In this document: in pieces, positions 1 to 64,000 of the stretch
Layout: every line of letters starts with the position of its first letter
Numbering within the stretch: position 1 is the stretch's first letter
Assembly (NCBI RefSeq): GCF_001550095.1
Contig: NZ_LRUC01000007.1
Coordinates: forward strand, 1-64,000
Length of the DNA: 64,000 bases
Direction of reading: 5' to 3'
Source: Celeribacter ethanolicus
GTDB lineage: Bacteria; Pseudomonadota; Alphaproteobacteria; Rhodobacterales; Rhodobacteraceae
The notes under the pieces: generated by a model
Told to the model about the DNA's origin: nothing
Databases searched by the model: none
What the model saw: the letters and a program-made list of their open reading frames with translations, nothing else
Program-made: the position numbers and the translations under genes

Positions 1-1
1 T

Positions 2-616
2 ACCCGTGTCAAAGACCGGTTCGATCTGCACCCCGAGCGTTTGATCGCAGACACAGCTTATGGATCAGGCCCAATGCTGGGTTGGCTGGTTGAGCGTGAG
101 ATTGCGCCGCATATTCCCGTCATCGACAAGGCGGGGCGCAGCGACGGCACTTGGTCACGCGCGGAGTTCGAATGGGACGCGGAGAATGATCAGTATATCT
201 GCCCCGAAGGTCACGAACTGAAGCAGTTCCGGCGAAACTACTCCGACCCGAACCGAGGTCCGACCGGCAAAGGCACAGCCCGCTATCGAGCTTTGAAGGA
301 GGTTTGCCAAACCTGTCCATCGAAACCAACTTGCTGCCCGAATGCAGAAGCCCGCAAAATCACCCGCGAAGAACACGAAGACGCCCGCCAAGTTGCCCGT
401 GATATCGCCAAAACCCACCAATACGATATCTCGATGAAGCTCCGAAAGAAGGTCGAGATGCTCTTCGCGCATCTCAAACGAATTCTTGGCCTGAACCGGC
501 TCAGGTTACGTGGACCCTGCGGCGCAAATGACGAATTCCTCCTCGCCGCAACCGCCCAAAACCTCCGTAAACTGGCCAAGATCTTTCCTGCGCCGCAGCA
601 ACCGCGAAAAGCCTGA
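2..616 (+). CDS. IS1182-type DDE transposase, C-terminal part (cut by window start)
   Basis: The reading frame is open from base 2, so the protein enters from outside the window and no start is seen. The visible ~204 residues include the motif IADTAYGSG near the middle catalytic Asp, a cysteine cluster (CPEGHEL, then CQTCPSKPTCCP) typical of the insertion in IS1182-like transposases, and a late segment KKVEMLFAHLKR that carries the final catalytic Glu. The enzyme would cut and rejoin the ends of its insertion sequence. It is followed by non-coding DNA that presumably contains the right end of the element (about 617-690), but without the left end I could not define the inverted repeat. Family call is from motif recognition. 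Confidence 0.85.
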   Translation, partial: TRVKDRFDLHPERLIADTAYGSGPMLGWLVEREIAPHIPVIDKAGRSDGTWSRAEFEWDAENDQYICPEGHELKQFRRNYSDPNRGPTGKGTARYRALKEVCQTCPSKPTCCPNAEARKITREEHEDARQVARDIAKTHQYDISMKLRKKVEMLFAHLKRILGLNRLRLRGPCGANDEFLLAATAQNLRKLAKIFPAPQQPRKA

Positions 617-1192
617 AAAGAAAGGCGCTCACGCCCATTCGGGAACCGCAAATTCTGCGCTCGCAAACATCAGTTTTTCAACAGAATCGGCGGAAAGTTG
701 CCGTTCGCTGCGTAATGCTTGAATGTCGGTTTTGCGAAATGTTGAGCCGATTTCGTGGTGCGTGAATACCTTTTCGCAAGGTGATTCATGCCTAAGCCGC
801 CTATAATAAAGTTGATCGATAGCATACCTCAGGATCCAGATGACGGAAGGTTCAGAAATCGCTGATGTGGTAATCCGATCTCTTTTGCAGGGGATTGATC
901 GTAGCATTCACACGATCATTATTATTTTTAAGCAGGTACGATGCCGTTGTTTCTTATATTGGAGCGATCGTTGTTGTAAGTCCGTAGCTATTCCGTTGCG
1001 ATCTTGCTGAACCTAGTCGATGCTCACCAAAGAATGGAGGGCCAGCCTTCCGAGTCAGACAAAGGCGTCCTAAATCCGATCCACCAGACGCCGAAGCTGC
1101 ACGCCTTACGCAAGTTTTTTACTATGATGTTTATAGTTGGCTTCTTGCGCCGATAGCGACCGCGATGCATAGTCCCCGCCATGTTTTAGGTA
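617..1192. other. Gene-poor stretch after the IS element
   Basis: No convincing gene. The first ~70 bases probably hold the right end of the IS1182-like element. A 25-codon reading frame at 788-865 has an AAGGTG ribosome-binding-like sequence but nothing recognisable. Base composition is visibly more AT-rich than the flagellar and housekeeping genes to the right, as expected for mobile DNA. Confidence 0.5.
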
Positions 1193-1648
1193 TTGTTATG
1201 TAAGGCCGACGTGAGCGAAGATTTTTGGCTGGATATTGAGAGTGTTGCTGTGCAACGGGCAGACCGTCCTCTGGTCCTTCAGATCGAGGATATTTCGAAG
1301 GTCGAGCCGTTGGATAAGCAATTTGGGGTCGATCCGAAGCGTTCCGTCCCGGATGTTTTGCGCCCGGCTGTCTTTGGTGGACAGGATGGCGCCTCGCAGT
1401 GCTTTGCCATTCTGGATGCGGGAAAGGTCGAGAACTTGCCAGAGATGCTGGCGACGTCCGGTCTTGAGTATCGCTGCTTGTTCAAAGGGGAAACGGCAGA
1501 GGAACTAAGCGAGGTTGCGCCTTGGCTGGTGCGGCTGGAGGACGGCAATAAGTTCACGATGGGTCTGTTCACCCGGTCATGCGACACTGGCATATTGCGA
1601 ATGGCACGATTTACCTCAGCACCCGCATCAACCGAAACATTGATGTAA
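1193..1648 (+). pseudogene. DUF4123 (type VI effector adaptor/chaperone) gene, frameshifted and truncated
   Basis: The 151-residue frame reads like a DUF4123 protein: a segment around residues 60-125 contains FAILDAGKVENLPEML, LEYRCLFKGETAEEL and APWLVRLEDGNKFTMGLFTRS, the conserved core of these adaptors, which load cargo effectors on the VgrG/PAAR tip of type VI secretion systems. Family members are roughly twice as long. Just after LFTRS (about 1579) the expected continuation is in the next frame (HWHIANGTIYLSTR resembles the family's PWH..PGIYLRSR stretch), so a frameshift separates the two halves. About 20 residues later the sequence turns into a different protein. I read this as a decayed adaptor fused to its neighbour. 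No vgrG, PAAR or other type VI gene is visible. Confidence 0.6.
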
Positions 1649-2988
1649 ACAACTTCTTCCTTGGCGATGACGAGGATCACATCAACCGGATGCCGACCAA
1701 TGCCGAGGGCGCGGATTGGCTGAACGCGGTGATGGGCGACTGGATGGCGCGATCCGGCATTCCGGGGGCGAGCGCAGACGAAGAATTTTCCGACAACTGG
1801 AGTGCCCGCATAGCTTGGGGCGGGATGAATATCGTCTTTGGCGCGGCGGAATTTATCGGCGGCGTGGCGCTGACGGCGGGAACGCTGGGGTGGGGAACGG
1901 TTGCGGGTGGCGCTTTGTCCCTCGCAGGCTTTGAGGCAATCACTCAGGGCATCGACATGTGGCACACGCCGAATGAAGCCGCCCACAGCACCGGCTGGCT
2001 GGGCGATGCCACCTATGCCATGATGAACACGTTCGGTGTGCTTGATCAAAATGATCAGGCCTCGTTCAATCGCTACTGGTCCTTTGCGATGCTGGGGCTG
2101 AGCTTGGGCGGCGCGGGCGTTCTGGGTTATGCAGGCAAAGCCGTGCAGGCTGGGCGTGTGGGGCAAGCCGCGCGGCAGCTCGATTTCATTGCCGAGGTGT
2201 CCAAACGCACTTTGGCGTCGGCCCGCACCGCCATCGTCGGCATCAAGGGCGCGCGTTTCGGCGAATTAATTTTACATTATGCTTCGCTCCCTTCTGGGAG
2301 GATTGCAGTGAATATCAAAGGCGTAGGTCGCCTCGTCGTTCCACATTGGGAAAGCTTACCCCGCCTGCGTCTCAGGATGAATACTGCGAAGCAGAGCGTA
2401 CTTACGGCCAACATGCGCCGAGCGCATGCAGGATACGCAAGCGCTCGACGTGTGGCTGGAGACCTGGACGCTGAAAAGTTACTGGAGGAAGCGGCCTCTC
2501 ATTTGGGGATTGCGGACTATAGGCTCTACGTCGACGTAGTGAGATATGAGCCAACAGGATCCAGTTACTTTACGATAGAGAATGGGCAACGCATCTTGGC
2601 TTTGTCGGGTGAGCAAGTTAATGTGCTCGGACAAGCAGGGAAATTGATAACAGCTGGTCATGAGCTTCAGCACGCAAAGATATTCAATCTCCTCCGTAGA
2701 TTGAGTAATCTGTCCGATGACGCATTCACCAATCTGCACTTTAGCCATCCTCAACTTTCAGTCGCCTATGTACGAGAGGAGTTCATCGTCGAAGGCGCGG
2801 CTCAGCGCAGAGTTTTGCGATCTTTGGACGCACAGGGGATCAAAATCTCGCCGAGCGATCTAAGGGAGACGAAAGAGTATTTCGCGGCACACAAATCCGC
2901 ATTCGATTACTATAAAAGTACCGGAAACTGGCCACCCAAAGGTCAGAACTTTTACATTGATTACTATCGTGATGCAGGGGGGGGATGA
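1579..2988 (+). CDS. Probable type VI effector: glycine-rich membrane region plus C-terminal HExxH metallopeptidase-like toxin
   Basis: A 469-residue frame. Residues 1-28 look like the tail of the broken adaptor. Residues ~75-118 are a glycine/alanine-rich hydrophobic stretch (glycine-zipper style), with a second hydrophobic segment at ~165-188, as seen in effectors that must enter or cross a target membrane. The C-terminal part contains TAGHELQHAKIF, a zincin HExxH motif with H361, E362 and H365, and downstream acidic residues E400, E401 and E405 that could give a third ligand. This fits the zincin-like toxin domains found at the ends of polymorphic toxins (Tox-MPTase type). A small gene overlaps its stop by ATGA, the usual place for immunity. 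The true N-terminus is uncertain because of the fusion upstream, so the cassette may be non-functional. Confidence 0.6.
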   Translation: MRHWHIANGTIYLSTRINRNIDVNNFFLGDDEDHINRMPTNAEGADWLNAVMGDWMARSGIPGASADEEFSDNWSARIAWGGMNIVFGAAEFIGGVALTAGTLGWGTVAGGALSLAGFEAITQGIDMWHTPNEAAHSTGWLGDATYAMMNTFGVLDQNDQASFNRYWSFAMLGLSLGGAGVLGYAGKAVQAGRVGQAARQLDFIAEVSKRTLASARTAIVGIKGARFGELILHYASLPSGRIAVNIKGVGRLVVPHWESLPRLRLRMNTAKQSVLTANMRRAHAGYASARRVAGDLDAEKLLEEAASHLGIADYRLYVDVVRYEPTGSSYFTIENGQRILALSGEQVNVLGQAGKLITAGHELQHAKIFNLLRRLSNLSDDAFTNLHFSHPQLSVAYVREEFIVEGAAQRRVLRSLDAQGIKISPSDLRETKEYFAAHKSAFDYYKSTGNWPPKGQNFYIDYYRDAGGG

Positions 2989-3296
2989 TGCGCGGAACAC
3001 CTGAGCAGTTAAATAAGACACTTCAATCCATGAAACTGACTGAGCCACAAAAATGGATGGTCCAGCTTTGCGGCTATCAGATCAACCCTCGATGGCTTGT
3101 GACACCACTCCCAGAGGAGACCAAAGCCATACAGCAACAAAAGGCGCGGGCCTCTCTTGTTGCTCTTCTGGGCAAGGATTTTGGGAGTAATCTCTTGGAT
3201 TGGCACCAAGCATTAAAAGGAAGTCAAGCCTATGGAGAGCGATATTGGCACGAGCGGTTTGACCGAATTATCGAAAGCATTGCTACTTCCAATTGA
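2985..3296 (+). CDS. Putative immunity protein to the HExxH effector
   Basis: A 103-residue soluble, mostly helical-looking protein with no signal peptide and no family I recognise. Its ATG overlaps the effector's stop codon (ATGA at 2985-2988; a second in-frame ATG follows at once), indicating translational coupling. Position and size fit a cognate immunity protein that would bind and block the metallopeptidase-like toxin in sister cells. The absence of a signal peptide would place immunity in the cytoplasm, hinting that the toxin's target is cytoplasmic. The assignment rests on position only. Confidence 0.5.
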   Translation: MMRGTPEQLNKTLQSMKLTEPQKWMVQLCGYQINPRWLVTPLPEETKAIQQQKARASLVALLGKDFGSNLLDWHQALKGSQAYGERYWHERFDRIIESIATSN

Positions 3297-3849
3297 CGAT
3301 TGAATGTTAAAGGTCCCCTTGATCCGCTCCCAAATTCATGGGCACGACCTAGGTGATAATAATGCTTAGCAATTAACCAAGCTCGGCCGTGGCGTTTGTC
3401 AAAGGAGTTGTCCGCCAGCTTTATGCGTAATCTCTGATTTCAACTTTGCGGATTTTGGTTTCTGGATTGGCCAGCCAGAACCGGTCATTAGCTGCACCTA
3501 AAACGATTGACAGCATTGGGCCGAAAGCGCCCAAAGTAACACATGCAACTAACGGCCCTTTGCCGCCATTCCCCAATTGTCGCTATGACGCAGCGCAGCC
3601 CGCCAAACCTGCCATTCGTCGTACCTAGAAGCCTCAGGCATTATGCGACATAATTGAACTGTTGGGCTTAGAGTGGGGGATCACCTCTCGGGTGAAGGAG
3701 CACTGCGCGGACTGTCGGCGATGGCTTTTGCTCTTGCGAAAATGCCTATGTGAATCGGACTGTTCTCGTGATTCCCAGAATCTCACACGGGTGCTTGAGT
3801 AATCTATCTGCACACCCAAATTGAGAAAGTGGATTGCGGGGATAAGAAC
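3297..3849. other. Non-coding stretch between the toxin module and the broken large gene
   Basis: Short frames exist on both strands but none has a ribosome binding site plus recognisable content. The stretch contains fragments reminiscent of inter-element junk common next to IS elements in this order. I searched for the inward end of the Tn7-like element (a sequence starting TGTCATTGGACCA) and did not find it. Confidence 0.45.
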
Positions 3850-4375
3850 ATGATAACGGAAACGCATATTCGGTAATGGGCAGATCGCATTGAAGCGCGT
3901 TCCCTGCTGCCTGTACTTGTTCGTCGCCTGATCCGTGAAACCACTCGGGGTCTGAAGTCGCTTCGCTTTCCCGGCAATGATGCAATCGCCCTCCACGGCG
4001 TTGATGGTGAGGCAGTGAGTGAGATCTCAACCCCGTGGGTGCCGGCTGGAAAGTCGCTATGGGAAATGGGCTGCGATCAATCTCCCTCCACAAAGGCTAA
4101 CGCCGATTTATGATAAGAGGGTCAAAGAATTCGATGCCGAAATCCGGAAGGATACAGCATTTGTCTTTGTGACTCCAAGACGTTGGGCTAGTAAAGAGGA
4201 ATGGCTGACTGAGCGCCGCGCAAGCAGGGACTGGGCAGAGGTCCATGCTTGGGACGCGGTGGATATCGAAACATGGCTGGAAGAGGCTCCCGGGATGCAG
4301 GCATCTCGCAAGATTGCCTTCGCACAGAATTGCTCTGGGCACTTGAAGCGCTTGCGTGGTCTCCAAACCGCGACG
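3850..4375 (+). pseudogene. N-terminal fragment of a very large uncharacterised protein (broken)
   Basis: Starting at ATG 3850 the sequence reads MITETHIR, then a stop (TAA at 3874, one change from a sense codon), then in the same frame WADRIEARSLLPVLVRRLIRE and on through FPGNDAIALHG and WEMGCDQ. An extra T near 4110 shifts the frame, after which it continues with YDKRVKEFDAEIRKD, FVFVTPRRW and DAVDIETWLEEAPG. After ~4310 it jumps to a distant part of the same family (RTELLWALEALAWSP, readable in another frame to ~4375). I recognise this as the N-terminal region of a large (>1000 residue) bacterial protein family of unknown function. The gene has a nonsense mutation, a frameshift and an internal deletion. 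Another piece of the same gene lies at 7863-8795. Confidence 0.6.
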
Positions 4376-5536
4376 TCTTTATGCTCCCGTATTTCGGGCA
4401 GGAATGGATTGTCGCGGATGCGCGCGCTGTGCCGTGATTTTTCGATAAACGGCGTGTCACTTGGCAACGGCGTGGAGGAGGCTGGCTGCGAGAGCGATCC
4501 CATGCCCGCCGTCGGTATCGGTTCTATCGTTGGGGATAACGGCTCCGGCCTGCGCAATGCTTCTGTGAAAGCGGCTACCGTAGGCGTACTCGGGCAGAGC
4601 GTTGACGCCCGCAGCTATCATGGCATCGACAAACCGTTTCTAGAACGGATGTTCGGGTCTCTGGAAAGCATCCTGATCAACCTCATTCACGGCTATACTG
4701 GCCGAAAGGCAGGGGCTTTGCCCGGCTATGATCCGATCAAGAACGGTGTGCTGGATTGTCAGGAGCTCTATGGCCTGATCACGCGCTATCTGGTCGATCA
4801 ATATCCCTATCAGCGACATTACGGTACAACGATGCTTGGGCAACGCCCGATCAAGCAGCTGCAGCTGACGAACCAATTCTATGGTGCCTTTGCAGAAATC
4901 TGCCCGCATGATCGCCGCATTCACCTCGGCTGGAAGAGCAAAGCGACTATCAGTGACGAGGGCGTCAAAGCTTTCGGGCTGCCCTATAACTCTCCCGAAC
5001 TGCAGGCTGTCCGCGATCACGTCCACGGCAAAGTCTCCGTTTTCTCGGACCCCGATTGCACCAACCATGTCACCATCCTGATCGAGGGCCACCCTGATCC
5101 CATTTTGGGCTATCTCACATGGACCGCCATGTCCGATATGACGATCCCCGAATTCCTCGCGATCGCGGAGGCAACGCGGGCAGAAGACCCCGAAGAGACG
5201 GAGGAGTTCGAGGCGCGGCTTGCACGGGTACGGCGCGCGCGGTTCGATCAGCTTCATTTCATCGCGGTCGAGCATAAGCTTGCCCGCAGCTATATGACTA
5301 TCGCAGAGGCCCAGAAGAAGGCTGAAATCGTCACGGCAGGCCAACATTCCCGTCCTTACAGCGCCCTGCCTGGCACCATGGATCCGAGCAGTATCGCGGA
5401 TGAACACGCGACCGCCGGCGTTCGGAAGGTCGGCGCAGGGTTCAAGCCACCTCTGGACGGTTCGGTTGCCCCGAATGAGGTGCCAAACACCACAAAAGCC
5501 CTGCCGAAGCCAAATACGAAGGGGAAACTGTCATGA
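4376..5536 (+). pseudogene. Tn7/Mu-like (TnsB-type) transposase, 5'-truncated
   Basis: The frame is fused to the preceding fragment and turns into an integrase-fold transposase. A GDNGSG motif (Asp codon at 4535) and KPFLERMFGSLE (Glu codon at 4643) are separated by exactly 35 residues, matching the second and third acidic residues of a DD35E active site. The Mu-type C-terminal beta-barrel region follows, ending in a proline-rich tail. The first catalytic Asp and the N-terminal DNA-binding domains are missing, so it should be inactive. Its stop overlaps the start of the next gene (ATGA at 5533), as in tnsB-tnsC operons. Close relatives in Rhodobacterales mobile elements look similar from memory; no search was possible. 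Confidence 0.75.
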
Positions 5537-6513
5537 GTTTCATCAACCTATCGGCGGCTGACAACATTTCGACACTCAAGGCCGCGCATTACAGCTTCCC
5601 GAGGGCGGATCGATTGAGGGAGGACATGGTCTGGATGGTCACGGATTACTACGCCAAAGCCTCCCTGCGTCGCCCCTTTGAGGCGCGTGGTTTGCTGGTC
5701 ACGGGCCCGTCCCGCACGGGCAAGTCGACCGAAATCCGGCGCCAGATCGACGCCTTGAACGATGGCTCCACGATCATGCCGGATGGCCGACCCGCGCGCT
5801 TTGTATCGGTTGTCTTGAAAGGCCTGCTCTCGTGGAAGGATCTCGGGATCCACACTTTGGATCAGGGGCTGAATTACCCCGCCATCGGACGACTTACACA
5901 GCGGGAAGTCTGGGAGCGCGTCGTCATCCAGGCCCGAGAACAGGGTGTGATCGGCATCCATTACGACGAATGTCAGCATATCTTTCCCCGCGTGACTGGA
6001 GAGGCGCGGGCGATGATACTCGACAGCTTCAAATCCCTTTTGAAGCAACCGGAATGGCCGCTCATGCTGATCCTGTCCGGGGTCGACAGCCTCGTTCAGC
6101 ATATAACCAGTGAGGAACAGTTGGCCTATCTGATGCGGCCTATTTCTTTTCCCGAGGTAGCGCTACATCGGCCCGCTGATCTGGCGGAAATGGTCAGCCT
6201 TTGTCATGCCTATGCGGATAAGGCCGGGCTAACGTTTGACGTTCTCAATACGCGGGACTTCTACGAGCGGCTTGCCTGCGCCTGTGCCAATCGGTGGGGT
6301 CTCGTCATCGAGCTACTGATCGACGCATTTGTCATCGCGCTGGATCAGAAGGCAAGCGAACCAGCTCCACAGCATTTCTGTCTCGCCTTCACGCGGAGAA
6401 CGGGCCTGCGGGATGGCTATTCACCCTTCTCGATCGATAGCTATGAGGCGCTATTCTCTCCGCAGAAGATCTTCGAGATATGGGAGAAGCGACGGGCTGC
6501 GATCAGCGCCTGA
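5533..6513 (+). CDS. TnsC/TniB/MuB-like AAA+ ATPase of a Tn7-like transposon
   Basis: 326 residues. The Walker A motif GPSRTGKS lies at residues 58-65 and Walker B (IGIHYDECQ, D145-E146) near the middle, followed by a sensor-like LILSGVDSL segment. This is the layout of the regulator ATPases that choose the target DNA and stimulate TnsB-type transposases. It overlaps the transposase gene by four bases and is followed after 24 bases by a strong terminator and the transposon end. This gene looks intact although its transposase partner is not. No tniQ/tnsD targeting gene follows, so the operon appears reduced. Confidence 0.8.
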   Translation: MSFINLSAADNISTLKAAHYSFPRADRLREDMVWMVTDYYAKASLRRPFEARGLLVTGPSRTGKSTEIRRQIDALNDGSTIMPDGRPARFVSVVLKGLLSWKDLGIHTLDQGLNYPAIGRLTQREVWERVVIQAREQGVIGIHYDECQHIFPRVTGEARAMILDSFKSLLKQPEWPLMLILSGVDSLVQHITSEEQLAYLMRPISFPEVALHRPADLAEMVSLCHAYADKAGLTFDVLNTRDFYERLACACANRWGLVIELLIDAFVIALDQKASEPAPQHFCLAFTRRTGLRDGYSPFSIDSYEALFSPQKIFEIWEKRRAAISA

Positions 6514-6530
6514 CCAACCCCCATTACCAA

Positions 6531-6732
6531 CTGATCGGGCTCGTGCTTTGCGCGGGCCTTTTTTCGTTTCACCGGCGGCGAGGGCGCCAGAGGCGGCGTT
6601 TGCAATTGCTCCAAATTAGTATGGAATTGCTCCAAACGCGAAAGATGGTGAAAATTATGATGATATCTCAATTGGTTGCGGATGATTCGTTTTGAGGCCC
6701 GTCGAAATTTGCGCTCTTATGGTCCAATGACA
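6531..6732 (+). repeat. Transposon right end, copy 1
   Basis: A 202-bp segment that recurs at 8809-9010 with roughly 90% identity by eye and no length change. It contains a hairpin terminator, two copies of AATTGCTCCAAA at 6604 and 6625 (21 bp apart, two helical turns), and a terminal variant ATGGTCCAATGACA at the outer edge; TGSTCCAA is common to all three sites. Several spaced transposase sites plus a terminal TGACA/TGTCA is the plan of Tn7-type ends. Homology stops just after TGACA, marking the probable end of the element. Confidence 0.75.
6538..6564 (+). terminator. Rho-independent terminator after the tnsC-like gene
   Basis: A nine-base-pair stem (6538-6546 with 6550-6558, G.U pairs allowed) with a TTT loop is followed by six T residues. 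It ends transcription of the transposase/ATPase pair before the transposon end. Confidence 0.8.
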
Positions 6733-6837
6733 TCTTTCCTAGTCACCCACGAATTTAGCATCAGTTTCAGCACCTTCCGCAAGTCGGCAGGGTGACGTTT
6801 GCGCTTTCGATTTTTCAGGCTTCCCGCTAGGCTATGC

Positions 6838-7055
6838 TCAGGATTGGCAAAAAGAGCCGATCCCGGGGCGTAGTAACCCCTCCAAGAGCGGCCGGTGTCG
6901 GCCGGAATGACACCTCCTCGAACCCTATGGTCGGGGAGGCACTGGCGTATGTCCAGGGCTCCGGCCTAAAGGCCAGCGCGGTCGTCTCTTGGCGGCTTAC
7001 TAACTCCCCGGCTGCCAGAGGAAACTCTGGTGGCCGATTTCGTTAGTAGAGGAGC
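6838..7055 (+). ncRNA. Highly structured RNA or 5' leader upstream of the 7060 gene
   Basis: About 215 bases with little coding potential fold by eye into consecutive helices: 6841-6848/6856-6863 (8 bp, loop AAAAAGA); 6865-6868/6877-6880; 6889-6893/6900-6904, whose loop GGTGTC exactly matches GACACC at 6909-6914 (alternative pairing or pseudoknot); 6913-6920/6932-6939; 6942-6945/6953-6956; 6963-6966/6971-6974. A long-range helix 6997-7004/7042-7049 encloses a stem (7009-7012, 7015-7020 with 7025-7030, 7033-7036) capped by a GAAA tetraloop. The last helix runs into the ribosome binding site AGAGGAG (7048-7054), so it could control translation. I do not recognise the RNA class. Confidence 0.6.
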
Positions 7056-7059
7056 CATT

Positions 7060-7800
7060 ATGAACCCCAAAAGCCATAAGACTGAGCCATCACCAGACGC
7101 GAAGCCGTCGATCTTGCGCCGTTATGTTCGCTTCCAAGTCGTTCTGATTGAACTTGCCCTTCTGGGCTACGCCCTGCACCTCCTGCAAAAGGCGAACGCC
7201 AGCGCCCAGACGCTCGTCGCGACGGCGCTGTTTTTAATCGCGATGTTCACGCTGATCACGGGCAAGGGCTTCCCGCATTTTCGGAGGCGGGGCAAAGCCC
7301 TGCTGTTCGTGTTGTTGTCCGGTTTTTTCGTGATGTCTGGCGCTGTCGTTTTCGACCAGGAGCTTGAGGCCCATCTTGCGGAACTGCGTGAAACTGACCC
7401 GGCGACCTACCTGACAGAGCTGCGTGCAATCGACGCGGAGCGCTGGCTTGCAGCGCTGAAAGAGATTGACCCGGACGCCTATGCGCAGGAGGTGGAGCAC
7501 CGTGCCGCAGAAGCTGAGGCTCAGCGCTTTGATGCCTGTTCCAAGGCGAGCGTCAGCTTAGCCTATGTCATGATACAGTCGGACGTCAAAAATCAGCTGC
7601 GCGCACCATCGACGGCAAAATTTCCGGGTCGGTATGAGACCGGGACAGGATACTTGGGCAACTGCATTTTTCAGGTCGTGGGCTCATTCGATGCACAGAA
7701 CGGCTTCGGCGCGATGATCCGGGGCGATTTCCACGGAACAATAGAGTACTACCCCGAAACCCAAAGCTGGCGCACACAGGCGCTTGAGGTGCAGGGGTAG
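7060..7800 (+). CDS. Three-helix membrane protein with conserved C-terminal domain, unknown function
   Basis: Start chosen at ATG 7060 because AGAGGAG lies six bases upstream. The 246-residue protein has three predicted membrane helices in residues ~22-110. A charged helical stretch follows with repeated LxEIDxxxY/W-like units (TDPATYLTEL, IDAERWLAAL, IDPDAYAQEV). The C-terminal domain begins near a Cys, reads LRAPSTAKFPG and CIFQVVGSFDAQNGFGAMIR, and ends with a beta-rich segment. This C-terminal domain resembles one seen in many uncharacterised mobile-element proteins (the APSTAKFP motif is typical). The gene sits alone between the two transposon-end copies, behind a structured leader, so it is probably cargo. 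Function unknown. Confidence 0.65.
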   Translation: MNPKSHKTEPSPDAKPSILRRYVRFQVVLIELALLGYALHLLQKANASAQTLVATALFLIAMFTLITGKGFPHFRRRGKALLFVLLSGFFVMSGAVVFDQELEAHLAELRETDPATYLTELRAIDAERWLAALKEIDPDAYAQEVEHRAAEAEAQRFDACSKASVSLAYVMIQSDVKNQLRAPSTAKFPGRYETGTGYLGNCIFQVVGSFDAQNGFGAMIRGDFHGTIEYYPETQSWRTQALEVQG

Positions 7801-7862
7801 CGGATATTCTCGGGCACGCCCGGTACAGGTCCCCCTTCGTCCGTCATGGCGGGCCAGCCGTT

Positions 7863-8795
7863 ACGCTTCATCTCAAGCAGCTCGAGCGCCCTCTGAATCT
7901 GACGTTTGTCGAAGATGGGGAGGAGTTGGACTTTGGTGATCGACGGAATTTGACTATTGTCCGTGCCTATCCCAAGGGGCGTTTAGACGTCAGGGAGGCG
8001 TTGCTGCTGTCGCACGTGCCCTCAGAAACCTTTCGCGCTGAACTTGAGAGCATGGGGCTGTCGCGCGATGACGCGGATAACCTCTCTATCAAGGTCGGCC
8101 ATTCTGTTCCCGTATTGCGGCGTCAGCTCTCAGGCGATCCTGAAGTTCGGCGGCCAAGTTGGGTCAGAGATCGTGCAGCAGCAAAAAGTGTTCTCCCGTT
8201 TGCATTGGTAGGCTCTTGGGGCGAGCGCGAGAACCTGGATGATAGCACAATTCTACAGCTATTAGGTGATTTTCGGGATGGTGAAGTAGAAACAGTTCGA
8301 GACGAACTGCTCGCTCTGAACGACGCACCAATTGCGCGCTATGGGTATGTGAATGTCGTTGTATCACAAATCGACGCGCTTTTTGCCGTAAGGCATTACA
8401 TAAGTAGAGACGATTTGGACCGCTTCTTTCAACTCTTGCCGGAATTGCTAGGCGATAGAGACCCCGCCTTAGACCTACCTCAAGATCAGTGGTACATGGC
8501 CAATGTTTTGGGGCACGCGCGAAGTTTTTCGGGAGCCCTGCTTTCCGGTCTCGGCGACGCGTTGTGCATTCTATCCGTTCATGGTGCAGAAATCTGCGGT
8601 GACAGGTTGGAAGTTGATCTTGCATACCGTGCTGGGGAAGTCGTTCGGTCCCTAATGCAAGGTGCAGATGAAGAACGTTGGCTTTCCATCCGGGGGCATT
8701 TGCGTGCATTGGCGGAGGCATCGCCATCTGCGTTCCTAGATTGCCTCGAAGCTGAGCTTAGAGAGCCGGAACCGGCCATACGCGCCATTAACCAG
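7863..8795 (+). pseudogene. Internal fragment of the same large uncharacterised protein as at 3850
   Basis: The frame is open from about 7806. From 7863 it gives a soluble, helical polypeptide with SIKVGHSVPVLRRQLSG, VLPFALVGSWGE, APIARYGYVNVVVSQIDALFA, DRFFQLLPELLGDRDPALDL and LEAELREPEPAIRA. These match, as far as I can recall, the middle of the same large family whose N-terminus is at 3850. The expected next segment of the family (LLWALEALAWSP) is instead found at ~4315. It has no clear start or ribosome binding site and runs into the second transposon end, where translation would stop at 8963. The gene was evidently split and rearranged around the transposon. Confidence 0.5.
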
Positions 8796-8808
8796 CCTCC
8801 AACACCAT

Positions 8809-9010
8809 CTGATCGGGCTCGCGCTTTGCGCGGGCCTTTTTCCGTTTCACCGGCGGCGAGGGCGCTCGAGGCGGCGTTTGCAATTGCTCCAAATTGGTGT
8901 GGAATTGCTCCAAACGCGAAAGATGTTGGAAATTACGATGCTATCTCAATTGGTTGCGGATGATTCGTTTTACGAGCCGTTGAGATCGGTATTCTTATGG
9001 TCCAATGACA
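8809..9010 (+). repeat. Transposon right end, copy 2
   Basis: Second copy of the 202-bp end at 6531-6732: terminator hairpin, AATTGCTCCAAA at 8882 and 8903 (again 21 bp apart), and the terminal ATGGTCCAATGACA ending at 9010. No transposase genes precede this copy, only the large-gene fragment, so it is either the end of a second, mostly deleted transposon or a product of rearrangement. The 3' third of the repeat is the most diverged part. Confidence 0.75.
8816..8841 (+). terminator. Rho-independent terminator in transposon end copy 2
   Basis: The stem 8816-8824 with 8828-8836 (one G.U pair), TTT loop and five T residues match the terminator in copy 1. Confidence 0.75.
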
Positions 9011-9153
9011 CAAATTTCCTGACGCAGACAGGGCGTGGCGCGCCATTTCTCCAGATCTCGGAAGCTTAAAAAGAATCCCCTTAATTTTAGGGGTTAAGCC
9101 CGTGTTCATCCCTCTCTGTTACTCCTCAGGCCGGGTGAATATGAGGTGGTGGT

Positions 9154-9252
9154 ATGAGCGGAAAGGGTAACGCTCCGATTATCATCAAGAAGAAGAAGGT
9201 TATTCAGGGCGGCGGTCACCACGGCGGTGCCTGGAAAGTCGCCATAGCATAA
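9154..9252 (+). pseudogene. motB: 5' remnant of motB (flagellar motor stator), 32 codons
   Basis: ATG 9154, preceded by a GAGGTGG ribosome binding site, encodes MSGKGNAPIIIKKKK followed by GGGHHGGAWKVA, the characteristic N-terminus of Rhodobacterales MotB (normally followed by YADFVTAMMAFF and the membrane anchor). Here the sequence diverges right after KVA and stops at 9250-9252. The membrane helix and the peptidoglycan-binding OmpA-like domain are gone. It lies beside flagellar genes, as motB does in this order, so the cluster has lost its motB through the rearrangement that brought the mobile DNA. Whether another motB exists elsewhere cannot be seen. Confidence 0.75.
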
Positions 9253-9473
9253 TTTCCTTTGATCTTGGGACGCGTTTTGCGCCACACGAGTTTCGAGATC
9301 CGCCCCCACGGGCGGTTTCAGGATCGTCATTCTGACTGATTACGGATGACCGCTTCCGGTCGACCGTGCCACCCCCTCGGGATGCACTCTGATCTTTGGA
9401 GCTTAAAGGCTAAAAGTTTCCTAAGCTGGCTCCGATTGATGCTTTTAATTTGAGGCAAAAATTGGACAAAGCC

Positions 9474-9827
9474 TCAGGCTTTTCTCTTCATGGTTAACGA
9501 CTTGCGTTCGATCTCGGTCGCTTTCCCCGCCGGGCCGTAGGCTGTGAACCCCCGTGACTGATGGCGCAGGGACAGGATGCGTTCGCGCGCCGTGCGCAGG
9601 CCTTTGGCGGAGGCCATAAGGAGGCGCTTGTTGTGCTCGCTGCGCTTTTTCAGATCCTGGAGCACCACGACGGGCGTTTTCGATTTCGCGACGAGGGACA
9701 GAAGCGATTCCTTCGATTTCGAAAGCGTCTCAAGGGTGGCGAAGTCACCTTTAAGAATCGCGGCCTTTTCCTTGTCGAGCAGATCGGCAAGCGCGCTTGC
9801 CGGGCGGAATGCATCAAGAAATGCCAT
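9474..9827 (-). CDS. flgN: FlgN-like flagellar export chaperone
   Basis: A 117-residue, strongly helical protein (DKEKAAILKGDFATLETLSKSKESLL) of the size and pattern of FlgN, the cytosolic chaperone that keeps the hook-filament junction proteins FlgK and FlgL unfolded and escorts them to the export gate. It overlaps the 3' end of the upstream rod-binding gene by 14 bases, so the two form an operon. The family is weakly conserved; the assignment depends partly on the flagellar neighbours. Confidence 0.65.
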   Translation of the reverse strand: MAFLDAFRPASALADLLDKEKAAILKGDFATLETLSKSKESLLSLVAKSKTPVVVLQDLKKRSEHNKRLLMASAKGLRTARERILSLRHQSRGFTAYGPAGKATEIERKSLTMKRKA

Positions 9828-10104
9828 CGGATGTGTCCTTCAATGCGGTGAAAATCTGTTCGGCGAGACCGATTCCCCCGGCCTCGACCATTTTTTCTGC
9901 CTGTGCCTGAACCAGAAAGGACGAGAATTGATCCTCCCCCGATCCTCCTCCGAAGGCGTCCGGTGTCTTCCCGAAGCCTGCGCTCTTGAGCATTTCCGCC
10001 AGAAACGTCGCCTCAAGCTGTTGCGACACGTCACGCAGCTTTTCCTCCTGCGACGCCTGCGGAAGGGGTGGGTGGGCTGAGGATGGGACAGCGGAGACGG
10101 CCAT
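9814..10104 (-). CDS. flgJ: Rod-binding protein (FlgJ N-terminal type)
   Basis: 96 residues containing LEATFLAEMLKSAGFGKT and FSSFLVQAQAEKMVEAGGIGLAEQIF, the rod-binding domain found at the N-terminus of FlgJ, which caps the growing flagellar rod in the periplasm. The muramidase half of enterobacterial FlgJ is absent, as is usual in alphaproteobacteria. It is first gene of a two-gene minus-strand operon with the FlgN-like gene and is divergent from fliK, with a shared control region at 10105-10210. Confidence 0.75.
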   Translation of the reverse strand: MAVSAVPSSAHPPLPQASQEEKLRDVSQQLEATFLAEMLKSAGFGKTPDAFGGGSGEDQFSSFLVQAQAEKMVEAGGIGLAEQIFTALKDTSDGIS

Positions 10105-10210
10105 GAGGGATCACTCCAATTCGAAGCATTTTTCGACTCGTAACCGCAATCTGGTAAAGAACCGGTAACTCTCTGCGCAGATAGTGGCATCACGGCGAAA
10201 GAAATCCCGG

Positions 10211-12370
10211 ATGCAAGAAATGCAGTTTCAGACCTTTGACTTTGTTAAAGCCGCGGCCAGCCCAGAGGCCGGGCGATCCGAAAAAGCCAATGCTTTCGGA
10301 AAAACCAGTACCTTCGGAAAGGTCTCAGGTGAGACGTCACCGGATACCGGTGACAAAGGCATGGCTTTGGACAAGCTGCCTTCGAAGACGACTGCACGCA
10401 ACGCAACGCAAGGCGATACATTCGCGAGCTATCTTCGTGGACAATCGGGACCGACCCGGGGTCTGCCGGGCGATGGGGTTCCGGCCAAAGACCTGAAAGT
10501 CCTGGATGTGGGCAAGGCTGAAACCGAAGGGGGCTCCGCACCTCACATATCCGTTTCGGAAGATGCCTCCGTTTCGGGCGATGCCGCCGATCAGGGGAAT
10601 GCCGTCATGCACCCAGGTGAAGGCGCACTGGACACAGCGTCCGTTGTGGCGCCCGGTGTCGGAGCCTCACGGAACGGATTTGCCACTCAGACGGCCATTC
10701 AGCAGATTCTCGTCGCAAATGGCGATCCTGAAGCAAAGGCGCTACTCACCGGTGATGGCACAGCCGATATGTCTTCGACCGATGCCGATGCATCCCAAGG
10801 GGAGACACCCGAAGACGTCTCACCTGAGACCTTTCAAATTCCGCCGGAAGTACTCTTGAACATGGGCGTTCCTTCCGAAGCCACGCCGCTCAAGGGACAG
10901 GCGAAAGAGGATGCAGGGCACACGACAGAGCTTTCCATTGAGGCGGATGATGTGCCCGGCGGAGTGAGCCTTGGCCATTCCGAGACGAACACGGATCAAA
11001 AGATCCTCTCCCCCGACGAACGCCTGACAGCGATGACGCGTGAGCTGGGGGCGGGGGATCGGAGCGGCTTTTCCGATGCTGTGAGGGAAGCCGAAAATTC
11101 ATTGACCGCCGAACAATCTGCGACGGATGCGAAGGAGATTGTAAAGGATAATCTGAAGGACGATCAAAGGGTTGTCCTGTTGCAGGAGCAAGTCACGACC
11201 ATGATGGGCGTGGCGACGCACATGCATGCATCTCAGTTGCAGGAGGCAGAAGATGACACCGCATCGGTGGCGCGTCTCGATCTTCCATCGAAGATGCAAG
11301 ACGTCGGTGTCTCACGCCTCTTTTCTGTCGCTCCGAACGGGAGGTCGAACGGCGCGGATGCGACATCGCCGCTGGCTGAGGCGGTCGATCTGACATCGCG
11401 GAAAGCCAAGGTTGACATGTCACAGCCTGATGCGCAGGCCTCCACCACTTCCGTAAAATCCTCCGTAAATTCTTTGGACGCTACTGCCCTGTCGCTTGGT
11501 CAGTTCCCGGCGGTGTCCGATGGTCTGCCCGCTGAAACGCGGCCTGCTGGGCGGGCGAATCCCCTTGCTCCGGGAGGGCATAGCGACCTGAGCCCACAGC
11601 AACAGGCCTCGGGCCTCCTTGCGAATACGACCGTCACCTCTGTTTCCAGCGAAAGGAAACAGGCTCCGCAAACGCCAGCCACAGAGATGTCGGGCGCGGC
11701 CTCTCTGGGGGACAGGGAAGACATTATCGCACCGAAGGTGCATCGTGAAACGACCGACGCGTTGGCGACTTCCACCGCCCGGCCGCAGCAAAGCTCCGCA
11801 GCGCCGGGAATCTCCTTGATCTCCGCAGAGGCCCTGATGTCTTCCGGCCCGGATCGTGATCAAGGGCTTTCGATCGAGGAACTGGGTCCGATGTCCCATA
11901 TGTCCTCGGAAGCGGACGCCATGCGGGAGCAGAGTTCCGCGACAAGTGCCATGAACCGGGTCGAATTTCCGACTCGTCTGGCGTCGCAGATTGCCGATGT
12001 CGCCCGGCAATTGCCGGATCGTCCGGTCGAAATCACGTTGTCTCCGCAGGAACTCGGCAAGGTGAGGCTGTCTTTTCATCTCTCCGAGAACGGCGCGATG
12101 CAGTTGGTGATTGCCGCCGAACGGGCCGACACGCTCGATCTGATGCGGCGCAATGTCGAAAGCCTGATCACCGAATTCCGCGATCTCGGCTATGCCGACA
12201 GCGGGTTCACCTTTCAGAATTTCGATCAGGGGGCACAACAAGGCGGTTCTGATGTTTTTGCTCCTCCGGCCGGTTCTTCCACCACATCCGACATGACCGA
12301 TCCCATGCCGTCCGCTCCCCCCGTGCGCCTGTCGCTTGGGAATGAGTCAGGCATGGATCTCAGGCTTTGA
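10211..12370 (+). CDS. fliK: Flagellar hook-length control protein FliK
   Basis: 719 residues if started at ATG 10211 (a GTG at 10184 and an ATG at 10220 are in frame; neither has a clear ribosome binding site). The first ~550 residues are low-complexity, rich in Ala, Ser, Asp and Thr, as expected for the molecular ruler part. The conserved C-terminal Flg_hook domain (about 580-680) contains PVEITLSPQELGKVRLSF. FliK measures hook length and switches the export gate from hook to filament substrates. It is followed closely by flgD, the hook cap, in the same operon. Confidence 0.85.
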   Translation: MQEMQFQTFDFVKAAASPEAGRSEKANAFGKTSTFGKVSGETSPDTGDKGMALDKLPSKTTARNATQGDTFASYLRGQSGPTRGLPGDGVPAKDLKVLDVGKAETEGGSAPHISVSEDASVSGDAADQGNAVMHPGEGALDTASVVAPGVGASRNGFATQTAIQQILVANGDPEAKALLTGDGTADMSSTDADASQGETPEDVSPETFQIPPEVLLNMGVPSEATPLKGQAKEDAGHTTELSIEADDVPGGVSLGHSETNTDQKILSPDERLTAMTRELGAGDRSGFSDAVREAENSLTAEQSATDAKEIVKDNLKDDQRVVLLQEQVTTMMGVATHMHASQLQEAEDDTASVARLDLPSKMQDVGVSRLFSVAPNGRSNGADATSPLAEAVDLTSRKAKVDMSQPDAQASTTSVKSSVNSLDATALSLGQFPAVSDGLPAETRPAGRANPLAPGGHSDLSPQQQASGLLANTTVTSVSSERKQAPQTPATEMSGAASLGDREDIIAPKVHRETTDALATSTARPQQSSAAPGISLISAEALMSSGPDRDQGLSIEELGPMSHMSSEADAMREQSSATSAMNRVEFPTRLASQIADVARQLPDRPVEITLSPQELGKVRLSFHLSENGAMQLVIAAERADTLDLMRRNVESLITEFRDLGYADSGFTFQNFDQGAQQGGSDVFAPPAGSSTTSDMTDPMPSAPPVRLSLGNESGMDLRL

Positions 12371-12382
12371 CAGGAGCGCAAG

Positions 12383-13057
12383 ATGGTAAACACGATCACC
12401 GCCGCGACGACGGGCACGACCGGAGCAAGCAGTTCGAGTTCCAGCAGCGAGGCCGGGTCTGCGCTGAGTTCGGATTTCGACACGTTTCTCAAGATGCTTA
12501 CGGTCCAGATGCAGAATCAGGATCCGCTCAACCCGATCGAATCGAGCGATTACGCGGTGCAGCTCGCCACCTTCTCGCAGGTCGAGCAATCCGTCATCAC
12601 AAACGATCTGCTGGAAGGTCTTTCGGCGCAGCTCGGTCTCATGGGCTTTTCGGAATTGTCCGGCTGGGTCGGCATGGACGCCCGGAGTGAGGCCGCGGCC
12701 TATTTCGATGGCGCTTCGCCGGTCACGCTGACGGGCGAATTTGCGACCGCGGCGGATACCGGCGTCTTGATCGTGCGCGATGCCGATGGGGCGGTGGTCC
12801 AAAAGCTCACCATGGTCCCGACAGACCATGCCTTCGAGTGGTCCGGGCACGATGGAAATGGCGACGCATTCGAGGCCGGACTCTACTCTTTCGAGATCGA
12901 GAATTACCACAACGGCGATTATCTCTCCACCACAATGGTCGAGGGGTATTCCCGCATCGTGGAGGCCCGCTCCGACGATGGCGATGTCGTTCTGGTTCTG
13001 GCCGGTGGCAATGAAATCGGTTCCGACGATGTAACCGCCTTGCGCGATCCGTCGTGA
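12383..13057 (+). CDS. flgD: Flagellar hook capping protein FlgD
   Basis: 224 residues starting at ATG 12383 with AGGAG eight bases upstream, 12 bases after fliK. The N-terminal segment FLKMLTVQMQNQDPLNPIESSDYAVQLATFSQVEQ (about residues 35-70) is the hallmark of FlgD. The remainder is a beta-rich FlgD Ig-like/tudor part with ESG-like turns (GHDGNGDAFEAGLYSFEI). FlgD forms the cap under which FlgE assembles. It ends the flagellar block in this window. Confidence 0.9.
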   Translation: MVNTITAATTGTTGASSSSSSSEAGSALSSDFDTFLKMLTVQMQNQDPLNPIESSDYAVQLATFSQVEQSVITNDLLEGLSAQLGLMGFSELSGWVGMDARSEAAAYFDGASPVTLTGEFATAADTGVLIVRDADGAVVQKLTMVPTDHAFEWSGHDGNGDAFEAGLYSFEIENYHNGDYLSTTMVEGYSRIVEARSDDGDVVLVLAGGNEIGSDDVTALRDPS

Positions 13058-13121
13058 TCCGCTTGAGAGCGTGACGCTCCCTCGCTAGACTCGAACGGTC
13101 CACAACCCCGGAGCGCCCGTA

Positions 13122-13982
13122 ATGTCCTGTGCCGCAGATCTTCCCCCGAAGGGGCTTCGGGATCTCGTGGCGCAACGCGTCACTGCGCCGGTGTGCTGGC
13201 TGCGCTTGCCCGGAGGTCGGACAAACCGCAGTTGGCGGGTACGTGGGGCCACCTGTGACTGGGTGGTCAAACTGTTCGACGCCAGCCGCTCCAACCGCCT
13301 GTTCCCGAACGATCCGCAGGCGGAACGTCAGGCGTTGATCGCTTTGGCGGGGCAGGGGCTTGGGCCGGACTTCGTGGCGGAGTTCGAGTTGCAGGGGGAA
13401 GTCGGTCTGATCTACGACTATGTCGAGGGTGCGCTTTCCGGCAATACGGATCATCGCACGATCCGCGCGTTGGGCCGTTTGCATCAACTGACGCCTCCCC
13501 TGGAGCTGCGCCAGATCGACGTGTGTCCCGTGGCGCTTCTTGAGCAAGGCCGTTCTTTTCTGCGGGGGCTCGATACCCCTCTGGTGCGTCATCTGATCGC
13601 AACGGAACCTGCCCCTTCTCCCGTTCCGGGCGGCAGAGAGGTGTTCCTCCATGGCGACCCCGTGCCTGCCAATGTCCTGATCCACGACGGTCGGCTCCGG
13701 TTCATCGACTGGCAATGCCCGGCCCGCGGCGATGCGACAGCGGATCTGGCCATCGCTCTGTCCCCGGCCATGCATCATGTCTATGGACGGGGTATTTTTG
13801 CGAAAGCGGAACAGGAGACCGCGCTTGCTGCCTATCCTGAGGCCGACACCATTGCACGTTACCGTCAACTCGCCCCCTTTTACCGCTGGCGCATGGCGGC
13901 CTATTGCGCGTGGAAGGCGGCGCGGGGCGAGGCGATCTATGAGGTGGCCGCAGAAGCCGAGCTTAACCCAGAACGAGCATGA
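13122..13982 (+). CDS. Aminoglycoside phosphotransferase/choline kinase-like protein
   Basis: 286 residues with the catalytic loop FLHGDPVPANVLI (HGDxxxxN, about residues 175-187) and the metal-binding FIDWQ (about 195) of the APH/ChoK/ThiK kinase-like fold. The N-terminal lobe shows GGRTNRSWRV in the nucleotide loop and a VVKLF lysine. The substrate cannot be told: small amines (choline, thiamine) or a salvage substrate are as likely as an antibiotic. Its 3' end overlaps the 3' end of ubiB on the other strand by 20 bases. No operon partner is seen. Confidence 0.75.
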   Translation: MSCAADLPPKGLRDLVAQRVTAPVCWLRLPGGRTNRSWRVRGATCDWVVKLFDASRSNRLFPNDPQAERQALIALAGQGLGPDFVAEFELQGEVGLIYDYVEGALSGNTDHRTIRALGRLHQLTPPLELRQIDVCPVALLEQGRSFLRGLDTPLVRHLIATEPAPSPVPGGREVFLHGDPVPANVLIHDGRLRFIDWQCPARGDATADLAIALSPAMHHVYGRGIFAKAEQETALAAYPEADTIARYRQLAPFYRWRMAAYCAWKAARGEAIYEVAAEAELNPERA

Positions 13983-15498
13983 CCGCGGCGCCGATCCCGG
14001 CGGAGACGATACCGCCGACGATCAGCCAGAGAACCTGCCAGCGGTTGCTCTGGGCAACGGGGGCGACAGATTCCTTGCTTTGAGCGATCAAAAGTGCCTC
14101 TGCCAGTTGCGGCAGGCGAGGTCCGAAGCGCGACAGTACCCTGGCCGTGTGCCAAAGATCGCGGGCCAGGGCCTTGGGGCCAATGTTGGCCTTGATGTAC
14201 TCTTCGACCACCGGCTTGGAGACTTCCCAGATGTTGATATGCGGATCGAGAGAGCGCGAGACGCCTTCAACCACCACCATGGTGCGCTGCAACAGGATCA
14301 GTTCGGTCCGTGTCTGCATCCCGAAGCGTTCGGTCACCTCGAACAGGTAGGACAACAGCCGTGCCATGGAGATGCGCGTCGCGTCCATGCCGAAGATCGG
14401 ATCGCCGACGGCCCGCAGCGCACGGGCGAATTCATCCATGTCGCGATCAGCGGGAACATAGCCCGCCTCGAAATGCACCTCGGCGACACGTTTGTAGTCT
14501 TGTTTGATAAATCCATACAAAATCTCGGCATAAACACGTCGTGTATACTCGTCGAGCATCCCCATGATGCCGAAATCCAGCGCAATGATGTCGCCGTTCG
14601 GCGCGATCTTGAGATTGCCGTGATGCATGTCGGCATGAAAGAATCCGTCACGCAAAGCATGGGTCAGGAACATTTGCAGGACGCGGGGACCGAGAACCGT
14701 CACATCGTGACCGGCGGCGATGATCTCGTCGATGTCGGAGGCGGCGATGCCCTCGACCCATTCCAGCGTCATGACCCGTTTCGAGGACAGGGCCCAGTCG
14801 ATGGCCGGGACGTTGAAGCCTTCATCGCCCGCCGTATTCGCGGCATATTCTGAGGCTGAGGCGCTTTCCAGACGTAGGTCCAGCTCACCATGAACGACGC
14901 CTTCGAAATGCGCGATGACATCGGTCGGACGGAGGCGGCGCGAAGCGGGAGAGAGCTTCTCGATCAGGGAGGCGAGGAAATAAAAGGCGTCAATATCGGT
15001 GCGAAACGCCTTCTCGATGCCGGGACGCAGCACCTTGACGGCAACCGCCTGGCCGGTGTCGGCACGCACGGCCTTGTGGACCTGAGCGATGGAAGCGGCC
15101 GCGACCGGTTCGGAGAATTCGGAAAACAGCTCGGAGATCGGCGCCTGAAGTTCGGCCTCCACCGTCTTGATCGCCGCATCGCGCGGGAAGGGCGGCATCC
15201 GGTCCTGAAGCACCTGCAACTGCTTGGCGAGATCGGCACCGACCACATCGGGGCGGGTCGAGAGAATCTGTCCGAATTTGATATAGGCCGGCCCCAAGGC
15301 GGTAATCGCGCGCGTCAGCGGCGGCAGGTTCGGATCGCCCTTATAGCCGAGCCAGCGGAAGGGCCAGACGACGGTGCGGGCCAGTATGCGAAAGGCGCGG
15401 GGGGCGTCGAGCGCGTCCATCGCCTGGGTCATCGCACCGGTACGCTCCATGGTTGCACCGGTGCGGATAAGCCGCCAGAGATTGTGAGGTCCGCGCAT
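13963..15498 (-). CDS. ubiB: UbiB, ABC1/ADCK-type protein required for ubiquinone synthesis
   Basis: 511 residues from ATG 15498, which overlaps the ubiE stop by one base (TGATG); a GTG 12 bases earlier is possible. Family motifs seen: KFGQILSTRPD (KxGQ), AAASIAQVHKA (alanine-rich nucleotide loop), FFHADMHHGNL and ALDFG (catalytic and metal sites), and two C-terminal membrane helices. UbiB is an atypical kinase/ATPase that supports coenzyme Q assembly at the inner membrane. It forms an operon with ubiE, transcribed ubiE to ubiB. Confidence 0.92.
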   Translation of the reverse strand: MRGPHNLWRLIRTGATMERTGAMTQAMDALDAPRAFRILARTVVWPFRWLGYKGDPNLPPLTRAITALGPAYIKFGQILSTRPDVVGADLAKQLQVLQDRMPPFPRDAAIKTVEAELQAPISELFSEFSEPVAAASIAQVHKAVRADTGQAVAVKVLRPGIEKAFRTDIDAFYFLASLIEKLSPASRRLRPTDVIAHFEGVVHGELDLRLESASASEYAANTAGDEGFNVPAIDWALSSKRVMTLEWVEGIAASDIDEIIAAGHDVTVLGPRVLQMFLTHALRDGFFHADMHHGNLKIAPNGDIIALDFGIMGMLDEYTRRVYAEILYGFIKQDYKRVAEVHFEAGYVPADRDMDEFARALRAVGDPIFGMDATRISMARLLSYLFEVTERFGMQTRTELILLQRTMVVVEGVSRSLDPHINIWEVSKPVVEEYIKANIGPKALARDLWHTARVLSRFGPRLPQLAEALLIAQSKESVAPVAQSNRWQVLWLIVGGIVSAGIGAAVMLVLG

Positions 15499-16247
15499 CA
15501 GATTTTCCACCCGGAATGCAATGCCGCGATGCCCATAGTCAAATTACGATACTTTACATTGGAAAAACCAGCGGTTTTAATCATCTGCGCAAATGTATCC
15601 TGATCCGGGAATTTGCGGATGCTTTCTACCAGATATTGATAGCTGTCCCGATCCCCGGCGATCATCTGCCCCATGCGGGGGATGACGTTGAAGGAATAGA
15701 GATCGTAAGCCTTCTGCATCATCGGGTTCGGCAGTTGCGAGAATTCAAGCACCATGAGACGTCCGCCGGGTTTCAGAACACGGTAGGCCTCGGAGAGCGC
15801 ATCTGGGATGCGGGTCACGTTCCGGATGCCGAAGGAGATCGTGTAAACGTCGAACTGATTGTCCTCGAACGGCAGTTTCATTGCGTCGCCCGTGACCCAT
15901 TGCAGGCTCTCGGCCATCTGTTCGGCCTCGGCGCGTTTGCGACCTTCCACCAGCATCGACTCGGTCATGTCCAGAACGACGGAGGTCGCCCCCGGCGCGC
16001 GTTTCAGGAAGCGAAACGAAATGTCGCCCGTGCCACCTGCCACATCGAGAAGGTGCTGATCCGGGCGCGGCGCCAGCCAATCCATCATCGCGTCTTTCCA
16101 GACCCGGTGAATGCCCATCGACATCACATCGTTCATGATGTCGTATTTCGACGCGACGGAGGTGAACACCCCATGCACCATCCCGGCTTTCTGATCCTCG
16201 GCCACATCCTTGAAACCGAAATGGGTGGTTTTGCCGTTCTCGCTCAT
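15498..16247 (-). CDS. ubiE: UbiE, bifunctional demethylmenaquinone/2-methoxy-6-polyprenyl-1,4-benzoquinol methyltransferase
   Basis: 249 residues. The start ATG 16247 ([12 protein letters not shown]) was chosen over an upstream in-frame codon at 16319 because it matches the family N-terminus and has an AAGG ribosome binding site. Motifs: [14 protein letters not shown] (SAM motif I), [30 protein letters not shown] and [15 protein letters not shown], all characteristic of UbiE. It C-methylates the quinone ring in ubiquinone synthesis. Divergent from mutM, with 87 bases between the starts, an arrangement conserved in the order. Confidence 0.95.
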
Positions 16248-16334
16248 CGCTCTTGAACCTTTCTCGAAACTCACCCTTCTTATAGGGCTCACATCGGGCG
16301 TGACAATCGCATGTCGCAAAGCAAAGGGGCCAAA

Positions 16335-17186
16335 ATGCCGGAATTGCCAGAGGTCGAGACGGTTCGTCGCGGGCTGGAACCCTCAATGGCGGGGGTGCGG
16401 ATCACACAGGCCGATGTGAACCGGCCCGATCTGCGCTGGCCCTTCCCGGAGCGGATGGCGGAGCGGCTCATGGGTGCGAGGGTTGAGCGGCTGCGCAGGC
16501 GGTCGAAATACATCTTGGCCGATCTGGATACGTCGGAAACCCTGCTCATTCACCTGGGCATGTCCGGGAGAATGACGGTTTCGGGCGATCCGCTTGGGCA
16601 ATTCGTGCATGACCATCCGGCAAAGGAAAAGCATGACCATGTGGTGTTTCATATGGAAAACGGCGCGCGCGTGACCTTCAACGATCCGCGGCGTTTCGGG
16701 GCGATGGACCTGATGGCCACGGGGACGGAGGAGACGCATCCTCTTCTTGCCAAACTCGGGCCGGAGCCTTTGGGCAATGCGTTCAGCGAGGAGCACCTGA
16801 TTGCCGCGCTCAAAGGCAAGAACACCCCGATCAAATCAGCGCTTTTAGATCAGCATATCGTCGCGGGGCTGGGCAATATCTATGTCTGCGAAGTGCTGTT
16901 CCGCGCAGGCATCCATCCGGGGCGCAAGGCGTCAAAGATTTCCGAAGCGCGCATTGCCTCACTCGTCCCGATCATCAGGGAGGTGCTTTTGGAGGCCATC
17001 GAGGCCGGGGGATCGTCGCTCAAGGACTTCCGACAGGCCGATGGAGAGCTGGGATATTTCCAGCATAATTTCCGTGTTTACGGACGCGAAGGTGAACCCT
17101 GTGTGACGCCGGAGTGTGCGGCGCGTATAAAGAGGATCACCCAATCCGGGCGTTCCAGCTTCTTTTGCCCGACCTGTCAAAGATGA
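16335..17186 (+). CDS. mutM: Formamidopyrimidine-DNA glycosylase (Fpg/MutM)
   Basis: 283 residues. The start at 16335 is fixed by the chemistry: after Met removal the protein must begin with PELPEVE, where Pro is the Schiff-base nucleophile and Glu the catalytic acid. Other features are the conserved lysine in RRRSKYIL, the H2TH region ([17 protein letters not shown]) and a C-terminal zinc finger with CVTPEC and CPTC. It removes 8-oxoguanine and formamidopyrimidines and nicks the AP site. Confidence 0.96.
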
Positions 17187-17246
17187 CTTGATCCGTTCGG
17201 GTCAGATGTTAGGACTGCCCGGAAGGACCAGAAACCGGAGGGCGCA

Positions 17247-18023
17247 ATGGCCTATAAAACGCTTCTTATCGAGATCAAGGATAGTGTCGAACTGATCCGT
17301 CTGAACCGACCTGAGGCGCTCAATGCGCTCAATTCCGAATTGCTCTGCGAACTGGCCGATGCGCTGGGCAAGGCCGATCTCGATCCGAAAGTGCGTGCCA
17401 TCGTCATCACCGGCTCGGAAAAGGCTTTTGCGGCAGGCGCCGACATCAAGGAGATGTCGGAAAAGAGCTATGCCGATATGGCTTCCGAACGTCTCTTCGC
17501 CGAAGATGCCGACCGGATCGTGGCAACGCGCAAGCCGGTGATTGCCGCTGTGGCGGGTTATGCGCTGGGCGGGGGCTGCGAGTTGGCGATGATGTGCGAT
17601 TTCATCCTTGCGGCTGATAACGCGAAATTCGGCCAGCCGGAGATCAATCTTGGCATCATTCCGGGCATCGGCGGCACGCAGCGTCTGACGCGCTTCGTGG
17701 GCAAGTCGAAAGCGATGGAGATGATCCTGACCGGACGCTTCATGGAGGCCGAAGAGGCGGAGCGCTCCGGTCTCGTTTCCCGCGTCGTGCCTGCCAAGAA
17801 ACTGGTCGAGGAAGCACTCGCTGTGGCGGACAAGATCGCTGAGAAAAGCGCGATCTCCGTGGCGGCCGCGAAGGAGGCGGTGAACCGTTCTTATGAAATG
17901 ACCCTCGCCGAAGGTGTGCGGTTCGAACGCACCAGCTTCCAGGGTCTTTTTGCCACGGAAGACCAGAAAGAGGGTATGGCCGCCTTCATGGAAAAGCGCG
18001 CGCCGCAGTTCCGGGACAAGTAA
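17247..18023 (+). CDS. Enoyl-CoA hydratase (crotonase family)
   Basis: 258 residues, the normal length for a monofunctional crotonase. It contains the oxyanion-hole segments AGADIKEM and [12 protein letters not shown], and the two catalytic glutamates in GGCELA and [12 protein letters not shown], so it should hydrate 2-enoyl-CoA rather than being one of the diverged family members. Located between mutM and rpsT, an order shared by many Rhodobacterales. Pathway (beta-oxidation, phenylacetate or amino-acid breakdown) not determined. Confidence 0.92.
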
Positions 18024-18195
18024 GTCGACAGGTTTCGGTGAAAACGGGCTTTCCTTTTCGGCGATTCTCGACTAAAGGGACGCCTTACATGCGCGTGGAG
18101 CCCGCTTTAGGCTATGATTGACCGCCCTTCTCAAAGGGGTTCGGGGTCCGTTTGCGCAATCGACATTGTAACACGACCTCGAAGAGGAAAATCCC

Positions 18196-18459
18196 ATGGC
18201 GAATTCGCCCCAGTCCAAAAAACGCGCCCGTCAGGCCGTCCGTCGCACCGACGTCAACAAAGCCCGTCGTTCCCGCATCCGCACCTACCTGCGCAAAGTC
18301 GAGGAAGCCATCGCTTCCGGCGATCAGGCCGCTGCCAAAGCCGCTCTGCAGGCTGCTCAGCCGGAGCTGATGCGTGGCGTCACCAAAGGCGTGGTTCACA
18401 AGAACACCGCGTCCCGCAAAATGTCCCGCCTGTCTTCGCGCGTCAAAGCGCTCGGCTGA
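18196..18459 (+). CDS. rpsT: 30S ribosomal protein S20
   Basis: 87 residues, very basic, beginning [17 protein letters not shown] and ending [19 protein letters not shown], typical of S20, which binds 16S rRNA during early 30S assembly. A GAGGAAAATCCC sequence precedes the ATG. The upstream region (18024-18195) is long enough for its own promoter, and a strong terminator follows. Confidence 0.97.
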
Positions 18460-18484
18460 TATTTGCGAAGAATTGATGTGAAAA

Positions 18485-18507
18485 CGCGCCCTTTGGGCGC
18501 GTTTTTT
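18485..18507 (+). terminator. Rho-independent terminator of rpsT
   Basis: A perfect 7-bp stem CGCGCCC/GGGCGCG with a TTT loop and six T residues, 25 bases after the rpsT stop. Confidence 0.95.
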
Positions 18508-18510
18508 GCG

Positions 18511-19236
18511 TTTTGGCGAGGCCATCCGGGGGCGGTTGCGATGCGGCTCCGCAGCGAATCTTTCGCGGCGGCGGCGCCTAGCAAGACTCACCCGAGAGTG
18601 ACAATCGCCTCGCTCAAATCTTTCTCGAAGAGACGCAATCTGAGGCATATGCGCCACGGCTTTCTCAGCGCTTATTGAGCTTTTTGGATTCGGTTTCGGT
18701 AAAGACAGAGTCAAGCGCGAAGTTCGATTGCGACTCCGTCGAAGGGGTTGCTAGCTTGCCCATGCGATTCACGTCGTCTTGGGGGGACATTCAGGATCGT
18801 GTCGCGGAAGAGCGATAGGTGTTTGCCGGAGAGAAGAACATTCTTTCCGACACGTTTCCTTTGCCAACGCGCATGGTTTTGAAACCATTTTCGGATAGGG
18901 GTATCCGGGAAACGGTTGTCCGAAGAGTTCTGTGCCTTTGCACGGGGCTTTCCGGTCTGTCCATATAACCCGTGTCGCCGCCAATGTGCCTGTCTCCGTG
19001 GGGTGTGAGGTTCCCACAGGTTGAAGGGTACATGAGGCGTTCGGCACATCACCATTCTGGCCGGGTCGGCCGCAACCGCGACTTTGTGAGGGTGTCGCGG
19101 GGTCGACCGTATTTCGGCCTGCGTGGCGACAAGACGACCCGAGGCGCAAGAGCCGTGGGCGTTGCGGGCAACCGCAATTCCCCATGCCGGATCAAAACCG
19201 GCATAGATAAAAACGATAATGGGTCGAAAAGAGAAA
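18511..19236. other. Long gene-free region upstream of dnaA
   Basis: About 700 bases between the rpsT terminator and dnaA without a supportable gene. I looked for DnaA boxes (TTATNCACA) and saw none that match well; GTTCCCACA near 19014 matches only 6 of 9. It most likely holds the dnaA promoter and a long leader; an origin here is not supported. Confidence 0.5.
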
Positions 19237-20607
19237 ATGAAAAACGATACGTGGGGACGTGTTAAGGAACAACTTCTTGAGTCTGTGGGGCGCAGCAATT
19301 ACGCGAACTGGATCGAGCCGCTGGAACTGAGGAAAGTCGACAACGGGGTTGCCGTATTTTCCGTGCCGACGAGTTTCATGGCAAACTGGGTGTCCCGCAA
19401 TTTCGCCGATACCATCCTGACCCATCTCAAGGCGGCGAACGCGCCTGCGTCCCGCGTCGAGTTCAAGGTTGAGCCGCATCAGAGCCAGACTGTCACGCCT
19501 GTCGACACCGCGCCCGTTGCGCATGAGCCGACTCCGGTGACGGTTCAGGAGACGCCTGCCGCCGATCTGCCCGGCGCGCCGCTCGATCCGCGCTTTACCT
19601 TCGACAATTTCGTCGTCGGCAAGCCGAACGAACTGGCCCATGCCGCCGCGCGCCGTGTGGCCGAGGGCGGTCCGGTGACCTTCAATCCGCTGTTTCTCTA
19701 TGGCGGTGTCGGCCTCGGGAAGACCCACCTGATGCACGCCATCGCCCATGAGATCCGGGTGCGCGATCCGAAGTTGCGTGTGCTTTATCTCTCTGCCGAA
19801 CAGTTCATGTACCGCTTCGTTCAGGCGCTGCGCGATCGTCAGATGATCGACTTCAAACAGATCTTCCGGTCTGTCGATGTGCTCATGGTCGATGACGTGC
19901 AATTCATTGCCGGCAAGGACAGCACGCAGGAAGAGTTTTTCCATACGTTCAACGCCCTCGTGGATCAGAACAAGCAGATCATCATCTCCGCCGACCGCGC
20001 GCCGGGCGAGATTCAGGGCCTTGAGGACCGGATCAAATCGCGTCTGCAATGCGGTCTCGTCGTCGATCTGCACCCGACCGATTACGAATTGCGTCTCGGT
20101 ATTTTGCAGACCAAGGCCGAAGGCTATCGTGCGCAATATCCCGATCTGAAATTCGCCGACGGGGTGCTGGAATTCCTCGCGCATCGCATTTCGACCAACG
20201 TGCGGGTGCTCGAAGGGGCCTTGATGCGTCTCTTCGCCTTCGCCTCGCTCGTGGGGCGCGAAATCACGCTGGACCTGACGCAGGAATGTCTGTCCGACAT
20301 CCTCAAGGCCTCCGAGCGCAAGGTTACGGTCGAGGAGATCCAGCGCAAGGTCTCCGAACATTACGCCATTCGTCTCTCCGATATGATCGGACCGAAACGG
20401 GTGCGATCCATCGCCCGCCCGCGTCAGGTCGCCATGTATCTGGCGAAACACATGACCACGCGGTCCCTGCCGGAGATCGGGCGTCGCTTCGGCGGTCGAG
20501 ACCACACCACCGTCATGCACGGGGTGCGCCGGATCGAGGAGCTCAAGGCCACAGACAGCCAGATCGCCGACGATCTGGAAATGCTGCGCCGCACGCTCGA
20601 GGCGTAA
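19237..20607 (+). CDS. dnaA: Chromosomal replication initiator DnaA
   Basis: 456 residues from ATG 19237 (MKNDTWGRVKEQLL), preferred over ATG 19219 because family members in this order begin xxDDTWGRVKEQLL and an AAAAGAG site precedes it. Domain I (1-85) has WIEPLEL; the AAA+ domain III carries Walker A GGVGLGKTH and Walker B VLMVDDVQFI; domain IV ends with the DNA-binding signature GRDHTTVMHGV. It opens the origin in its ATP form and loads the helicase. dnaN follows after 171 bases. Confidence 0.98.
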   Translation: MKNDTWGRVKEQLLESVGRSNYANWIEPLELRKVDNGVAVFSVPTSFMANWVSRNFADTILTHLKAANAPASRVEFKVEPHQSQTVTPVDTAPVAHEPTPVTVQETPAADLPGAPLDPRFTFDNFVVGKPNELAHAAARRVAEGGPVTFNPLFLYGGVGLGKTHLMHAIAHEIRVRDPKLRVLYLSAEQFMYRFVQALRDRQMIDFKQIFRSVDVLMVDDVQFIAGKDSTQEEFFHTFNALVDQNKQIIISADRAPGEIQGLEDRIKSRLQCGLVVDLHPTDYELRLGILQTKAEGYRAQYPDLKFADGVLEFLAHRISTNVRVLEGALMRLFAFASLVGREITLDLTQECLSDILKASERKVTVEEIQRKVSEHYAIRLSDMIGPKRVRSIARPRQVAMYLAKHMTTRSLPEIGRRFGGRDHTTVMHGVRRIEELKATDSQIADDLEMLRRTLEA

Positions 20608-20778
20608 GGCCCAACCTGAGTCAAATGCGCTGCACCGCCGTGACAATCGTCTCCGGCGGTGTCTGCGTCTCTTGACCTTCCGAACCGGACGCAACACAGT
20701 CTGGGCAAACAAACTATTGCACCCGGCGATGGATCGTTTACCTTCATCGCCCCGGGCTTTGAAACACGCGAGGGTGGT

Positions 20779-21897
20779 ATGAAAATCAGCATCGAACGCG
20801 GCACGCTTTTGAAAGCGGTCGGTCAGGCGCAATCCGTGGTCGAGCGCCGCAACACGATCCCGATCCTCGCCAATGTTCTGATCGAGGCCGAGGGCGACAC
20901 CGTGTCCTTCCGCGCCACCGATCTCGACATCGAGGTGGTGGACAAATGCGCCGCCATGGTCGAACGCGCAGGCGCCACCACGGTCTCCGCCGTGACGCTG
21001 CATGAGATCGTGCGCAAGCTGCCGGACGGCGCCATGGTTCAGCTCACCGACGACAGCACGACGGGCCGTCTGACGGTTGAGGCCGGGCGGTCGAACTTCT
21101 CGCTCGCGACGCTTCCGAAAGAGGACTTCCCTGTGATGGCCTCCGCTGAATACGACAGCAATTTCGCCGTCCCCGCGCCGGTGCTCCGCCGTCTCTTCGA
21201 CAAGTCGAAATTCGCCATTTCGACCGAGGAAACCCGCTATTACCTGAACGGTGTCTACATGCATGTCGCCGACAGCGAGAACGGCCGTGCGCTGCGCTGT
21301 GTCGCGACCGACGGTCACCGTCTCGCCCGCATCGACGCGACCCTGCCGCCCGAGGCCGCCGATATGCCCGGCGTGATCGTGCCGCGCAAAACCGTGGGTG
21401 AGCTGCGCAAGCTTCTCGACGATGACGACATGACGATCGCTGTCTCCGTGTCCGAGGCGAAAGTGCGCTTTGCGACCCCCGAGATCACCCTCACCTCGAA
21501 AGTCATCGACGGCACTTTCCCGGACTACTCCCGCGTGATCCCGGTCGGCAACACTCGCAAGCTCGAAGTGGACGCCGCCGAATTCGCCAAGGCCGTGGAT
21601 CGTGTGGCCACCGTGTCTTCCGAACGCTCGCGTGCGGTGAAGCTGACGCTGGAAGACGACAAGCTGACGCTTTCCGTCAACGCGCCCGACAGCGGTGCCG
21701 CCGAGGAAGAGCTGGCCGTCGCCTATAATGACGAACGTCTGGAGATCGGGTTCAACGCGAAATACCTGTTGGAGATTGCCTCTCAGGTGGATCGCGAAAA
21801 CGCCGTCTTCCTGTTCAATTCCTCGGGCGATCCGACCCTGATGCGCGAAGGCAATGACACCTCCGCCGTCTACGTCGTCATGCCGATGCGCGTGTGA
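20779..21897 (+). CDS. dnaN: DNA polymerase III beta subunit (sliding clamp)
   Basis: 372 residues from ATG 20779 (MKISIERGTLLKAVGQAQSVVE) with GAGGGTGG upstream; the frame extends 5' to 20659 but that part is not family-like. Three clamp domains are evident, with TLPKEDFP, GVIVPRKTVGELRKLL, SKVIDGTFPDYSRVIP and the C-terminal YVVMPMRV. It is the ring-shaped processivity clamp of replication. recF starts 35 bases downstream, probably in the same transcript. Confidence 0.97.
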   Translation: MKISIERGTLLKAVGQAQSVVERRNTIPILANVLIEAEGDTVSFRATDLDIEVVDKCAAMVERAGATTVSAVTLHEIVRKLPDGAMVQLTDDSTTGRLTVEAGRSNFSLATLPKEDFPVMASAEYDSNFAVPAPVLRRLFDKSKFAISTEETRYYLNGVYMHVADSENGRALRCVATDGHRLARIDATLPPEAADMPGVIVPRKTVGELRKLLDDDDMTIAVSVSEAKVRFATPEITLTSKVIDGTFPDYSRVIPVGNTRKLEVDAAEFAKAVDRVATVSSERSRAVKLTLEDDKLTLSVNAPDSGAAEEELAVAYNDERLEIGFNAKYLLEIASQVDRENAVFLFNSSGDPTLMREGNDTSAVYVVMPMRV

Positions 21898-21931
21898 GTA
21901 TTTTTCCAGCAAAGGAAACGAGTGAGGCGCG

Positions 21932-23047
21932 ATGGGCGGCCTGTTCATAGAAGAGCTAAGCCTGTCGCATTTCCGCTCCCACAAGGCCGCGCGTCTCGAA
22001 CTGGACGGGCGGCCTGTCGCCATTTGGGGGCCGAATGGCGCGGGCAAGACGAATATTCTCGAAGCGGTGTCTTTGTTGTCTCCGGGGCGGGGGCTGCGGC
22101 GCGCCAGTCCCGATGAGATCGCGCGCAAACCCGAAGGTTTCGGTTGGAAGATCCGTGCCGATCTACACTCCCTGCACCAGTTTCACGAGGTTGAAACCTG
22201 GGCCGAACCGGGCAATTCGCGCAATGTGAAGATCGACGGTAAGGCGGCGGCGCAGGTGGCGCTTGGGCGGATCGCGCGGGTGGTTTGGCTCATTCCGGCG
22301 ATGGACCGGCTTTGGATCGAAGGGGCCGAAGGGCGGCGGCGGTTTCTGGATCGCATGGTGATGTCCTTTGAGCCGCGTCATGCCGAGGCGGTTTTGGCCT
22401 ATGAAAAGGCGATGCGGGAGCGCAACCGCCTGCTCAAGGATATGGTGCGGGATGCCCATTGGTATGGCGCGCTCGAGGCACAGATGGCCGAACATGGTGC
22501 GGCGATCATGGCGCATCGGATTGCGACGCTGACGCGATTGGCGGAGGCACAGGAGGGTGCGGAAACCGCGTTTCCCGCCGCAGAGCTAAGCCTGAAAGCC
22601 TCCGACGATATGGACTTGCCGGCGGAACAGGAGGCGCTTCTCTCGGCATTTCGAGAGGGTCGCCCGCGCGATCTGGCAGCAGGTCGCACGTTGATCGGTC
22701 CACACCGCGCCGACTTGGGGGCGATTTACACGGCCAAAGGTGTACCAGCAGATCAGTGCTCGACCGGAGAGCAAAAGGCGCTTCTGATCTCGCTCATCCT
22801 TGCAAATGGCCGCGCATTGGCGGAAGACTTCGGAGCTGCGCCGATCTTTTTGCTGGACGAGGTCGCGGCCCATCTCGATGCCTCCCGGCGCGCCGCGCTT
22901 TATGACGAGATTTGCGCCTTGGGGGCACAGGCCTTTATGACCGGGACGGGCCCCGAATTGTTCGCCGAACTCGGCACGCGCGCGATGCAGATCGAAGTGC
23001 GGGAAGACGCGGGTCTTTCCCTGATTGACGAAAGGATACCCGGATGA
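21932..23047 (+). CDS. recF: RecF DNA replication/repair protein
   Basis: 371 residues with the SMC-like ATPase Walker A GPNGAGKTNILEA near residue 32, the signature CSTGEQKALLISLIL (about 280) and Walker B PIFLLDEVAAHLD. RecF loads RecA at gaps together with RecO and RecR. It sits in the conserved dnaA-dnaN-recF order. Its stop codon overlaps the ATG of the next gene by four bases (ATGA). Confidence 0.95.
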   Translation: MGGLFIEELSLSHFRSHKAARLELDGRPVAIWGPNGAGKTNILEAVSLLSPGRGLRRASPDEIARKPEGFGWKIRADLHSLHQFHEVETWAEPGNSRNVKIDGKAAAQVALGRIARVVWLIPAMDRLWIEGAEGRRRFLDRMVMSFEPRHAEAVLAYEKAMRERNRLLKDMVRDAHWYGALEAQMAEHGAAIMAHRIATLTRLAEAQEGAETAFPAAELSLKASDDMDLPAEQEALLSAFREGRPRDLAAGRTLIGPHRADLGAIYTAKGVPADQCSTGEQKALLISLILANGRALAEDFGAAPIFLLDEVAAHLDASRRAALYDEICALGAQAFMTGTGPELFAELGTRAMQIEVREDAGLSLIDERIPG

Positions 23048-23490
23048 CGCCGCAACGTGTGACGCTGATCACTCTTGGTGTGGACGATATGGCGCGCGCC
23101 CGTGCCTTTTATGCGGCTCTGGGCTGGGAGATGCATCCGCGCTCACAAGATGAGATGACCGTCTATCAGGCGAACGGGTTTGCGCTTGGCCTTTTCGGGC
23201 GGGAAGCTCTGGCCGAGGATCAGGCCCGCCCTGGTGTGCCGCTTGGCACAGGGGCGATGACACTGGCTCAGAATTTTCCGTCGGAAGCGGAGGTTGACGA
23301 CGCTTTCGCGCGGGCCGAGGCGGCGGGCGCAACCGTATTGAAACGCCCTGAAAAGGTGTTCTGGGGCGGATATTCCGGCTATTATGCCGACCCTGACGGG
23401 CATGTCTGGGAACTGGCTTACAATCCCTTTTGGCCGCTTGAGGCGAACGGGAATCTGACGCTGCCTGATCCTGAGAAAGACCCCGAATGA
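23044..23490 (+). CDS. VOC (glyoxalase/bleomycin-resistance fold) family protein
   Basis: 148 residues with two beta-alpha-beta-beta-beta modules: RVTLITLGVDDMARARAFYAALGW at the start, and the closing YSGYYADPDGHVWELAYNPFW with the typical metal-ligand Glu in WEL. Substrate unknown. It overlaps both recF and the following transporter by four bases, so it is co-translated with them. Confidence 0.85.
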   Translation: MTPQRVTLITLGVDDMARARAFYAALGWEMHPRSQDEMTVYQANGFALGLFGREALAEDQARPGVPLGTGAMTLAQNFPSEAEVDDAFARAEAAGATVLKRPEKVFWGGYSGYYADPDGHVWELAYNPFWPLEANGNLTLPDPEKDPE

Positions 23491-24107
23491 CCATCACCCC
23501 CGGCGATCTCGGGCTTTATGCCTTTGCGCTTTTGATCCTCTTCCTGACCCCCGGTCCCGTCTGGCTCGCCATGCTCGCGCGCTCGCTTTCGGGCGGGTTC
23601 CATGCCGCTTGGCCCCTCGCACTTGGCGTGGTGATTGGCGATTTCCTCTGGTCGCTTCTGGCCATTCTGGGCGTGAGTTGGATCATCTCCGAATTCGCGA
23701 GTTTTCTCATCGTCATGCGTTGGATCGCTGTGGTGATGTTCATCGGGATGGGGGCTTTGCTGATCCGCCACGCCGACAAGCAAATCGCCGCTGACAGCCG
23801 TCTGACGCGCCCCGGCATGTGGGCCGGGTTCGTTGCGGGGCTGATCTGTATCCTCGGCAACCCGAAAGCGATCCTGTTCTACATGGGCTTTCTGCCAGGG
23901 TTCTTCGATCTCTCGGTTCTGACGGTCCCCGACATCGCCGCGATCTGTACGATTTCCGCTGTGATCCCGCTGGTCGGCAACCTGATCCTCGGCGCGTCCG
24001 TCGGTGCGGTGCGCAAGATCATGACCTCGCCCAGGGCGCTCAGACGTATGAACATTTCCGCGGGTAGCCTGCTGATTTTCGTGGGCCTGATCCTGCCCTT
24101 CGTCTGA
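23487..24107 (+). CDS. LysE-family translocator
   Basis: 206 residues, highly hydrophobic with about six membrane helices. The LysE/RhtB signature is visible: LFLTPGPVWLAML near residue 20, then LGVVIGDFLWSLLAILG and GFVAGLICILGNPKAILFYMGFLP. Such proteins export amino acids or related small molecules. Start overlaps the VOC gene stop. It separates recF from gyrB. Confidence 0.88.
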   Translation: MTITPGDLGLYAFALLILFLTPGPVWLAMLARSLSGGFHAAWPLALGVVIGDFLWSLLAILGVSWIISEFASFLIVMRWIAVVMFIGMGALLIRHADKQIAADSRLTRPGMWAGFVAGLICILGNPKAILFYMGFLPGFFDLSVLTVPDIAAICTISAVIPLVGNLILGASVGAVRKIMTSPRALRRMNISAGSLLIFVGLILPFV

Positions 24108-24151
24108 TTGCGGAAACCTGCCTTTTCCCGGTCTTTTTCCGTGTCAATTGC

Positions 24152-24180
24152 GTGACATCCCGGGTGTGCTCGCGTATAAA
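24152..24180 (+). promoter_or_regulatory. Probable sigma-70 type promoter of gyrB
   Basis: GTGACA (24152-24157) and TATAAA (24175-24180) are spaced by 17 bases, 29 bases before the gyrB ATG. Seen by eye only. Confidence 0.4.
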
Positions 24181-24184
24181 ATAA

Positions 24185-26644
<2,460 letters not shown>

Positions 26645-26651
26645 CGGTTTA

Positions 26652-26675
26652 CGGGAGAGGTTCAGGCCTCTCCCG
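26652..26675. terminator. Bidirectional terminator between gyrB and the convergent methyltransferase gene
   Basis: A perfect 9-bp stem (26652-26660 with 26667-26675) with a six-base loop, between convergent genes. T-rich tracts on either side are weak, so efficiency is uncertain. Confidence 0.6.
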
Positions 26676-26680
26676 TCATT

Positions 26681-27574
26681 CTATTGTGCGACGAGGACGG
26701 CGGTGATGGCGTTGACGGCCAGTTCGTCGAGATCGTGGTGCACATTCAGTTCCGGCATGGCCTTCAAAATGCCGAATCCGACCCCGGTCAGGTGCTCCCG
26801 GTAATAGGCGAGGCGGAATCCGTTCTCGGCAAAGAAGATGTCGCGATAGAGCGACAGCGGGTGGCGGTTGACCGTGTAATAGGCGTCTTCGCGCCCGGTG
26901 AATTCCGCCACGACCTCTTCGCGGAACAGGTGGTGCATGAAGGGCAGGTTGATTTCTCGCGTCAGATGCGGACCGTTCGCGGCATTGAACTGCGGGCCGA
27001 AAGTGGTGCAAAAGACACCTCCCGGCCGGAGCACCCGGGCGATTTCGGAGATTGCTTTTTCCGGGCGGGTGACGTGCTCCAACACATTGAAGCTACATGA
27101 AAAATCAAAGGTATCCTGCTCAAAGGGCATGTCTTCGACAGAGGCCTTGATCAGATCCATTCCCTGTTCTCTTGCGGGGAAATGCTGGTCGTCCAGATCA
27201 ATCCCCGTATAGGCGTGAATCCCGGCCTGTCGGATCGGCCCATGGTTTTCCGCCCGGGCACACCCGACATCGAGCGCCGAGGTAAACGGAATCCCGGCAT
27301 GGGCTTCGGCCAGTTTGATCGCCCGTTCCACCCGACGCTCCGAACGCTTGCGCAAGGTTTCGGCGTCGTATTTCAACCCGCCGCGCGGCGGCAGGACCGC
27401 GTGGATCTGACGCAGGATGCCGATGTCACGGCCCTGCTGCAACAAGGCCACGATCTGCTCCTCTTCGGGACTGAGCGTGACCGTGTCGAGGCTACGACGC
27501 ACAACGTCGGAAATATCATGAACGCGGGGGTCGAGTTTGCGGGGTTTCTCAAACACGACAGAAGCTTTCTGCAA
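26681..27574 (-). CDS. Class I SAM-dependent methyltransferase
   Basis: Up to 297 residues; the first codon is TTG at 27574, and a GTG at 27556 is an alternative. Neither has a good ribosome binding site. Motif I TSALDVGCARAENHG and the post-motif SCSFNVLEHVTRPEKAISEIARVLRPGGVFC define a Methyltransf_11 type enzyme. The N-terminal ~90 residues are helical and not recognised. It lies 12 bases after the polysaccharide-export ATPase gene, so it may methylate a glycan, perhaps as a chain terminator. That role is inferred from context. Confidence 0.75.
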   Translation of the reverse strand: MQKASVVFEKPRKLDPRVHDISDVVRRSLDTVTLSPEEEQIVALLQQGRDIGILRQIHAVLPPRGGLKYDAETLRKRSERRVERAIKLAEAHAGIPFTSALDVGCARAENHGPIRQAGIHAYTGIDLDDQHFPAREQGMDLIKASVEDMPFEQDTFDFSCSFNVLEHVTRPEKAISEIARVLRPGGVFCTTFGPQFNAANGPHLTREINLPFMHHLFREEVVAEFTGREDAYYTVNRHPLSLYRDIFFAENGFRLAYYREHLTGVGFGILKAMPELNVHHDLDELAVNAITAVLVAQ

Positions 27575-27586
27575 GAATGGAAAAGG

Positions 27587-28255
27587 TCATTCGTCCTCCT
27601 GTGAACCAAGGATGTCGTGATGAAGCGCGATGGCGTCCTCGAGGTCTTCGAAATAATGCAGTTGCCCCTCATGAAGCACCGCGCCGGAGGTACAGAAGAG
27701 CCTGAGCTGCGGCACCGAGTGTGTGACCACGATGGCGCCCGCGTGTTTCATGCGTTCCTGAAAGTAATGTCGACTCTTCACTTTGAAACTGGCGTCGCCC
27801 ACCGCCGTGACCTCATCCACCAGATAGGTGTCGAAGGGAATGCCGATGGAGATCGCAAAAGCGAGACGCGCGCGCATCCCCGAGGAATAGTGCCGCACCG
27901 CGACGTGGAAATGCCCGCCGAGTTCCGAGAATTCCCTGGTGAAATGCAAAAGCGACTCGGTGTCGACGCCGTAGGCACGGGCCACGAATTTCGTGTTCTG
28001 CGCCCCCGTCAGATTGCGGTGAAACGATCCGGCAAAGCCCACGGGCCATGAGATGCTGCCGGTTGTCTGAATCTCGCCACTGTCCGGGCTGGTCTTGCCG
28101 CCGATCATCTTCAGCAAGGTGGATTTCCCCGCGCCGTTCCGGCCAAGAAGCCCGATCGAGGTCTTGCCCGGCAGCGTCAGGTTCACGCGATCGAGGATCA
28201 CCTTTTTGCCATCGGGTGTGGCGAAGGATTTGCTGACGTCGACAAACCGGATCAT
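27587..28255 (-). CDS. kpsT: ABC polysaccharide exporter ATPase (KpsT/Wzt type)
   Basis: 222 residues, the short KpsT length without a carbohydrate-binding tail. Walker A GRNGAGKSTLLKMIGG near residue 38, signature HYSSGMRARLAFAI and Walker B TYLVDEVTAVGD are typical of capsule exporters, where EVTAVGD replaces the usual DEP. It powers export of a lipid-linked glycan through the KpsM-type permease. Encoded three bases upstream of the methyltransferase side and four bases after the kpsE-like gene; its likely permease is 5 kb away at 33046. Confidence 0.88.
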   Translation of the reverse strand: MIRFVDVSKSFATPDGKKVILDRVNLTLPGKTSIGLLGRNGAGKSTLLKMIGGKTSPDSGEIQTTGSISWPVGFAGSFHRNLTGAQNTKFVARAYGVDTESLLHFTREFSELGGHFHVAVRHYSSGMRARLAFAISIGIPFDTYLVDEVTAVGDASFKVKSRHYFQERMKHAGAIVVTHSVPQLRLFCTSGAVLHEGQLHYFEDLEDAIALHHDILGSQEDE

Positions 28256-28258
28256 GGA

Positions 28259-29473
28259 TCAGCGCCGGTCTCTGAGCGAGTAGTAGATCAGCAGGAGGAT
28301 CGTCCAGCCGAGAAAGAGAAACAGCCCGACAAGCATGAGAATCGTGCCGCGCGCCGGGTACATGGAGCGTTCCGCCAGTGTCGGCGTGATGAAGGTCGCC
28401 AGATACCGTGTCGTGCGCCGCGCCTCGCCCAGAGCGGCGTCATGAGCGCTGCGGGCCGCCGTATAGGCCATCTGGGCGAATTCATAATCGACGGAGAGTT
28501 TTTCGAATTCCGAAACCTTCGCCGCGTAATTGTCCCCGTCGGCGCTCTCTCCGGAGAACTTGTTGCGTTCCTCGGCGATCCGCTTGCGCGTCACGTCGAT
28601 CCGCCTGCGGGTCTGTTCGAGGCGGGGGTCATTGGGCTGGGCGGTGATGGCCAGAAGGTCGAAATCGATCAGTGCCGTGGCAAGCTGTGACTGAAGTGTG
28701 TTCAACAGCCCCATCTGGCCTTCGATGTCCTTGGTCGGATCGACGATCTGGTTGGTGACCCGGAAATCCGTCAACTCCTGCCGGGCCTCTCGAAGCCGGG
28801 TTTCGGCGCGTTCGAGATCTTCCTCGGTGTACCGTGTCGCATCGGCACGGGCGGTGGCGGAGATGTCGTTGATGACGGCCTGACTCTCAACGAGGATGGC
28901 TTGGGCAATCTGATACGCATCCTCCGGGCGAAACGCGTTGACCCGAATGATCATCAGGCCCGAGCCACTGTCGTAGGACAGGTGCAGCATGCGTTTCCAA
29001 TATTCGGTCAGATCCTCGATCGTGCCATCCGTCTGGAAGGAGAAAAACGGATCACTGTCCTGATGAATGGAAAACAATGTCCGCAGGTCGATCTTGTCGT
29101 CGATGTTCTGGACGATGTCCTGACTTTGGATGAACTCGTAGAGAATATCGCTGTCGTGCCCGCCGGAACTGCCGAGTGTGCGCGTCAGGCCGCCGAAGAA
29201 ATCCGAGGCGCTGTTGTTTTCCTCGCTGCGCACGGTGAAGGCCACGGTCGAGGCATATTGGTCCTGGGCGAAGGCGAAGAGGTAGACGGCACTGATCAGG
29301 AACGGCATCAGAACGACCGAAATGAACGTATAGACAACGATCCGATGCCGCCGTTTCGGGCGCGCCGGTTTCGCGTGCGGCAAAACCGGACGTTGAGGCT
29401 GGGGACGCTTTTTCCCCGACGCGGGAGGGCCGCCGGACGGTGCCGTGTCTGTCATGTTCTGACCCGTTTTCAT
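28259..29473 (-). CDS. kpsE: Capsule export inner-membrane protein (KpsE/CtrB type)
   Basis: 404 residues. A proline-rich cytoplasmic head (1-45) leads into one membrane helix (~46-68). A long periplasmic part follows with coiled-coil segments (RYTEEDLERAETRLREARQEL and later), and a second membrane helix lies at the C-terminus (~375-398). This is the polysaccharide co-polymerase family that bridges the ABC exporter to the outer-membrane channel. ATG 29473 and ATG 29455 are both possible starts. No outer-membrane KpsD/Wza gene is present in the window. Confidence 0.85.
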   Translation of the reverse strand: MKTGQNMTDTAPSGGPPASGKKRPQPQRPVLPHAKPARPKRRHRIVVYTFISVVLMPFLISAVYLFAFAQDQYASTVAFTVRSEENNSASDFFGGLTRTLGSSGGHDSDILYEFIQSQDIVQNIDDKIDLRTLFSIHQDSDPFFSFQTDGTIEDLTEYWKRMLHLSYDSGSGLMIIRVNAFRPEDAYQIAQAILVESQAVINDISATARADATRYTEEDLERAETRLREARQELTDFRVTNQIVDPTKDIEGQMGLLNTLQSQLATALIDFDLLAITAQPNDPRLEQTRRRIDVTRKRIAEERNKFSGESADGDNYAAKVSEFEKLSVDYEFAQMAYTAARSAHDAALGEARRTTRYLATFITPTLAERSMYPARGTILMLVGLFLFLGWTILLLIYYSLRDRR

Positions 29474-29539
29474 CTCGAAAATCTTAGAGGCAAGCTGTTC
29501 AATGTCATAACCTTTTCTGGGGCGCAGGCGCGGGCCCGG

Positions 29540-30493
29540 TCAGGGGCCGTGCAGATCATCGCATCGTCCCCGTCGCCCCCTGAACCCGTCGCGCAGGCCG
29601 CGCCAGAGCAGGCGATAATAGGTCTTCCGCTCCGGACCGTTGCAGGCCAGCCCGCGTTTCGACCAGATCGCGACATAGTAGAGCAGGGCGAAGGGAAAGA
29701 TCATCGGACCGGCGGATTGCCGTGCGATCTCCACGCCGTTGCGGCAGTGATAGTAGATCTTCCACAGCGGACGATAAACGAAGTCACCGCCGAAGGTCGC
29801 GATGTCATGAGTGAAACGGACGGCGGGCATCACAAGGATACGCCATCCGGCTTTCCGTAGTCTGAGGCTGTAGAGAACATCGTCGCCATAGATGAAAAGC
29901 CCGGCTTCGGGCGGGCCGATCTCTTCGGCGGTTTTGCGGCGCAGGAAGAAACCGACGAAGGAAGAGAAATCCGCGTCTTTCGGCGTGGCCTCCGGTGCGA
30001 GAGCGCTGTCGGCAAGGTGAAATCCCTGCCGGTTGCCGCGAAACATCGTGCGCAGGAAGGCGGAGAGTTGCCAGAACGGGTTCACCCCCTGCCGGTTCAT
30101 CTCGCAAATCTCGTCGGAGACCGTCTCCACCACGGCGCCGACGGCGCCCACGCGGTCGGGAAGATCGGGGGCCAGCGCTCTGAACCGATCAATCGCCCCG
30201 GTTTGCGGCCAGGCGTCGTCGTCGAACAGGCACAGCCAGTCACAGGTGGCAAGCCCCCCTTCGGTCATCGCCTGCACGGCTTGGCTGAACCCACCGGCAC
30301 CGCCGGTGTTCTCTTCGAGATGCAGACAGCTCAGCCGGGGATCGTCCAGTGCTTCGAGCCGCCGCCGCGTGTCATCTGTCGAGGCATTGTTCACCACCAC
30401 GACCCGCTCGAAAGGTTCGGCCAGAACCCGTTCGAGGCTCCGCATCAGGCTGTCGCACCGATTGTGCGTGGTGATGATTGCCGCCACCCGCAT
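29540..30493 (-). CDS. Glycosyltransferase family 2, galactofuranosyltransferase-like
   Basis: 317 residues. The GT-A start RVAAIITTHNRCDSL, then VVVNNASTDDT, the loop NTGGAGGFSQAV and the metal site LFDDDAWPQ, resemble GlfT2-type enzymes that use UDP-galactofuranose. The stop of the UDP-galactopyranose mutase gene overlaps its ATG by one base (TGATG), so donor synthesis and transfer are coupled. It probably adds Galf to the exported glycan. Confidence 0.82.
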   Translation of the reverse strand: MRVAAIITTHNRCDSLMRSLERVLAEPFERVVVVNNASTDDTRRRLEALDDPRLSCLHLEENTGGAGGFSQAVQAMTEGGLATCDWLCLFDDDAWPQTGAIDRFRALAPDLPDRVGAVGAVVETVSDEICEMNRQGVNPFWQLSAFLRTMFRGNRQGFHLADSALAPEATPKDADFSSFVGFFLRRKTAEEIGPPEAGLFIYGDDVLYSLRLRKAGWRILVMPAVRFTHDIATFGGDFVYRPLWKIYYHCRNGVEIARQSAGPMIFPFALLYYVAIWSKRGLACNGPERKTYYRLLWRGLRDGFRGRRGRCDDLHGP

Positions 30494-31653
30494 CAGATCG
30501 CCGCCGTCGTGAAGGCGGGCAGGGGAGTATCCCGTACCTGTGTCAGAAGAAACTGTTCCGCCGTGTCCATCGCCTCGCGGACGGAGACATCCATATCGAG
30601 ATAGCGATAGGTCCCGAGCCGTCCGAGGAAGGTCACGCCAGAGGTCGCCTGCGCAAGATCGACATACTGGCGCAGCATGTCCTGCTCCCTGGCGAGGCGG
30701 ATCGGATAGAAGGGAATGTCGTCGGGCCCCGCGGCGCGCGAATACTCGCGAAACAGCACGCTGTTCTTATGCGTCTCCCACGGCGCGAAATGCTTGTGCT
30801 CGGTGATCCGGGTCCAGGGGACATCCGCGTCGCAGTAATTCATCACCGCGCAGCCCTGCACATCGCCCTCGCCATAGACCCGCTCGAAATCGAGGGTGCG
30901 ATAGCCAAGCCGACCCAGACGATAATCGAAGAACCGATCAATCGGTCCGGTCCAGAAGACATGGTCCCATCTGACCGCGTCCGTTGCGCTGAACGCGGTG
31001 TTCAAAACGACCTCGATGTTCGGGTGATCCAGCATAGTCTCGATCAGTGCGGTATAACCGTCCCGCGGCATGCCCTCGTACTGATGGGAGAAATACCGGC
31101 AGTTGTAATCGAACCGCAGCGGCATGCGTTTGAGGATCGAGGCCGGAAGATGGGTCGGATCGCAGCCCCATTGTTTGCGCGTGTAGCCCTCGAAGAACGT
31201 GCGGTAGATTTCTTCGCCCATCAGAGCGAGCGCCTGTTCTTCGAAATTCTCAGGCATTTCACAAGCATGGGTGAGCGTGTCGAGATGGGCTTTTGCCTCG
31301 GCAGGGGAGAAATTCCGTTTGAAAAGCTGGTTGATCGTGCCGAGATTGATCGGCAGGGAATAGGTATGCCCGCCCGCATTGGCCACGACCGTGTGGCGAT
31401 AGGTTTCGAACCGGGTGAAGCGGTTGACGAAATCCCAGACCGCGCTGTCATTGGTGTGAAAGATATGCGGCCCGTATTCATGCACTATAACGCCGGTCTG
31501 CGCATCCCGGGCGGTGTGGCAATTGCCCGCCACGTGATCGCGGCTTTCGAACACCGTGACGCGATACCCGGCTTCCGCGAGGCGCCGCGCGACAGTCGCA
31601 CCGGAGAATCCTGCGCCAGCGATTGCGACTCCGCTGTTCTGACCGATTTTCAT
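30493..31653 (-). CDS. glf: UDP-galactopyranose mutase
   Basis: 386 residues. The FAD-binding Rossmann motif AIAGAGFSGATVARRLAE is at the N-terminus. The family segments HEYGPHIFHTNDSAVWDFV, EQALALMGEEIYRTFFEGYTRKQWG and EYSRAAGPDDIPFYPI surround the active site. The flavoenzyme interconverts UDP-Galp and UDP-Galf, supplying the furanose donor for the two galactofuranosyltransferase-like enzymes nearby. Confidence 0.95.
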   Translation of the reverse strand: MKIGQNSGVAIAGAGFSGATVARRLAEAGYRVTVFESRDHVAGNCHTARDAQTGVIVHEYGPHIFHTNDSAVWDFVNRFTRFETYRHTVVANAGGHTYSLPINLGTINQLFKRNFSPAEAKAHLDTLTHACEMPENFEEQALALMGEEIYRTFFEGYTRKQWGCDPTHLPASILKRMPLRFDYNCRYFSHQYEGMPRDGYTALIETMLDHPNIEVVLNTAFSATDAVRWDHVFWTGPIDRFFDYRLGRLGYRTLDFERVYGEGDVQGCAVMNYCDADVPWTRITEHKHFAPWETHKNSVLFREYSRAAGPDDIPFYPIRLAREQDMLRQYVDLAQATSGVTFLGRLGTYRYLDMDVSVREAMDTAEQFLLTQVRDTPLPAFTTAAI

Positions 31654-31727
31654 CTTATGTCCTGATATCCATGAACTGGCGTTTATTTGGCCGGATCAGA
31701 TATGGCAGCAGTATCGTTAAAATTTTC

Positions 31728-32861
31728 TTATTCTGACGACAGGTTCGGGATATTCGGGAGAAATGTGATCCCATCGAGGAATGGCGACAGGACCGTGTCT
31801 TCGCGCAGCGCGGAGCGGGACAGGAGCTGTGTTTTGAGCCGATCCCACAGCGCATGTTCCGGGATCGCACGGCAGTGACCGAGCGCGTCGATATCGGGGA
31901 AGAACGCCTGACGCCCTGTGACTTCTGACAACCAGTCATGGATCGGCGCAAAGACACGCAGCATCTTGGCGCGTGCCACGGGGCCGAACATTTCGATCTC
32001 TTTCGCGGGCGGCAAGGCATCATTCAAAGCGATTTTTGAGACGATCTCGCGAAACCGGAGCGCGTCTTGGCGCGAAAGCTGAATATTCGCCCGCCTGATG
32101 AACTCGATCAGGCCCGGGTGCACGCTTGTGTTCAGCCGTCGCGAGGTTTGCCAGGGCGGCGGGGGCTTCAGACCGGCCAGCTTGAAAAAATTCTTGACGC
32201 TGCCGCCTTGCGCCAGCACCTCATCGTAGCTCTGGATTGTGAACCGTGCCTCCGGCAGGGCGGTCATCCAGGGTTCCAACATGAGCCGGTAATCGAAATG
32301 CACCCCCCTCTGGTAATGCCGCGGCACCGTGTCCGCCAGCGGTTTGAGGATGGTCCCGAACTTCAGCCGCTGACCGTACCACGAGACGAGATAATCGTCG
32401 ACGCGCCGCAGCGAGGCGATCACATGAATATCGTCGATCTGTGGAAACATCCCGACCAGTTCCCGGATCAGATCGGTCCCGCGCGCACCGAAATTCGAAA
32501 ACACCTCCGCCGCAAGCACCATCGTCTTGGGGCGAAACGCCTCGATCTGCGCCGTGATCGTGCGGCCGATCTCGTCTTTGCCCGGTAAGGGCAGATGAAT
32601 GTCCGGGACGCCGTTCGGCGACCACATGCGAAAGGCCAGCGCATTATGGCCCTCGCGATAATTCAGCGGGATCGGCCATGTGCGACGCTGCATCGCCCCG
32701 ATCCGTCCGGAGGCAAATCCCGCCAGCATTGCAAGCCCACTGCTGTCGACCGCCGGATAGAGCACATCGTGACGCAACAGCGCACGACAGTTCCGCGCCA
32801 GAGCGGCCTGCAGAGCGGTTGAGCCGGCCTTGTGATGGCCGATGAAGAGGATCATTTTCAT
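31728..32861 (-). CDS. Sulfotransferase-like P-loop protein
   Basis: 377 residues. The N-terminal FIGHHKAGSTALQAAL resembles the 5'-phosphosulfate loop of PAPS-dependent sulfotransferases, and VIASLRRVDDYLVSWYGQRL resembles the 3'-phosphate binding segment (R...S). Similar proteins are common in marine bacterial capsule loci. The substrate would be a glycan of this cluster. It is divergent from the kpsM-like gene with 184 bases between them. Confidence 0.65.
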   Translation of the reverse strand: MKMILFIGHHKAGSTALQAALARNCRALLRHDVLYPAVDSSGLAMLAGFASGRIGAMQRRTWPIPLNYREGHNALAFRMWSPNGVPDIHLPLPGKDEIGRTITAQIEAFRPKTMVLAAEVFSNFGARGTDLIRELVGMFPQIDDIHVIASLRRVDDYLVSWYGQRLKFGTILKPLADTVPRHYQRGVHFDYRLMLEPWMTALPEARFTIQSYDEVLAQGGSVKNFFKLAGLKPPPPWQTSRRLNTSVHPGLIEFIRRANIQLSRQDALRFREIVSKIALNDALPPAKEIEMFGPVARAKMLRVFAPIHDWLSEVTGRQAFFPDIDALGHCRAIPEHALWDRLKTQLLSRSALREDTVLSPFLDGITFLPNIPNLSSE

Positions 32862-33045
32862 CTGTAGTGTTCACCGCTCACTCGCCGTATGGTTGTTCGT
32901 ACCGTGTTGGCCGCCTCATGGCAACTGGCTTGCAAGACTTGGGTTTCGCGTGATTTATTCGAAAAAGTGCCGTCCCGTGCGGTTTCATTAAGACAATTTA
33001 ACAACTTTTCCGGGTATTTGGGTCGAGCAACTTGGTCGAATAAGA

Positions 33046-33843
33046 TTGGATTTTCTGGTGGACAAAGCCGTTGAACCCCTTCGCTTTCAGGCCCTGAGGA
33101 ACATTTTCGCCCTCATGATGCGCGAAATGTCCTCGACCTTCGGGCGCTCTCCGGGCGGTTATTTCTGGGCGATTGCCGAACCCGTGGGCATCATCTTGAT
33201 GCTGGCCATAGGGTTCTCTCTGGTTGTGCGCGCACCGGCGCTTGGCAACAATTTCATCCTGTTCTACGCCACCGGCTATCTGCCCTATTCGCTTTTTGCG
33301 ACACTGGCTCGGGTGATCATGCACGGTCTCGGCTATTCGCGCCCGCTTCTGGCCTATCCGCGCGTTTCTTGGATCGAGGCCCTGTTTGCCCGGCTGTTCC
33401 TGCACAGCCTGACCAATTTCGCGGTCTCCTTCATCGTCCTCGGTGCCATCCTGATGTTAGAGGACACGCGGATCGAGCTCGATTTCATGCCGATCCTGAA
33501 CGGCTATGCCATGCTCGTTCTCACCGGCTTTGCGCTCGGTATGATGAACTGTTTTCTCATGGGGCTCTTCCCGGTCTGGGAAAACATCTGGACCATCGTG
33601 AACCGCCCGCTGTTCCTAGCCTCCGGCATTTTCTTCCTGTTCGACGATTTGCCCAAGGCGGCCCAGTCGATCCTCTGGTTCAACCCGATCATCCATGCCA
33701 TCGGAGAGGTGCGCCGCGGCTTCTACGCCACCTACGATCCGGCCTATATCAGCCCGACCTATGTCTATGGCCTCGCCCTGGCGCTTCTGGCCTTCGCGCT
33801 CTTGCTGTTGAAACGCCACTACCGGTGGATTCTCGAAGAATGA
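33046..33843 (+). CDS. kpsM: ABC polysaccharide exporter permease (KpsM/Wzm type)
   Basis: 265 residues if TTG 33046 is the start (GTG 33058 is an alternative; both have weak ribosome binding sites). About six membrane helices; segments TFGRSPGGYFWAIAEPVG near the N-terminus and FNPIIHAIGEVRRGFY near the C-terminus are typical of ABC-2 capsule permeases. It begins a plus-strand operon with three glycan genes joined by ATGA/GTGA overlaps. Its ATPase is on the other strand at 27587. Confidence 0.88.
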   Translation: MDFLVDKAVEPLRFQALRNIFALMMREMSSTFGRSPGGYFWAIAEPVGIILMLAIGFSLVVRAPALGNNFILFYATGYLPYSLFATLARVIMHGLGYSRPLLAYPRVSWIEALFARLFLHSLTNFAVSFIVLGAILMLEDTRIELDFMPILNGYAMLVLTGFALGMMNCFLMGLFPVWENIWTIVNRPLFLASGIFFLFDDLPKAAQSILWFNPIIHAIGEVRRGFYATYDPAYISPTYVYGLALALLAFALLLLKRHYRWILEE

Positions 33844-35525
33844 CGGGACAGGGCGGATCGGTTTTCCCTCTGCGTCTGCGGGACTTCTCTCCAATGCGAG
33901 ATGGCGACCACGTCGCCTTCGATCACTGGGAGGACCTGTTCAACCTGAGCCTCTGGAGCGCGGCCACACATCTGGCTAATCCCCGGCTCGTCCTGCGAGG
34001 CACCGGACGAGTGCAGCTTAAACTCTGGCGGCAGGGCGACGAGGGCGACCCATCTCCCGTTCTCGACGCAGAGCACGATTTGCCGCTCATCCTGCCCTTG
34101 CCAGAGGGAACGGAGAGCGGGATTTTCTGGCCCGAGATCACTGCGCGCGGGTCGGTGTCGCTCGACAGTGTCGGCTGGTCCGCCGATCCGCCGACCCGAG
34201 ACATTCGCATTGCTCTGGTGATCACGACCTATCGGCGGGAGGCAGAGGTCCGCACCGCCGTTGCCAAACTTCTGCCGAGCTTGCAAAGAGATCTGCCGCC
34301 CGGCGCCGCTCATTTCGTGGTGGTCGACAACGGGCGCAGCCTGACGCTTCCTGCCGCCCCCGAACTCACCCGTCTGGACAACCCCAATCTCGGCGGATCG
34401 GGCGGTTTTGCCTGTGGGCTCGCCTTCGCCCAGGACGGCGGATTTACCCACGCGCTGTTCATGGATGACGACGCCGCGACCACACCGGAGGCGCTGATCC
34501 GCACCCATGCCTTCCTGTCCCGTGCCCGTGACGACAGGGCCGCCGTGCTCGGTGCCATGCTGACCGACACGGAGCCGTCCCGTGTGTTCGAATACGGTGC
34601 CGCGTTCGATGGTTTGTGTCGCCCCCTGTGTCACGGTCTCGATCCCACCTCGCGCACCGACGCCTTGCAAATGGAGCGCGACATCCACGCGCCCCTGCCC
34701 GACACCCATTATGGCGGCTGGTGGTTCTTCGCCTTCCCGCTCGCCCCCCTGCGCCATTGGCCCTTCCCCTTTTTCGTGCGCGGCGACGATTCCGGGTTTT
34801 CCCTGTCCAATCCCTTCACGCTCTGGCGCATCGCCGGGGTGGCCTCCGTTCAGGAGGGGTTCGATCTCAAATCCAGCCCGCTGACCCGCTATCTGGATTT
34901 CCGCTATCACCTGATCCACGGGCTGGTCTTCGACAGCCTGGGCCTGTCTCGGTTCAAAGGGCTGTCGGTCGCCCTGCGGCTGATCGTGCGCAACATCCTC
35001 ACCCTGCATTACGACAGCGCCGAAGCCGAGCTTCTCGCCTGGGCGGAGGTGCTCTCCGGTCCCGAGACCTTTGCAACCGATCCGACCGCGCAAAAGGGCC
35101 GGGCGGCTGTCGCAGAACTCCTCTCCAACGAACGCTGGACCCCGACCCCGATGCAACCGGTGAGCACCCTCTCGCTGTCCGATCCGCATTGGCGGCGCAA
35201 ATGGATCAAACTGACCCTGAACGGCCATCTCGTACCGTTCTGGGCGACATGGATGCCAGACCGGGTCATCGACCGCAGCACCCGAGGCGATATGCGGAGC
35301 TATTTCTTTGCCCGTCAGGTCGTCGTCCAAGATGAGACGCGCGGCACAGCGATGGTGCTCCGCCACGACAAGCGCCGGGCCTTTCGGATCGGGCTGCGCG
35401 CGGCGGGTCTGTCGCTGCGCTGGCTGCTGGGCCATTCGAAACTCCGCAAATCTTTCAAAACCGGCTATGACGAGATGACCACGCGCGCCTTCTGGGACGC
35501 GCAATTCATCCGGGAGGATTTGTGA
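33840..35525 (+). CDS. GlfT2-like galactofuranosyltransferase
   Basis: 561 residues. The ATG overlaps the permease stop (ATGA). A beta-rich N-terminal domain (~1-120) precedes a GT-A domain with IRIALVITTYRREAEV, LDNPNLGGSGGFACGL and the metal-binding FMDDDAATTPEAL, then a helical C-terminal domain. This domain order matches GlfT2 of the mycobacterial galactan pathway. With glf nearby it probably polymerises or caps galactofuranose. Reading in another frame would give a longer protein from 33369, but that region is the permease gene. Confidence 0.82.
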   Translation: MTGQGGSVFPLRLRDFSPMRDGDHVAFDHWEDLFNLSLWSAATHLANPRLVLRGTGRVQLKLWRQGDEGDPSPVLDAEHDLPLILPLPEGTESGIFWPEITARGSVSLDSVGWSADPPTRDIRIALVITTYRREAEVRTAVAKLLPSLQRDLPPGAAHFVVVDNGRSLTLPAAPELTRLDNPNLGGSGGFACGLAFAQDGGFTHALFMDDDAATTPEALIRTHAFLSRARDDRAAVLGAMLTDTEPSRVFEYGAAFDGLCRPLCHGLDPTSRTDALQMERDIHAPLPDTHYGGWWFFAFPLAPLRHWPFPFFVRGDDSGFSLSNPFTLWRIAGVASVQEGFDLKSSPLTRYLDFRYHLIHGLVFDSLGLSRFKGLSVALRLIVRNILTLHYDSAEAELLAWAEVLSGPETFATDPTAQKGRAAVAELLSNERWTPTPMQPVSTLSLSDPHWRRKWIKLTLNGHLVPFWATWMPDRVIDRSTRGDMRSYFFARQVVVQDETRGTAMVLRHDKRRAFRIGLRAAGLSLRWLLGHSKLRKSFKTGYDEMTTRAFWDAQFIREDL

Positions 35526-36097
35526 GACGGGTTCGAACAGCATTGCGGGAACGTTTGATCCGCCTCTGTGCGACGCGGCGGAGCATGTCCCTGTCGTCTG
35601 GTCAGGTGCTGGACCTCCTACCGCTCCGCAATGCCCATGGTCCTGTGACCTCCCGTCCCATGGCCGACGGGATGCAGTTCCACATCGACCCAAAAGGGCA
35701 AGTCGAGGGCGAATGGTTCAGCGAAGCCGGGCAGCGGTTTCATTTCACGGCGCGGGTGATCGCCTCGGTCGATTGGGTCGCGCTCCATATCGACCTGCCA
35801 CGTTTCGAGAAGATGTCGGAACTGTCGCACCTCTCCGTGATCCTGCGCGCGGCCAGTGCGGTGCCGCTGCGCCTCGAACTGGCGATCCGCAGCTACACCG
35901 CAGAGGGGTTTCAGGACAGTTTCCTGTTCCCGGAGCTTCACCTCACCCCCGGCGGTGTAGACCATTGCGCCACGCTCGCGCTGGCTCAGGCTCCGGATTT
36001 TCCGAGACAGGCCGATCAACGCGAGCTTGTGATCTTCTGCCCGACCGAAGGGGAGATGGAGATCGCGTTCGACACGCTGAAGGTTCTAAGCCTGTGA
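35522..36097 (+). CDS. Hypothetical protein in the polysaccharide operon
   Basis: 191 residues. The GTG start overlaps the previous stop (GTGA at 35522-35525), and its own stop overlaps the next start in the same way. Positively charged first 22 residues, then a beta-rich body (QFHIDPKGQVEGEWFSEAG, LPLRLELAIRSYTAEG-like strands) suggestive of a carbohydrate-binding-like sandwich. No family recognised. Tight coupling to two glycosyltransferases suggests an accessory role in glycan assembly. Confidence 0.6.
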   Translation: MRRVRTALRERLIRLCATRRSMSLSSGQVLDLLPLRNAHGPVTSRPMADGMQFHIDPKGQVEGEWFSEAGQRFHFTARVIASVDWVALHIDLPRFEKMSELSHLSVILRAASAVPLRLELAIRSYTAEGFQDSFLFPELHLTPGGVDHCATLALAQAPDFPRQADQRELVIFCPTEGEMEIAFDTLKVLSL

Positions 36098-36990
36098 GAC
36101 TCGATCTGGCTCTGGTGATCCCGGTCCATGACGACCTTCCGGGGCTCACGCGCCTCGTCGGCGAGGCGCGGCAAAGCGGGTTGTTTCGCCAGATCATCGT
36201 CGTCGATGACGCCTCCCCCCTGCCGGTGCCTGCGATGGAGGGGGTCACGCTTTGCCGCCTGCCCGACAATCGCGGTGCCGGGGCGGCGCGCAACGCCGGG
36301 CTGGATCTGGTGGATTGCACCCATGTGCTGTTCTTCGATGCCGACGACACGCTCCTGCCGGAGCTTTCCCGCCTCACAGAACACCTCGCCGAAACCCCGA
36401 ATTTCGACCTGTGCCAGTTCAAATACGCCCAGAGCAGCGAGCTGCGCCACGGCCATTGGGGGCAGCCGGATTATGACGAGGCCGTCTGGGCCGAAGCGGG
36501 GCTAAGCCTTGCACGTCACAAGGTCCTGTCGCCCGCCCAGCGCCACTTGATCGCGCAAACCGCCAATTACCCGTGGAACAAGATTTGCCGGACGGAGTTT
36601 CTGCGCGCGGAAGGCATCCGCTTCATGGAGATCCCGTTGCACAACGATCTCGCCTTTCATTGGCGCGTGTTGAGCCGGGCGAAGACCGTGATCGCCAGCG
36701 ACCGGATTTGCACCTATCACCGTGTCCACACGGGCCGTGCGCATCTGACCAATCGTCGCGGACACGAGCGGCTCTGCGTGTTCGACGCGCTCGACACGGT
36801 GCGCCGCGAGCTTGCCCCGCTTGACCCGGACTGGCACGCGGCTTTCGCGGCTTTCGCCTCCGCTCTCGTCACCTGGGCGCGTCAGGGTCTCGACGAGGCC
36901 TCTCTCGACCGGTTCGACAGGCTCTCAGAGCAATTCTTTGAAAACATGAAAGAAACAGGGTCTCCCCCGGCCAGATCCGATAAATTTTGA
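36094..36990 (+). CDS. Glycosyltransferase family 2
   Basis: 298 residues from GTG 36094, overlapping the preceding stop (GTGA). GT-A features: DLALVIPVHDDLPGL, IIVVDDASPLPVP, DNRGAGAARNAGLD and the DxD-type LFFDADDTLLPE. Acceptor unknown. Last gene of the kpsM operon; followed by a 111-base gap containing a perfect palindrome before the RTX gene. Confidence 0.85.
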   Translation: MRLDLALVIPVHDDLPGLTRLVGEARQSGLFRQIIVVDDASPLPVPAMEGVTLCRLPDNRGAGAARNAGLDLVDCTHVLFFDADDTLLPELSRLTEHLAETPNFDLCQFKYAQSSELRHGHWGQPDYDEAVWAEAGLSLARHKVLSPAQRHLIAQTANYPWNKICRTEFLRAEGIRFMEIPLHNDLAFHWRVLSRAKTVIASDRICTYHRVHTGRAHLTNRRGHERLCVFDALDTVRRELAPLDPDWHAAFAAFASALVTWARQGLDEASLDRFDRLSEQFFENMKETGSPPARSDKF

Positions 36991-37072
36991 AGCGATTTTC
37001 GGCCAAATTGAAAACAGGGGCCGCAAAAACGCCGCTTTCGCGCAAATGAAAAGCAACCTCGTTTCGAGACAC

Positions 37073-37088
37073 TTATACCCGGGTATAA
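37073..37088. promoter_or_regulatory. Perfect 16-bp palindrome TTATACCCGGGTATAA
   Basis: An uninterrupted palindrome 13 bases before the GTG start of the RTX gene, followed by one more half-site (GGGTAT at 37092-37097). It could be an operator for a dimeric repressor or activator, or form a hairpin in the leader RNA. I saw no second copy elsewhere in the window. Confidence 0.5.
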
Positions 37089-37101
37089 AGGGGTATGAAC
37101 C

Positions 37102-39369
37102 GTGGTCTCGATCCAACACATATCGACAGAGCACGTCGCGTATGAAGAGTATTTCTCGCATACATCCGACATCGAGGTCGTGACGGTCGATGGCCGGATA
37201 TTCGTTCTGACGGTCGGGCAATATGACGGCGGCGCATCCGCTTGGGAGCTTCAATCCGGGTCCCTCGTCAAGGTCGACGCCTTGACGCTCTCAACCGGGG
37301 TGACGGCCGGGGCCGAGGGCGATCTGACCGCGCTCAACACCACCGCACAGGATTACATCCTCACTGGTGGCGGCGTCTCCGGTGCCTTTCGTCTGATCAC
37401 CGCGAACGGTACGGACATCTTCGGTAGCTCCACCTCCCTCGGGACGGTTACGGCCTTTTCCGGCGATCTCTATGGCACAAGCACGATCCAGCTCGACACG
37501 GGCAAGATCCTCGTTCTGGGTGCCATTGCAGGCGAGGCGCAGATCGGCGTGCTCCAGATCGACACGGTGCAAAAGACCATTTCCGCGGCTGGAACCATGT
37601 CTTACGGCAGCAATGTGGACAACGATGCCATCGGCGCCTCTCTCGTGACCGAGATCGACGGCCACAGCTATTTCGTCGCCGCAACCCAAAGCAGCAACAC
37701 GCTTCAGGTCTGGGAAATCGACACGGCGACCGGCGCGCTCACCGCCCGTGCCTCCATGGATGCCGATCAACTGTTTTGGGGCACGACCCCAAGCTCCATG
37801 GTCGCGGTCGAGATCGGCGGGGTGCAATATCTCGTCGTCGGCGCTTATGACTCCTCCTCGATCCATGTCGTTCAGATGGCCGAAGACGGCGCCCTGACCA
37901 TGGTCGATCAGGTGATTTCCGATAGTGTGTTCCATGTCGGCAATGTCACCGCCGTGGCGACGATCGCCTATGAGGGCGACACCTATCTCGCGGTCGGCGG
38001 CAATCAGGGCGGCGTCGCGCTCTATCTCATGTTGCCCGATGGCACGTTGACCTGCGTGTCGCATATCTACGACAGCGCGGCGATGTCCCTTCAGAATATC
38101 TCCGATATCGCGCTCTACGCGGACGCCGACGGCATCGACATCTTTGTCAGTTCCGCAAGCGAATACGGTCTGACCCATCTTTATGTCGATATGTCCGCAG
38201 AAAACGGCCTCATCGCTGGAACGGATGCGGCGGAGACCCTCATCGGCACAAGTCTGAACGACGTCATCTTCGATGGCCCCGGAAGCGATGTGCTCCAGGG
38301 CGGTTCAGGTGCCGATCTCTTTGTCCTCGCTGCGGATGGTGAAACGGACGTCATCCGCGATTTCCGCCTCGGCACCGACCGGATCGACCTGTCGCATTGG
38401 GAAGGGCTCAACAGTCTCGATCAGCTTAGCTTCGTGACCATCCCCTCGGGCATCCGCATTCACTATGGCGATGAGGAACTGATCCTCTATTCGCATGACG
38501 GATACGATCTCTATGCCTCCGACTTCTCCTATGAAGATCTTTTCACCCTTGATCGCGTGGCTCTCGAAGGCGGAGAGAATCAGGCGGCGTTTCAGCTTTA
38601 CGGAACGGTGGGAAACGACACGATCTTCGGCACGGAATTTGTGAATATCATCTTTTCCGACAGCGGCGACGACCAGATCTTCGGGTACGGCGGCAATGAT
38701 CAGATTTATGCGGGCAGTGGCGATGATTTCATCGACGCCGGTGACGGCGACGATGTGATCTATGGAGAAGACGGTGCGGATACGATCTACGGCGGTCTTG
38801 ATCAGGACACGATCTATGGCGGTGGCGGCAACGATATTCTCGACGGTGGCCGGGAACGCGACATCATCTACGGCGGCGAAGGGGACGATGTGATCTACGG
38901 GTTCACCTCACACGACCGGCTGTACGGCGAGGATGGCAACGACAAGCTCTACGGCTCGAACGGGCTCGATTACATGAAAGGCGGCGCGGGCAACGACTAT
39001 CTGGCCGGGGCGCGCGATGCGGACTCGCTCTTTGGCGGCGACGGCAACGACCAGTTGCGGGGCGGTTCCGGTGAGGACAAGCTGCGTGGCGAGGGAGGAA
39101 ACGATCTTCTCTACGGTCAGGATGATCGGGACGCGTTCATTTTCTCGGACGATTTCGGCCGCGACACGATCTACGATTTCGAGGTCACTCTGGTCGAGAT
39201 CATCGACCTGAGCGATGTGTCGGAGATCACCTCCTGGGAGGATCTCGTGGCGAACCATCTGACGGAAACGACGGGCGGTTCGGCGCAGATTTATCTGGAT
39301 GAGAACAACATCATCACCATTTCCGGTGTCGGGATGGAGGAGCTGACCTCGGACATGTTCGTATTCTGA
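37102..39369 (+). CDS. RTX (calcium-binding) secreted protein with N-terminal beta-propeller-like domain
   Basis: 755 residues from GTG 37102. Residues ~1-370 carry repeated units such as EIGGVQYLVVGAYDSSSIHV and YEGDTYLAVGGNQGGVALY, consistent with a six- or seven-bladed propeller. RTX nonapeptides (GGxGxDxxx) occur at ~385-405 and in a long run at ~510-680 (GGSGEDKLRGEGGNDLLYG). The C-terminus ends in a conserved block finishing DMFVF, the type of uncleaved signal used by type I secretion. No N-terminal signal peptide. The transport ATPase and adaptor are not in the window. The last 543 bases match those of the serralysin gene. Confidence 0.85.
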   Translation: MVSIQHISTEHVAYEEYFSHTSDIEVVTVDGRIFVLTVGQYDGGASAWELQSGSLVKVDALTLSTGVTAGAEGDLTALNTTAQDYILTGGGVSGAFRLITANGTDIFGSSTSLGTVTAFSGDLYGTSTIQLDTGKILVLGAIAGEAQIGVLQIDTVQKTISAAGTMSYGSNVDNDAIGASLVTEIDGHSYFVAATQSSNTLQVWEIDTATGALTARASMDADQLFWGTTPSSMVAVEIGGVQYLVVGAYDSSSIHVVQMAEDGALTMVDQVISDSVFHVGNVTAVATIAYEGDTYLAVGGNQGGVALYLMLPDGTLTCVSHIYDSAAMSLQNISDIALYADADGIDIFVSSASEYGLTHLYVDMSAENGLIAGTDAAETLIGTSLNDVIFDGPGSDVLQGGSGADLFVLAADGETDVIRDFRLGTDRIDLSHWEGLNSLDQLSFVTIPSGIRIHYGDEELILYSHDGYDLYASDFSYEDLFTLDRVALEGGENQAAFQLYGTVGNDTIFGTEFVNIIFSDSGDDQIFGYGGNDQIYAGSGDDFIDAGDGDDVIYGEDGADTIYGGLDQDTIYGGGGNDILDGGRERDIIYGGEGDDVIYGFTSHDRLYGEDGNDKLYGSNGLDYMKGGAGNDYLAGARDADSLFGGDGNDQLRGGSGEDKLRGEGGNDLLYGQDDRDAFIFSDDFGRDTIYDFEVTLVEIIDLSDVSEITSWEDLVANHLTETTGGSAQIYLDENNIITISGVGMEELTSDMFVF
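38827..39369 (+). repeat. RTX 3' block, copy A
   Basis: The final 543 bases of the RTX gene align without gaps to 41024-41566. The stretch from about 38890 to 39060 and the last ~170 bases are nearly identical; similarity ends at the stop codon. Confidence 0.8.
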
Positions 39370-39468
39370 GATGGGGTGTGACCGGTTTGCGCCTGAGCGA
39401 CAGAGAAATGATTTCAACGCAACCGGTCTCGTTTGGAGGGATCGGGAGAGCGGTGATAGGAATGAGGA

Positions 39469-39906
39469 ATGAAAACAGTGGGTGAGCAAATGAACCACCT
39501 GATACGCCGCATGGCAAAACGTGGTTTGCCTGCCGTGTTGTGGGCTGTCGGGGCGGGGGGGCTTCTAATAACCGGAGGAGTGAGTTTGACGATGGCTGAT
39601 GAGATGGCGCAAGCCGGGGAGATCCTGTGTCGCTCAGACCTGCCCCCATCCTATTGCGAAACGGCGACAGAGGCCTGGGCGAAAGCCGTCGCAGGGGTCG
39701 AGGCCGCGCCGCAGATGGAGTTGACGATCACGGAGGCCCCGTTGGGCTTCTCGATCTCCGCCCGCCTGCATCGGGATGGTCAGCCCCTCGCACTCCGGGA
39801 CAGTGCATTCAGTGTCGTGGACCGTGCACCACAAGGCGATGATGCCGCCACCCGCAAGTTTTTTGTTAATCTTTTCAAAGATATGCTTTCAGAAAAAAAT
39901 TTTTAG
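39469..39906 (+). CDS. Small secreted or membrane-anchored protein between two RTX genes
   Basis: 145 residues (ATG 39469; ATG 39490 is also in frame). Residues ~18-43 form a hydrophobic segment ending TMADEMAQ, which looks like a signal peptide or anchor. The mature part has two cysteines (CRSDLPPSYC) and a predicted beta-rich middle (MELTITEAPLGFSISARL). No family recognised. It lies 34 bases before the serralysin gene on the same strand. Serralysin operons often carry a small periplasmic inhibitor, so that role is possible but unproven. Confidence 0.55.
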   Translation: MKTVGEQMNHLIRRMAKRGLPAVLWAVGAGGLLITGGVSLTMADEMAQAGEILCRSDLPPSYCETATEAWAKAVAGVEAAPQMELTITEAPLGFSISARLHRDGQPLALRDSAFSVVDRAPQGDDAATRKFFVNLFKDMLSEKNF

Positions 39907-39940
39907 GCCTTGAGGCGCAGATAAAGAGGAGAACTAAGAC

Positions 39941-41566
39941 ATGTGTGAAATTTGTGCCCAGTTCCGACCGACCGACGACTCCTGTGTCTACGAGGAGGCT
40001 GCGGCCCTGACCTCGACCGGCACGACATCTGCCGCTCTTGTCAACGGCACCCTGACGGAGCTTGCCGATTATCTCACCACGGGATTCTGGAACGACTACG
40101 GTTTGAACACACGGTTCTTTGACACATCGTCGTCGAATGTGATCACGGTCAATATCAGCGATCTCAACGCCACCGAGCAAAAGCTTGCGCTGAGCGCGCT
40201 CGAGGCGTGGGAAATGGTCGCCGATGTCACTTTCGTCGTCACCACCTCCTCCAGCGCCGACATCACGTTTTACAACGACGACGGTGGCAATTCCACGGTG
40301 CTTTCGGCCTATTCGACCTCTGCCGTGTCCGGGACGACGATCCAGTATTCCGATGTCGTGATCACCAGCGGCTGGGTGAACTCCTACATGGGGGATGAAA
40401 TCGGCACCTACGGTTACCAGACCTATATCCACGAGATCGGACATGCGCTCGGCCTGGGGCACCAGTCCTTGTACAACGGCAGTGCAGATTACCCGACCGA
40501 TGCGGATTTTCTCAACGATAGCTGGCAATTGTCGGTGATGTCCTATTTCTCGCAATCCGACAACACGAGTGTGAACGCGAGCTATGCCTATCTCGTCTCG
40601 ACGATGATGGCGGATATTCTGGCCATTCAGGACCTCTACGGGCCCGCTGGTGAAGGGAGCGCAACCTGGGGCGACACGATCTGGGGGCTGAATTCGAACC
40701 TCGGCAATTATTTCGACGGGGTGTTCACCGATCTCTCGAACGGGACCACGACGACCTACTCCGGCGATCCGATTGCCTTGACGATCTTCGATGCCGAGGG
40801 CGAAGACACGATCGACCTCAGCTTCTCGACGACCAATGATCGTGTCGATCTGAACGACGAAAGTTTTTCGGATGTGCTGGGTCTGGTCGGCAATCTCGGG
40901 ATCGCCTCCGGGACCATCATCGAGAATTACATCTCGGGCGCAGGCAATGACCACATCACCGGCAATGAGGCCGACAACAAGATCTACGGTGGCCTTGGTG
41001 AGGACACGATCTTCGGAGGCGCAGGCAACGACCTGCTCGACGGAGGGCGGGAACGTGACATCATCTACGGTGGCGATGGCGACGACGAAATCTACGGGTT
41101 CACCTCGCACGACCGGCTGTACGGCGAGGATGGCAACGACAAGCTCTACGGCTCGAACGGGCTCGATTATATGAAAGGCGGCGCGGGCAACGACTATCTG
41201 GCTGGGGGCCGCGACGCGGATTCGCTCTTTGGCGGCGATGGCAACGATCAGCTCCGCGGCGGCTCCGGTGACGACAGGTTGCGTGGCGAAGCGGGCAGCG
41301 ACATGCTCTACGGTCAGGACGGCAAGGATACCTTTATCTTTTCTGACAATTTCGGGCGCGACGCGATCTATGATTTCGACATCGCGGAGGGGGAGATCAT
41401 CGACCTGAGCGATGTGTCGGAGATCACGTCCTGGGAGGATCTCGTGGCGAACCATCTGACGGAAACGACGGGCGGTTCGGCGCAGATTTATCTGGACGAG
41501 AACAACATCATCACCATTTCCGGCGTCGGGACGGAGCAGCTTACCTCGGACATGTTCGTGTTCTGA
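39941..41566 (+). CDS. Serralysin-type zinc metalloprotease (M10) with RTX repeats
   Basis: 541 residues. Zinc site HEIGHALGLGH (HExxHxxGxxH) near residue 165, the Met-turn LSVMSYFSQ about 35 residues later, and DILAIQDLYGP after it define a metzincin of family M10. RTX repeats run from ~330 to 470 and the C-terminal type I secretion signal ends SDMFVF. No signal peptide. An AAAGAGGAG ribosome binding site lies before ATG 39941. Secreted protein degradation at the cell surface or outside is expected. Confidence 0.93.
   Translation: MCEICAQFRPTDDSCVYEEAAALTSTGTTSAALVNGTLTELADYLTTGFWNDYGLNTRFFDTSSSNVITVNISDLNATEQKLALSALEAWEMVADVTFVVTTSSSADITFYNDDGGNSTVLSAYSTSAVSGTTIQYSDVVITSGWVNSYMGDEIGTYGYQTYIHEIGHALGLGHQSLYNGSADYPTDADFLNDSWQLSVMSYFSQSDNTSVNASYAYLVSTMMADILAIQDLYGPAGEGSATWGDTIWGLNSNLGNYFDGVFTDLSNGTTTTYSGDPIALTIFDAEGEDTIDLSFSTTNDRVDLNDESFSDVLGLVGNLGIASGTIIENYISGAGNDHITGNEADNKIYGGLGEDTIFGGAGNDLLDGGRERDIIYGGDGDDEIYGFTSHDRLYGEDGNDKLYGSNGLDYMKGGAGNDYLAGGRDADSLFGGDGNDQLRGGSGDDRLRGEAGSDMLYGQDGKDTFIFSDNFGRDAIYDFDIAEGEIIDLSDVSEITSWEDLVANHLTETTGGSAQIYLDENNIITISGVGTEQLTSDMFVF
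41024..41566 (+). repeat. RTX 3' block, copy B
   Basis: Partner of 38827-39369: same length, same frame, ending at the stop codon, encoding the last RTX repeats and the secretion signal. Confidence 0.8.
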
Positions 41567-41592
41567 GACGGGGGCTTTGCCCGCATTCCCGT

Positions 41593-44022
41593 TCAGACAT
41601 AGGCCCGCGCGCCGGGGAGCCCGTCACAGATGAGGTTCGTCTTGCCGTTCAGGTAATCCTCATCGCGGATTTTCCATGTGTGCTGCGCAATATCCGCGTA
41701 GCGCATATGGACGAAATTGAAGATGTTGGTCGACAGGATGGGGAGATCGCGCTCCTGCAGCATTTGCAGAAAAGCCGTGTCCGTGCCCTGCCTTTGCGCG
41801 GCAAAGCTCAGCCCCTCCGTCTTCTTGCGATCCCAGATCAGGGTGCCGCCATGCACCAGATTGGTCATCTGGTTGTCCCGCCCCGGGAAACGCAGATAGG
41901 TTTTGTCGCGCTGTTCCAGATAGGTGAAATAACTGTTTTTGCCGATCAGCGCCGTGCGCGGGGCGTAGTCGAACCCGAGGGCCGAGTCGAATATGTAATT
42001 CGGCCCATAGAGATCGTCGTCATCCCATTTCGCGAATGTGTCCCCCTCAGCGATCTGCATTGCATCGTTCAGCGCATGTGCCAGGAATTTCTCCTCGGAG
42101 GTGCGGAGGATCTTCAGGTTGCGTACCCCGTGCAGGGCGCGCGCGACCTGCTCTTCGCTCATGTCGTCGCGGTGCATGACGAAAAGCGTTTCGGTGTCGG
42201 TATAGGTCTGCGCCCGGATCTGCCGCCCGACGGCTTCGAGAAACTGTGGCCGTTTCGAACTGCACAGGATCGAGACCTTGCGCGCGGGTTTGGCGACGAA
42301 GGGCTTGCCGATCTTTTCCGACATCTCCTGAAGCCGGTGCCGATAGGTGTGTTTGCTGTGAATCAGCCGCACTCCTTTCGTGGCCAGAGCCGCACGGTAG
42401 AGATCGTCGCCCAGAAGCTGGTCGGTCATCTCACCCGCCTCCTGCTCCGTCGAGGGCATGAGCACCAGATCGCCGAACACCTTTTCCATCGCAGGCGAAT
42501 AGGACGACATCACCGGCGCGCCGCAGCCCATGATCTCGAACACCCGCCTTGCCAGCATGGTGTCCGAGCCTTCCACGGAATTCACGTTCACGAAAGCGTC
42601 GTAGGTCTTGTAGACGCGCTCGACCAGCTTCGGATAAGGCACCCCTCCCCGCAGTGCAGGCTGGAATTTCGCGGGAAAAATCAGGTCGGGGTTCTCCTTT
42701 TCGTCACTGAACCGGTCGTAAATATCCAGAACCCCGCGTTCCTGCGCCGGGCTCAGCAACAGGTTGAGCCACTCCGCCCGCTTCGGATATTTGATCCCCC
42801 GCCAACTCCCGGTGAAGGCCACGCGGTTCTGCCGGTCTTCCCTGCGGATCGGATTGTGCAACGAGGATTGCGCCGCGAACATCATCACATGGGCGTGCCC
42901 CCGCCCGACATGCGCCTCATAGGCCGGAACGCAGCCGACGTCGGTCGTGAACACATGATCGAACTGACGCGCCGTGTCGATGAACGTCTCGAAATTGACC
43001 GGGTCTTCCTTGTTCCAGAACAGCGTGGGAATGCCGTCGCCCTTGCAGGCCTCGATCAGTTCGGACAGCTCCTTGCCCCATTTTTCCGGCTTGGTCATGG
43101 CGTAATTCCATAGGCCATCATTGCCGCGCCACGCAGACTCGGCAAAAAAGGCGAAAGCGTCGCGGTTGTCCCGGAAGTCCTCCTGCCAACTCTTCTTGCC
43201 GATCCGCACGCTTCGGGTGTCCGGCGCAAGGCATTCGGCGGTGAATTCATCCGTCACCGTGATCAGTTTCGGCAGGCGCTCCCGCTCTTCCGGGCTGAGA
43301 TGCGCATGTGGCAGGAAGGGCGCAGCATTGCCGAGCGCCAGCAGCCCGCGCGAGGCAGGAACGCAGGCGGCATCGCGCAGCACCTTGAGCCGGGCAAAGC
43401 CATTCTTCGCCTCCCAGCCGACAAGCCCGATGCGCATCCGCACGGCACGCTGCGGCGCGATCAGATCCTGCGCAAAGCACACCGGCTGCTCTTGCTGTAA
43501 CACATAGCCCTGTGCCAGTTGCTGTTTCGCAAGCCATGCCAGATTGTTGGAGGGATCGAATTTCAGCGCATGCCCCGACTCCGTCACGAATTGCACGGTG
43601 AAAAGCGCAACTTTTTGTGTGGCCGATTTGGGGGTCTTGAGCCAGAGACGGCCCTCGATGCAGACGCGCTCTCCGGGTTTGACAGGCAGCTCGATCCAAT
43701 CCGTCTCTCCGCCGAGGTTCACATAGCTGACCGGCGCAGATGCATAGCGCGGGCGTGGCGTTTTGACCGCGTTGCCCGCCGCCCTGCGCGCAAGACTGGT
43801 GCGCAGTTCGCGGGCCAGCCGTAACGGAAGCGCCAGGGCGCCACGAAAACTGCGGAGCGAGAGGGCCAGCGTATGACCGATGCGAAAGGAACTGGACTGT
43901 GCGATCTCATGATATGCCTGCTCCCATTCCATGCGCTGCCGTTGCTCTTTCGCAAGCTGCTTGACGAGTTCTTTCAGATCAGCGCCCTTCGCGGCGGTGT
44001 CTTTCGGCGTCTTGGCCATCAT
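41593..44022 (-). CDS. Large two-domain glycosyltransferase (GT4-like plus GT2-like)
   Basis: 809 residues. A short coiled-coil head (1-45, ending SSSFRIGHTLALSLRSF) is followed by a beta-rich domain (~90-220). Next is a CgeB/GT-B-like domain (~240-560) with NRVAFTGSWRGIKYPKR and LARRVFEIMGCGAPVMSS. The C-terminal GT-A domain has VSILCSSKRPQFLEA and the metal site FAKWDDDDLYGPNYI. Two catalytic domains in one chain suggest sequential sugar additions. It ends the minus-strand operon from wecB; its start lies 24 bases after the methyltransferase stop. Confidence 0.78.
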   Translation of the reverse strand: MMAKTPKDTAAKGADLKELVKQLAKEQRQRMEWEQAYHEIAQSSSFRIGHTLALSLRSFRGALALPLRLARELRTSLARRAAGNAVKTPRPRYASAPVSYVNLGGETDWIELPVKPGERVCIEGRLWLKTPKSATQKVALFTVQFVTESGHALKFDPSNNLAWLAKQQLAQGYVLQQEQPVCFAQDLIAPQRAVRMRIGLVGWEAKNGFARLKVLRDAACVPASRGLLALGNAAPFLPHAHLSPEERERLPKLITVTDEFTAECLAPDTRSVRIGKKSWQEDFRDNRDAFAFFAESAWRGNDGLWNYAMTKPEKWGKELSELIEACKGDGIPTLFWNKEDPVNFETFIDTARQFDHVFTTDVGCVPAYEAHVGRGHAHVMMFAAQSSLHNPIRREDRQNRVAFTGSWRGIKYPKRAEWLNLLLSPAQERGVLDIYDRFSDEKENPDLIFPAKFQPALRGGVPYPKLVERVYKTYDAFVNVNSVEGSDTMLARRVFEIMGCGAPVMSSYSPAMEKVFGDLVLMPSTEQEAGEMTDQLLGDDLYRAALATKGVRLIHSKHTYRHRLQEMSEKIGKPFVAKPARKVSILCSSKRPQFLEAVGRQIRAQTYTDTETLFVMHRDDMSEEQVARALHGVRNLKILRTSEEKFLAHALNDAMQIAEGDTFAKWDDDDLYGPNYIFDSALGFDYAPRTALIGKNSYFTYLEQRDKTYLRFPGRDNQMTNLVHGGTLIWDRKKTEGLSFAAQRQGTDTAFLQMLQERDLPILSTNIFNFVHMRYADIAQHTWKIRDEDYLNGKTNLICDGLPGARAYV

Positions 44023-44046
44023 GGACTTTCCCGTGACTGAAGGGGC

Positions 44047-44667
44047 TCAAAAGGTTTCGATCGCGATCGCCCAAGGCCAGCCCTTGCGATGCGGGCGTTG
44101 CAACAAACGGATATCGGCTTTCGGGAACACCTCCGCGATGCGCGCGGCATCGAAATATTGATGGTGATAGGACGGCAGAGGACGGGGCTCGTCGAAGGGA
44201 ACAGAGACGATCAACTGTTTCCTGGCGACCCGGCGCAACTCCTCCAGCGCCGTGGACATGGCGTCGCCGGGGATATGTTCGAGCACTTCCATGCAAACGA
44301 CCGTGTCATAACTGTCATCTTCGAACGCCAGGGCGGTCGCGTCCATCACGCGGAAATCCGTCCGCTCGTCGACCAGAATCTGCTTGGAGTAGCGCCTGAG
44401 ATCAATGCCTGTGACCTGATCGTAACGCTTGCTGAGTTGAAGGTAATTCAACAGGGCCGAGGGCCCGACACCGACATCGAGGATGGAGCGGCTGTCCGGA
44501 TCGAGCAGTTCGATGCCGTATTGAATCCGTCGCCAGTCATGCTGTGTGTAAAATCCTTTGCCGGATTTCTTGCCGTGCAATTCGACATATTTGTAGCCGT
44601 AATACTCCCGCAACAATTTCAGAAGCGGGTCGCTCACCGGCGGCAGGGGGATGTCTGTCATCGTCAT
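44047..44667 (-). CDS. Class I SAM-dependent methyltransferase
   Basis: 206 residues. Motif I SILDVGVGPSALLNYL, acidic motif II TGIDLRR and TVVCMEVLEHIPGDAM are those of the Methyltransf_11/25 group. The start overlaps the stop of the upstream coiled-coil gene by four bases. Located between glycosyltransferases, it probably methylates a sugar or a lipid-linked glycan intermediate. Confidence 0.78.
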   Translation of the reverse strand: MTMTDIPLPPVSDPLLKLLREYYGYKYVELHGKKSGKGFYTQHDWRRIQYGIELLDPDSRSILDVGVGPSALLNYLQLSKRYDQVTGIDLRRYSKQILVDERTDFRVMDATALAFEDDSYDTVVCMEVLEHIPGDAMSTALEELRRVARKQLIVSVPFDEPRPLPSYHHQYFDAARIAEVFPKADIRLLQRPHRKGWPWAIAIETF

Positions 44668-44900
44668 GTGTCTGGTCGTGCCCTCAAGAGTTTTCTACCC
44701 AGTTTCGAAAGACGGCGCAGCGGTGCGGTCACGCGCCAGGACAGGCTGTTCCGCATCTCGCGCAACTCCGCCCGAAGTCTTCGCAGCTCCTGCTCTCCCT
44801 GAGACGCGGTCTCGATGCGAAAGCAGAGTTCTTTCTCCAACGCATCGAGGCGTTCGCTCAGAAGCGTCATTTCCTCCACGCTGGGATCACGCGGCTTCAT
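44664..44900 (-). CDS. Small coiled-coil protein of glycosyltransferase operons
   Basis: 78 residues from ATG 44900, chosen because GGGAGGAA lies just upstream; this start overlaps the upstream gene by 14 bases. Residues 10-50 form a charged coiled coil (LSERLDALEKEL..., QELRRLRAELREM), followed by NSLSWRVTAPLRRL. That motif is common just before or within glycosyltransferases of surface-polysaccharide clusters, where it probably binds the membrane surface. No enzymatic domain. It may act as a separate partner of the neighbouring transferases. Confidence 0.6.
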   Translation of the reverse strand: MKPRDPSVEEMTLLSERLDALEKELCFRIETASQGEQELRRLRAELREMRNSLSWRVTAPLRRLSKLGRKLLRARPDT

Positions 44901-46491
44901 GCGCGTTCCTCCCCGCATCCTGCCCTGTCGTGATTTGGTCCGCCATGATATGTCGAAGCGTGATGGCGTATTCCGCACAGATGGCCGGCCAAAGATACTC
45001 TTCCCGCGCTTTGGCTCGGGCCCGCGTGCCAAGATCCTGTCGCAGATTCCTGTCCTGCAGAAGCCTGAGGAGCGCGTTTTGCAACCCGTCGACCGAGCCT
45101 GCGGGAAACCGCAAGGCGGTCTCGCCCGCGCTCAGCATCCCGTCGAATCCCCCGACATCGGAGGCGACGATTGCCTTGCCGGCCATCATCGCCTCGATCG
45201 GTTTGAGCGGCGTGACAAGCTCGGTCACACGGCTGCGCAGCCGGGGAAACACGGCGATGTCGAGCGCTTCGACATAGGTGCGGGCCTTTTCCGGGGCCAC
45301 CCGTCCCGGCGCTTCGGTCCGATCCGACAGGCCGTGCTCCGTCAGCAGATCCAGCATAGCGCGATGCGCCCTCCGACCGGCATGGCCGCTGCCCTTGCCA
45401 TCTCCGACCAGCAACAGGCGAAACGCGAGCCCGCCTCGTTTCAACGCGCCACAGGCCTCCACCAGAAGTGCCAGACCTTCATAGGCGGCAAAGCTGCCGA
45501 CATAGCCGATCACGGGCACGCTGTTTCGTGACTTCGAGCCACAGGGCATGGCTTCCGTCGCGCCGTTGGGCACGATGGAAATCCGCTCCGCTGGTACGCT
45601 CCGTGTCACCAGTTCACGTTTCATCGCCGTTCCGAGCGTGATCACCCGGTCCGCCCGGCGCGCCACTTCGCCGTCCCAATGGCGCTCGAGAAAATATTGT
45701 CGCGAGCCCATGAAACCCGGCTCGCGCGCCGCCCGGCTGTCCTCCCAGAACCCGCGCACCTCATGGACAAAGGGCACCCCGATCCGGCGGGCGGCAAGGC
45801 AGGCGGGTATGGCGCAGGCATGGTTGCTGGCCGCGATGACAAGCGCGGGTTTGAGGTCGCGAAAACAGGCCTCAAGCGCCTCGGTGGAGTGCCGGACATA
45901 GGCCGCGTGATTGTCCCAGGAAAAATACCCCGGCGCCTTCAGCCGATGATAGGGCACCCCGTCCCGCATCTCGACGCAATCTCCCTCCGGTGCGGGCGTT
46001 TCGAGTGCGCTGGCCGGTTCGTCCCAGGGATAGCCGGGCCGCGAGATTACCTGAAGATCGAGCCCCTGTGCGCGCAATCCTTGCGCAAGGAAATGGGTCC
46101 GGTTCGCGTATCCGGTCGAGTGATAGGGCAGGCTGCTGTAACTCACATAAGCGACGCGATTTTCGACGGGGGGGATGGGGGTGCCGGGCAATCCGGCGAT
46201 GTTGTCCATCAGGAACAATCCCTCTGTCGTCTGGCTGTCCAGCATCTCCAGCACACCTGCCGCAACTCCCATCGCCACAAGGCGATTGTGGGCCGCCTGG
46301 ACCACATCCGGCAGGCTCAGCTCGATCGCCTGTGCAGAGATCAGCAGGACGTCTTCCGCATCGGGGGCGCTTTCGAGCAGGTCCATGAGCAGAGGGGCGA
46401 CATCGAAACCGGGCTGCTGCACCCGCATGTGACGGGCGGCCGAGAGCGTGCCGCGCAAAAGCCGTTCCTGTTCGAATGCCTGTCCCATCAT
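44887..46491 (-). CDS. Glycosyltransferase family 4 with N-terminal extension
   Basis: 534 residues. Residues 1-105 are a helical extension of unknown role. The GT-B part starts at RVAYVSYSSLPYHSTGYANRT and contains FVHEVRGFWEDSR, ISIVPNGAT, IGYVGSFAAYEGL and the nucleotide-sugar site VTPLKPIEAMMAGKAIVASDVGG. The ExxxxxxE pattern is typical of retaining GT4 enzymes. It follows wecC after six bases, so ManNAcA is a plausible substrate. Confidence 0.83.
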   Translation of the reverse strand: MMGQAFEQERLLRGTLSAARHMRVQQPGFDVAPLLMDLLESAPDAEDVLLISAQAIELSLPDVVQAAHNRLVAMGVAAGVLEMLDSQTTEGLFLMDNIAGLPGTPIPPVENRVAYVSYSSLPYHSTGYANRTHFLAQGLRAQGLDLQVISRPGYPWDEPASALETPAPEGDCVEMRDGVPYHRLKAPGYFSWDNHAAYVRHSTEALEACFRDLKPALVIAASNHACAIPACLAARRIGVPFVHEVRGFWEDSRAAREPGFMGSRQYFLERHWDGEVARRADRVITLGTAMKRELVTRSVPAERISIVPNGATEAMPCGSKSRNSVPVIGYVGSFAAYEGLALLVEACGALKRGGLAFRLLLVGDGKGSGHAGRRAHRAMLDLLTEHGLSDRTEAPGRVAPEKARTYVEALDIAVFPRLRSRVTELVTPLKPIEAMMAGKAIVASDVGGFDGMLSAGETALRFPAGSVDGLQNALLRLLQDRNLRQDLGTRARAKAREEYLWPAICAEYAITLRHIMADQITTGQDAGRNAHEAA

Positions 46492-46497
46492 GCGATG

Positions 46498-47793
46498 TCA
46501 CGCCGCGCGGCGGGCTTGGCGCCAGACGCTGCGGGTTTGGCGCCACATGCCGCGGGTGTCGATCACAGGTTTGCCGAGCGGCACGGCAAGATTTTTGAAC
46601 GGGCGGTGGTCGACCAGAAGCAAGACGATATCCGCCGCCTCGATCGCCGCCTCTGCCGTCATCATCTCGGCTTTGTCGGCAAGCGCGGGGGGCAGGGCGT
46701 GAATGTTAGGTTCGCTGACAAGCACCTCGAAGGTGCCGCTGCCACTCAGCTCTCGCACGATATCGAGCGCCGGGCTTTCGCGCAGATCGTCAATGTCGGG
46801 TTTGAACGCAAGCCCGAGACAGGCGACGCGCGGCTTGCGACCGATCAGCCCAAGCGCCTCGCCGGCCTCGCGCACCTGATCGAGCACCCAAAGCGGCTTG
46901 CTGTCATTGACCTCGCGCGCGGTGCGGATCAGCCGGGCGGTCTTGGGTGCCGAGGAAACGATGAACCACGGATCGACCGCGATGCAATGCCCGCCGACGC
47001 CGGGGCCGGGTTGCAGGATGTTCACACGCGGATGGCGATTGGCCAGCTCGATCAATTCCCAGACATCGACACCGACTTCGTCGCAAATCAGCGAAAGCTC
47101 ATTGGCAAAGGCGATGTTCGTGTCGCGATAGCTGTTTTCGGCCAGCTTGGCGAATTCCGCCGTGCGCGCGTTGGTCGGGATACAACAGCCCTTGACGAAA
47201 ATCCGGTAAAGCTCCGTTGCGCGACGGGCGCAACGCGGGGTCATGCCGCCGATGATGCGGTCGTTCTCGAACAGCTCGCGCATCACATGACCGGGCAGCA
47301 CGCGTTCGGGACAATGCGCGACCATGACATCCGCAGCCTCTCCCGCCTGCTGCGGGAAACTCAGGTCGGGACGTTCCTCGGCCAGCCAGGCTGCCATCTG
47401 ATCCGTCGCCCCGATCGGTGAGGTGGATTCGAGCACCACGAGATTGCCCCTCGCCAGATGCGGCGCAATGGATTTCGCCGCCGCGCGGATATAGTTGAGA
47501 TCGGCGGCGTGGCTCTCTTCGACAAAAGGCGTGGGGACCGCGATGACAAAGGCATCGGCGGGACAGGGCGTCACCGAGGCGGTCAGATAGCCCCGCGTTA
47601 CGGTGTCGCGCACGATCATGTCGAGATCGGGTTCGACGATGTGAATCCCGCCCGCATTGATCGTTTCGACCACGCGGGGGCTGACGTCGACCCCATGCAC
47701 CTGCACTTTCGAGGAGGCGAAAACCGCCGCCGTCGGCAGGCCGATATATCCAAGCCCGATGATGTTTATTTTCGAAAATCCGTACTTTTTCAC
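46498..47793 (-). CDS. wecC: UDP-N-acetyl-D-mannosamine dehydrogenase
   Basis: 431 residues from GTG 47793, which overlaps the wecB stop (GTGA) and has AGAGAGG upstream. NAD-binding motif [18 protein letters not shown], the conserved VIAVPTPF, and the catalytic cysteine in [14 protein letters not shown] identify the UDP-sugar 6-dehydrogenase family; the wecB neighbour points to UDP-ManNAc as the substrate. It makes UDP-ManNAcA by a double NAD-dependent oxidation. Confidence 0.92.
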
Positions 47794-48944
47794 TGGAAAC
47801 ACCTCTCTCTTGTCGTGGCCCAACTCTGGATCGCAGTGACGATCCGGTGCGAGGCCTTGCCATCGCCATAGGGGTTATGAGCGAGGCTCATCTCCGCATA
47901 AGCGGCCGTGTCGTCGAGAAGACGCGCGACCTCGCTCACGATCTTGTCCCTGTCCGTCCCGACCAGCTTGACCGTTCCGGCATCCACCGCTTCGGGCCTT
48001 TCCGTCGTGTCACGCATGACGAGGACGGGTTTGCCGAGAGAGGGCGCTTCTTCCTGAATGCCGCCGCTGTCCGTGAGGATGATGTCCGCACGGCTCATCA
48101 GGAAAATGAAAGGATAGTAATCAAGGGGGTCGATCAGCGTGATGTTCTCTCTGCCGCCGAGCAACCGTTCCACAGGTTCTCTTACATTAGGGTTAAGATG
48201 GACCGGATAAATGATCTGGACATCCGGCCGTTTTGCCAGTTCGGCAAGCGCATTGCAGATCCGTTCCATGCCGCTGCCGAAACTCTCGCGCCGGTGTCCG
48301 GTGACAAGAATCACCCGTTTGCCGGGCTGAATTCCGGTTCTTTCAATCAGCGCCTGTTGTGCCGAACTGTCCTGTTCGAGCCGCGCGACCACGCTCATCA
48401 GCGCGTCGATCACCGTGTTTCCGGTGACATGCACCGATGCTGGATCGACATTCTCGGCCAGCAGGTTGGCGCGGGATTTTTCCGTCGGTGCAAAATGCAA
48501 CGCGCTGATCGTGCCGGTGAGCTTGCGGTTCACCTCTTCGGGCCAGGGCGAATAGATATTACCGGTGCGCAGACCGGCTTCGACATGACCCACCGGGATC
48601 TGATTGTAATAGGCGGCCATCGCGGTCATGGCCGTGGTCGCAGTATCGCCATGCACCAGAACGAGATCGGGTCTGGCCTGATCCAGAACCTGTTTCAGCT
48701 CTTTGAGGAGCATGGCGGACAGATCGTGCAACCCCTGTCCCGTGCGCATGAGATCGAGATCGTATTCCGGCCGGATCTTGAACAGGCCCAGAACCTGGTC
48801 GAGCATTTCCCGATGCTGCGCCGTGACGCAAATCTCGGAGGTGATGCCTTGTGCGGCCCCCAGAGCGCCGACCACAGGGGCCATCTTGATGGCCTCGGGG
48901 CGGGTCCCGAAAACGGACAATACCTTGATGGGGTGAACTGTCAT
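47790..48944 (-). CDS. wecB: UDP-N-acetylglucosamine 2-epimerase (non-hydrolysing)
   Basis: 384 residues beginning [20 protein letters not shown]. The family hallmarks [38 protein letters not shown] and [18 protein letters not shown] are all present. It converts UDP-GlcNAc to UDP-ManNAc. First gene of the operon wecB-wecC-GT4-coiled coil-methyltransferase-GT; a CtrA-like box lies about 60 bases upstream. Confidence 0.95.
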
Positions 48945-49004
48945 TGTAATCCCTACGACGAAACGGGTGGGTTGTTTCTCTGTAGGGTTGTGGCCGGATA
49001 GTAG

Positions 49005-49019
49005 TTAATATCGCGTTAA
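49005..49019 (-). promoter_or_regulatory. CtrA-like box upstream of wecB
   Basis: TTAA (49005-49008), seven bases, TTAA (49016-49019): the spacing of the alphaproteobacterial CtrA consensus TTAA-N7-TTAA. A further TTAAC half-site follows at 49026-49030. In Rhodobacterales CtrA is known to control motility, gene-transfer agents and surface features. Binding here is inferred from sequence only. Confidence 0.45.
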
Positions 49020-49030
49020 GTGCGTTAACT

Positions 49031-49954
49031 TCATTTCGCCGAGGGCACGCCGGTTCCGAAATGCCGCTCGCCGCGGGCCTTTGCCAGGGCGATCTGTTTC
49101 TGACGCTCGCGGAACCGCTCCTTGCGCGCCTCGTCATACTCGTCGATGCACTGATGACAGGACACGCCTTCCTCATACTCCGGGCGCTGCTTGTCCTCGG
49201 GCAGGATCGGACGCCGACAGGCATGGCACAGCTCATGCGGCCCCTCGGTCAGCCCATGGCCGATGGACACCCGCCCGTCGAACACGAAACATTCGCCTTC
49301 CCAGAGGCTCTCCTCCTGCGGCATCTCTTCGAGGTACTTCAGGATCCCGCCCTTGAGGTGATAGACCTCCTCGATCCCCTGCCCGAGCAGGAAGTTCGTC
49401 GATTTCTCACAGCGAATCCCCCCGGTGCAGAACATCGCGATCCGCTTGTTGTGGAACCGCTCCTTGTTCTCCTCCCACCAGTGCGGGAATTCGCGGAAGG
49501 TCTTGGTCTGCGGGTCGATCGCGTCCTTGAACGTACCGATCTGCACCTCGTAATCGTTGCGCGTGTCGATCACCGCCACGTCGGGCGCAGAGATCAGTTC
49601 GTTCCATTCCTCGGGGGTGCAATAGTGTCCAACCCGTGCCTTCGGGTCGACATCGGGTTGCCCCATGGTGACGATCTCTTTCTTGAGCCGCACTTTCATC
49701 CGGTTGAACGGCTGCTCCTCCGCCGTCGACAGCTTGTATTCGAAATCGGCACATCCCGGCAGGGCGCGGATATGCGCAACCAGCCGCTCGATAGACGCCG
49801 GTGTCGGCCCGGCCACCGTGCCGTTGATCCCCTCCCTGGCCAGCAAAAGCGTGCCTGTGATGCCCTCGGCATGGCACAGCTCCATAAGCGGCCCCCGCAA
49901 GGCGGCAGGGTCGGGGAAGCGGGTGAAGTGATAGAGTGCGCAGACGGTAAACAT
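49031..49954 (-). CDS. trhO: TrhO-type tRNA uridine(34) hydroxylase (rhodanese-domain protein)
   Basis: 307 residues from ATG 49954 ([13 protein letters not shown]), preferred to the upstream ATG at 50005 because it matches the family N-terminus. An N-terminal ferredoxin-like domain ([14 protein letters not shown]) precedes a rhodanese domain with [15 protein letters not shown] and the active-site cysteine in [13 protein letters not shown]-terminal zinc-like region ([14 protein letters not shown]) follows. Catalyses oxygen-dependent formation of 5-hydroxyuridine in tRNA. Divergent from the protease gene. Confidence 0.92.
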
Positions 49955-50057
49955 GATGTGTTCGATACGCCGCAAGCCGTGATCAGGCAAGAGCTTGCAA
50001 AGCACGGCCCGCCCGCGTCATCTAATCGCATCCGAGGAACTGTCACGAGGCCCCGCA

Positions 50058-51452
50058 ATGACACGCAGCGCAATCCTTGCCGTTTTTCTGGCTTTCACCG
50101 TCACTAATCCGGCCCAAATGGCCTTTGCCGAGACGCCCCAAGTCCCCGAAAGCCGCGCTGAAATTCAGCTTTCCTTCTCTCCCATCGTCAAGGAAACCTC
50201 GCCCTCTGTGGTCAATATCTACGCCTCCCGTGTGGTCGAGGAACGCCTGTCCCCCTTCGCGGACGATCCGTTCTTCTCGCAATTCTTCCGCTCCGGTCCG
50301 GCGCGTCAGCGTGTGCAACGCTCGCTTGGTTCCGGGGTGATTGTCTCGGGTGACGGGCTTGTCGTGTCGAATTATCACGTCGTGGGCGAGGCCTCCGACA
50401 TCCGCGTCGTCCTCTCCGACAAGCGCGAATACAAGGGCGAGGTGATCCTCGCCGACAAGGACGCCGACGTCGCCGTGCTCCGTCTCGACGGCGCCACCGA
50501 CCTGCCCGCCCTGCCTCTGGCCGACAGCGATGCGCTCGAGGTCGGCGATCTGGTGCTGGCCATCGGCAACCCGTTTGGTGTCGGCCAGACTGTGTCCTCC
50601 GGCATCGTCTCGGGTCTTGCCCGCTCCGGCTCGGCGATCCCCGGCGGCGCGGGCTCCTATATCCAGACCGACGCGGCCATCAATCCGGGCAATTCCGGCG
50701 GCGCTTTGGTCGATATGTCGGGCCGTCTCGTCGGCATCAACACCTCGATTCTGTCGCGCTCTGGTGGCTCCAACGGCATCGGATTTGCCATCCCGGCCAA
50801 TCTCGTGCGCGAATTCACTCGTCAGGCCGAGGCGGGCCAGACCCGTTTCATTCACCCCTGGTCCGGCGTTTCGACTCAGTCCGTGGACGACGCGGTCGCC
50901 GAGGCTCTGGGGCTCGACCGCCCCGAAGGCGTCGTGCTCTCCGAGTTGCACCCGCAATCTCCCTTCGCAATGCTCGGGTTGACGGCGGGAGATGTGCTCC
51001 TCTCCCTCGACGATCAACCGATCCTGTCGCCTTCCGATCTCGAATACCGGTTGTCGATCCTGCCGGTCGGATCTTCGGTCAAACTCTCCGCGCTGCGTGC
51101 AGGAGAGCCGATTGAGCTGGATTTGTCTCTGATTGCAGCGCCAGGGTCGGAGAGCATCGACACGGTCGAGATCACCTCTTCCGGTCCACTGGGCGGTCTG
51201 GTCGTGGCCGATCTGACGCCCGCCTTGATCGACGAATACGGCTTGTCGCTCATGTCCGACGGGGTTGTCCTGATGGAGGCTCAGGGTCCCTCCGCCCGTC
51301 TCGGGCTTCAGCCCGGCGACCGGATCGTCGAGGTCAATGCCACGGAGATCCGGACAACCAAAGACCTGCAAAGCGCCGCACGGCAAAAGATCGGCATGTG
51401 GCTGATCACCTTTGAGCGGGGCGGGAGACTGTTGCGGATGCGGGTAAAATAG
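50058..51452 (+). CDS. Periplasmic Deg-type serine protease with two PDZ domains
   Basis: 464 residues from ATG 50058; an extended frame reaches 49995 but lacks a signal peptide start. Residues 1-24 form a cleavable signal peptide ending FAETP. The trypsin-like domain has the triad His in SNYHVVG, Asp in DADVAVLRL and Ser in NPGNSGGAL. PDZ 1 (~270-350) and PDZ 2 (~375-460) follow. This is the DegP/DegQ/MucD plan for envelope protein quality control. It shares the 49955-50057 gap with trhO as promoter region. Confidence 0.9.
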   Translation: MTRSAILAVFLAFTVTNPAQMAFAETPQVPESRAEIQLSFSPIVKETSPSVVNIYASRVVEERLSPFADDPFFSQFFRSGPARQRVQRSLGSGVIVSGDGLVVSNYHVVGEASDIRVVLSDKREYKGEVILADKDADVAVLRLDGATDLPALPLADSDALEVGDLVLAIGNPFGVGQTVSSGIVSGLARSGSAIPGGAGSYIQTDAAINPGNSGGALVDMSGRLVGINTSILSRSGGSNGIGFAIPANLVREFTRQAEAGQTRFIHPWSGVSTQSVDDAVAEALGLDRPEGVVLSELHPQSPFAMLGLTAGDVLLSLDDQPILSPSDLEYRLSILPVGSSVKLSALRAGEPIELDLSLIAAPGSESIDTVEITSSGPLGGLVVADLTPALIDEYGLSLMSDGVVLMEAQGPSARLGLQPGDRIVEVNATEIRTTKDLQSAARQKIGMWLITFERGGRLLRMRVK

Positions 51453-51637
51453 AGCCAAATCCAGCCAAAACAGACCACGATGGCGATTTTCACCCTCGTC
51501 TTGTGCCTGGATGACTCTTAGCCACATGACCCTGAACGCGCCGAAAGAGGGGGCGAAGGGCGGGCGCGATGCCAACCAGGCACGCTCTTGCCCGATGGCT
51601 CGTGGAGCGCTACCACTTGGCGCGAAGGAGACCTCCC

Positions 51638-52249
51638 ATGCGCGCAGCGAACAAATCTCTGAACGAAGCCCTGATCGTCATCGACATTCAAAACGATTTC
51701 TGCCCGGGCGGCGCGCTCGCCGTCGCTGGCGGCGACGAGATCGTGCCCGGGGTCAACGCGCTCATGGCCGAATTCCCCGCCGTGATCCTGACGCAGGACT
51801 GGCATCCCGGGGGCCACAGCTCCTTCGCAAGCACTCATGGTGCCGCGCCCTATTCGACCATGGAAATGCCCTATGGCACGCAGGTGCTCTGGCCGGATCA
51901 TTGCATTCAAGGGACCGACGGCGCAGCCTTCCACAAGGATCTCGTGACCACCGGCGATCTGATCATCCGCAAGGGGTTCAATCCCGCGATCGACAGCTAT
52001 TCCGCGTTTTTCGAGAATGATCACAAAACGCCCACCGGTCTCGAAGGCTATCTGCGCACGCGTGGCATCGACACGCTGACTCTGGTCGGGTTGGCCACCG
52101 ATTTCTGTGTGAATTTCTCCGCCGTCGACGCTGCCAAACTCGGATTTACCGTCACGGTGCGCACCGATTTGTGTCGTGCCATCGACATGAATGGCTCTCT
52201 TGCGGCGGCAATCGACGGCATGAAGGCCGCCGGGGTGGAGGTCCTGTAG
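51638..52249 (+). CDS. pncA: Nicotinamidase
   Basis: 203 residues from ATG 51638, which has AAGGAG eight bases upstream; an in-frame ATG at 51569 lacks one. Catalytic triad of the family: Asp in VIDIQNDFCPGG, Lys in IIRKGFN and Cys in LATDFCVNFSA; metal ligands in DWHPGGHSSF. It deamidates nicotinamide to nicotinate. Followed after four bases by a SulP transporter gene and then pncB, forming an NAD-salvage run. Confidence 0.95.
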   Translation: MRAANKSLNEALIVIDIQNDFCPGGALAVAGGDEIVPGVNALMAEFPAVILTQDWHPGGHSSFASTHGAAPYSTMEMPYGTQVLWPDHCIQGTDGAAFHKDLVTTGDLIIRKGFNPAIDSYSAFFENDHKTPTGLEGYLRTRGIDTLTLVGLATDFCVNFSAVDAAKLGFTVTVRTDLCRAIDMNGSLAAAIDGMKAAGVEVL

Positions 52250-52253
52250 GGCC

Positions 52254-53513
52254 ATGACACCGAAGCTTTTCACCACGCTGAAAACCTACACCCGGGCCGA
52301 GTTCGGCTCTGATGTCTTCGCCGGGATCACTGTGGCGCTGGTCGCCCTGCCGCTGTCCATCGCCATCGCCATCGCCTCGGGCGCCGCCCCTGCCGCGGGC
52401 TTTGTCACCGCCATCGTCGCGGGCTTCCTGATCTCCGCGCTGGGCGGCAGCCGGGTCCAGATCGGCGGCCCCACCGGTGCCTTCATCGTCGTCGTCGCCG
52501 GGGTGATTACCACACATGGCTATTCCGGCCTCGTTGCCGCGACCTTCCTCGCGGGCATCGTTCTGATCATTGCCGGGCTGTTCCGGGCGGGCCAACTGGT
52601 GCGCCATGTCCCCGAAGCGGTGATCAACGGCTTCACCATCGGCATCGGCGTGATCATCGGCACGAGCCAGCTCCCCGATTTCTTCGGGCTTGCCGGACCG
52701 TTTCCCGCCGATTTCCTCGAAAAAATCCCGGCCCTGACCAAGGCTGCTCCGGCGTTGAACCCCTCAGCCCTCGGCATCGGGCTTGCGACGATGGTGCTCA
52801 TCATGTTGCTGCGCCGCGCCTTTCCACGCCTGCCGGGTCTCATCGTTGCCGTCGCCCTGACCTCCGCCGCCGTGGCGCTGTTCGATCTGCCGGTCGAGAC
52901 CATCCGTTCCCGGTTCGGCGAATTGCCGCAAAGCCTGCCCGCGCCGCATCTGCCGGAGCTGAACCTTGCCACCCTGCGGGACCTGTTGCCCTCCGCTCTG
53001 ATCATCGCCTTCCTCGCCGGGGTCGAATCCCTGCTCTCGGCCATGGTCGCCGACCGGATGATCGGCGGCAAACACCGCTCCAACGCCGAGCTGATGGCGC
53101 AGGGCTGGGCCAATATCGGCTCCTCACTCTTCGGCGGCCTGCCCGCCACCGGTGCCATCGCCCGGACTGCCACCAACGTGCGCGCGGGCGGCAAGACCCC
53201 GGTCGCGGGCATCGTCCACGCGCTGGTGCTCCTTGCGATCATGATGCTGGCCGCGCCTTTGGCCGGTTATCTCGCGCTTCCGGCGCTCTCCGGTCTTCTG
53301 CTTCTGACTGCCTGGAACATGTCCGAACCGCATCGCTGGGGTGCTTACCTGCGCGGGCGGCGTTCCGATGTGGCGCTTCTGCTCATCACCCTCGTGCTCA
53401 CCGTGCTCACCGATCTCACCGTCGCCATCGGCACCGGTATCGCGCTCGGCCTTGCCCTGCGCCTGTCGCGGCGGGGCGTCGAGGACCCGGATTGGACGCC
53501 GCGGGACAAATGA
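52254..53513 (+). CDS. SulP-family transporter lacking a STAS domain
   Basis: 419 residues with about 11-12 membrane segments. SulP signatures: AGITVALVALPLSIAIAIASG near the N-terminus, GGSRVQIGGPTGAFIVVVAG, and GGLPATGAIARTATNVRAGGKTPVAGI. The usual cytoplasmic STAS domain is absent; the protein ends soon after the last helix. SulP carriers move sulfate, bicarbonate or organic acids. Its tight placement between pncA and pncB suggests nicotinate or a related anion as substrate, by inference only. Confidence 0.85.
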   Translation: MTPKLFTTLKTYTRAEFGSDVFAGITVALVALPLSIAIAIASGAAPAAGFVTAIVAGFLISALGGSRVQIGGPTGAFIVVVAGVITTHGYSGLVAATFLAGIVLIIAGLFRAGQLVRHVPEAVINGFTIGIGVIIGTSQLPDFFGLAGPFPADFLEKIPALTKAAPALNPSALGIGLATMVLIMLLRRAFPRLPGLIVAVALTSAAVALFDLPVETIRSRFGELPQSLPAPHLPELNLATLRDLLPSALIIAFLAGVESLLSAMVADRMIGGKHRSNAELMAQGWANIGSSLFGGLPATGAIARTATNVRAGGKTPVAGIVHALVLLAIMMLAAPLAGYLALPALSGLLLLTAWNMSEPHRWGAYLRGRRSDVALLLITLVLTVLTDLTVAIGTGIALGLALRLSRRGVEDPDWTPRDK

Positions 53514-53600
53514 GCCAAGCGTGAGCGTTAACATCAACCTTGCCAAACCCTTGCCCGCCCTGCTTTAACAGGGCGGTTACAGGAAGAGGGGCCTTTTCAC

Positions 53601-54893
53601 ATGGTCGACATCGCCACCCGTGTCTACAATCACAAATGGAAGATCGACCCGATCGTCCGCTCCCTGATTGACACGGATTTCTACAAGCTCCTGATGTGCC
53701 AGTCGGTGTTCCGCAACAAACCGGACACCACCGTCACCTTCTCCCTGATCAACCGTTCCAAGGACATCCGCCTCGCCGAGATGATCGACGAGGGCGAGCT
53801 GCGCGAACAACTCGACCACGTCCGTTCCCTGTCGCTCAAACGCGGCGAGAGCACCTGGATGCGCGGCAACACCTTCTACGGCAAACGCCAGATGTTCCGC
53901 TCCGATTTCATGGAGTGGTTCGAGAACCTGCGCTTGCCCGCCTATCAGCTCGAAAAACACGACGGCCAATACGAACTGACCTTCGAAGGCTCCTGGCCCG
54001 AGGTCATGCTCTGGGAAATCCCCGCACTGTCGATCCTCATGGAGCTCCGTTCCCGCGCGGTCCTCGGCCCGATGAAGAAATTCGAGCTTCAGGTGCTCTA
54101 CGCCCGCGCCATGACCAAGCTTTGGGAAAAGGTCAAACGCCTGCAACCGCTCGACGGCCTCAAGATCGCCGATTTCGGCACCCGCCGCCGTCATTCCTAC
54201 CTCTGGCAGGACTGGTGCGTGCAGGCCATGGTCGAGGGCTTGGGCGACAAGTTCACCGGCACCTCGAATTGCCACATCGCCATGATGCGCGATCTCGAAG
54301 CCGTCGGCACCAACGCCCACGAACTGCCCATGGTCTATTCGGCGTTGGCCCGTGACGACAAGGCCTTGGCCGAAGCCCCCTATGACGTGCTGCGCGACTG
54401 GCAGGACGAGCACGAAGGCAACCTGCGCATCATCCTGCCCGACACTTACGGCACCAAAGGCTTCCTCGACCGCGCCCCCGACTGGCTCGCGGGCTGGACC
54501 GGCATCCGCATCGACTCTGGCGATCCGGCGTCCGGCGCGGAACAGGCCATCGCGTGGTGGAAATCCCGTGGCGAAGACCCGACCAGAAAACTCGTCATCT
54601 TCTCCGACGGTCTGGACACCGACAAGATCATCGAGCTGCACCAACAGTTCAGCGGCCGGGTCAAGACCTCCTTCGGCTGGGGCACTCTCTTGACCAACGA
54701 CTTCCGCGGCCTGACCCCCGACGACGCGCTGGCACCGTTTTCACTGGTGTGCAAGGCGGTGTCGGCGAATGGCAAACCGACGGTGAAGCTGTCGGATAAT
54801 CCGAACAAAGCCATGGGGCCGGTGGAAGAGGTCGAGCGGTATAAGCGGGTGTTCGGGGTTGGGGAGCAGGAGGCGATGGAGGTTGTGGTTTAG
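53601..54893 (+). CDS. pncB: Nicotinate phosphoribosyltransferase
   Basis: 430 residues. N-terminal SLIDTDFYKLLMCQSVF, central FGTRRRHSYLWQ and GTSNCHIAMMRDL, and the phosphate-binding IRIDSGDPASGAEQAI are typical of PncB. It joins nicotinate to PRPP with ATP to give NaMN, the Preiss-Handler step after nicotinamidase. An AGGAAGAGGGG sequence precedes the ATG. Its stop codon overlaps by three bases the stop of the HEPN gene on the other strand. Confidence 0.95.
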   Translation: MVDIATRVYNHKWKIDPIVRSLIDTDFYKLLMCQSVFRNKPDTTVTFSLINRSKDIRLAEMIDEGELREQLDHVRSLSLKRGESTWMRGNTFYGKRQMFRSDFMEWFENLRLPAYQLEKHDGQYELTFEGSWPEVMLWEIPALSILMELRSRAVLGPMKKFELQVLYARAMTKLWEKVKRLQPLDGLKIADFGTRRRHSYLWQDWCVQAMVEGLGDKFTGTSNCHIAMMRDLEAVGTNAHELPMVYSALARDDKALAEAPYDVLRDWQDEHEGNLRIILPDTYGTKGFLDRAPDWLAGWTGIRIDSGDPASGAEQAIAWWKSRGEDPTRKLVIFSDGLDTDKIIELHQQFSGRVKTSFGWGTLLTNDFRGLTPDDALAPFSLVCKAVSANGKPTVKLSDNPNKAMGPVEEVERYKRVFGVGEQEAMEVVV

Positions 54894-55285
54894 ATCCTAC
54901 TAAAATCAAAGCCAAAAAGCTTACTAAGAATGTGCTCTACAACTTCGGAAAAGTCTGCAAGTTGGTAATCAGTTATATCAACTGTTGCTCGTTCGTGGAT
55001 TAGCTTGTTTCTTAGATTGTTGTAATGTGATGATTTTTTCCAGTAATCGTCATTAATAGAGATGTGTTTCTTTATTTCTGCAATGACCAAATGCCTTTTT
55101 GTGAACAGCTTTGAAATATCGCCGTCAGAGTAATATTCTTTGTTGTTGACCAAAAATTCTTTGAGGCCAATTTCTAGGTTGCTATCGAGGATGATTAATC
55201 CCAAGCGATTTCTGGAATGGTATTTTTTTCCAGCAAGCACTTCGAACATGCTCATTGCTTCCAAGAGGCCGAGAGTCCAAGGCAT
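54890..55285 (-). CDS. Small HEPN-motif protein, partner of the GHKL ATPase
   Basis: 131 residues, helical and Lys/Asn-rich. NNLRNKLIHERA near residue 95 is an RNxxxH-type motif, the catalytic signature of HEPN ribonucleases in toxins, CRISPR accessory enzymes and abortive-infection proteins. It is followed by a helix like those closing HEPN bundles. The gene starts 26 bases after the stop of the GHKL ATPase gene on the same strand and is AT-rich compared with neighbours, pointing to recent acquisition. ATG 55285 has a weak site; ATG 55255 and 55249 are possible starts. Function is inferred. Confidence 0.6.
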   Translation of the reverse strand: MPWTLGLLEAMSMFEVLAGKKYHSRNRLGLIILDSNLEIGLKEFLVNNKEYYSDGDISKLFTKRHLVIAEIKKHISINDDYWKKSSHYNNLRNKLIHERATVDITDYQLADFSEVVEHILSKLFGFDFSRI

Positions 55286-55311
55286 CTTTTTGGTAATGTG
55301 CGTGTTTTGGT

Positions 55312-56463
55312 CTAATAGACGATCTGCGTAAGACTTTTTTCTTCCTCGAGGGGTAGGAAGAGATACAATTTTTTTAACGAGTCAGGCTTGTCTAATTCTA
55401 TTGGGATAATTGCACCCTTGTCATATTGGAAAATGCCATTCTCTCTATCTACTTTGGTGCGCCTTGAAATCTTTGTAAAATAACTAGTTAGCTCAATCAC
55501 TCTGTCGCGAATTATTTGAAATGTCGGATGACTCCAGTTTATTCCCGCTTTGTTCGAGGTCCAAGGCATGAGTTCTGGACGACCAAATATTTCGACAATA
55601 ACGCGGCACAAAGAAGCGTCTGGGTGTGGTGTGCCGGCTTTCCCGCTAAAATAGCCAACCTCCGGACCCTTTTCATGGGCAAGTATCAGTCTCTTGTTGC
55701 AATAAAAGTATACGCCATAGTTACCTTCCTTCGGATTTCGATCTGCGATCAATCCAGCAGTTATTTTTACATTTACAGTTTCCTCACTTGCTTCGACGGG
55801 TTGAATACTAAACTCCGCTGATCGAGGGGAGTAGTCGGGAGGATATGACCAATTATTAAAATTTTCTTGTAAGATAGGATTGCCATTAACCTTAATAAGA
55901 CATTGAGAATTAATAAAGTTTGCGTAAATTTCGCTTAGTCGATTTTCAAATGCGGTAACTTGGTCTGTAGTAAATCCTTGGCGCAGATTAGAAATATGAA
56001 CTTCTGTAGTTCCTAGTGAAATATCTGATATTTGCTTTGCAATAAGTGACCAATCCCTTTCTTCTGACAGCCATTCAGTGTCTACAACGATGGAATATGT
56101 TGGACCGTTAGCATGTCGACTTCTGATTTCGACCCGTTCTCCAAGAGCAACCCCCGCCCTCTTTCCACCAACACCAAAATTGCCGATTATCTCATTCTTC
56201 ACGTTCTCTCGGCTGGCGCCTGGGGCCACAAGTAGCTCTAATGCATCGGAAGGAACCCCTCCCGCATTGTCCGAAACCCGGATCATTTGTCGATCTACGC
56301 TCAGTAGGACATTTATTTCTAAGGGGGCTGACATTTCAGACATCAGCCAGTGATCAATTGCATTGTCAATCAGTTCGCACAGAGATGTGAGCAGAGAATA
56401 GTCCGCTATGATTGAGTGAAATAGTCGCTTTTGTGGTGTAGCATCGACGGGAAGTTGATCCAT
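55312..56463 (-). CDS. GHKL-type ATPase (Hsp90/MORC/MutL-like), possible defence protein
   Basis: 383 residues. N-box ELIDNAIDH (E30, N34), G1 box VSDNAGGVP (D65) and GNFGVGGKRAGVALG (about 94-108) make a complete Bergerat ATP-binding fold. There is no histidine-kinase phosphoacceptor domain, no membrane segment and no TOPRIM, so it is neither sensor kinase nor gyrase. The second half contains a transducer-like part (NYGVYFYCNKRLILAHEKG) with a Lys-like segment, recalling MORC and Hsp90-type ATPases. It heads a two-gene AT-rich operon with the HEPN protein. A role in defence is a hypothesis. Confidence 0.7.
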   Translation of the reverse strand: MDQLPVDATPQKRLFHSIIADYSLLTSLCELIDNAIDHWLMSEMSAPLEINVLLSVDRQMIRVSDNAGGVPSDALELLVAPGASRENVKNEIIGNFGVGGKRAGVALGERVEIRSRHANGPTYSIVVDTEWLSEERDWSLIAKQISDISLGTTEVHISNLRQGFTTDQVTAFENRLSEIYANFINSQCLIKVNGNPILQENFNNWSYPPDYSPRSAEFSIQPVEASEETVNVKITAGLIADRNPKEGNYGVYFYCNKRLILAHEKGPEVGYFSGKAGTPHPDASLCRVIVEIFGRPELMPWTSNKAGINWSHPTFQIIRDRVIELTSYFTKISRRTKVDRENGIFQYDKGAIIPIELDKPDSLKKLYLFLPLEEEKSLTQIVY

Positions 56464-56525
56464 AGAAATTGCCTTAAATTTTCTAAAAATCTACGATTAT
56501 CGGAGTGATACATTCAAGAAATTAA

Positions 56526-56942
56526 TCACCCCACCTTCCCCCGCAACTTCTTAACCTCCCCCCGTTCCTTCTTCGCCTTAATCCGCCGCTCGACCGACCC
56601 TTTCGTCGGCTTCGTCTTCACTCGCCGTTTCGGCACCACAAGCGCCTTGCGCACCAGTTCCGCCAGACGCTCTCGCGCGATCTCCCTATTCCGCGCCTGC
56701 GACCGGGTCTCTTCGACCTGAATGACAATCGCCCCCTCCTTGGTCCAGCGCCGCCCCGCCAGACGGCGCAGGCGGTTTTTCACAGGCTCCGGCAGGTTCG
56801 GCGAGCGCGCCGCTTCGAACCGCAATTCGACCGCTGTGGAGACCTTGTTCACATTCTGCCCACCAGGACCGGAGGAGCGGACGAACTGCTCGGTGATCTC
56901 CCAATCGGCGATCTCGATCTGGTCGGTGACGGTGAGGGGCAT
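56526..56942 (-). CDS. arfB: Alternative ribosome-rescue factor ArfB (YaeJ)
   Basis: 138 residues. The release-factor loop VRSSGPGGQNVNKVSTAVEL carries the GGQ motif near residue 28, and the basic tail (RVKTKPTKGSVERRIKAKKERG) is the part that enters the empty mRNA channel. It hydrolyses peptidyl-tRNA on stalled ribosomes. It stands alone next to the AT-rich island. Confidence 0.93.
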   Translation of the reverse strand: MPLTVTDQIEIADWEITEQFVRSSGPGGQNVNKVSTAVELRFEAARSPNLPEPVKNRLRRLAGRRWTKEGAIVIQVEETRSQARNREIARERLAELVRKALVVPKRRVKTKPTKGSVERRIKAKKERGEVKKLRGKVG

Positions 56943-57082
56943 GGCGATGATCCGGCGAGTTCAGGGGCAGATCAGGGGGAATACCTGACGAAAAAAGATG
57001 ACATACGGAAGTCCGACGCAAAGCCGACGTATATCCGACAGGGGCAAAAAGGGCAAAACCGGGGGCGAAAGGGCAGACACGG

Positions 57083-57108
57083 AAAAGGGCTGCCAGATAG
57101 AGCAGCCC
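57083..57108 (-). terminator. Rho-independent terminator downstream of the short ORF
   Basis: Read on the minus strand: a perfect 7-bp stem (57102-57108 with 57087-57093), 8-base loop, then four T residues. It could end a transcript starting near 57270 that carries the 18-codon frame. Confidence 0.6.
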
Positions 57109-57177
57109 TCCGAGATCTCAGGAGATGGGGTCAGTTAGGACACCCAATCAGGAGTGTTTCACTCTAGAAGATTGCCT

Positions 57178-57234
57178 CTAGGTGGCGGCCCCCCCGACTG
57201 TCTTGACCTCGCTCTCCAACATCACTCTAGACAC
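57178..57234 (-). CDS. 18-codon small ORF with extended Shine-Dalgarno
   Basis: GTG at 57234 opens MSRVMLESEVKTVGGAAT and stops at TAG 57180-57178. Six bases upstream is AAAGGAGGTGG, complementary to the 16S rRNA tail over about nine bases, the strongest ribosome binding site I noticed in the window. The 361-base region 56943-57304 has no other gene, and a terminator lies ~70 bases downstream, so this may be a leader peptide or a dual-function small RNA. I have a vague memory of similar short frames in this order but cannot verify it. Confidence 0.5.
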   Translation of the reverse strand: MSRVMLESEVKTVGGAAT

Positions 57235-57304
57235 TGGACCACCTCCTTTCGATGAATTGCCGATAAGATAATGGTGGCACAGATTTGGTATATAGCAAGT
57301 TAAT

Positions 57305-57946
57305 TTATACCATACGTGCGGTAAGACGCCCAACAATGAGGCGAAAAGGCACGAGAGCGATCAAAGCGAGGGCAAGTTTGACACACCAATCGGCCACCGC
57401 GAGTGAAATCCAGAGCGGCACGGGCGCGCCGACCAGAAGGAACGGCACAGAGTCCCAGGCCCAGGAGACCTCCATATCGGCGGCCTCGCCAAAGATGTGG
57501 ATGTTCTGCGAAAACGCGATGCCAAAGAAGATCGCAGTGTCGAGCGCAGAACCGATGATCGAGGAGGCAAACGGCGCTTTCCACCAAGACCCCTGCCGCA
57601 GCCGGTCGAACACGAACACATCCGTGAGCTGGGCGATCAGGAAGGCAATGGCGGACCCCACGGCGACACGCAGCGCGACCGCCTGATAGGTATAACCATC
57701 GCCTTGCAGGGTGATCTGCGTGCCGATGAGGCTACAGACGATCCCGGTGACAAAGCCCGCAAGGATGACCTTGCGCGCGGAGGCGACGCCATAGACACGG
57801 TTCATCACGTCGGTGACGAGAAAGGCGAAGGGATAGGTGAAGGCCCCCCATGTCAGAAGCCCATCCGCGATGAGGAACTGCACGAGGATATTAGAGGCCA
57901 CGACAATGGCGGCCATGGCGAGAACGCCAGGAAGGATACGATTCAT
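57305..57946 (-). CDS. yhhQ: Queuosine precursor transporter (YhhQ/VUT family)
   Basis: 213 residues with about six membrane helices. Family segments: TWGAFTYPFAFLVTDVMNRVYG near residue 35, VAVGSAIAFLIAQLTDVFVFDRL and SSIIGSALDTAIFFGIAF. These proteins import preQ0/preQ1 for tRNA queuosine modification. The ATG at 57946 is followed by a typical hydrophobic N-terminus. Single gene, possibly transcribed from the gap at 57947-58039. Confidence 0.9.
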   Translation of the reverse strand: MNRILPGVLAMAAIVVASNILVQFLIADGLLTWGAFTYPFAFLVTDVMNRVYGVASARKVILAGFVTGIVCSLIGTQITLQGDGYTYQAVALRVAVGSAIAFLIAQLTDVFVFDRLRQGSWWKAPFASSIIGSALDTAIFFGIAFSQNIHIFGEAADMEVSWAWDSVPFLLVGAPVPLWISLAVADWCVKLALALIALVPFRLIVGRLTARMV

Positions 57947-58039
57947 GATGTGACCCGTTTTTTATCGAAGGTGACGGCAACTCGGCCCCATTTTGGGGCG
58001 GTGCGGCGGTCTAACCCCGGCCCGGAAACAAATCAAGTG

Positions 58040-58921
58040 TTATTCCGCGACCCGGTAATCGACGAATTCCGTGCGTTGAAAGAACTTGAAATTATCGTCG
58101 GAGACCATGGTCACCCGTACATCCTCGGGCGTGCCCCAGACGGCGATGCCTTCGAGATTGTCATGGGTACCGGTCAGGGTGCGCAGCAAAACCTGTTCAT
58201 TCTCCGGCCCATCCGGGCCAAGATCGAACCGCCGTACCCGAGTGGCAAAACCCAGTCCGGTGAACCAGCGTTCCAAAAGATAAAGCCGCCCGTCCGGTCC
58301 GATATCGAGCCCCACCGGCAGGAAATCCGTGGTGCCGTCGCGCGGGACCGACCAGGGCTGATCCCATCCCGAACCGGGCCGATAGCGGTAGAGCGGAAAG
58401 GGCCGGGTCATCTCGCCGGAGCGCTCGGGAAGCGTATAGAGCGTTCCGTCGCGAGCCACGGCCAGCCCTTCGAGCGACGAGTTCGTCTGCATGCCTTTGA
58501 AATCCGGGTGACTGGGCAGATCGGTCAGCCATCCGGTTTCCGGATCCATCTGTGCCACCCGGTGATGGCCTTCGAACGACAGAAACACCTTGCCCGTATC
58601 CGAAACCGCAATCCCTTCGCTGTCGTCATCGTAGCGCGGCAGAGGTTTGCCTTCCGAGGTCAAAAATCCTTGCGCGGTGCGGACATAAACGCCTTTGACG
58701 ACGCCTTTTTCATTGCGTTTCAGATCGCCGTGAAACAGCATTGCCCGGTCCGACAGGGCCCAGAACGACAGCCCGTCCCCGGACAGATCAAGGCCGGACA
58801 GACCACCGACACGCGCGTCCGCGGCGGTCCATGTATAAGACCCGAGATATTTCAGCTCCGCCGCCTGTGAAAGCTGGGGCAGAGCGCTCGCGATCAACGC
58901 GAGGACAAGACGGCGGAACAT
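58040..58921 (-). CDS. Exported esterase-like/phytase-like beta-propeller protein
   Basis: 293 residues from ATG 58921 ([20 protein letters not shown]), which supplies a signal peptide; the start overlaps the mepA 3' end by 28 bases. The mature part is beta-rich with [39 protein letters not shown] and [10 protein letters not shown], a pattern of the phytase-like/esterase-like propeller family (PF13449). Enzymatic activity is not established for most members. Probably co-transcribed with mepA. Confidence 0.8.
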
Positions 58922-59802
58922 TGTGCGGGCAGCGTTGCGAGTGTGATCGGAGGTTTCGGTTTCGCGGGCTTGGCATTGGGATCGGGCGGCGGCGGGTTGA
59001 GGATGTTGTTCACCCATTCCTGCGCATCGTCACACCCGTCACCTGGCGGGGGTGCCGCCTGATCCGTGCAATATTTGTCGCCCTTGGGGCAGTTCAGCCG
59101 GACGTGGAAATGATAGTGATGTCCCCACCAGGGTCGGATTTTCCGAAGCCAGCTCCGGTCGCCTTTTTCGTCCTTGCACATTTGCACTTTCGCGCCGGGA
59201 AAGACGAAAATCCGCGACACGCGCGGGTCGGAGGCAGCAGCCTTGAGAATCTCGTGATGCGCCCGTGTCCAGCTCGCATTGGTATAGGCACCGGAGGTGC
59301 GCTGCATCGAGATCGACGACAGGCTTTCGCGTTCGGCGCGCGTCAGATCGAGCCGTGTCGCCGGCAACATCCAGATATCGGCATCGAGCCCGATCTGGTG
59401 GCTCGCATGGCCCGACGACATCGGCCCGCCGCGCGGCTGGCTCATGTCACCGATATAGATGCCGTTCCAGCCGGGCTGTGCGGCGGCTTTGCGGGACAGG
59501 TCTTCAAGAAAATCGACGAGAACCGGCTGACCCCAGTTACGGTTGCGCGACAGGCGCATGGCCTGCCATGTCGGTCCGGTTTCAGGAAGCTGCGACGCCC
59601 CGGCAAGACAGCCCTGCGCATAGCTGCCGAACGATTCGGGGACTTGTCGCGAGGGCAAGGCGATGGGGCCGAACAGGTCCTTGGCCGGACGGTGATCCGA
59701 CGAGGAGACCGAGACTTTCGGCGTCGGCGCGCTGTCCTTTTCACCGCTCACACAGGCGGCCAAAGTCGCGACCAGAGCCAGGCTCAACCATTTACGCATC
59801 AT
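58894..59802 (-). CDS. mepA: Penicillin-insensitive murein endopeptidase MepA (lipoprotein)
   Basis: 302 residues. The lipobox TLAAC with Cys17 predicts a lipoprotein. LAS-type zinc peptidase motifs are [15 protein letters not shown] (HxxxxxxD) and [11 protein letters not shown] (HxH). The proline-rich end extends past the catalytic domain. It cleaves D-Ala-mDAP cross-links in peptidoglycan. Its start overlaps the MFS gene stop by 11 bases, so the operon is MFS-mepA-phytase-like. Confidence 0.92.
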
Positions 59803-61174
59803 CAGGGACCTTTGTACCTTCCGGATGCACCCAAGCTAACAGCACCAGCCCCAGAATGAAAAGGGCGATGAGCGGAGTGATGCCGAGGCGTTGAGAATTC
59901 GTGACATCCGACACCACGGCGATCAGTGCCGGTGCGAGGAAGGTGGTCGCCTTGCCCGAAAGTGCGAAGAGGCCGAAAGCCTCGGTCATGCGTTCCGGGT
60001 CGGCCTGTCGTACCATCATCGTGCGGGACGCCGACTGGATGACGCCAGCCACGGCGCCAAGCACCGCGCCGCAGATGTAGAACGCGACATCCGGCAGTTT
60101 ACTCCCCGCTTCGACCGGCATGAACAGCACACTTTCACGGGTGATGGTCAGGATCACGAGACAGACGCTCACCAGCACGGCGATGGAAAAGAGGATCACC
60201 GGTTTCGGTCCGACCCTCTGGTCTGCAATGCCGCCGAAATAGGTAAAGATCGCCCCGGTGAACGCGGCCAGAATGCCGAAGACGCCGATCTGCACGACGC
60301 TCCATTCCAGCGCGCCAAGCGCATAAATGCCGCCGAAGGTGAACACCCCGTTCAGCGCATCGCGATAGAACATCGAAGCGCCGAGAAAGGCGAAAAGCGA
60401 ACGCCGCTTCGGCAGGCTGCGCAGGGTTTTCATCAACTCCTCGATGCTGCGACCGATCGCCCCCGGTTGTGAAGGCACCGTACTTTTCGGCTCCCGCACC
60501 CAGAGAAAGAACGGCACCATCGAGATCACGAACCACAGCGCCACGAAAGGTCCGACAAACCGCGTGCCTTCGCGCGTCGCGGGATCGAGGCCGAACAGGG
60601 GTGCCGTGCCCAACAGTGTGACGCCCGCGGCATTCTCCGCAAAGAGCAGGAGCATGATCACCAGCGCGACGATCCCGCCGACATAGCCCCAGGCCCAGCC
60701 ATTGCCGGAGATCTTGCCAATCTCCTCTCGGCTGCCCAGAGCGGGCAGAAGCGCATTGGTGAAAATCGTGGTGAATTCGACCCCGATCAGGCCCAAAGCG
60801 AAGAAAATCAGCACCAGAACGGTGGGGAAATCCTCCGGTGAGGCGATCCAGAGCCCCGCCGATCCGATCACGTAAAGCGCGGAAAACAGCCAGATCCAGG
60901 GCATCCGCCGTTTGCTCTCATCGGCGATGGCGCCCAAAACCGGCGCGGACAGGGCAATCATCAGCCCCGCAGCGGTCAGCCCGTAGCCCCAGATCGACTG
61001 CGCCTCCGCCTTGGCATGCGCGGCATCCATGCCGCCCGCCGTCAGATGGGCGATCACCTGTTCGGCAAAATAAGGCCCGAAAATGAAGGTGAGGATCAGA
61101 GTGTGAAAGGGCTGCGTCGCCCAGTCGTACATCATCCAGCCCCAGATGCGCTTGCGATGGCTCGGTTCCGCCAT
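59792..61174 (-). CDS. MFS transporter, UMF1/Atg22-like
   Basis: 460 residues with about 12 membrane helices. The opening RKRIWGWMMYDWATQPFHTLILTFIF is diagnostic for the UMF1 (Atg22-like) branch of the major facilitator superfamily; loops such as APVLGAIADESKRRMPW follow. In eukaryotes the family exports amino acids from vacuoles; bacterial substrates are unknown. First gene of the operon with mepA. Confidence 0.85.
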   Translation of the reverse strand: MAEPSHRKRIWGWMMYDWATQPFHTLILTFIFGPYFAEQVIAHLTAGGMDAAHAKAEAQSIWGYGLTAAGLMIALSAPVLGAIADESKRRMPWIWLFSALYVIGSAGLWIASPEDFPTVLVLIFFALGLIGVEFTTIFTNALLPALGSREEIGKISGNGWAWGYVGGIVALVIMLLLFAENAAGVTLLGTAPLFGLDPATREGTRFVGPFVALWFVISMVPFFLWVREPKSTVPSQPGAIGRSIEELMKTLRSLPKRRSLFAFLGASMFYRDALNGVFTFGGIYALGALEWSVVQIGVFGILAAFTGAIFTYFGGIADQRVGPKPVILFSIAVLVSVCLVILTITRESVLFMPVEAGSKLPDVAFYICGAVLGAVAGVIQSASRTMMVRQADPERMTEAFGLFALSGKATTFLAPALIAVVSDVTNSQRLGITPLIALFILGLVLLAWVHPEGTKVPDDA

Positions 61175-61263
61175 GTGCCTGTCCCTCTCGCCTCAGTTGC
61201 GGCGATAGAACAGGCAAAGTGCTGCGCACGCAACGCTTAAAGCGTCACGCCTTTAAGATGCGT

Positions 61264-61797
61264 TTATCGTGTGGGCGGCCAGGGCCGTGTGTCATCCGCC
61301 GCAATCCAGTTTTTCACCCAGTCCGGAAGCTCCGGACTTTCGACCCCCGGTTCCAGCCGTTCCAAAATCTCTCTGGGCGGCACCATCCGGCGGTTTTTGA
61401 GCACCGCGCCACGGATCAGGACGTGATTGCAGCATTCGCCTTTCCGGTCCCACATCGACTGTTCGATATAGAGGAACTTGTCGTCGAACCCGATCGGTGT
61501 CGTCACCATGTCGACGGTCTGGAACGTCGTCACCCGGCGGCGATAGCGCACGGAGGCCCCCGCGACCGCCATACCGAACCCACCCTCTTTCGCGGCCTTC
61601 GCCGTGCCGTTGCGGATCGACATCGGCACCCGGCCAAGGTCAAAGATTGTTAAGGTTCTGCCGTTATTCAGTTCCAGCCACAGGTCAATGTCCCAGGGCA
61701 TGCAGATATGCCGGGAATAATGCGGCTCGAAGAGGCCGAGTTTGGGCGCGTTTTTATATTTCCACGCCTGATAGAACATGCGGACGAAAGGATACAT
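61264..61797 (-). CDS. Hotdog-fold acyl-CoA thioesterase-like protein
   Basis: 177 residues from ATG 61797 (MYPFVRMFYQAWK); a GTG nine bases earlier is possible. Hotdog features: PWDIDLWLELNNGRTLTIFDLGR near residue 35 and a beta stretch RYRRRVTTFQTVDMVT. This matches the 4HBT-type thioesterase family proteins of this order, which cleave acyl-CoA or act on unknown thioesters. Divergent from the YggT gene with a 145-base gap. Confidence 0.75.
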   Translation of the reverse strand: MYPFVRMFYQAWKYKNAPKLGLFEPHYSRHICMPWDIDLWLELNNGRTLTIFDLGRVPMSIRNGTAKAAKEGGFGMAVAGASVRYRRRVTTFQTVDMVTTPIGFDDKFLYIEQSMWDRKGECCNHVLIRGAVLKNRRMVPPREILERLEPGVESPELPDWVKNWIAADDTRPWPPTR

Positions 61798-61942
61798 ATG
61801 CGCCACTGTCTTGCTGCGGGCGCAAAGGTCAAGTCGAACGTTGCGGCACAGGTTGCGGCAGAGGGAGGCGACGGGCGCTCTTGTGCGACCGGGACAGAGA
61901 CCTTAGGTGAGAGAACGACCGTTAATTTGGGAACCTGAACAT

Positions 61943-62230
61943 ATGCTGTCTTTGATGCAAATCCTGCTGATGATCCTCGGCGTCGTGAAATTCGTCATGA
62001 TCGTTCAGATCATCATGAGCTGGCTGATCAATTTTCAGGTGCTCAACGTGCGCCAACCCTTGGTCTATCAGATCTGGGAAGGCCTCTCCCGCCTTCTCGA
62101 GCCGGTCTATCGTCCGATCCGCAAAATTCTGCCGCCGATGAGCGGGCTCGACCTTGCGCCCCTAGTGGCCTTCATCGCGATCTATGCGATCGAGCGGATC
62201 ATCTACAACAACGCTGGCATGTTCTACTAA
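61943..62230 (+). CDS. YggT family membrane protein
   Basis: 95 residues from ATG 61943 (an in-frame ATG at 61907 would add a poorly hydrophobic extension). Two membrane segments: LSLMQILLMILGVVKFVMIV and LAPLVAFIAIYAIERIIY, with the family loop LLEPVYRPIRKILPPMSGLDL between them. YggT proteins are linked to osmotic protection or cell-division scaffolding in other bacteria; function not settled. Confidence 0.88.
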   Translation: MLSLMQILLMILGVVKFVMIVQIIMSWLINFQVLNVRQPLVYQIWEGLSRLLEPVYRPIRKILPPMSGLDLAPLVAFIAIYAIERIIYNNAGMFY

Positions 62231-62303
62231 GACGTCCCGGAAAGCCCCTTGAGCCTCGCGCCCCCGCGTGCGATTCTGTCGCCAATCATAAAGAGCAGGC
62301 GAC

Positions 62304-64000
62304 ATGGACACGGCACAGGGGCGTTTACAGGGGCTTTTATCCTCCGTTTTCGGATTTGACGATTTCCGCCCCGGTCAGGCGGAGATCGTGGAGGCCGTGG
62401 TCGCCGGGCGTGATGTCTTGGCCATCATGCCCACAGGCGGCGGCAAATCGCTTTGTTTCCAACTCCCCGCTCTGGTGCGCGACGGTCTGACCGTTGTCAT
62501 CTCGCCGCTGATCGCCCTCATGCGCGATCAGGTGCAGGGGCTTCAGGCCGCCGGTGTCGCCGCCGGTGCGCTGACCTCCGGCAATACCGAAGAGGAAAAC
62601 GACGCGGTCTTCAACGCGCTCTCCCGCGGTGAGCTGAAACTCCTCTACATGGCCCCCGAACGCCTCGCCTCCGGTGGCACCCTGCCGATGCTGCGCCGCG
62701 CGAACGTGTCGCTGATTGCGGTGGATGAGGCCCACTGCGTCTCGCAATGGGGCCATGATTTCCGCCCCGATTATCTTCGCATCGGCGATCTGAAACGCGC
62801 GCTGGGCGTGCCGCTCGCGGCCTTCACCGCCACCGCCGACGAGGAAACTCAGGCGGAGATCGTCACCCGCCTGTTCGATGGCACCCAACCCGAAAGTTTC
62901 CTGCGTGGGTTTGACCGGCCGAACATCCACCTCGCCTTTGCCGTCAAGGACAGCCCCCGTCGCCAGATCCTCGATTTCGCCTCCGCCCGCAAAGGCCAGT
63001 CCGGCATCGTCTATTGCGGCACGCGGGCCAAGACCGAAAGCCTTGCCAAGGCGCTCTCCGACGCCGGGCACCTGGCCCTCGCCTATCACGGCGGGATGGA
63101 GCCAGATCGTCGGCGCGAGGTCGAACGCCGCTTTCAACAGGAAGACGAGCTGATCGTCGTCGCCACCATCGCTTTCGGCATGGGGATCGACAAACCGGAC
63201 ATCCGTTGGGTGGCCCATGCCGATCTGCCGAAATCCGTCGAGGGCTATTATCAGGAAATCGGTCGTGCCGGTCGCGACGGCGCGCCCGCCGAAACGCTCA
63301 CGCTCTTCGGCCCCGATGACATTCGTTTCCGCCGCACTCAGATCGACGAAAGTCTCGCGCCGCCCGAGCGCCGTGCCGCCGATCATGCCCGTCTCAACGC
63401 GTTGTTGGGGTTGGCGGAAGCGCAGGTTTGCCGCCGTCAGACGCTTCTGAAATTCTTCGGCGAAGAGGCCGCGCCCTGTGGCAATTGCGATCTCTGCGAC
63501 AGCCCGCCGGAGATTTTCGATGGCACCACGGCGGTGCGCAAAGCGCTTTCTGCCGTTCTGCGCTGCGATCAGGGCTTTGGCGCAGGGCATCTCATTGACG
63601 TTCTGACCGGCAACCTGACCGACAAGGTGCGGCAGTGGAACCACGACCAGCTTTCGGTGTTCGGCATTGGCAAGGAGTATGACAAGCGCCAGTGGAACGC
63701 GATTTTCCGGCAGATGATGGGCGCTGACCTTCTGCGCCCCGACCCGGAACGCCATGGTGCGCTCTATATGACCGAACCGGCGATGCCGATCCTCAAGGGC
63801 GAAGCGAGCATCACGCTGCGCAAGGATACGCTGGCCAAGGCCCGAAAAGGCCCGGTCGCCAAGGCATTGGTGTCCGAGGAAGATGCGCCGCTTCTCTCCG
63901 CGCTCAAGGCGAAACGCCGCGCGCTGGCCGAAGAGGCCCGCGTGCCCGCCTATGTGGTCTTTGCCGACCGGACCCTGATCGAGATGGCGGAAAAACGTCC
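62304..64000 (+). CDS. recQ: ATP-dependent DNA helicase RecQ (cut by window end)
   Basis: Starts at ATG 62304 and stays open for 565 codons to the last base. Motif 0/I: FRPGQAEIVEAVV and MPTGGGKSLCFQLPA; motif II VDEAHCVSQWGHDFRPDY; motifs V/VI TIAFGMGIDKPDIRWV and YYQEIGRAGRDG. The zinc module (CRRQTLLKFFGE, CGNCDLC) and the winged-helix RQC domain follow; the HRDC domain begins near the edge. It unwinds DNA 3'-5' in RecF-pathway repair. Confidence 0.96.
   Translation, partial: MDTAQGRLQGLLSSVFGFDDFRPGQAEIVEAVVAGRDVLAIMPTGGGKSLCFQLPALVRDGLTVVISPLIALMRDQVQGLQAAGVAAGALTSGNTEEENDAVFNALSRGELKLLYMAPERLASGGTLPMLRRANVSLIAVDEAHCVSQWGHDFRPDYLRIGDLKRALGVPLAAFTATADEETQAEIVTRLFDGTQPESFLRGFDRPNIHLAFAVKDSPRRQILDFASARKGQSGIVYCGTRAKTESLAKALSDAGHLALAYHGGMEPDRRREVERRFQQEDELIVVATIAFGMGIDKPDIRWVAHADLPKSVEGYYQEIGRAGRDGAPAETLTLFGPDDIRFRRTQIDESLAPPERRAADHARLNALLGLAEAQVCRRQTLLKFFGEEAAPCGNCDLCDSPPEIFDGTTAVRKALSAVLRCDQGFGAGHLIDVLTGNLTDKVRQWNHDQLSVFGIGKEYDKRQWNAIFRQMMGADLLRPDPERHGALYMTEPAMPILKGEASITLRKDTLAKARKGPVAKALVSEEDAPLLSALKAKRRALAEEARVPAYVVFADRTLIEMAEKR

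What the first reader, a model, noticed from the sequence alone, without database searches (positions are those of the whole stretch)
54890..56463. AT-rich two-gene island pairing a GHKL ATPase with an HEPN-motif protein
The larger gene has a complete Bergerat ATP-binding fold (ELIDNAIDH, DNAGGVP, GNFGVGGKRAG) without kinase, TOPRIM or membrane parts. The smaller has the RNxxxH HEPN motif (RNKLIH). Both are AT-rich against a GC-rich background, on one strand, and dropped precisely between pncB and arfB so that the two stop codons overlap. HEPN ribonucleases are the effectors of many anti-phage systems, and GHKL ATPases occur as sensors or switches; this exact pair matches no named system I know. 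Model: the ATPase senses infection and licenses the RNase.
Basis: partly seen in the sequence, partly recalled or inferred. Interest (0 to 1): 0.78.

Follow-up and report, generated by a model that had tools for sequence, protein, structure and literature searches.

The report
Split MORC-like ATPase–HEPN defence gene
What looked like two neighbouring genes is one gene cut in two by a shift of reading frame: an ATP-driven switch joined to a probable RNA-cutting domain, of a kind often found among bacterial anti-virus genes, lying in a chromosomal slot where related species keep other small foreign genes.

Summary
Motifs and coordinates are right, but "two genes" is not. All seven intact relatives found are single ORFs of 524-530 codons: GHKL ATPase first, helical HEPN-like domain last. 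The window copy is that gene with its frame changed at an in-phase A7 tract (55369-55375). It is most likely a single-protein defence effector of MORC/paraMORC type (ATPase switch controlling an RNase), split in this genome. Five of nine members lie beside recognised defence genes (Septu three times, SIR2-HerA, a DndH/HerA-like gene); four, the window's included, stand among housekeeping genes. R-x4-H is kept in six of nine; the three beside Septu lack the His. The pncB-arfB gap is an accessory slot: in 14 of 20 genus genomes it holds 0.9-1.9 kb of AT-rich, mostly differing cargo, including AbiD. HEPN(Ymh)-paraMORC fusions were described in silico in 2013, so this is a new variant of a known kind, with a HEPN that the Ymh profile does not match. 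A 7-bp stem lies 7 nt after the A7 tract, so programmed -1 frameshifting or frame switching is not excluded; a recent lesion or a sequence error is likelier. No activity was tested.

The parts
55312..56463 (-). GHKL (MORC/paraMORC-like) ATPase half of the split gene, 383 codons; the last 18 codons after the A7 tract are out of frame with relatives
   Evidence: Pfam HATPase_c_3 E 5.4e-10; 40-55% identity to intact relatives over residues 5-372
54890..55381 (-). Linker and HEPN-like half in the -1 frame, with RNKLIH; open from after a stop at 55382-55384, first ATG at 55285
   Evidence: 35-47% identity to the C-terminal part of intact relatives; motif conserved with G203, G942, G676
55369..55375 (-). 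A7 tract (ttA AAA AAA in the GHKL frame) at which the reading frame changes
   Evidence: Position and phase; junction residues KKIVSLPTPRGRKK of the HEPN frame match KRVVDLPLPRGRKK of G942
55340..55361 (-). Stem-loop of 7 bp with an 8-nt loop, 7 nt downstream of the A7 tract
   Evidence: such perfect stems at 0.46% of positions of the gene, 5% if G-U pairs are allowed
54894..56525 (.). Accessory slot between pncB (53601-54893, +) and arfB (56526-56942, -)
   Evidence: 17 of 20 genus genomes have the convergent pair in the fetched stretch; 14 of these hold 0.9-1.9 kb at 40-48% GC

Best explanation
The island is one horizontally acquired gene for a single-protein anti-phage effector: an N-terminal MORC/paraMORC-like GHKL ATPase with its middle (S5-like) part, a linker, and a C-terminal HEPN-like domain. 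Proposed mechanism (inferred): the GHKL part dimerises on ATP and acts as a clamp or sensor for a sign of infection, probably nucleic acid; ATP-driven closure brings two HEPN domains together or frees them, and they cleave RNA, stopping phage growth or the cell. Shown by computation: the fusion in relatives, the ATPase motifs, the R-x4-H motif, defence neighbours of relatives, the accessory slot. Not shown: ATP hydrolysis, RNase activity, defence. In this genome the frame changes at the A7 tract, so ordinary translation gives a GHKL protein without HEPN; most likely a recent inactivating frameshift or an indel error in the draft sequence.
For: Seven of seven intact relatives are single ORFs and both window frames align with them in order. 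GHKL motif residues E, N, D, the glycine-rich lid and R and H of the HEPN motif are invariant in the four intact proteins of alignment A4. PDB sequence search puts MORC3 first (E 1.9e-6). PADLOC: Septu PtuA/PtuB beside the Rhizobium copy (E 2e-242, 4.9e-121) and a DndH/HerA-like gene beside the KSB1 copy (E 9e-12); PtuA/PtuB beside G1220, SIR2 and HerA beside G1163, E1-E2 and JAB genes near G1117. Pfam HEPN_RiboL-PSP is the best family for the G942 C-terminal domain (E 0.0018). A GHKL ATPase fused to a nuclease is a tested defence protein (VcSduA, PMC12137116, passages). No second lesion in the HEPN half.
Against: HEPN profile hit is below its cut-off (18.6 of 28.4 bits) and in 1 of 9 members; the PDB profile search with the HEPN half gave only designed helical proteins and RepA; the structure model is poor (mean pLDDT 41). 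His is lost in 3 of 9 members. Four of nine members have no recognised defence neighbour (for three of them). PADLOC and NCBIfam have no defence model for either part. Three further neighbours of the KSB1 copy gave no PADLOC hit.
Confidence: 0.6

Rival explanations
1. Programmed -1 frameshifting, or reversible frame switching at the A7 tract, makes two products from one gene: GHKL-only protein and a smaller amount of GHKL-HEPN, so that the dose of the RNase is kept low or switchable.
For: A AAA AAA lies in the phase that -1 slippage needs and a 7-bp stem follows after 7 nt; -1 slippage there would lead from the GHKL frame into the HEPN frame at the residues that match G942. HEPN half without a stop, R and H kept, 23 of 27 invariant columns kept. 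The slot of the sister genome G001 holds a gene split at a G10 tract.
Against: The four intact relatives compared at the junction have no such tract and all seven need no shift. A7 runs occur by chance in AT-rich genes (two T7/A7 runs in this gap; 8 of the other 15 gaps scanned hold an A7 or T7). Stems of 7 pairs with G-U allowed follow 5% of positions and 9% of windows fold as well. The HEPN half may be evolving faster (25 against 13 changes, p 0.07; 21 against 14, p 0.31).
Confidence: 0.17
2. The gene is a GHKL-HEPN stress or chaperone-like protein (Sacsin-like), not a defence protein.
For: Same order of domains as Sacsin; weak NCBIfam sacsin-type ATP-binding hit (E 2.9e-4, 21.3 bits against cut-off 50). 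Four of nine members in what look like housekeeping contexts. Loss of His in some members, as reported for human Sacsin (PMC3710099, passages).
Against: The PDB profile search ranks MORC above HSP90 proteins. Patchy distribution and defence neighbours in 5 of 9.
Confidence: 0.12
3. Two separate genes, as first read: HEPN translated on its own from the ATG at 55285, beside a separate GHKL protein.
For: The ATG lies 27 nt after the GHKL stop, just before the conserved start (PWT) of the HEPN domain.
Against: No relative found has separate genes; 7 of 7 intact ones are fused; no evident ribosome-binding site; the frame is conserved with relatives upstream of the ATG, in the linker.
Confidence: 0.06

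Closest known systems
paraMORC-Ymh (HEPN, PF09509) fusions, Anantharaman et al. 2013 (PMC3710099; passages seen)
   Same: GHKL ATPase of the MORC/paraMORC kind with a HEPN domain fused to its C-terminus; proposed there as an analogue of PrrC and RloC
   Different: The HEPN here is not matched by PF09509 (in four genomes; in nine members); described there within restriction-modification neighbourhoods, whereas the window copy stands alone; predicted only, no named system
VcSduA, Shedu type I-D / paraMORC3 (PMC12137116; passages seen)
   Same: One protein, N-terminal GHKL ATPase controlling a C-terminal nuclease; tested defence
   Different: Its effector is a PD-(D/E)xK DNase (DUF4263), here a HEPN-like domain
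Prokaryotic MORC and paraMORC1-5 (PMC2292703; passages seen)
   Same: GHKL with S5-type part, patchy spread, defence neighbourhoods; MORC3 is the top PDB match
   Different: Passages seen describe RE-fold, TIR and unknown C-termini, not HEPN; usual SFII helicase neighbours absent here
Sacsin (passages in PMC3710099)
   Same: HSP90-like GHKL ATPase and C-terminal HEPN in one polypeptide
   Different: Giant eukaryotic protein with three ATPase modules, ubiquitin-like and DnaJ parts; our sequence is closer to MORC

Membership tests
GHKL ATPase of MORC/paraMORC kind | Bergerat motifs (E/N, DxGG, glycine lid) | tested here: met
   Pfam HATPase_c_3 above cut-off; residues invariant in four intact relatives
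GHKL ATPase of MORC/paraMORC kind | MORC motif GhXhhpXXRhl in the S5 domain (wording from PMC2292703) | tested here: inconclusive
   GVYFYCNKRLI in the window fits except the polar position (read by eye)
GHKL ATPase of MORC/paraMORC kind | restriction-modification neighbourhood with SFII helicase | tested here: not met
   pncB and arfB beside the window copy; some relatives have a DNA methyltransferase nearby
HEPN superfamily | R-x4-6-H motif | tested here: met
   RNKLIH in the window; kept in 6 of 9 members, His lost in 3 of 9
HEPN superfamily | profile match to a HEPN family | tested here: inconclusive
   HEPN_RiboL-PSP E 0.0018, below cut-off, 1 of 9 members; none for the window's own sequence
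HEPN superfamily | all-helical HEPN fold | tested here: inconclusive
   C-terminus of the KSB1 model helical at about pLDDT 55-82, model poor overall; fold search could not be run
HEPN superfamily | RNase activity | not testable with these tools
   needs the bench
paraMORC-Ymh fusion | HEPN fused to the C-terminus of a paraMORC ATPase | tested here: met
   7 of 7 intact relatives; broken in the window
paraMORC-Ymh fusion | HEPN belongs to Ymh (PF09509) | tested here: not met
   no match at the loci in G000, G942, G203, G676 at E up to 10; not among families for nine members at E up to 5
Shedu type I-D (VcSduA) | C-terminal DUF4263 PD-(D/E)xK nuclease | tested here: not met
   no such Pfam match in full-length relatives or the window
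Programmed -1 frameshift gene | slippery heptamer in phase with a stem 5-9 nt downstream | tested here: met
   A AAA AAA, 7-nt spacer, 7-bp stem; definition from general knowledge
Programmed -1 frameshift gene | signal conserved among relatives | tested here: not met
   four intact relatives compared lack the tract; all seven read through in one frame
Two-gene sensor-effector system | separate genes in relatives | tested here: not met
   7 of 7 intact relatives are one ORF; the ninth member (Rhizobium) is broken elsewhere

The most novel reading that the evidence does not exclude
The gene is a defence effector whose RNase half is placed under frame control: slippage at the in-phase A7 tract, helped by the stem, makes mostly GHKL-only protein and a little GHKL-HEPN, or the tract switches the effector on and off between cells. 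With the G10-split HNH gene in the same slot of a sister species, the pncB-arfB slot would be a place where small defence cargo is held under homopolymer control.
Probability: 0.17. Interest if true: 0.7.

Novelty: new variant of a known kind. Interest (0 to 1): 0.45.

Why it matters
It defines a compact MORC-like ATPase-HEPN architecture with intact homologues ready for a one-gene phage test, and would link MORC-type switches to an RNA-cutting effector rather than to a DNase. The loss of the catalytic His in the members beside Septu offers a natural contrast between effector and non-catalytic forms. The pncB-arfB gap looks like a slot for small cargo that I found no report of: one search for pncB, hotspot and defense listed a single, unrelated paper.

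Tried and rejected
Viral contigs: three scans (P0001, the G203 protein, P0002) found no relative. Phage records: two distant GHKL hits only. PDB search with the HEPN half gave designed helical proteins and RepA, read as chance. PADLOC has no model for either part; NCBIfam gave only a weak sacsin-type and a weak histidine-kinase hit to the ATPase half. A two-gene operon was rejected on the fused relatives. A high rate of sequence error was tested on the contig and not seen. Repeats around the insert: one 23-nt direct pair at 74% and one imperfect inverted pair, neither flanking the insert. Promoter- and terminator-like sites were near shuffle level. The AF2 model is too poor to use.

Full report
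What is there. The first has a GHKL ATPase domain (HATPase_c_3, E 5.4e-10). The second holds RNKLIH and ends in a stop that overlaps the pncB stop. The gap is 41.0% GC against 59.4% for the window.

One gene, not two. A KSB1 MAG (L001) has a single 528-aa ORF. The first window ORF aligns with its residues 10-369 (40%, E 9e-89), the second frame with 373-527 (35%, E 1e-24). Later searches gave six more intact single ORFs: G203 (530 aa), G676 (530), G942 (525), G1163 (530), G1220 (524) and G1117 (524). None of the seven is split. A ninth copy, on a Rhizobium leguminosarum plasmid (L011), is broken too, but elsewhere, inside the GHKL half. In G942, the closest relative, the junction reads KRVVDLPLPRGRKK; the window's HEPN frame reads KKIVSLPTPRGRKK from the A7 tract on. 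The frames meet at the A7 tract, 55369-55375.

How many genomes. GHKL or fusion queries were run on 101, 385, 398, 295, 199 and 40 genomes (some genomes recur; thresholds 1e-3, 1e-12 or 1e-30). Matches running through the HEPN half were seen in the window's genome, G203, G676, G942, G1163, G1220 and G1117. Many other hits cover only the common GHKL part and were not counted as members.

Is the break real. In the 69.5-kb contig, 28 conserved ORFs (10,136 aa) compared with G004, and 14 each with G016 and G007, showed no split gene. So errors are not frequent, but one cannot be excluded. The A7 lies as ttA AAA AAA in the GHKL frame; 7 nt on is a perfect 7-bp stem with an 8-nt loop. Stems of 7 or more Watson-Crick pairs start 4-10 nt after only 0.46% of positions of this gene; with G-U pairs it is 5%, and 9% of windows fold as well. 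The HEPN half has no stop, keeps R and H, and keeps 23 of 27 columns invariant in four intact relatives (GHKL half: 88 of 92). Relative-rate counts against G942 are 21 to 14 (p 0.31, outgroup G203) and 25 to 13 (p 0.07, outgroup G676) in the HEPN half and about even in the GHKL half; the contrast between halves is p 0.53 and 0.04, a weak hint of relaxed constraint. I read this as a recent lesion or a sequence error, with programmed or switchable frameshifting not excluded.

The HEPN assignment. No HEPN profile reaches its cut-off. The best is HEPN_RiboL-PSP, E 0.0018 for the G942 domain over the stretch with R-x4-H, in 1 of 9 members scanned. The one structure model (KSB1 protein, three-row alignment) is poor (mean pLDDT 41), its C-terminus all helical at about 55-82. 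The motif is RNKLIH (window, G203), RNKLVH (G942, G676), RCDLIH (KSB1), RCDLVH (G1163), but RHDLTF in G1220 and G1117 and REDLFF in Rhizobium. Arg is present in 9 of 9, His in 6 of 9. The three without His all lie beside Septu genes; G1220 and G1117 share a 5.2-kb block at 98.3% and count as one event. In a tree of the GHKL part, Rhizobium, G1163, G1220 and G1117 form one clade (0.98) and the window pairs with G942 (0.999).

Neighbours. PADLOC recognises PtuA and PtuB and an Aga-REase-like gene at the Rhizobium copy and a DndH/HerA-like gene beside the KSB1 copy, whose three other scanned neighbours gave nothing; PtuA and PtuB beside G1220, SIR2 and HerA beside G1163, E1-E2 and JAB genes near G1117. 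PtuA and PtuB beside G1117 rest on its ORFs and the near-identical block. Ten chosen ORFs around G942, G203 and G676 gave only Csa3-model hits for one protein, which I read as an ArsR-type regulator. The window's own neighbours were not scanned. So 5 of 9 members have recognised defence neighbours and 4 of 9 show none. More distant GHKL relatives sit in loci annotated as Dpt, DISARM and methyltransferases.

The slot. arfB was found in 20 of 20 genomes of the genus. The convergent pncB-arfB pair is within the fetched stretch in 17 of 20 (not in G005, G015, G006). One gap is empty (98 bp, G008), one is 14 kb and one holds a 1-kb hydrolase at ordinary GC; the other 14, the window included, hold 0.9-1.9 kb at 40-48% GC. 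Pfam was run on 18 cargo proteins and PADLOC on 10: AbiD (E 1.4e-72), an M78 peptidase (capP-like), an HNH gene, an AAA_16 ATPase, a helix-turn-helix protein, a weak HEC-07-like hit, a ParA-type ATPase, and several without any match. By eye only G004 and G014 share a cargo gene. In seven genomes, the window's included, a cargo stop overlaps a core stop by 4 nt. Outside the genus, 8 of 29 loci checked have pncB within 1.5 kb of arfB, with gaps of 14 to 1,323 bp and mixed GC. The slot explains the position of the gene and adds a defence flavour; not every cargo is defence.

What is known. HEPN domains of the Ymh family fused to the C-termini of paraMORC ATPases in restriction neighbourhoods were reported in 2013 as analogues of PrrC and RloC (PMC3710099, passages). 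PF09509 does not match the present loci in the four genomes tested or the nine HEPN halves. VcSduA, a GHKL ATPase with a C-terminal DNase, protects against phages and needs its ATPase residue (PMC12137116, passages). Prokaryotic MORC and paraMORC were defined in 2008 (PMC2292703, passages). DefensePredictor mentions HEPN systems and an HATPase label; the passages seen do not join the two (PMC13092281). Searches with MORC, GHKL, HEPN, paraMORC, HATPase and antiphage terms listed no named GHKL-HEPN system that I could see; listings were read, and passages of four papers. This says nothing about papers outside that library.

Verdict. A new variant of a known kind: a MORC-like GHKL ATPase fused to a HEPN-like domain that the Ymh profile does not match, probably a single-protein RNase defence effector, present here as a frame-broken copy in an accessory slot. 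Function is inferred throughout.

Noticed in passing
window 54894-56525; L086-L104: The pncB-arfB gap is an accessory slot in this genus: 14 of 17 gaps seen hold 0.9-1.9 kb of AT-rich cargo, mostly different, one is empty.
   Followed up: partly
L089:15282-16663 (G001): Cargo gene in the same slot (DGQQR motif in the first piece, HNH domain in the second) is split at a G10 tract; no G run of 9 or more in 464 kb of other sequence. Looks like phase variation or a tract-length error.
   Followed up: partly
L011, L169, L170: The three GHKL-HEPN members beside Septu ptuAB lack the catalytic His of R-x4-H, members elsewhere keep it.
   Followed up: partly
L012:280-2558: Filamentous phage PfAC20 of Pseudomonas carries a distant GHKL protein followed by an unknown gene and a cytosine methyltransferase.
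   Followed up: no
window 41-613 and 5533-6510: A DDE transposase fragment and a TniB-like ATPase. The ORFs at 4019 and 7926 have no Pfam match; I suspect a transposon inside a larger gene, untested.
   Followed up: no
L004, L005: More distant GHKL proteins in other genomes are followed by a gene of about 323 codons in both loci, a possible two-gene unit.
   Followed up: no
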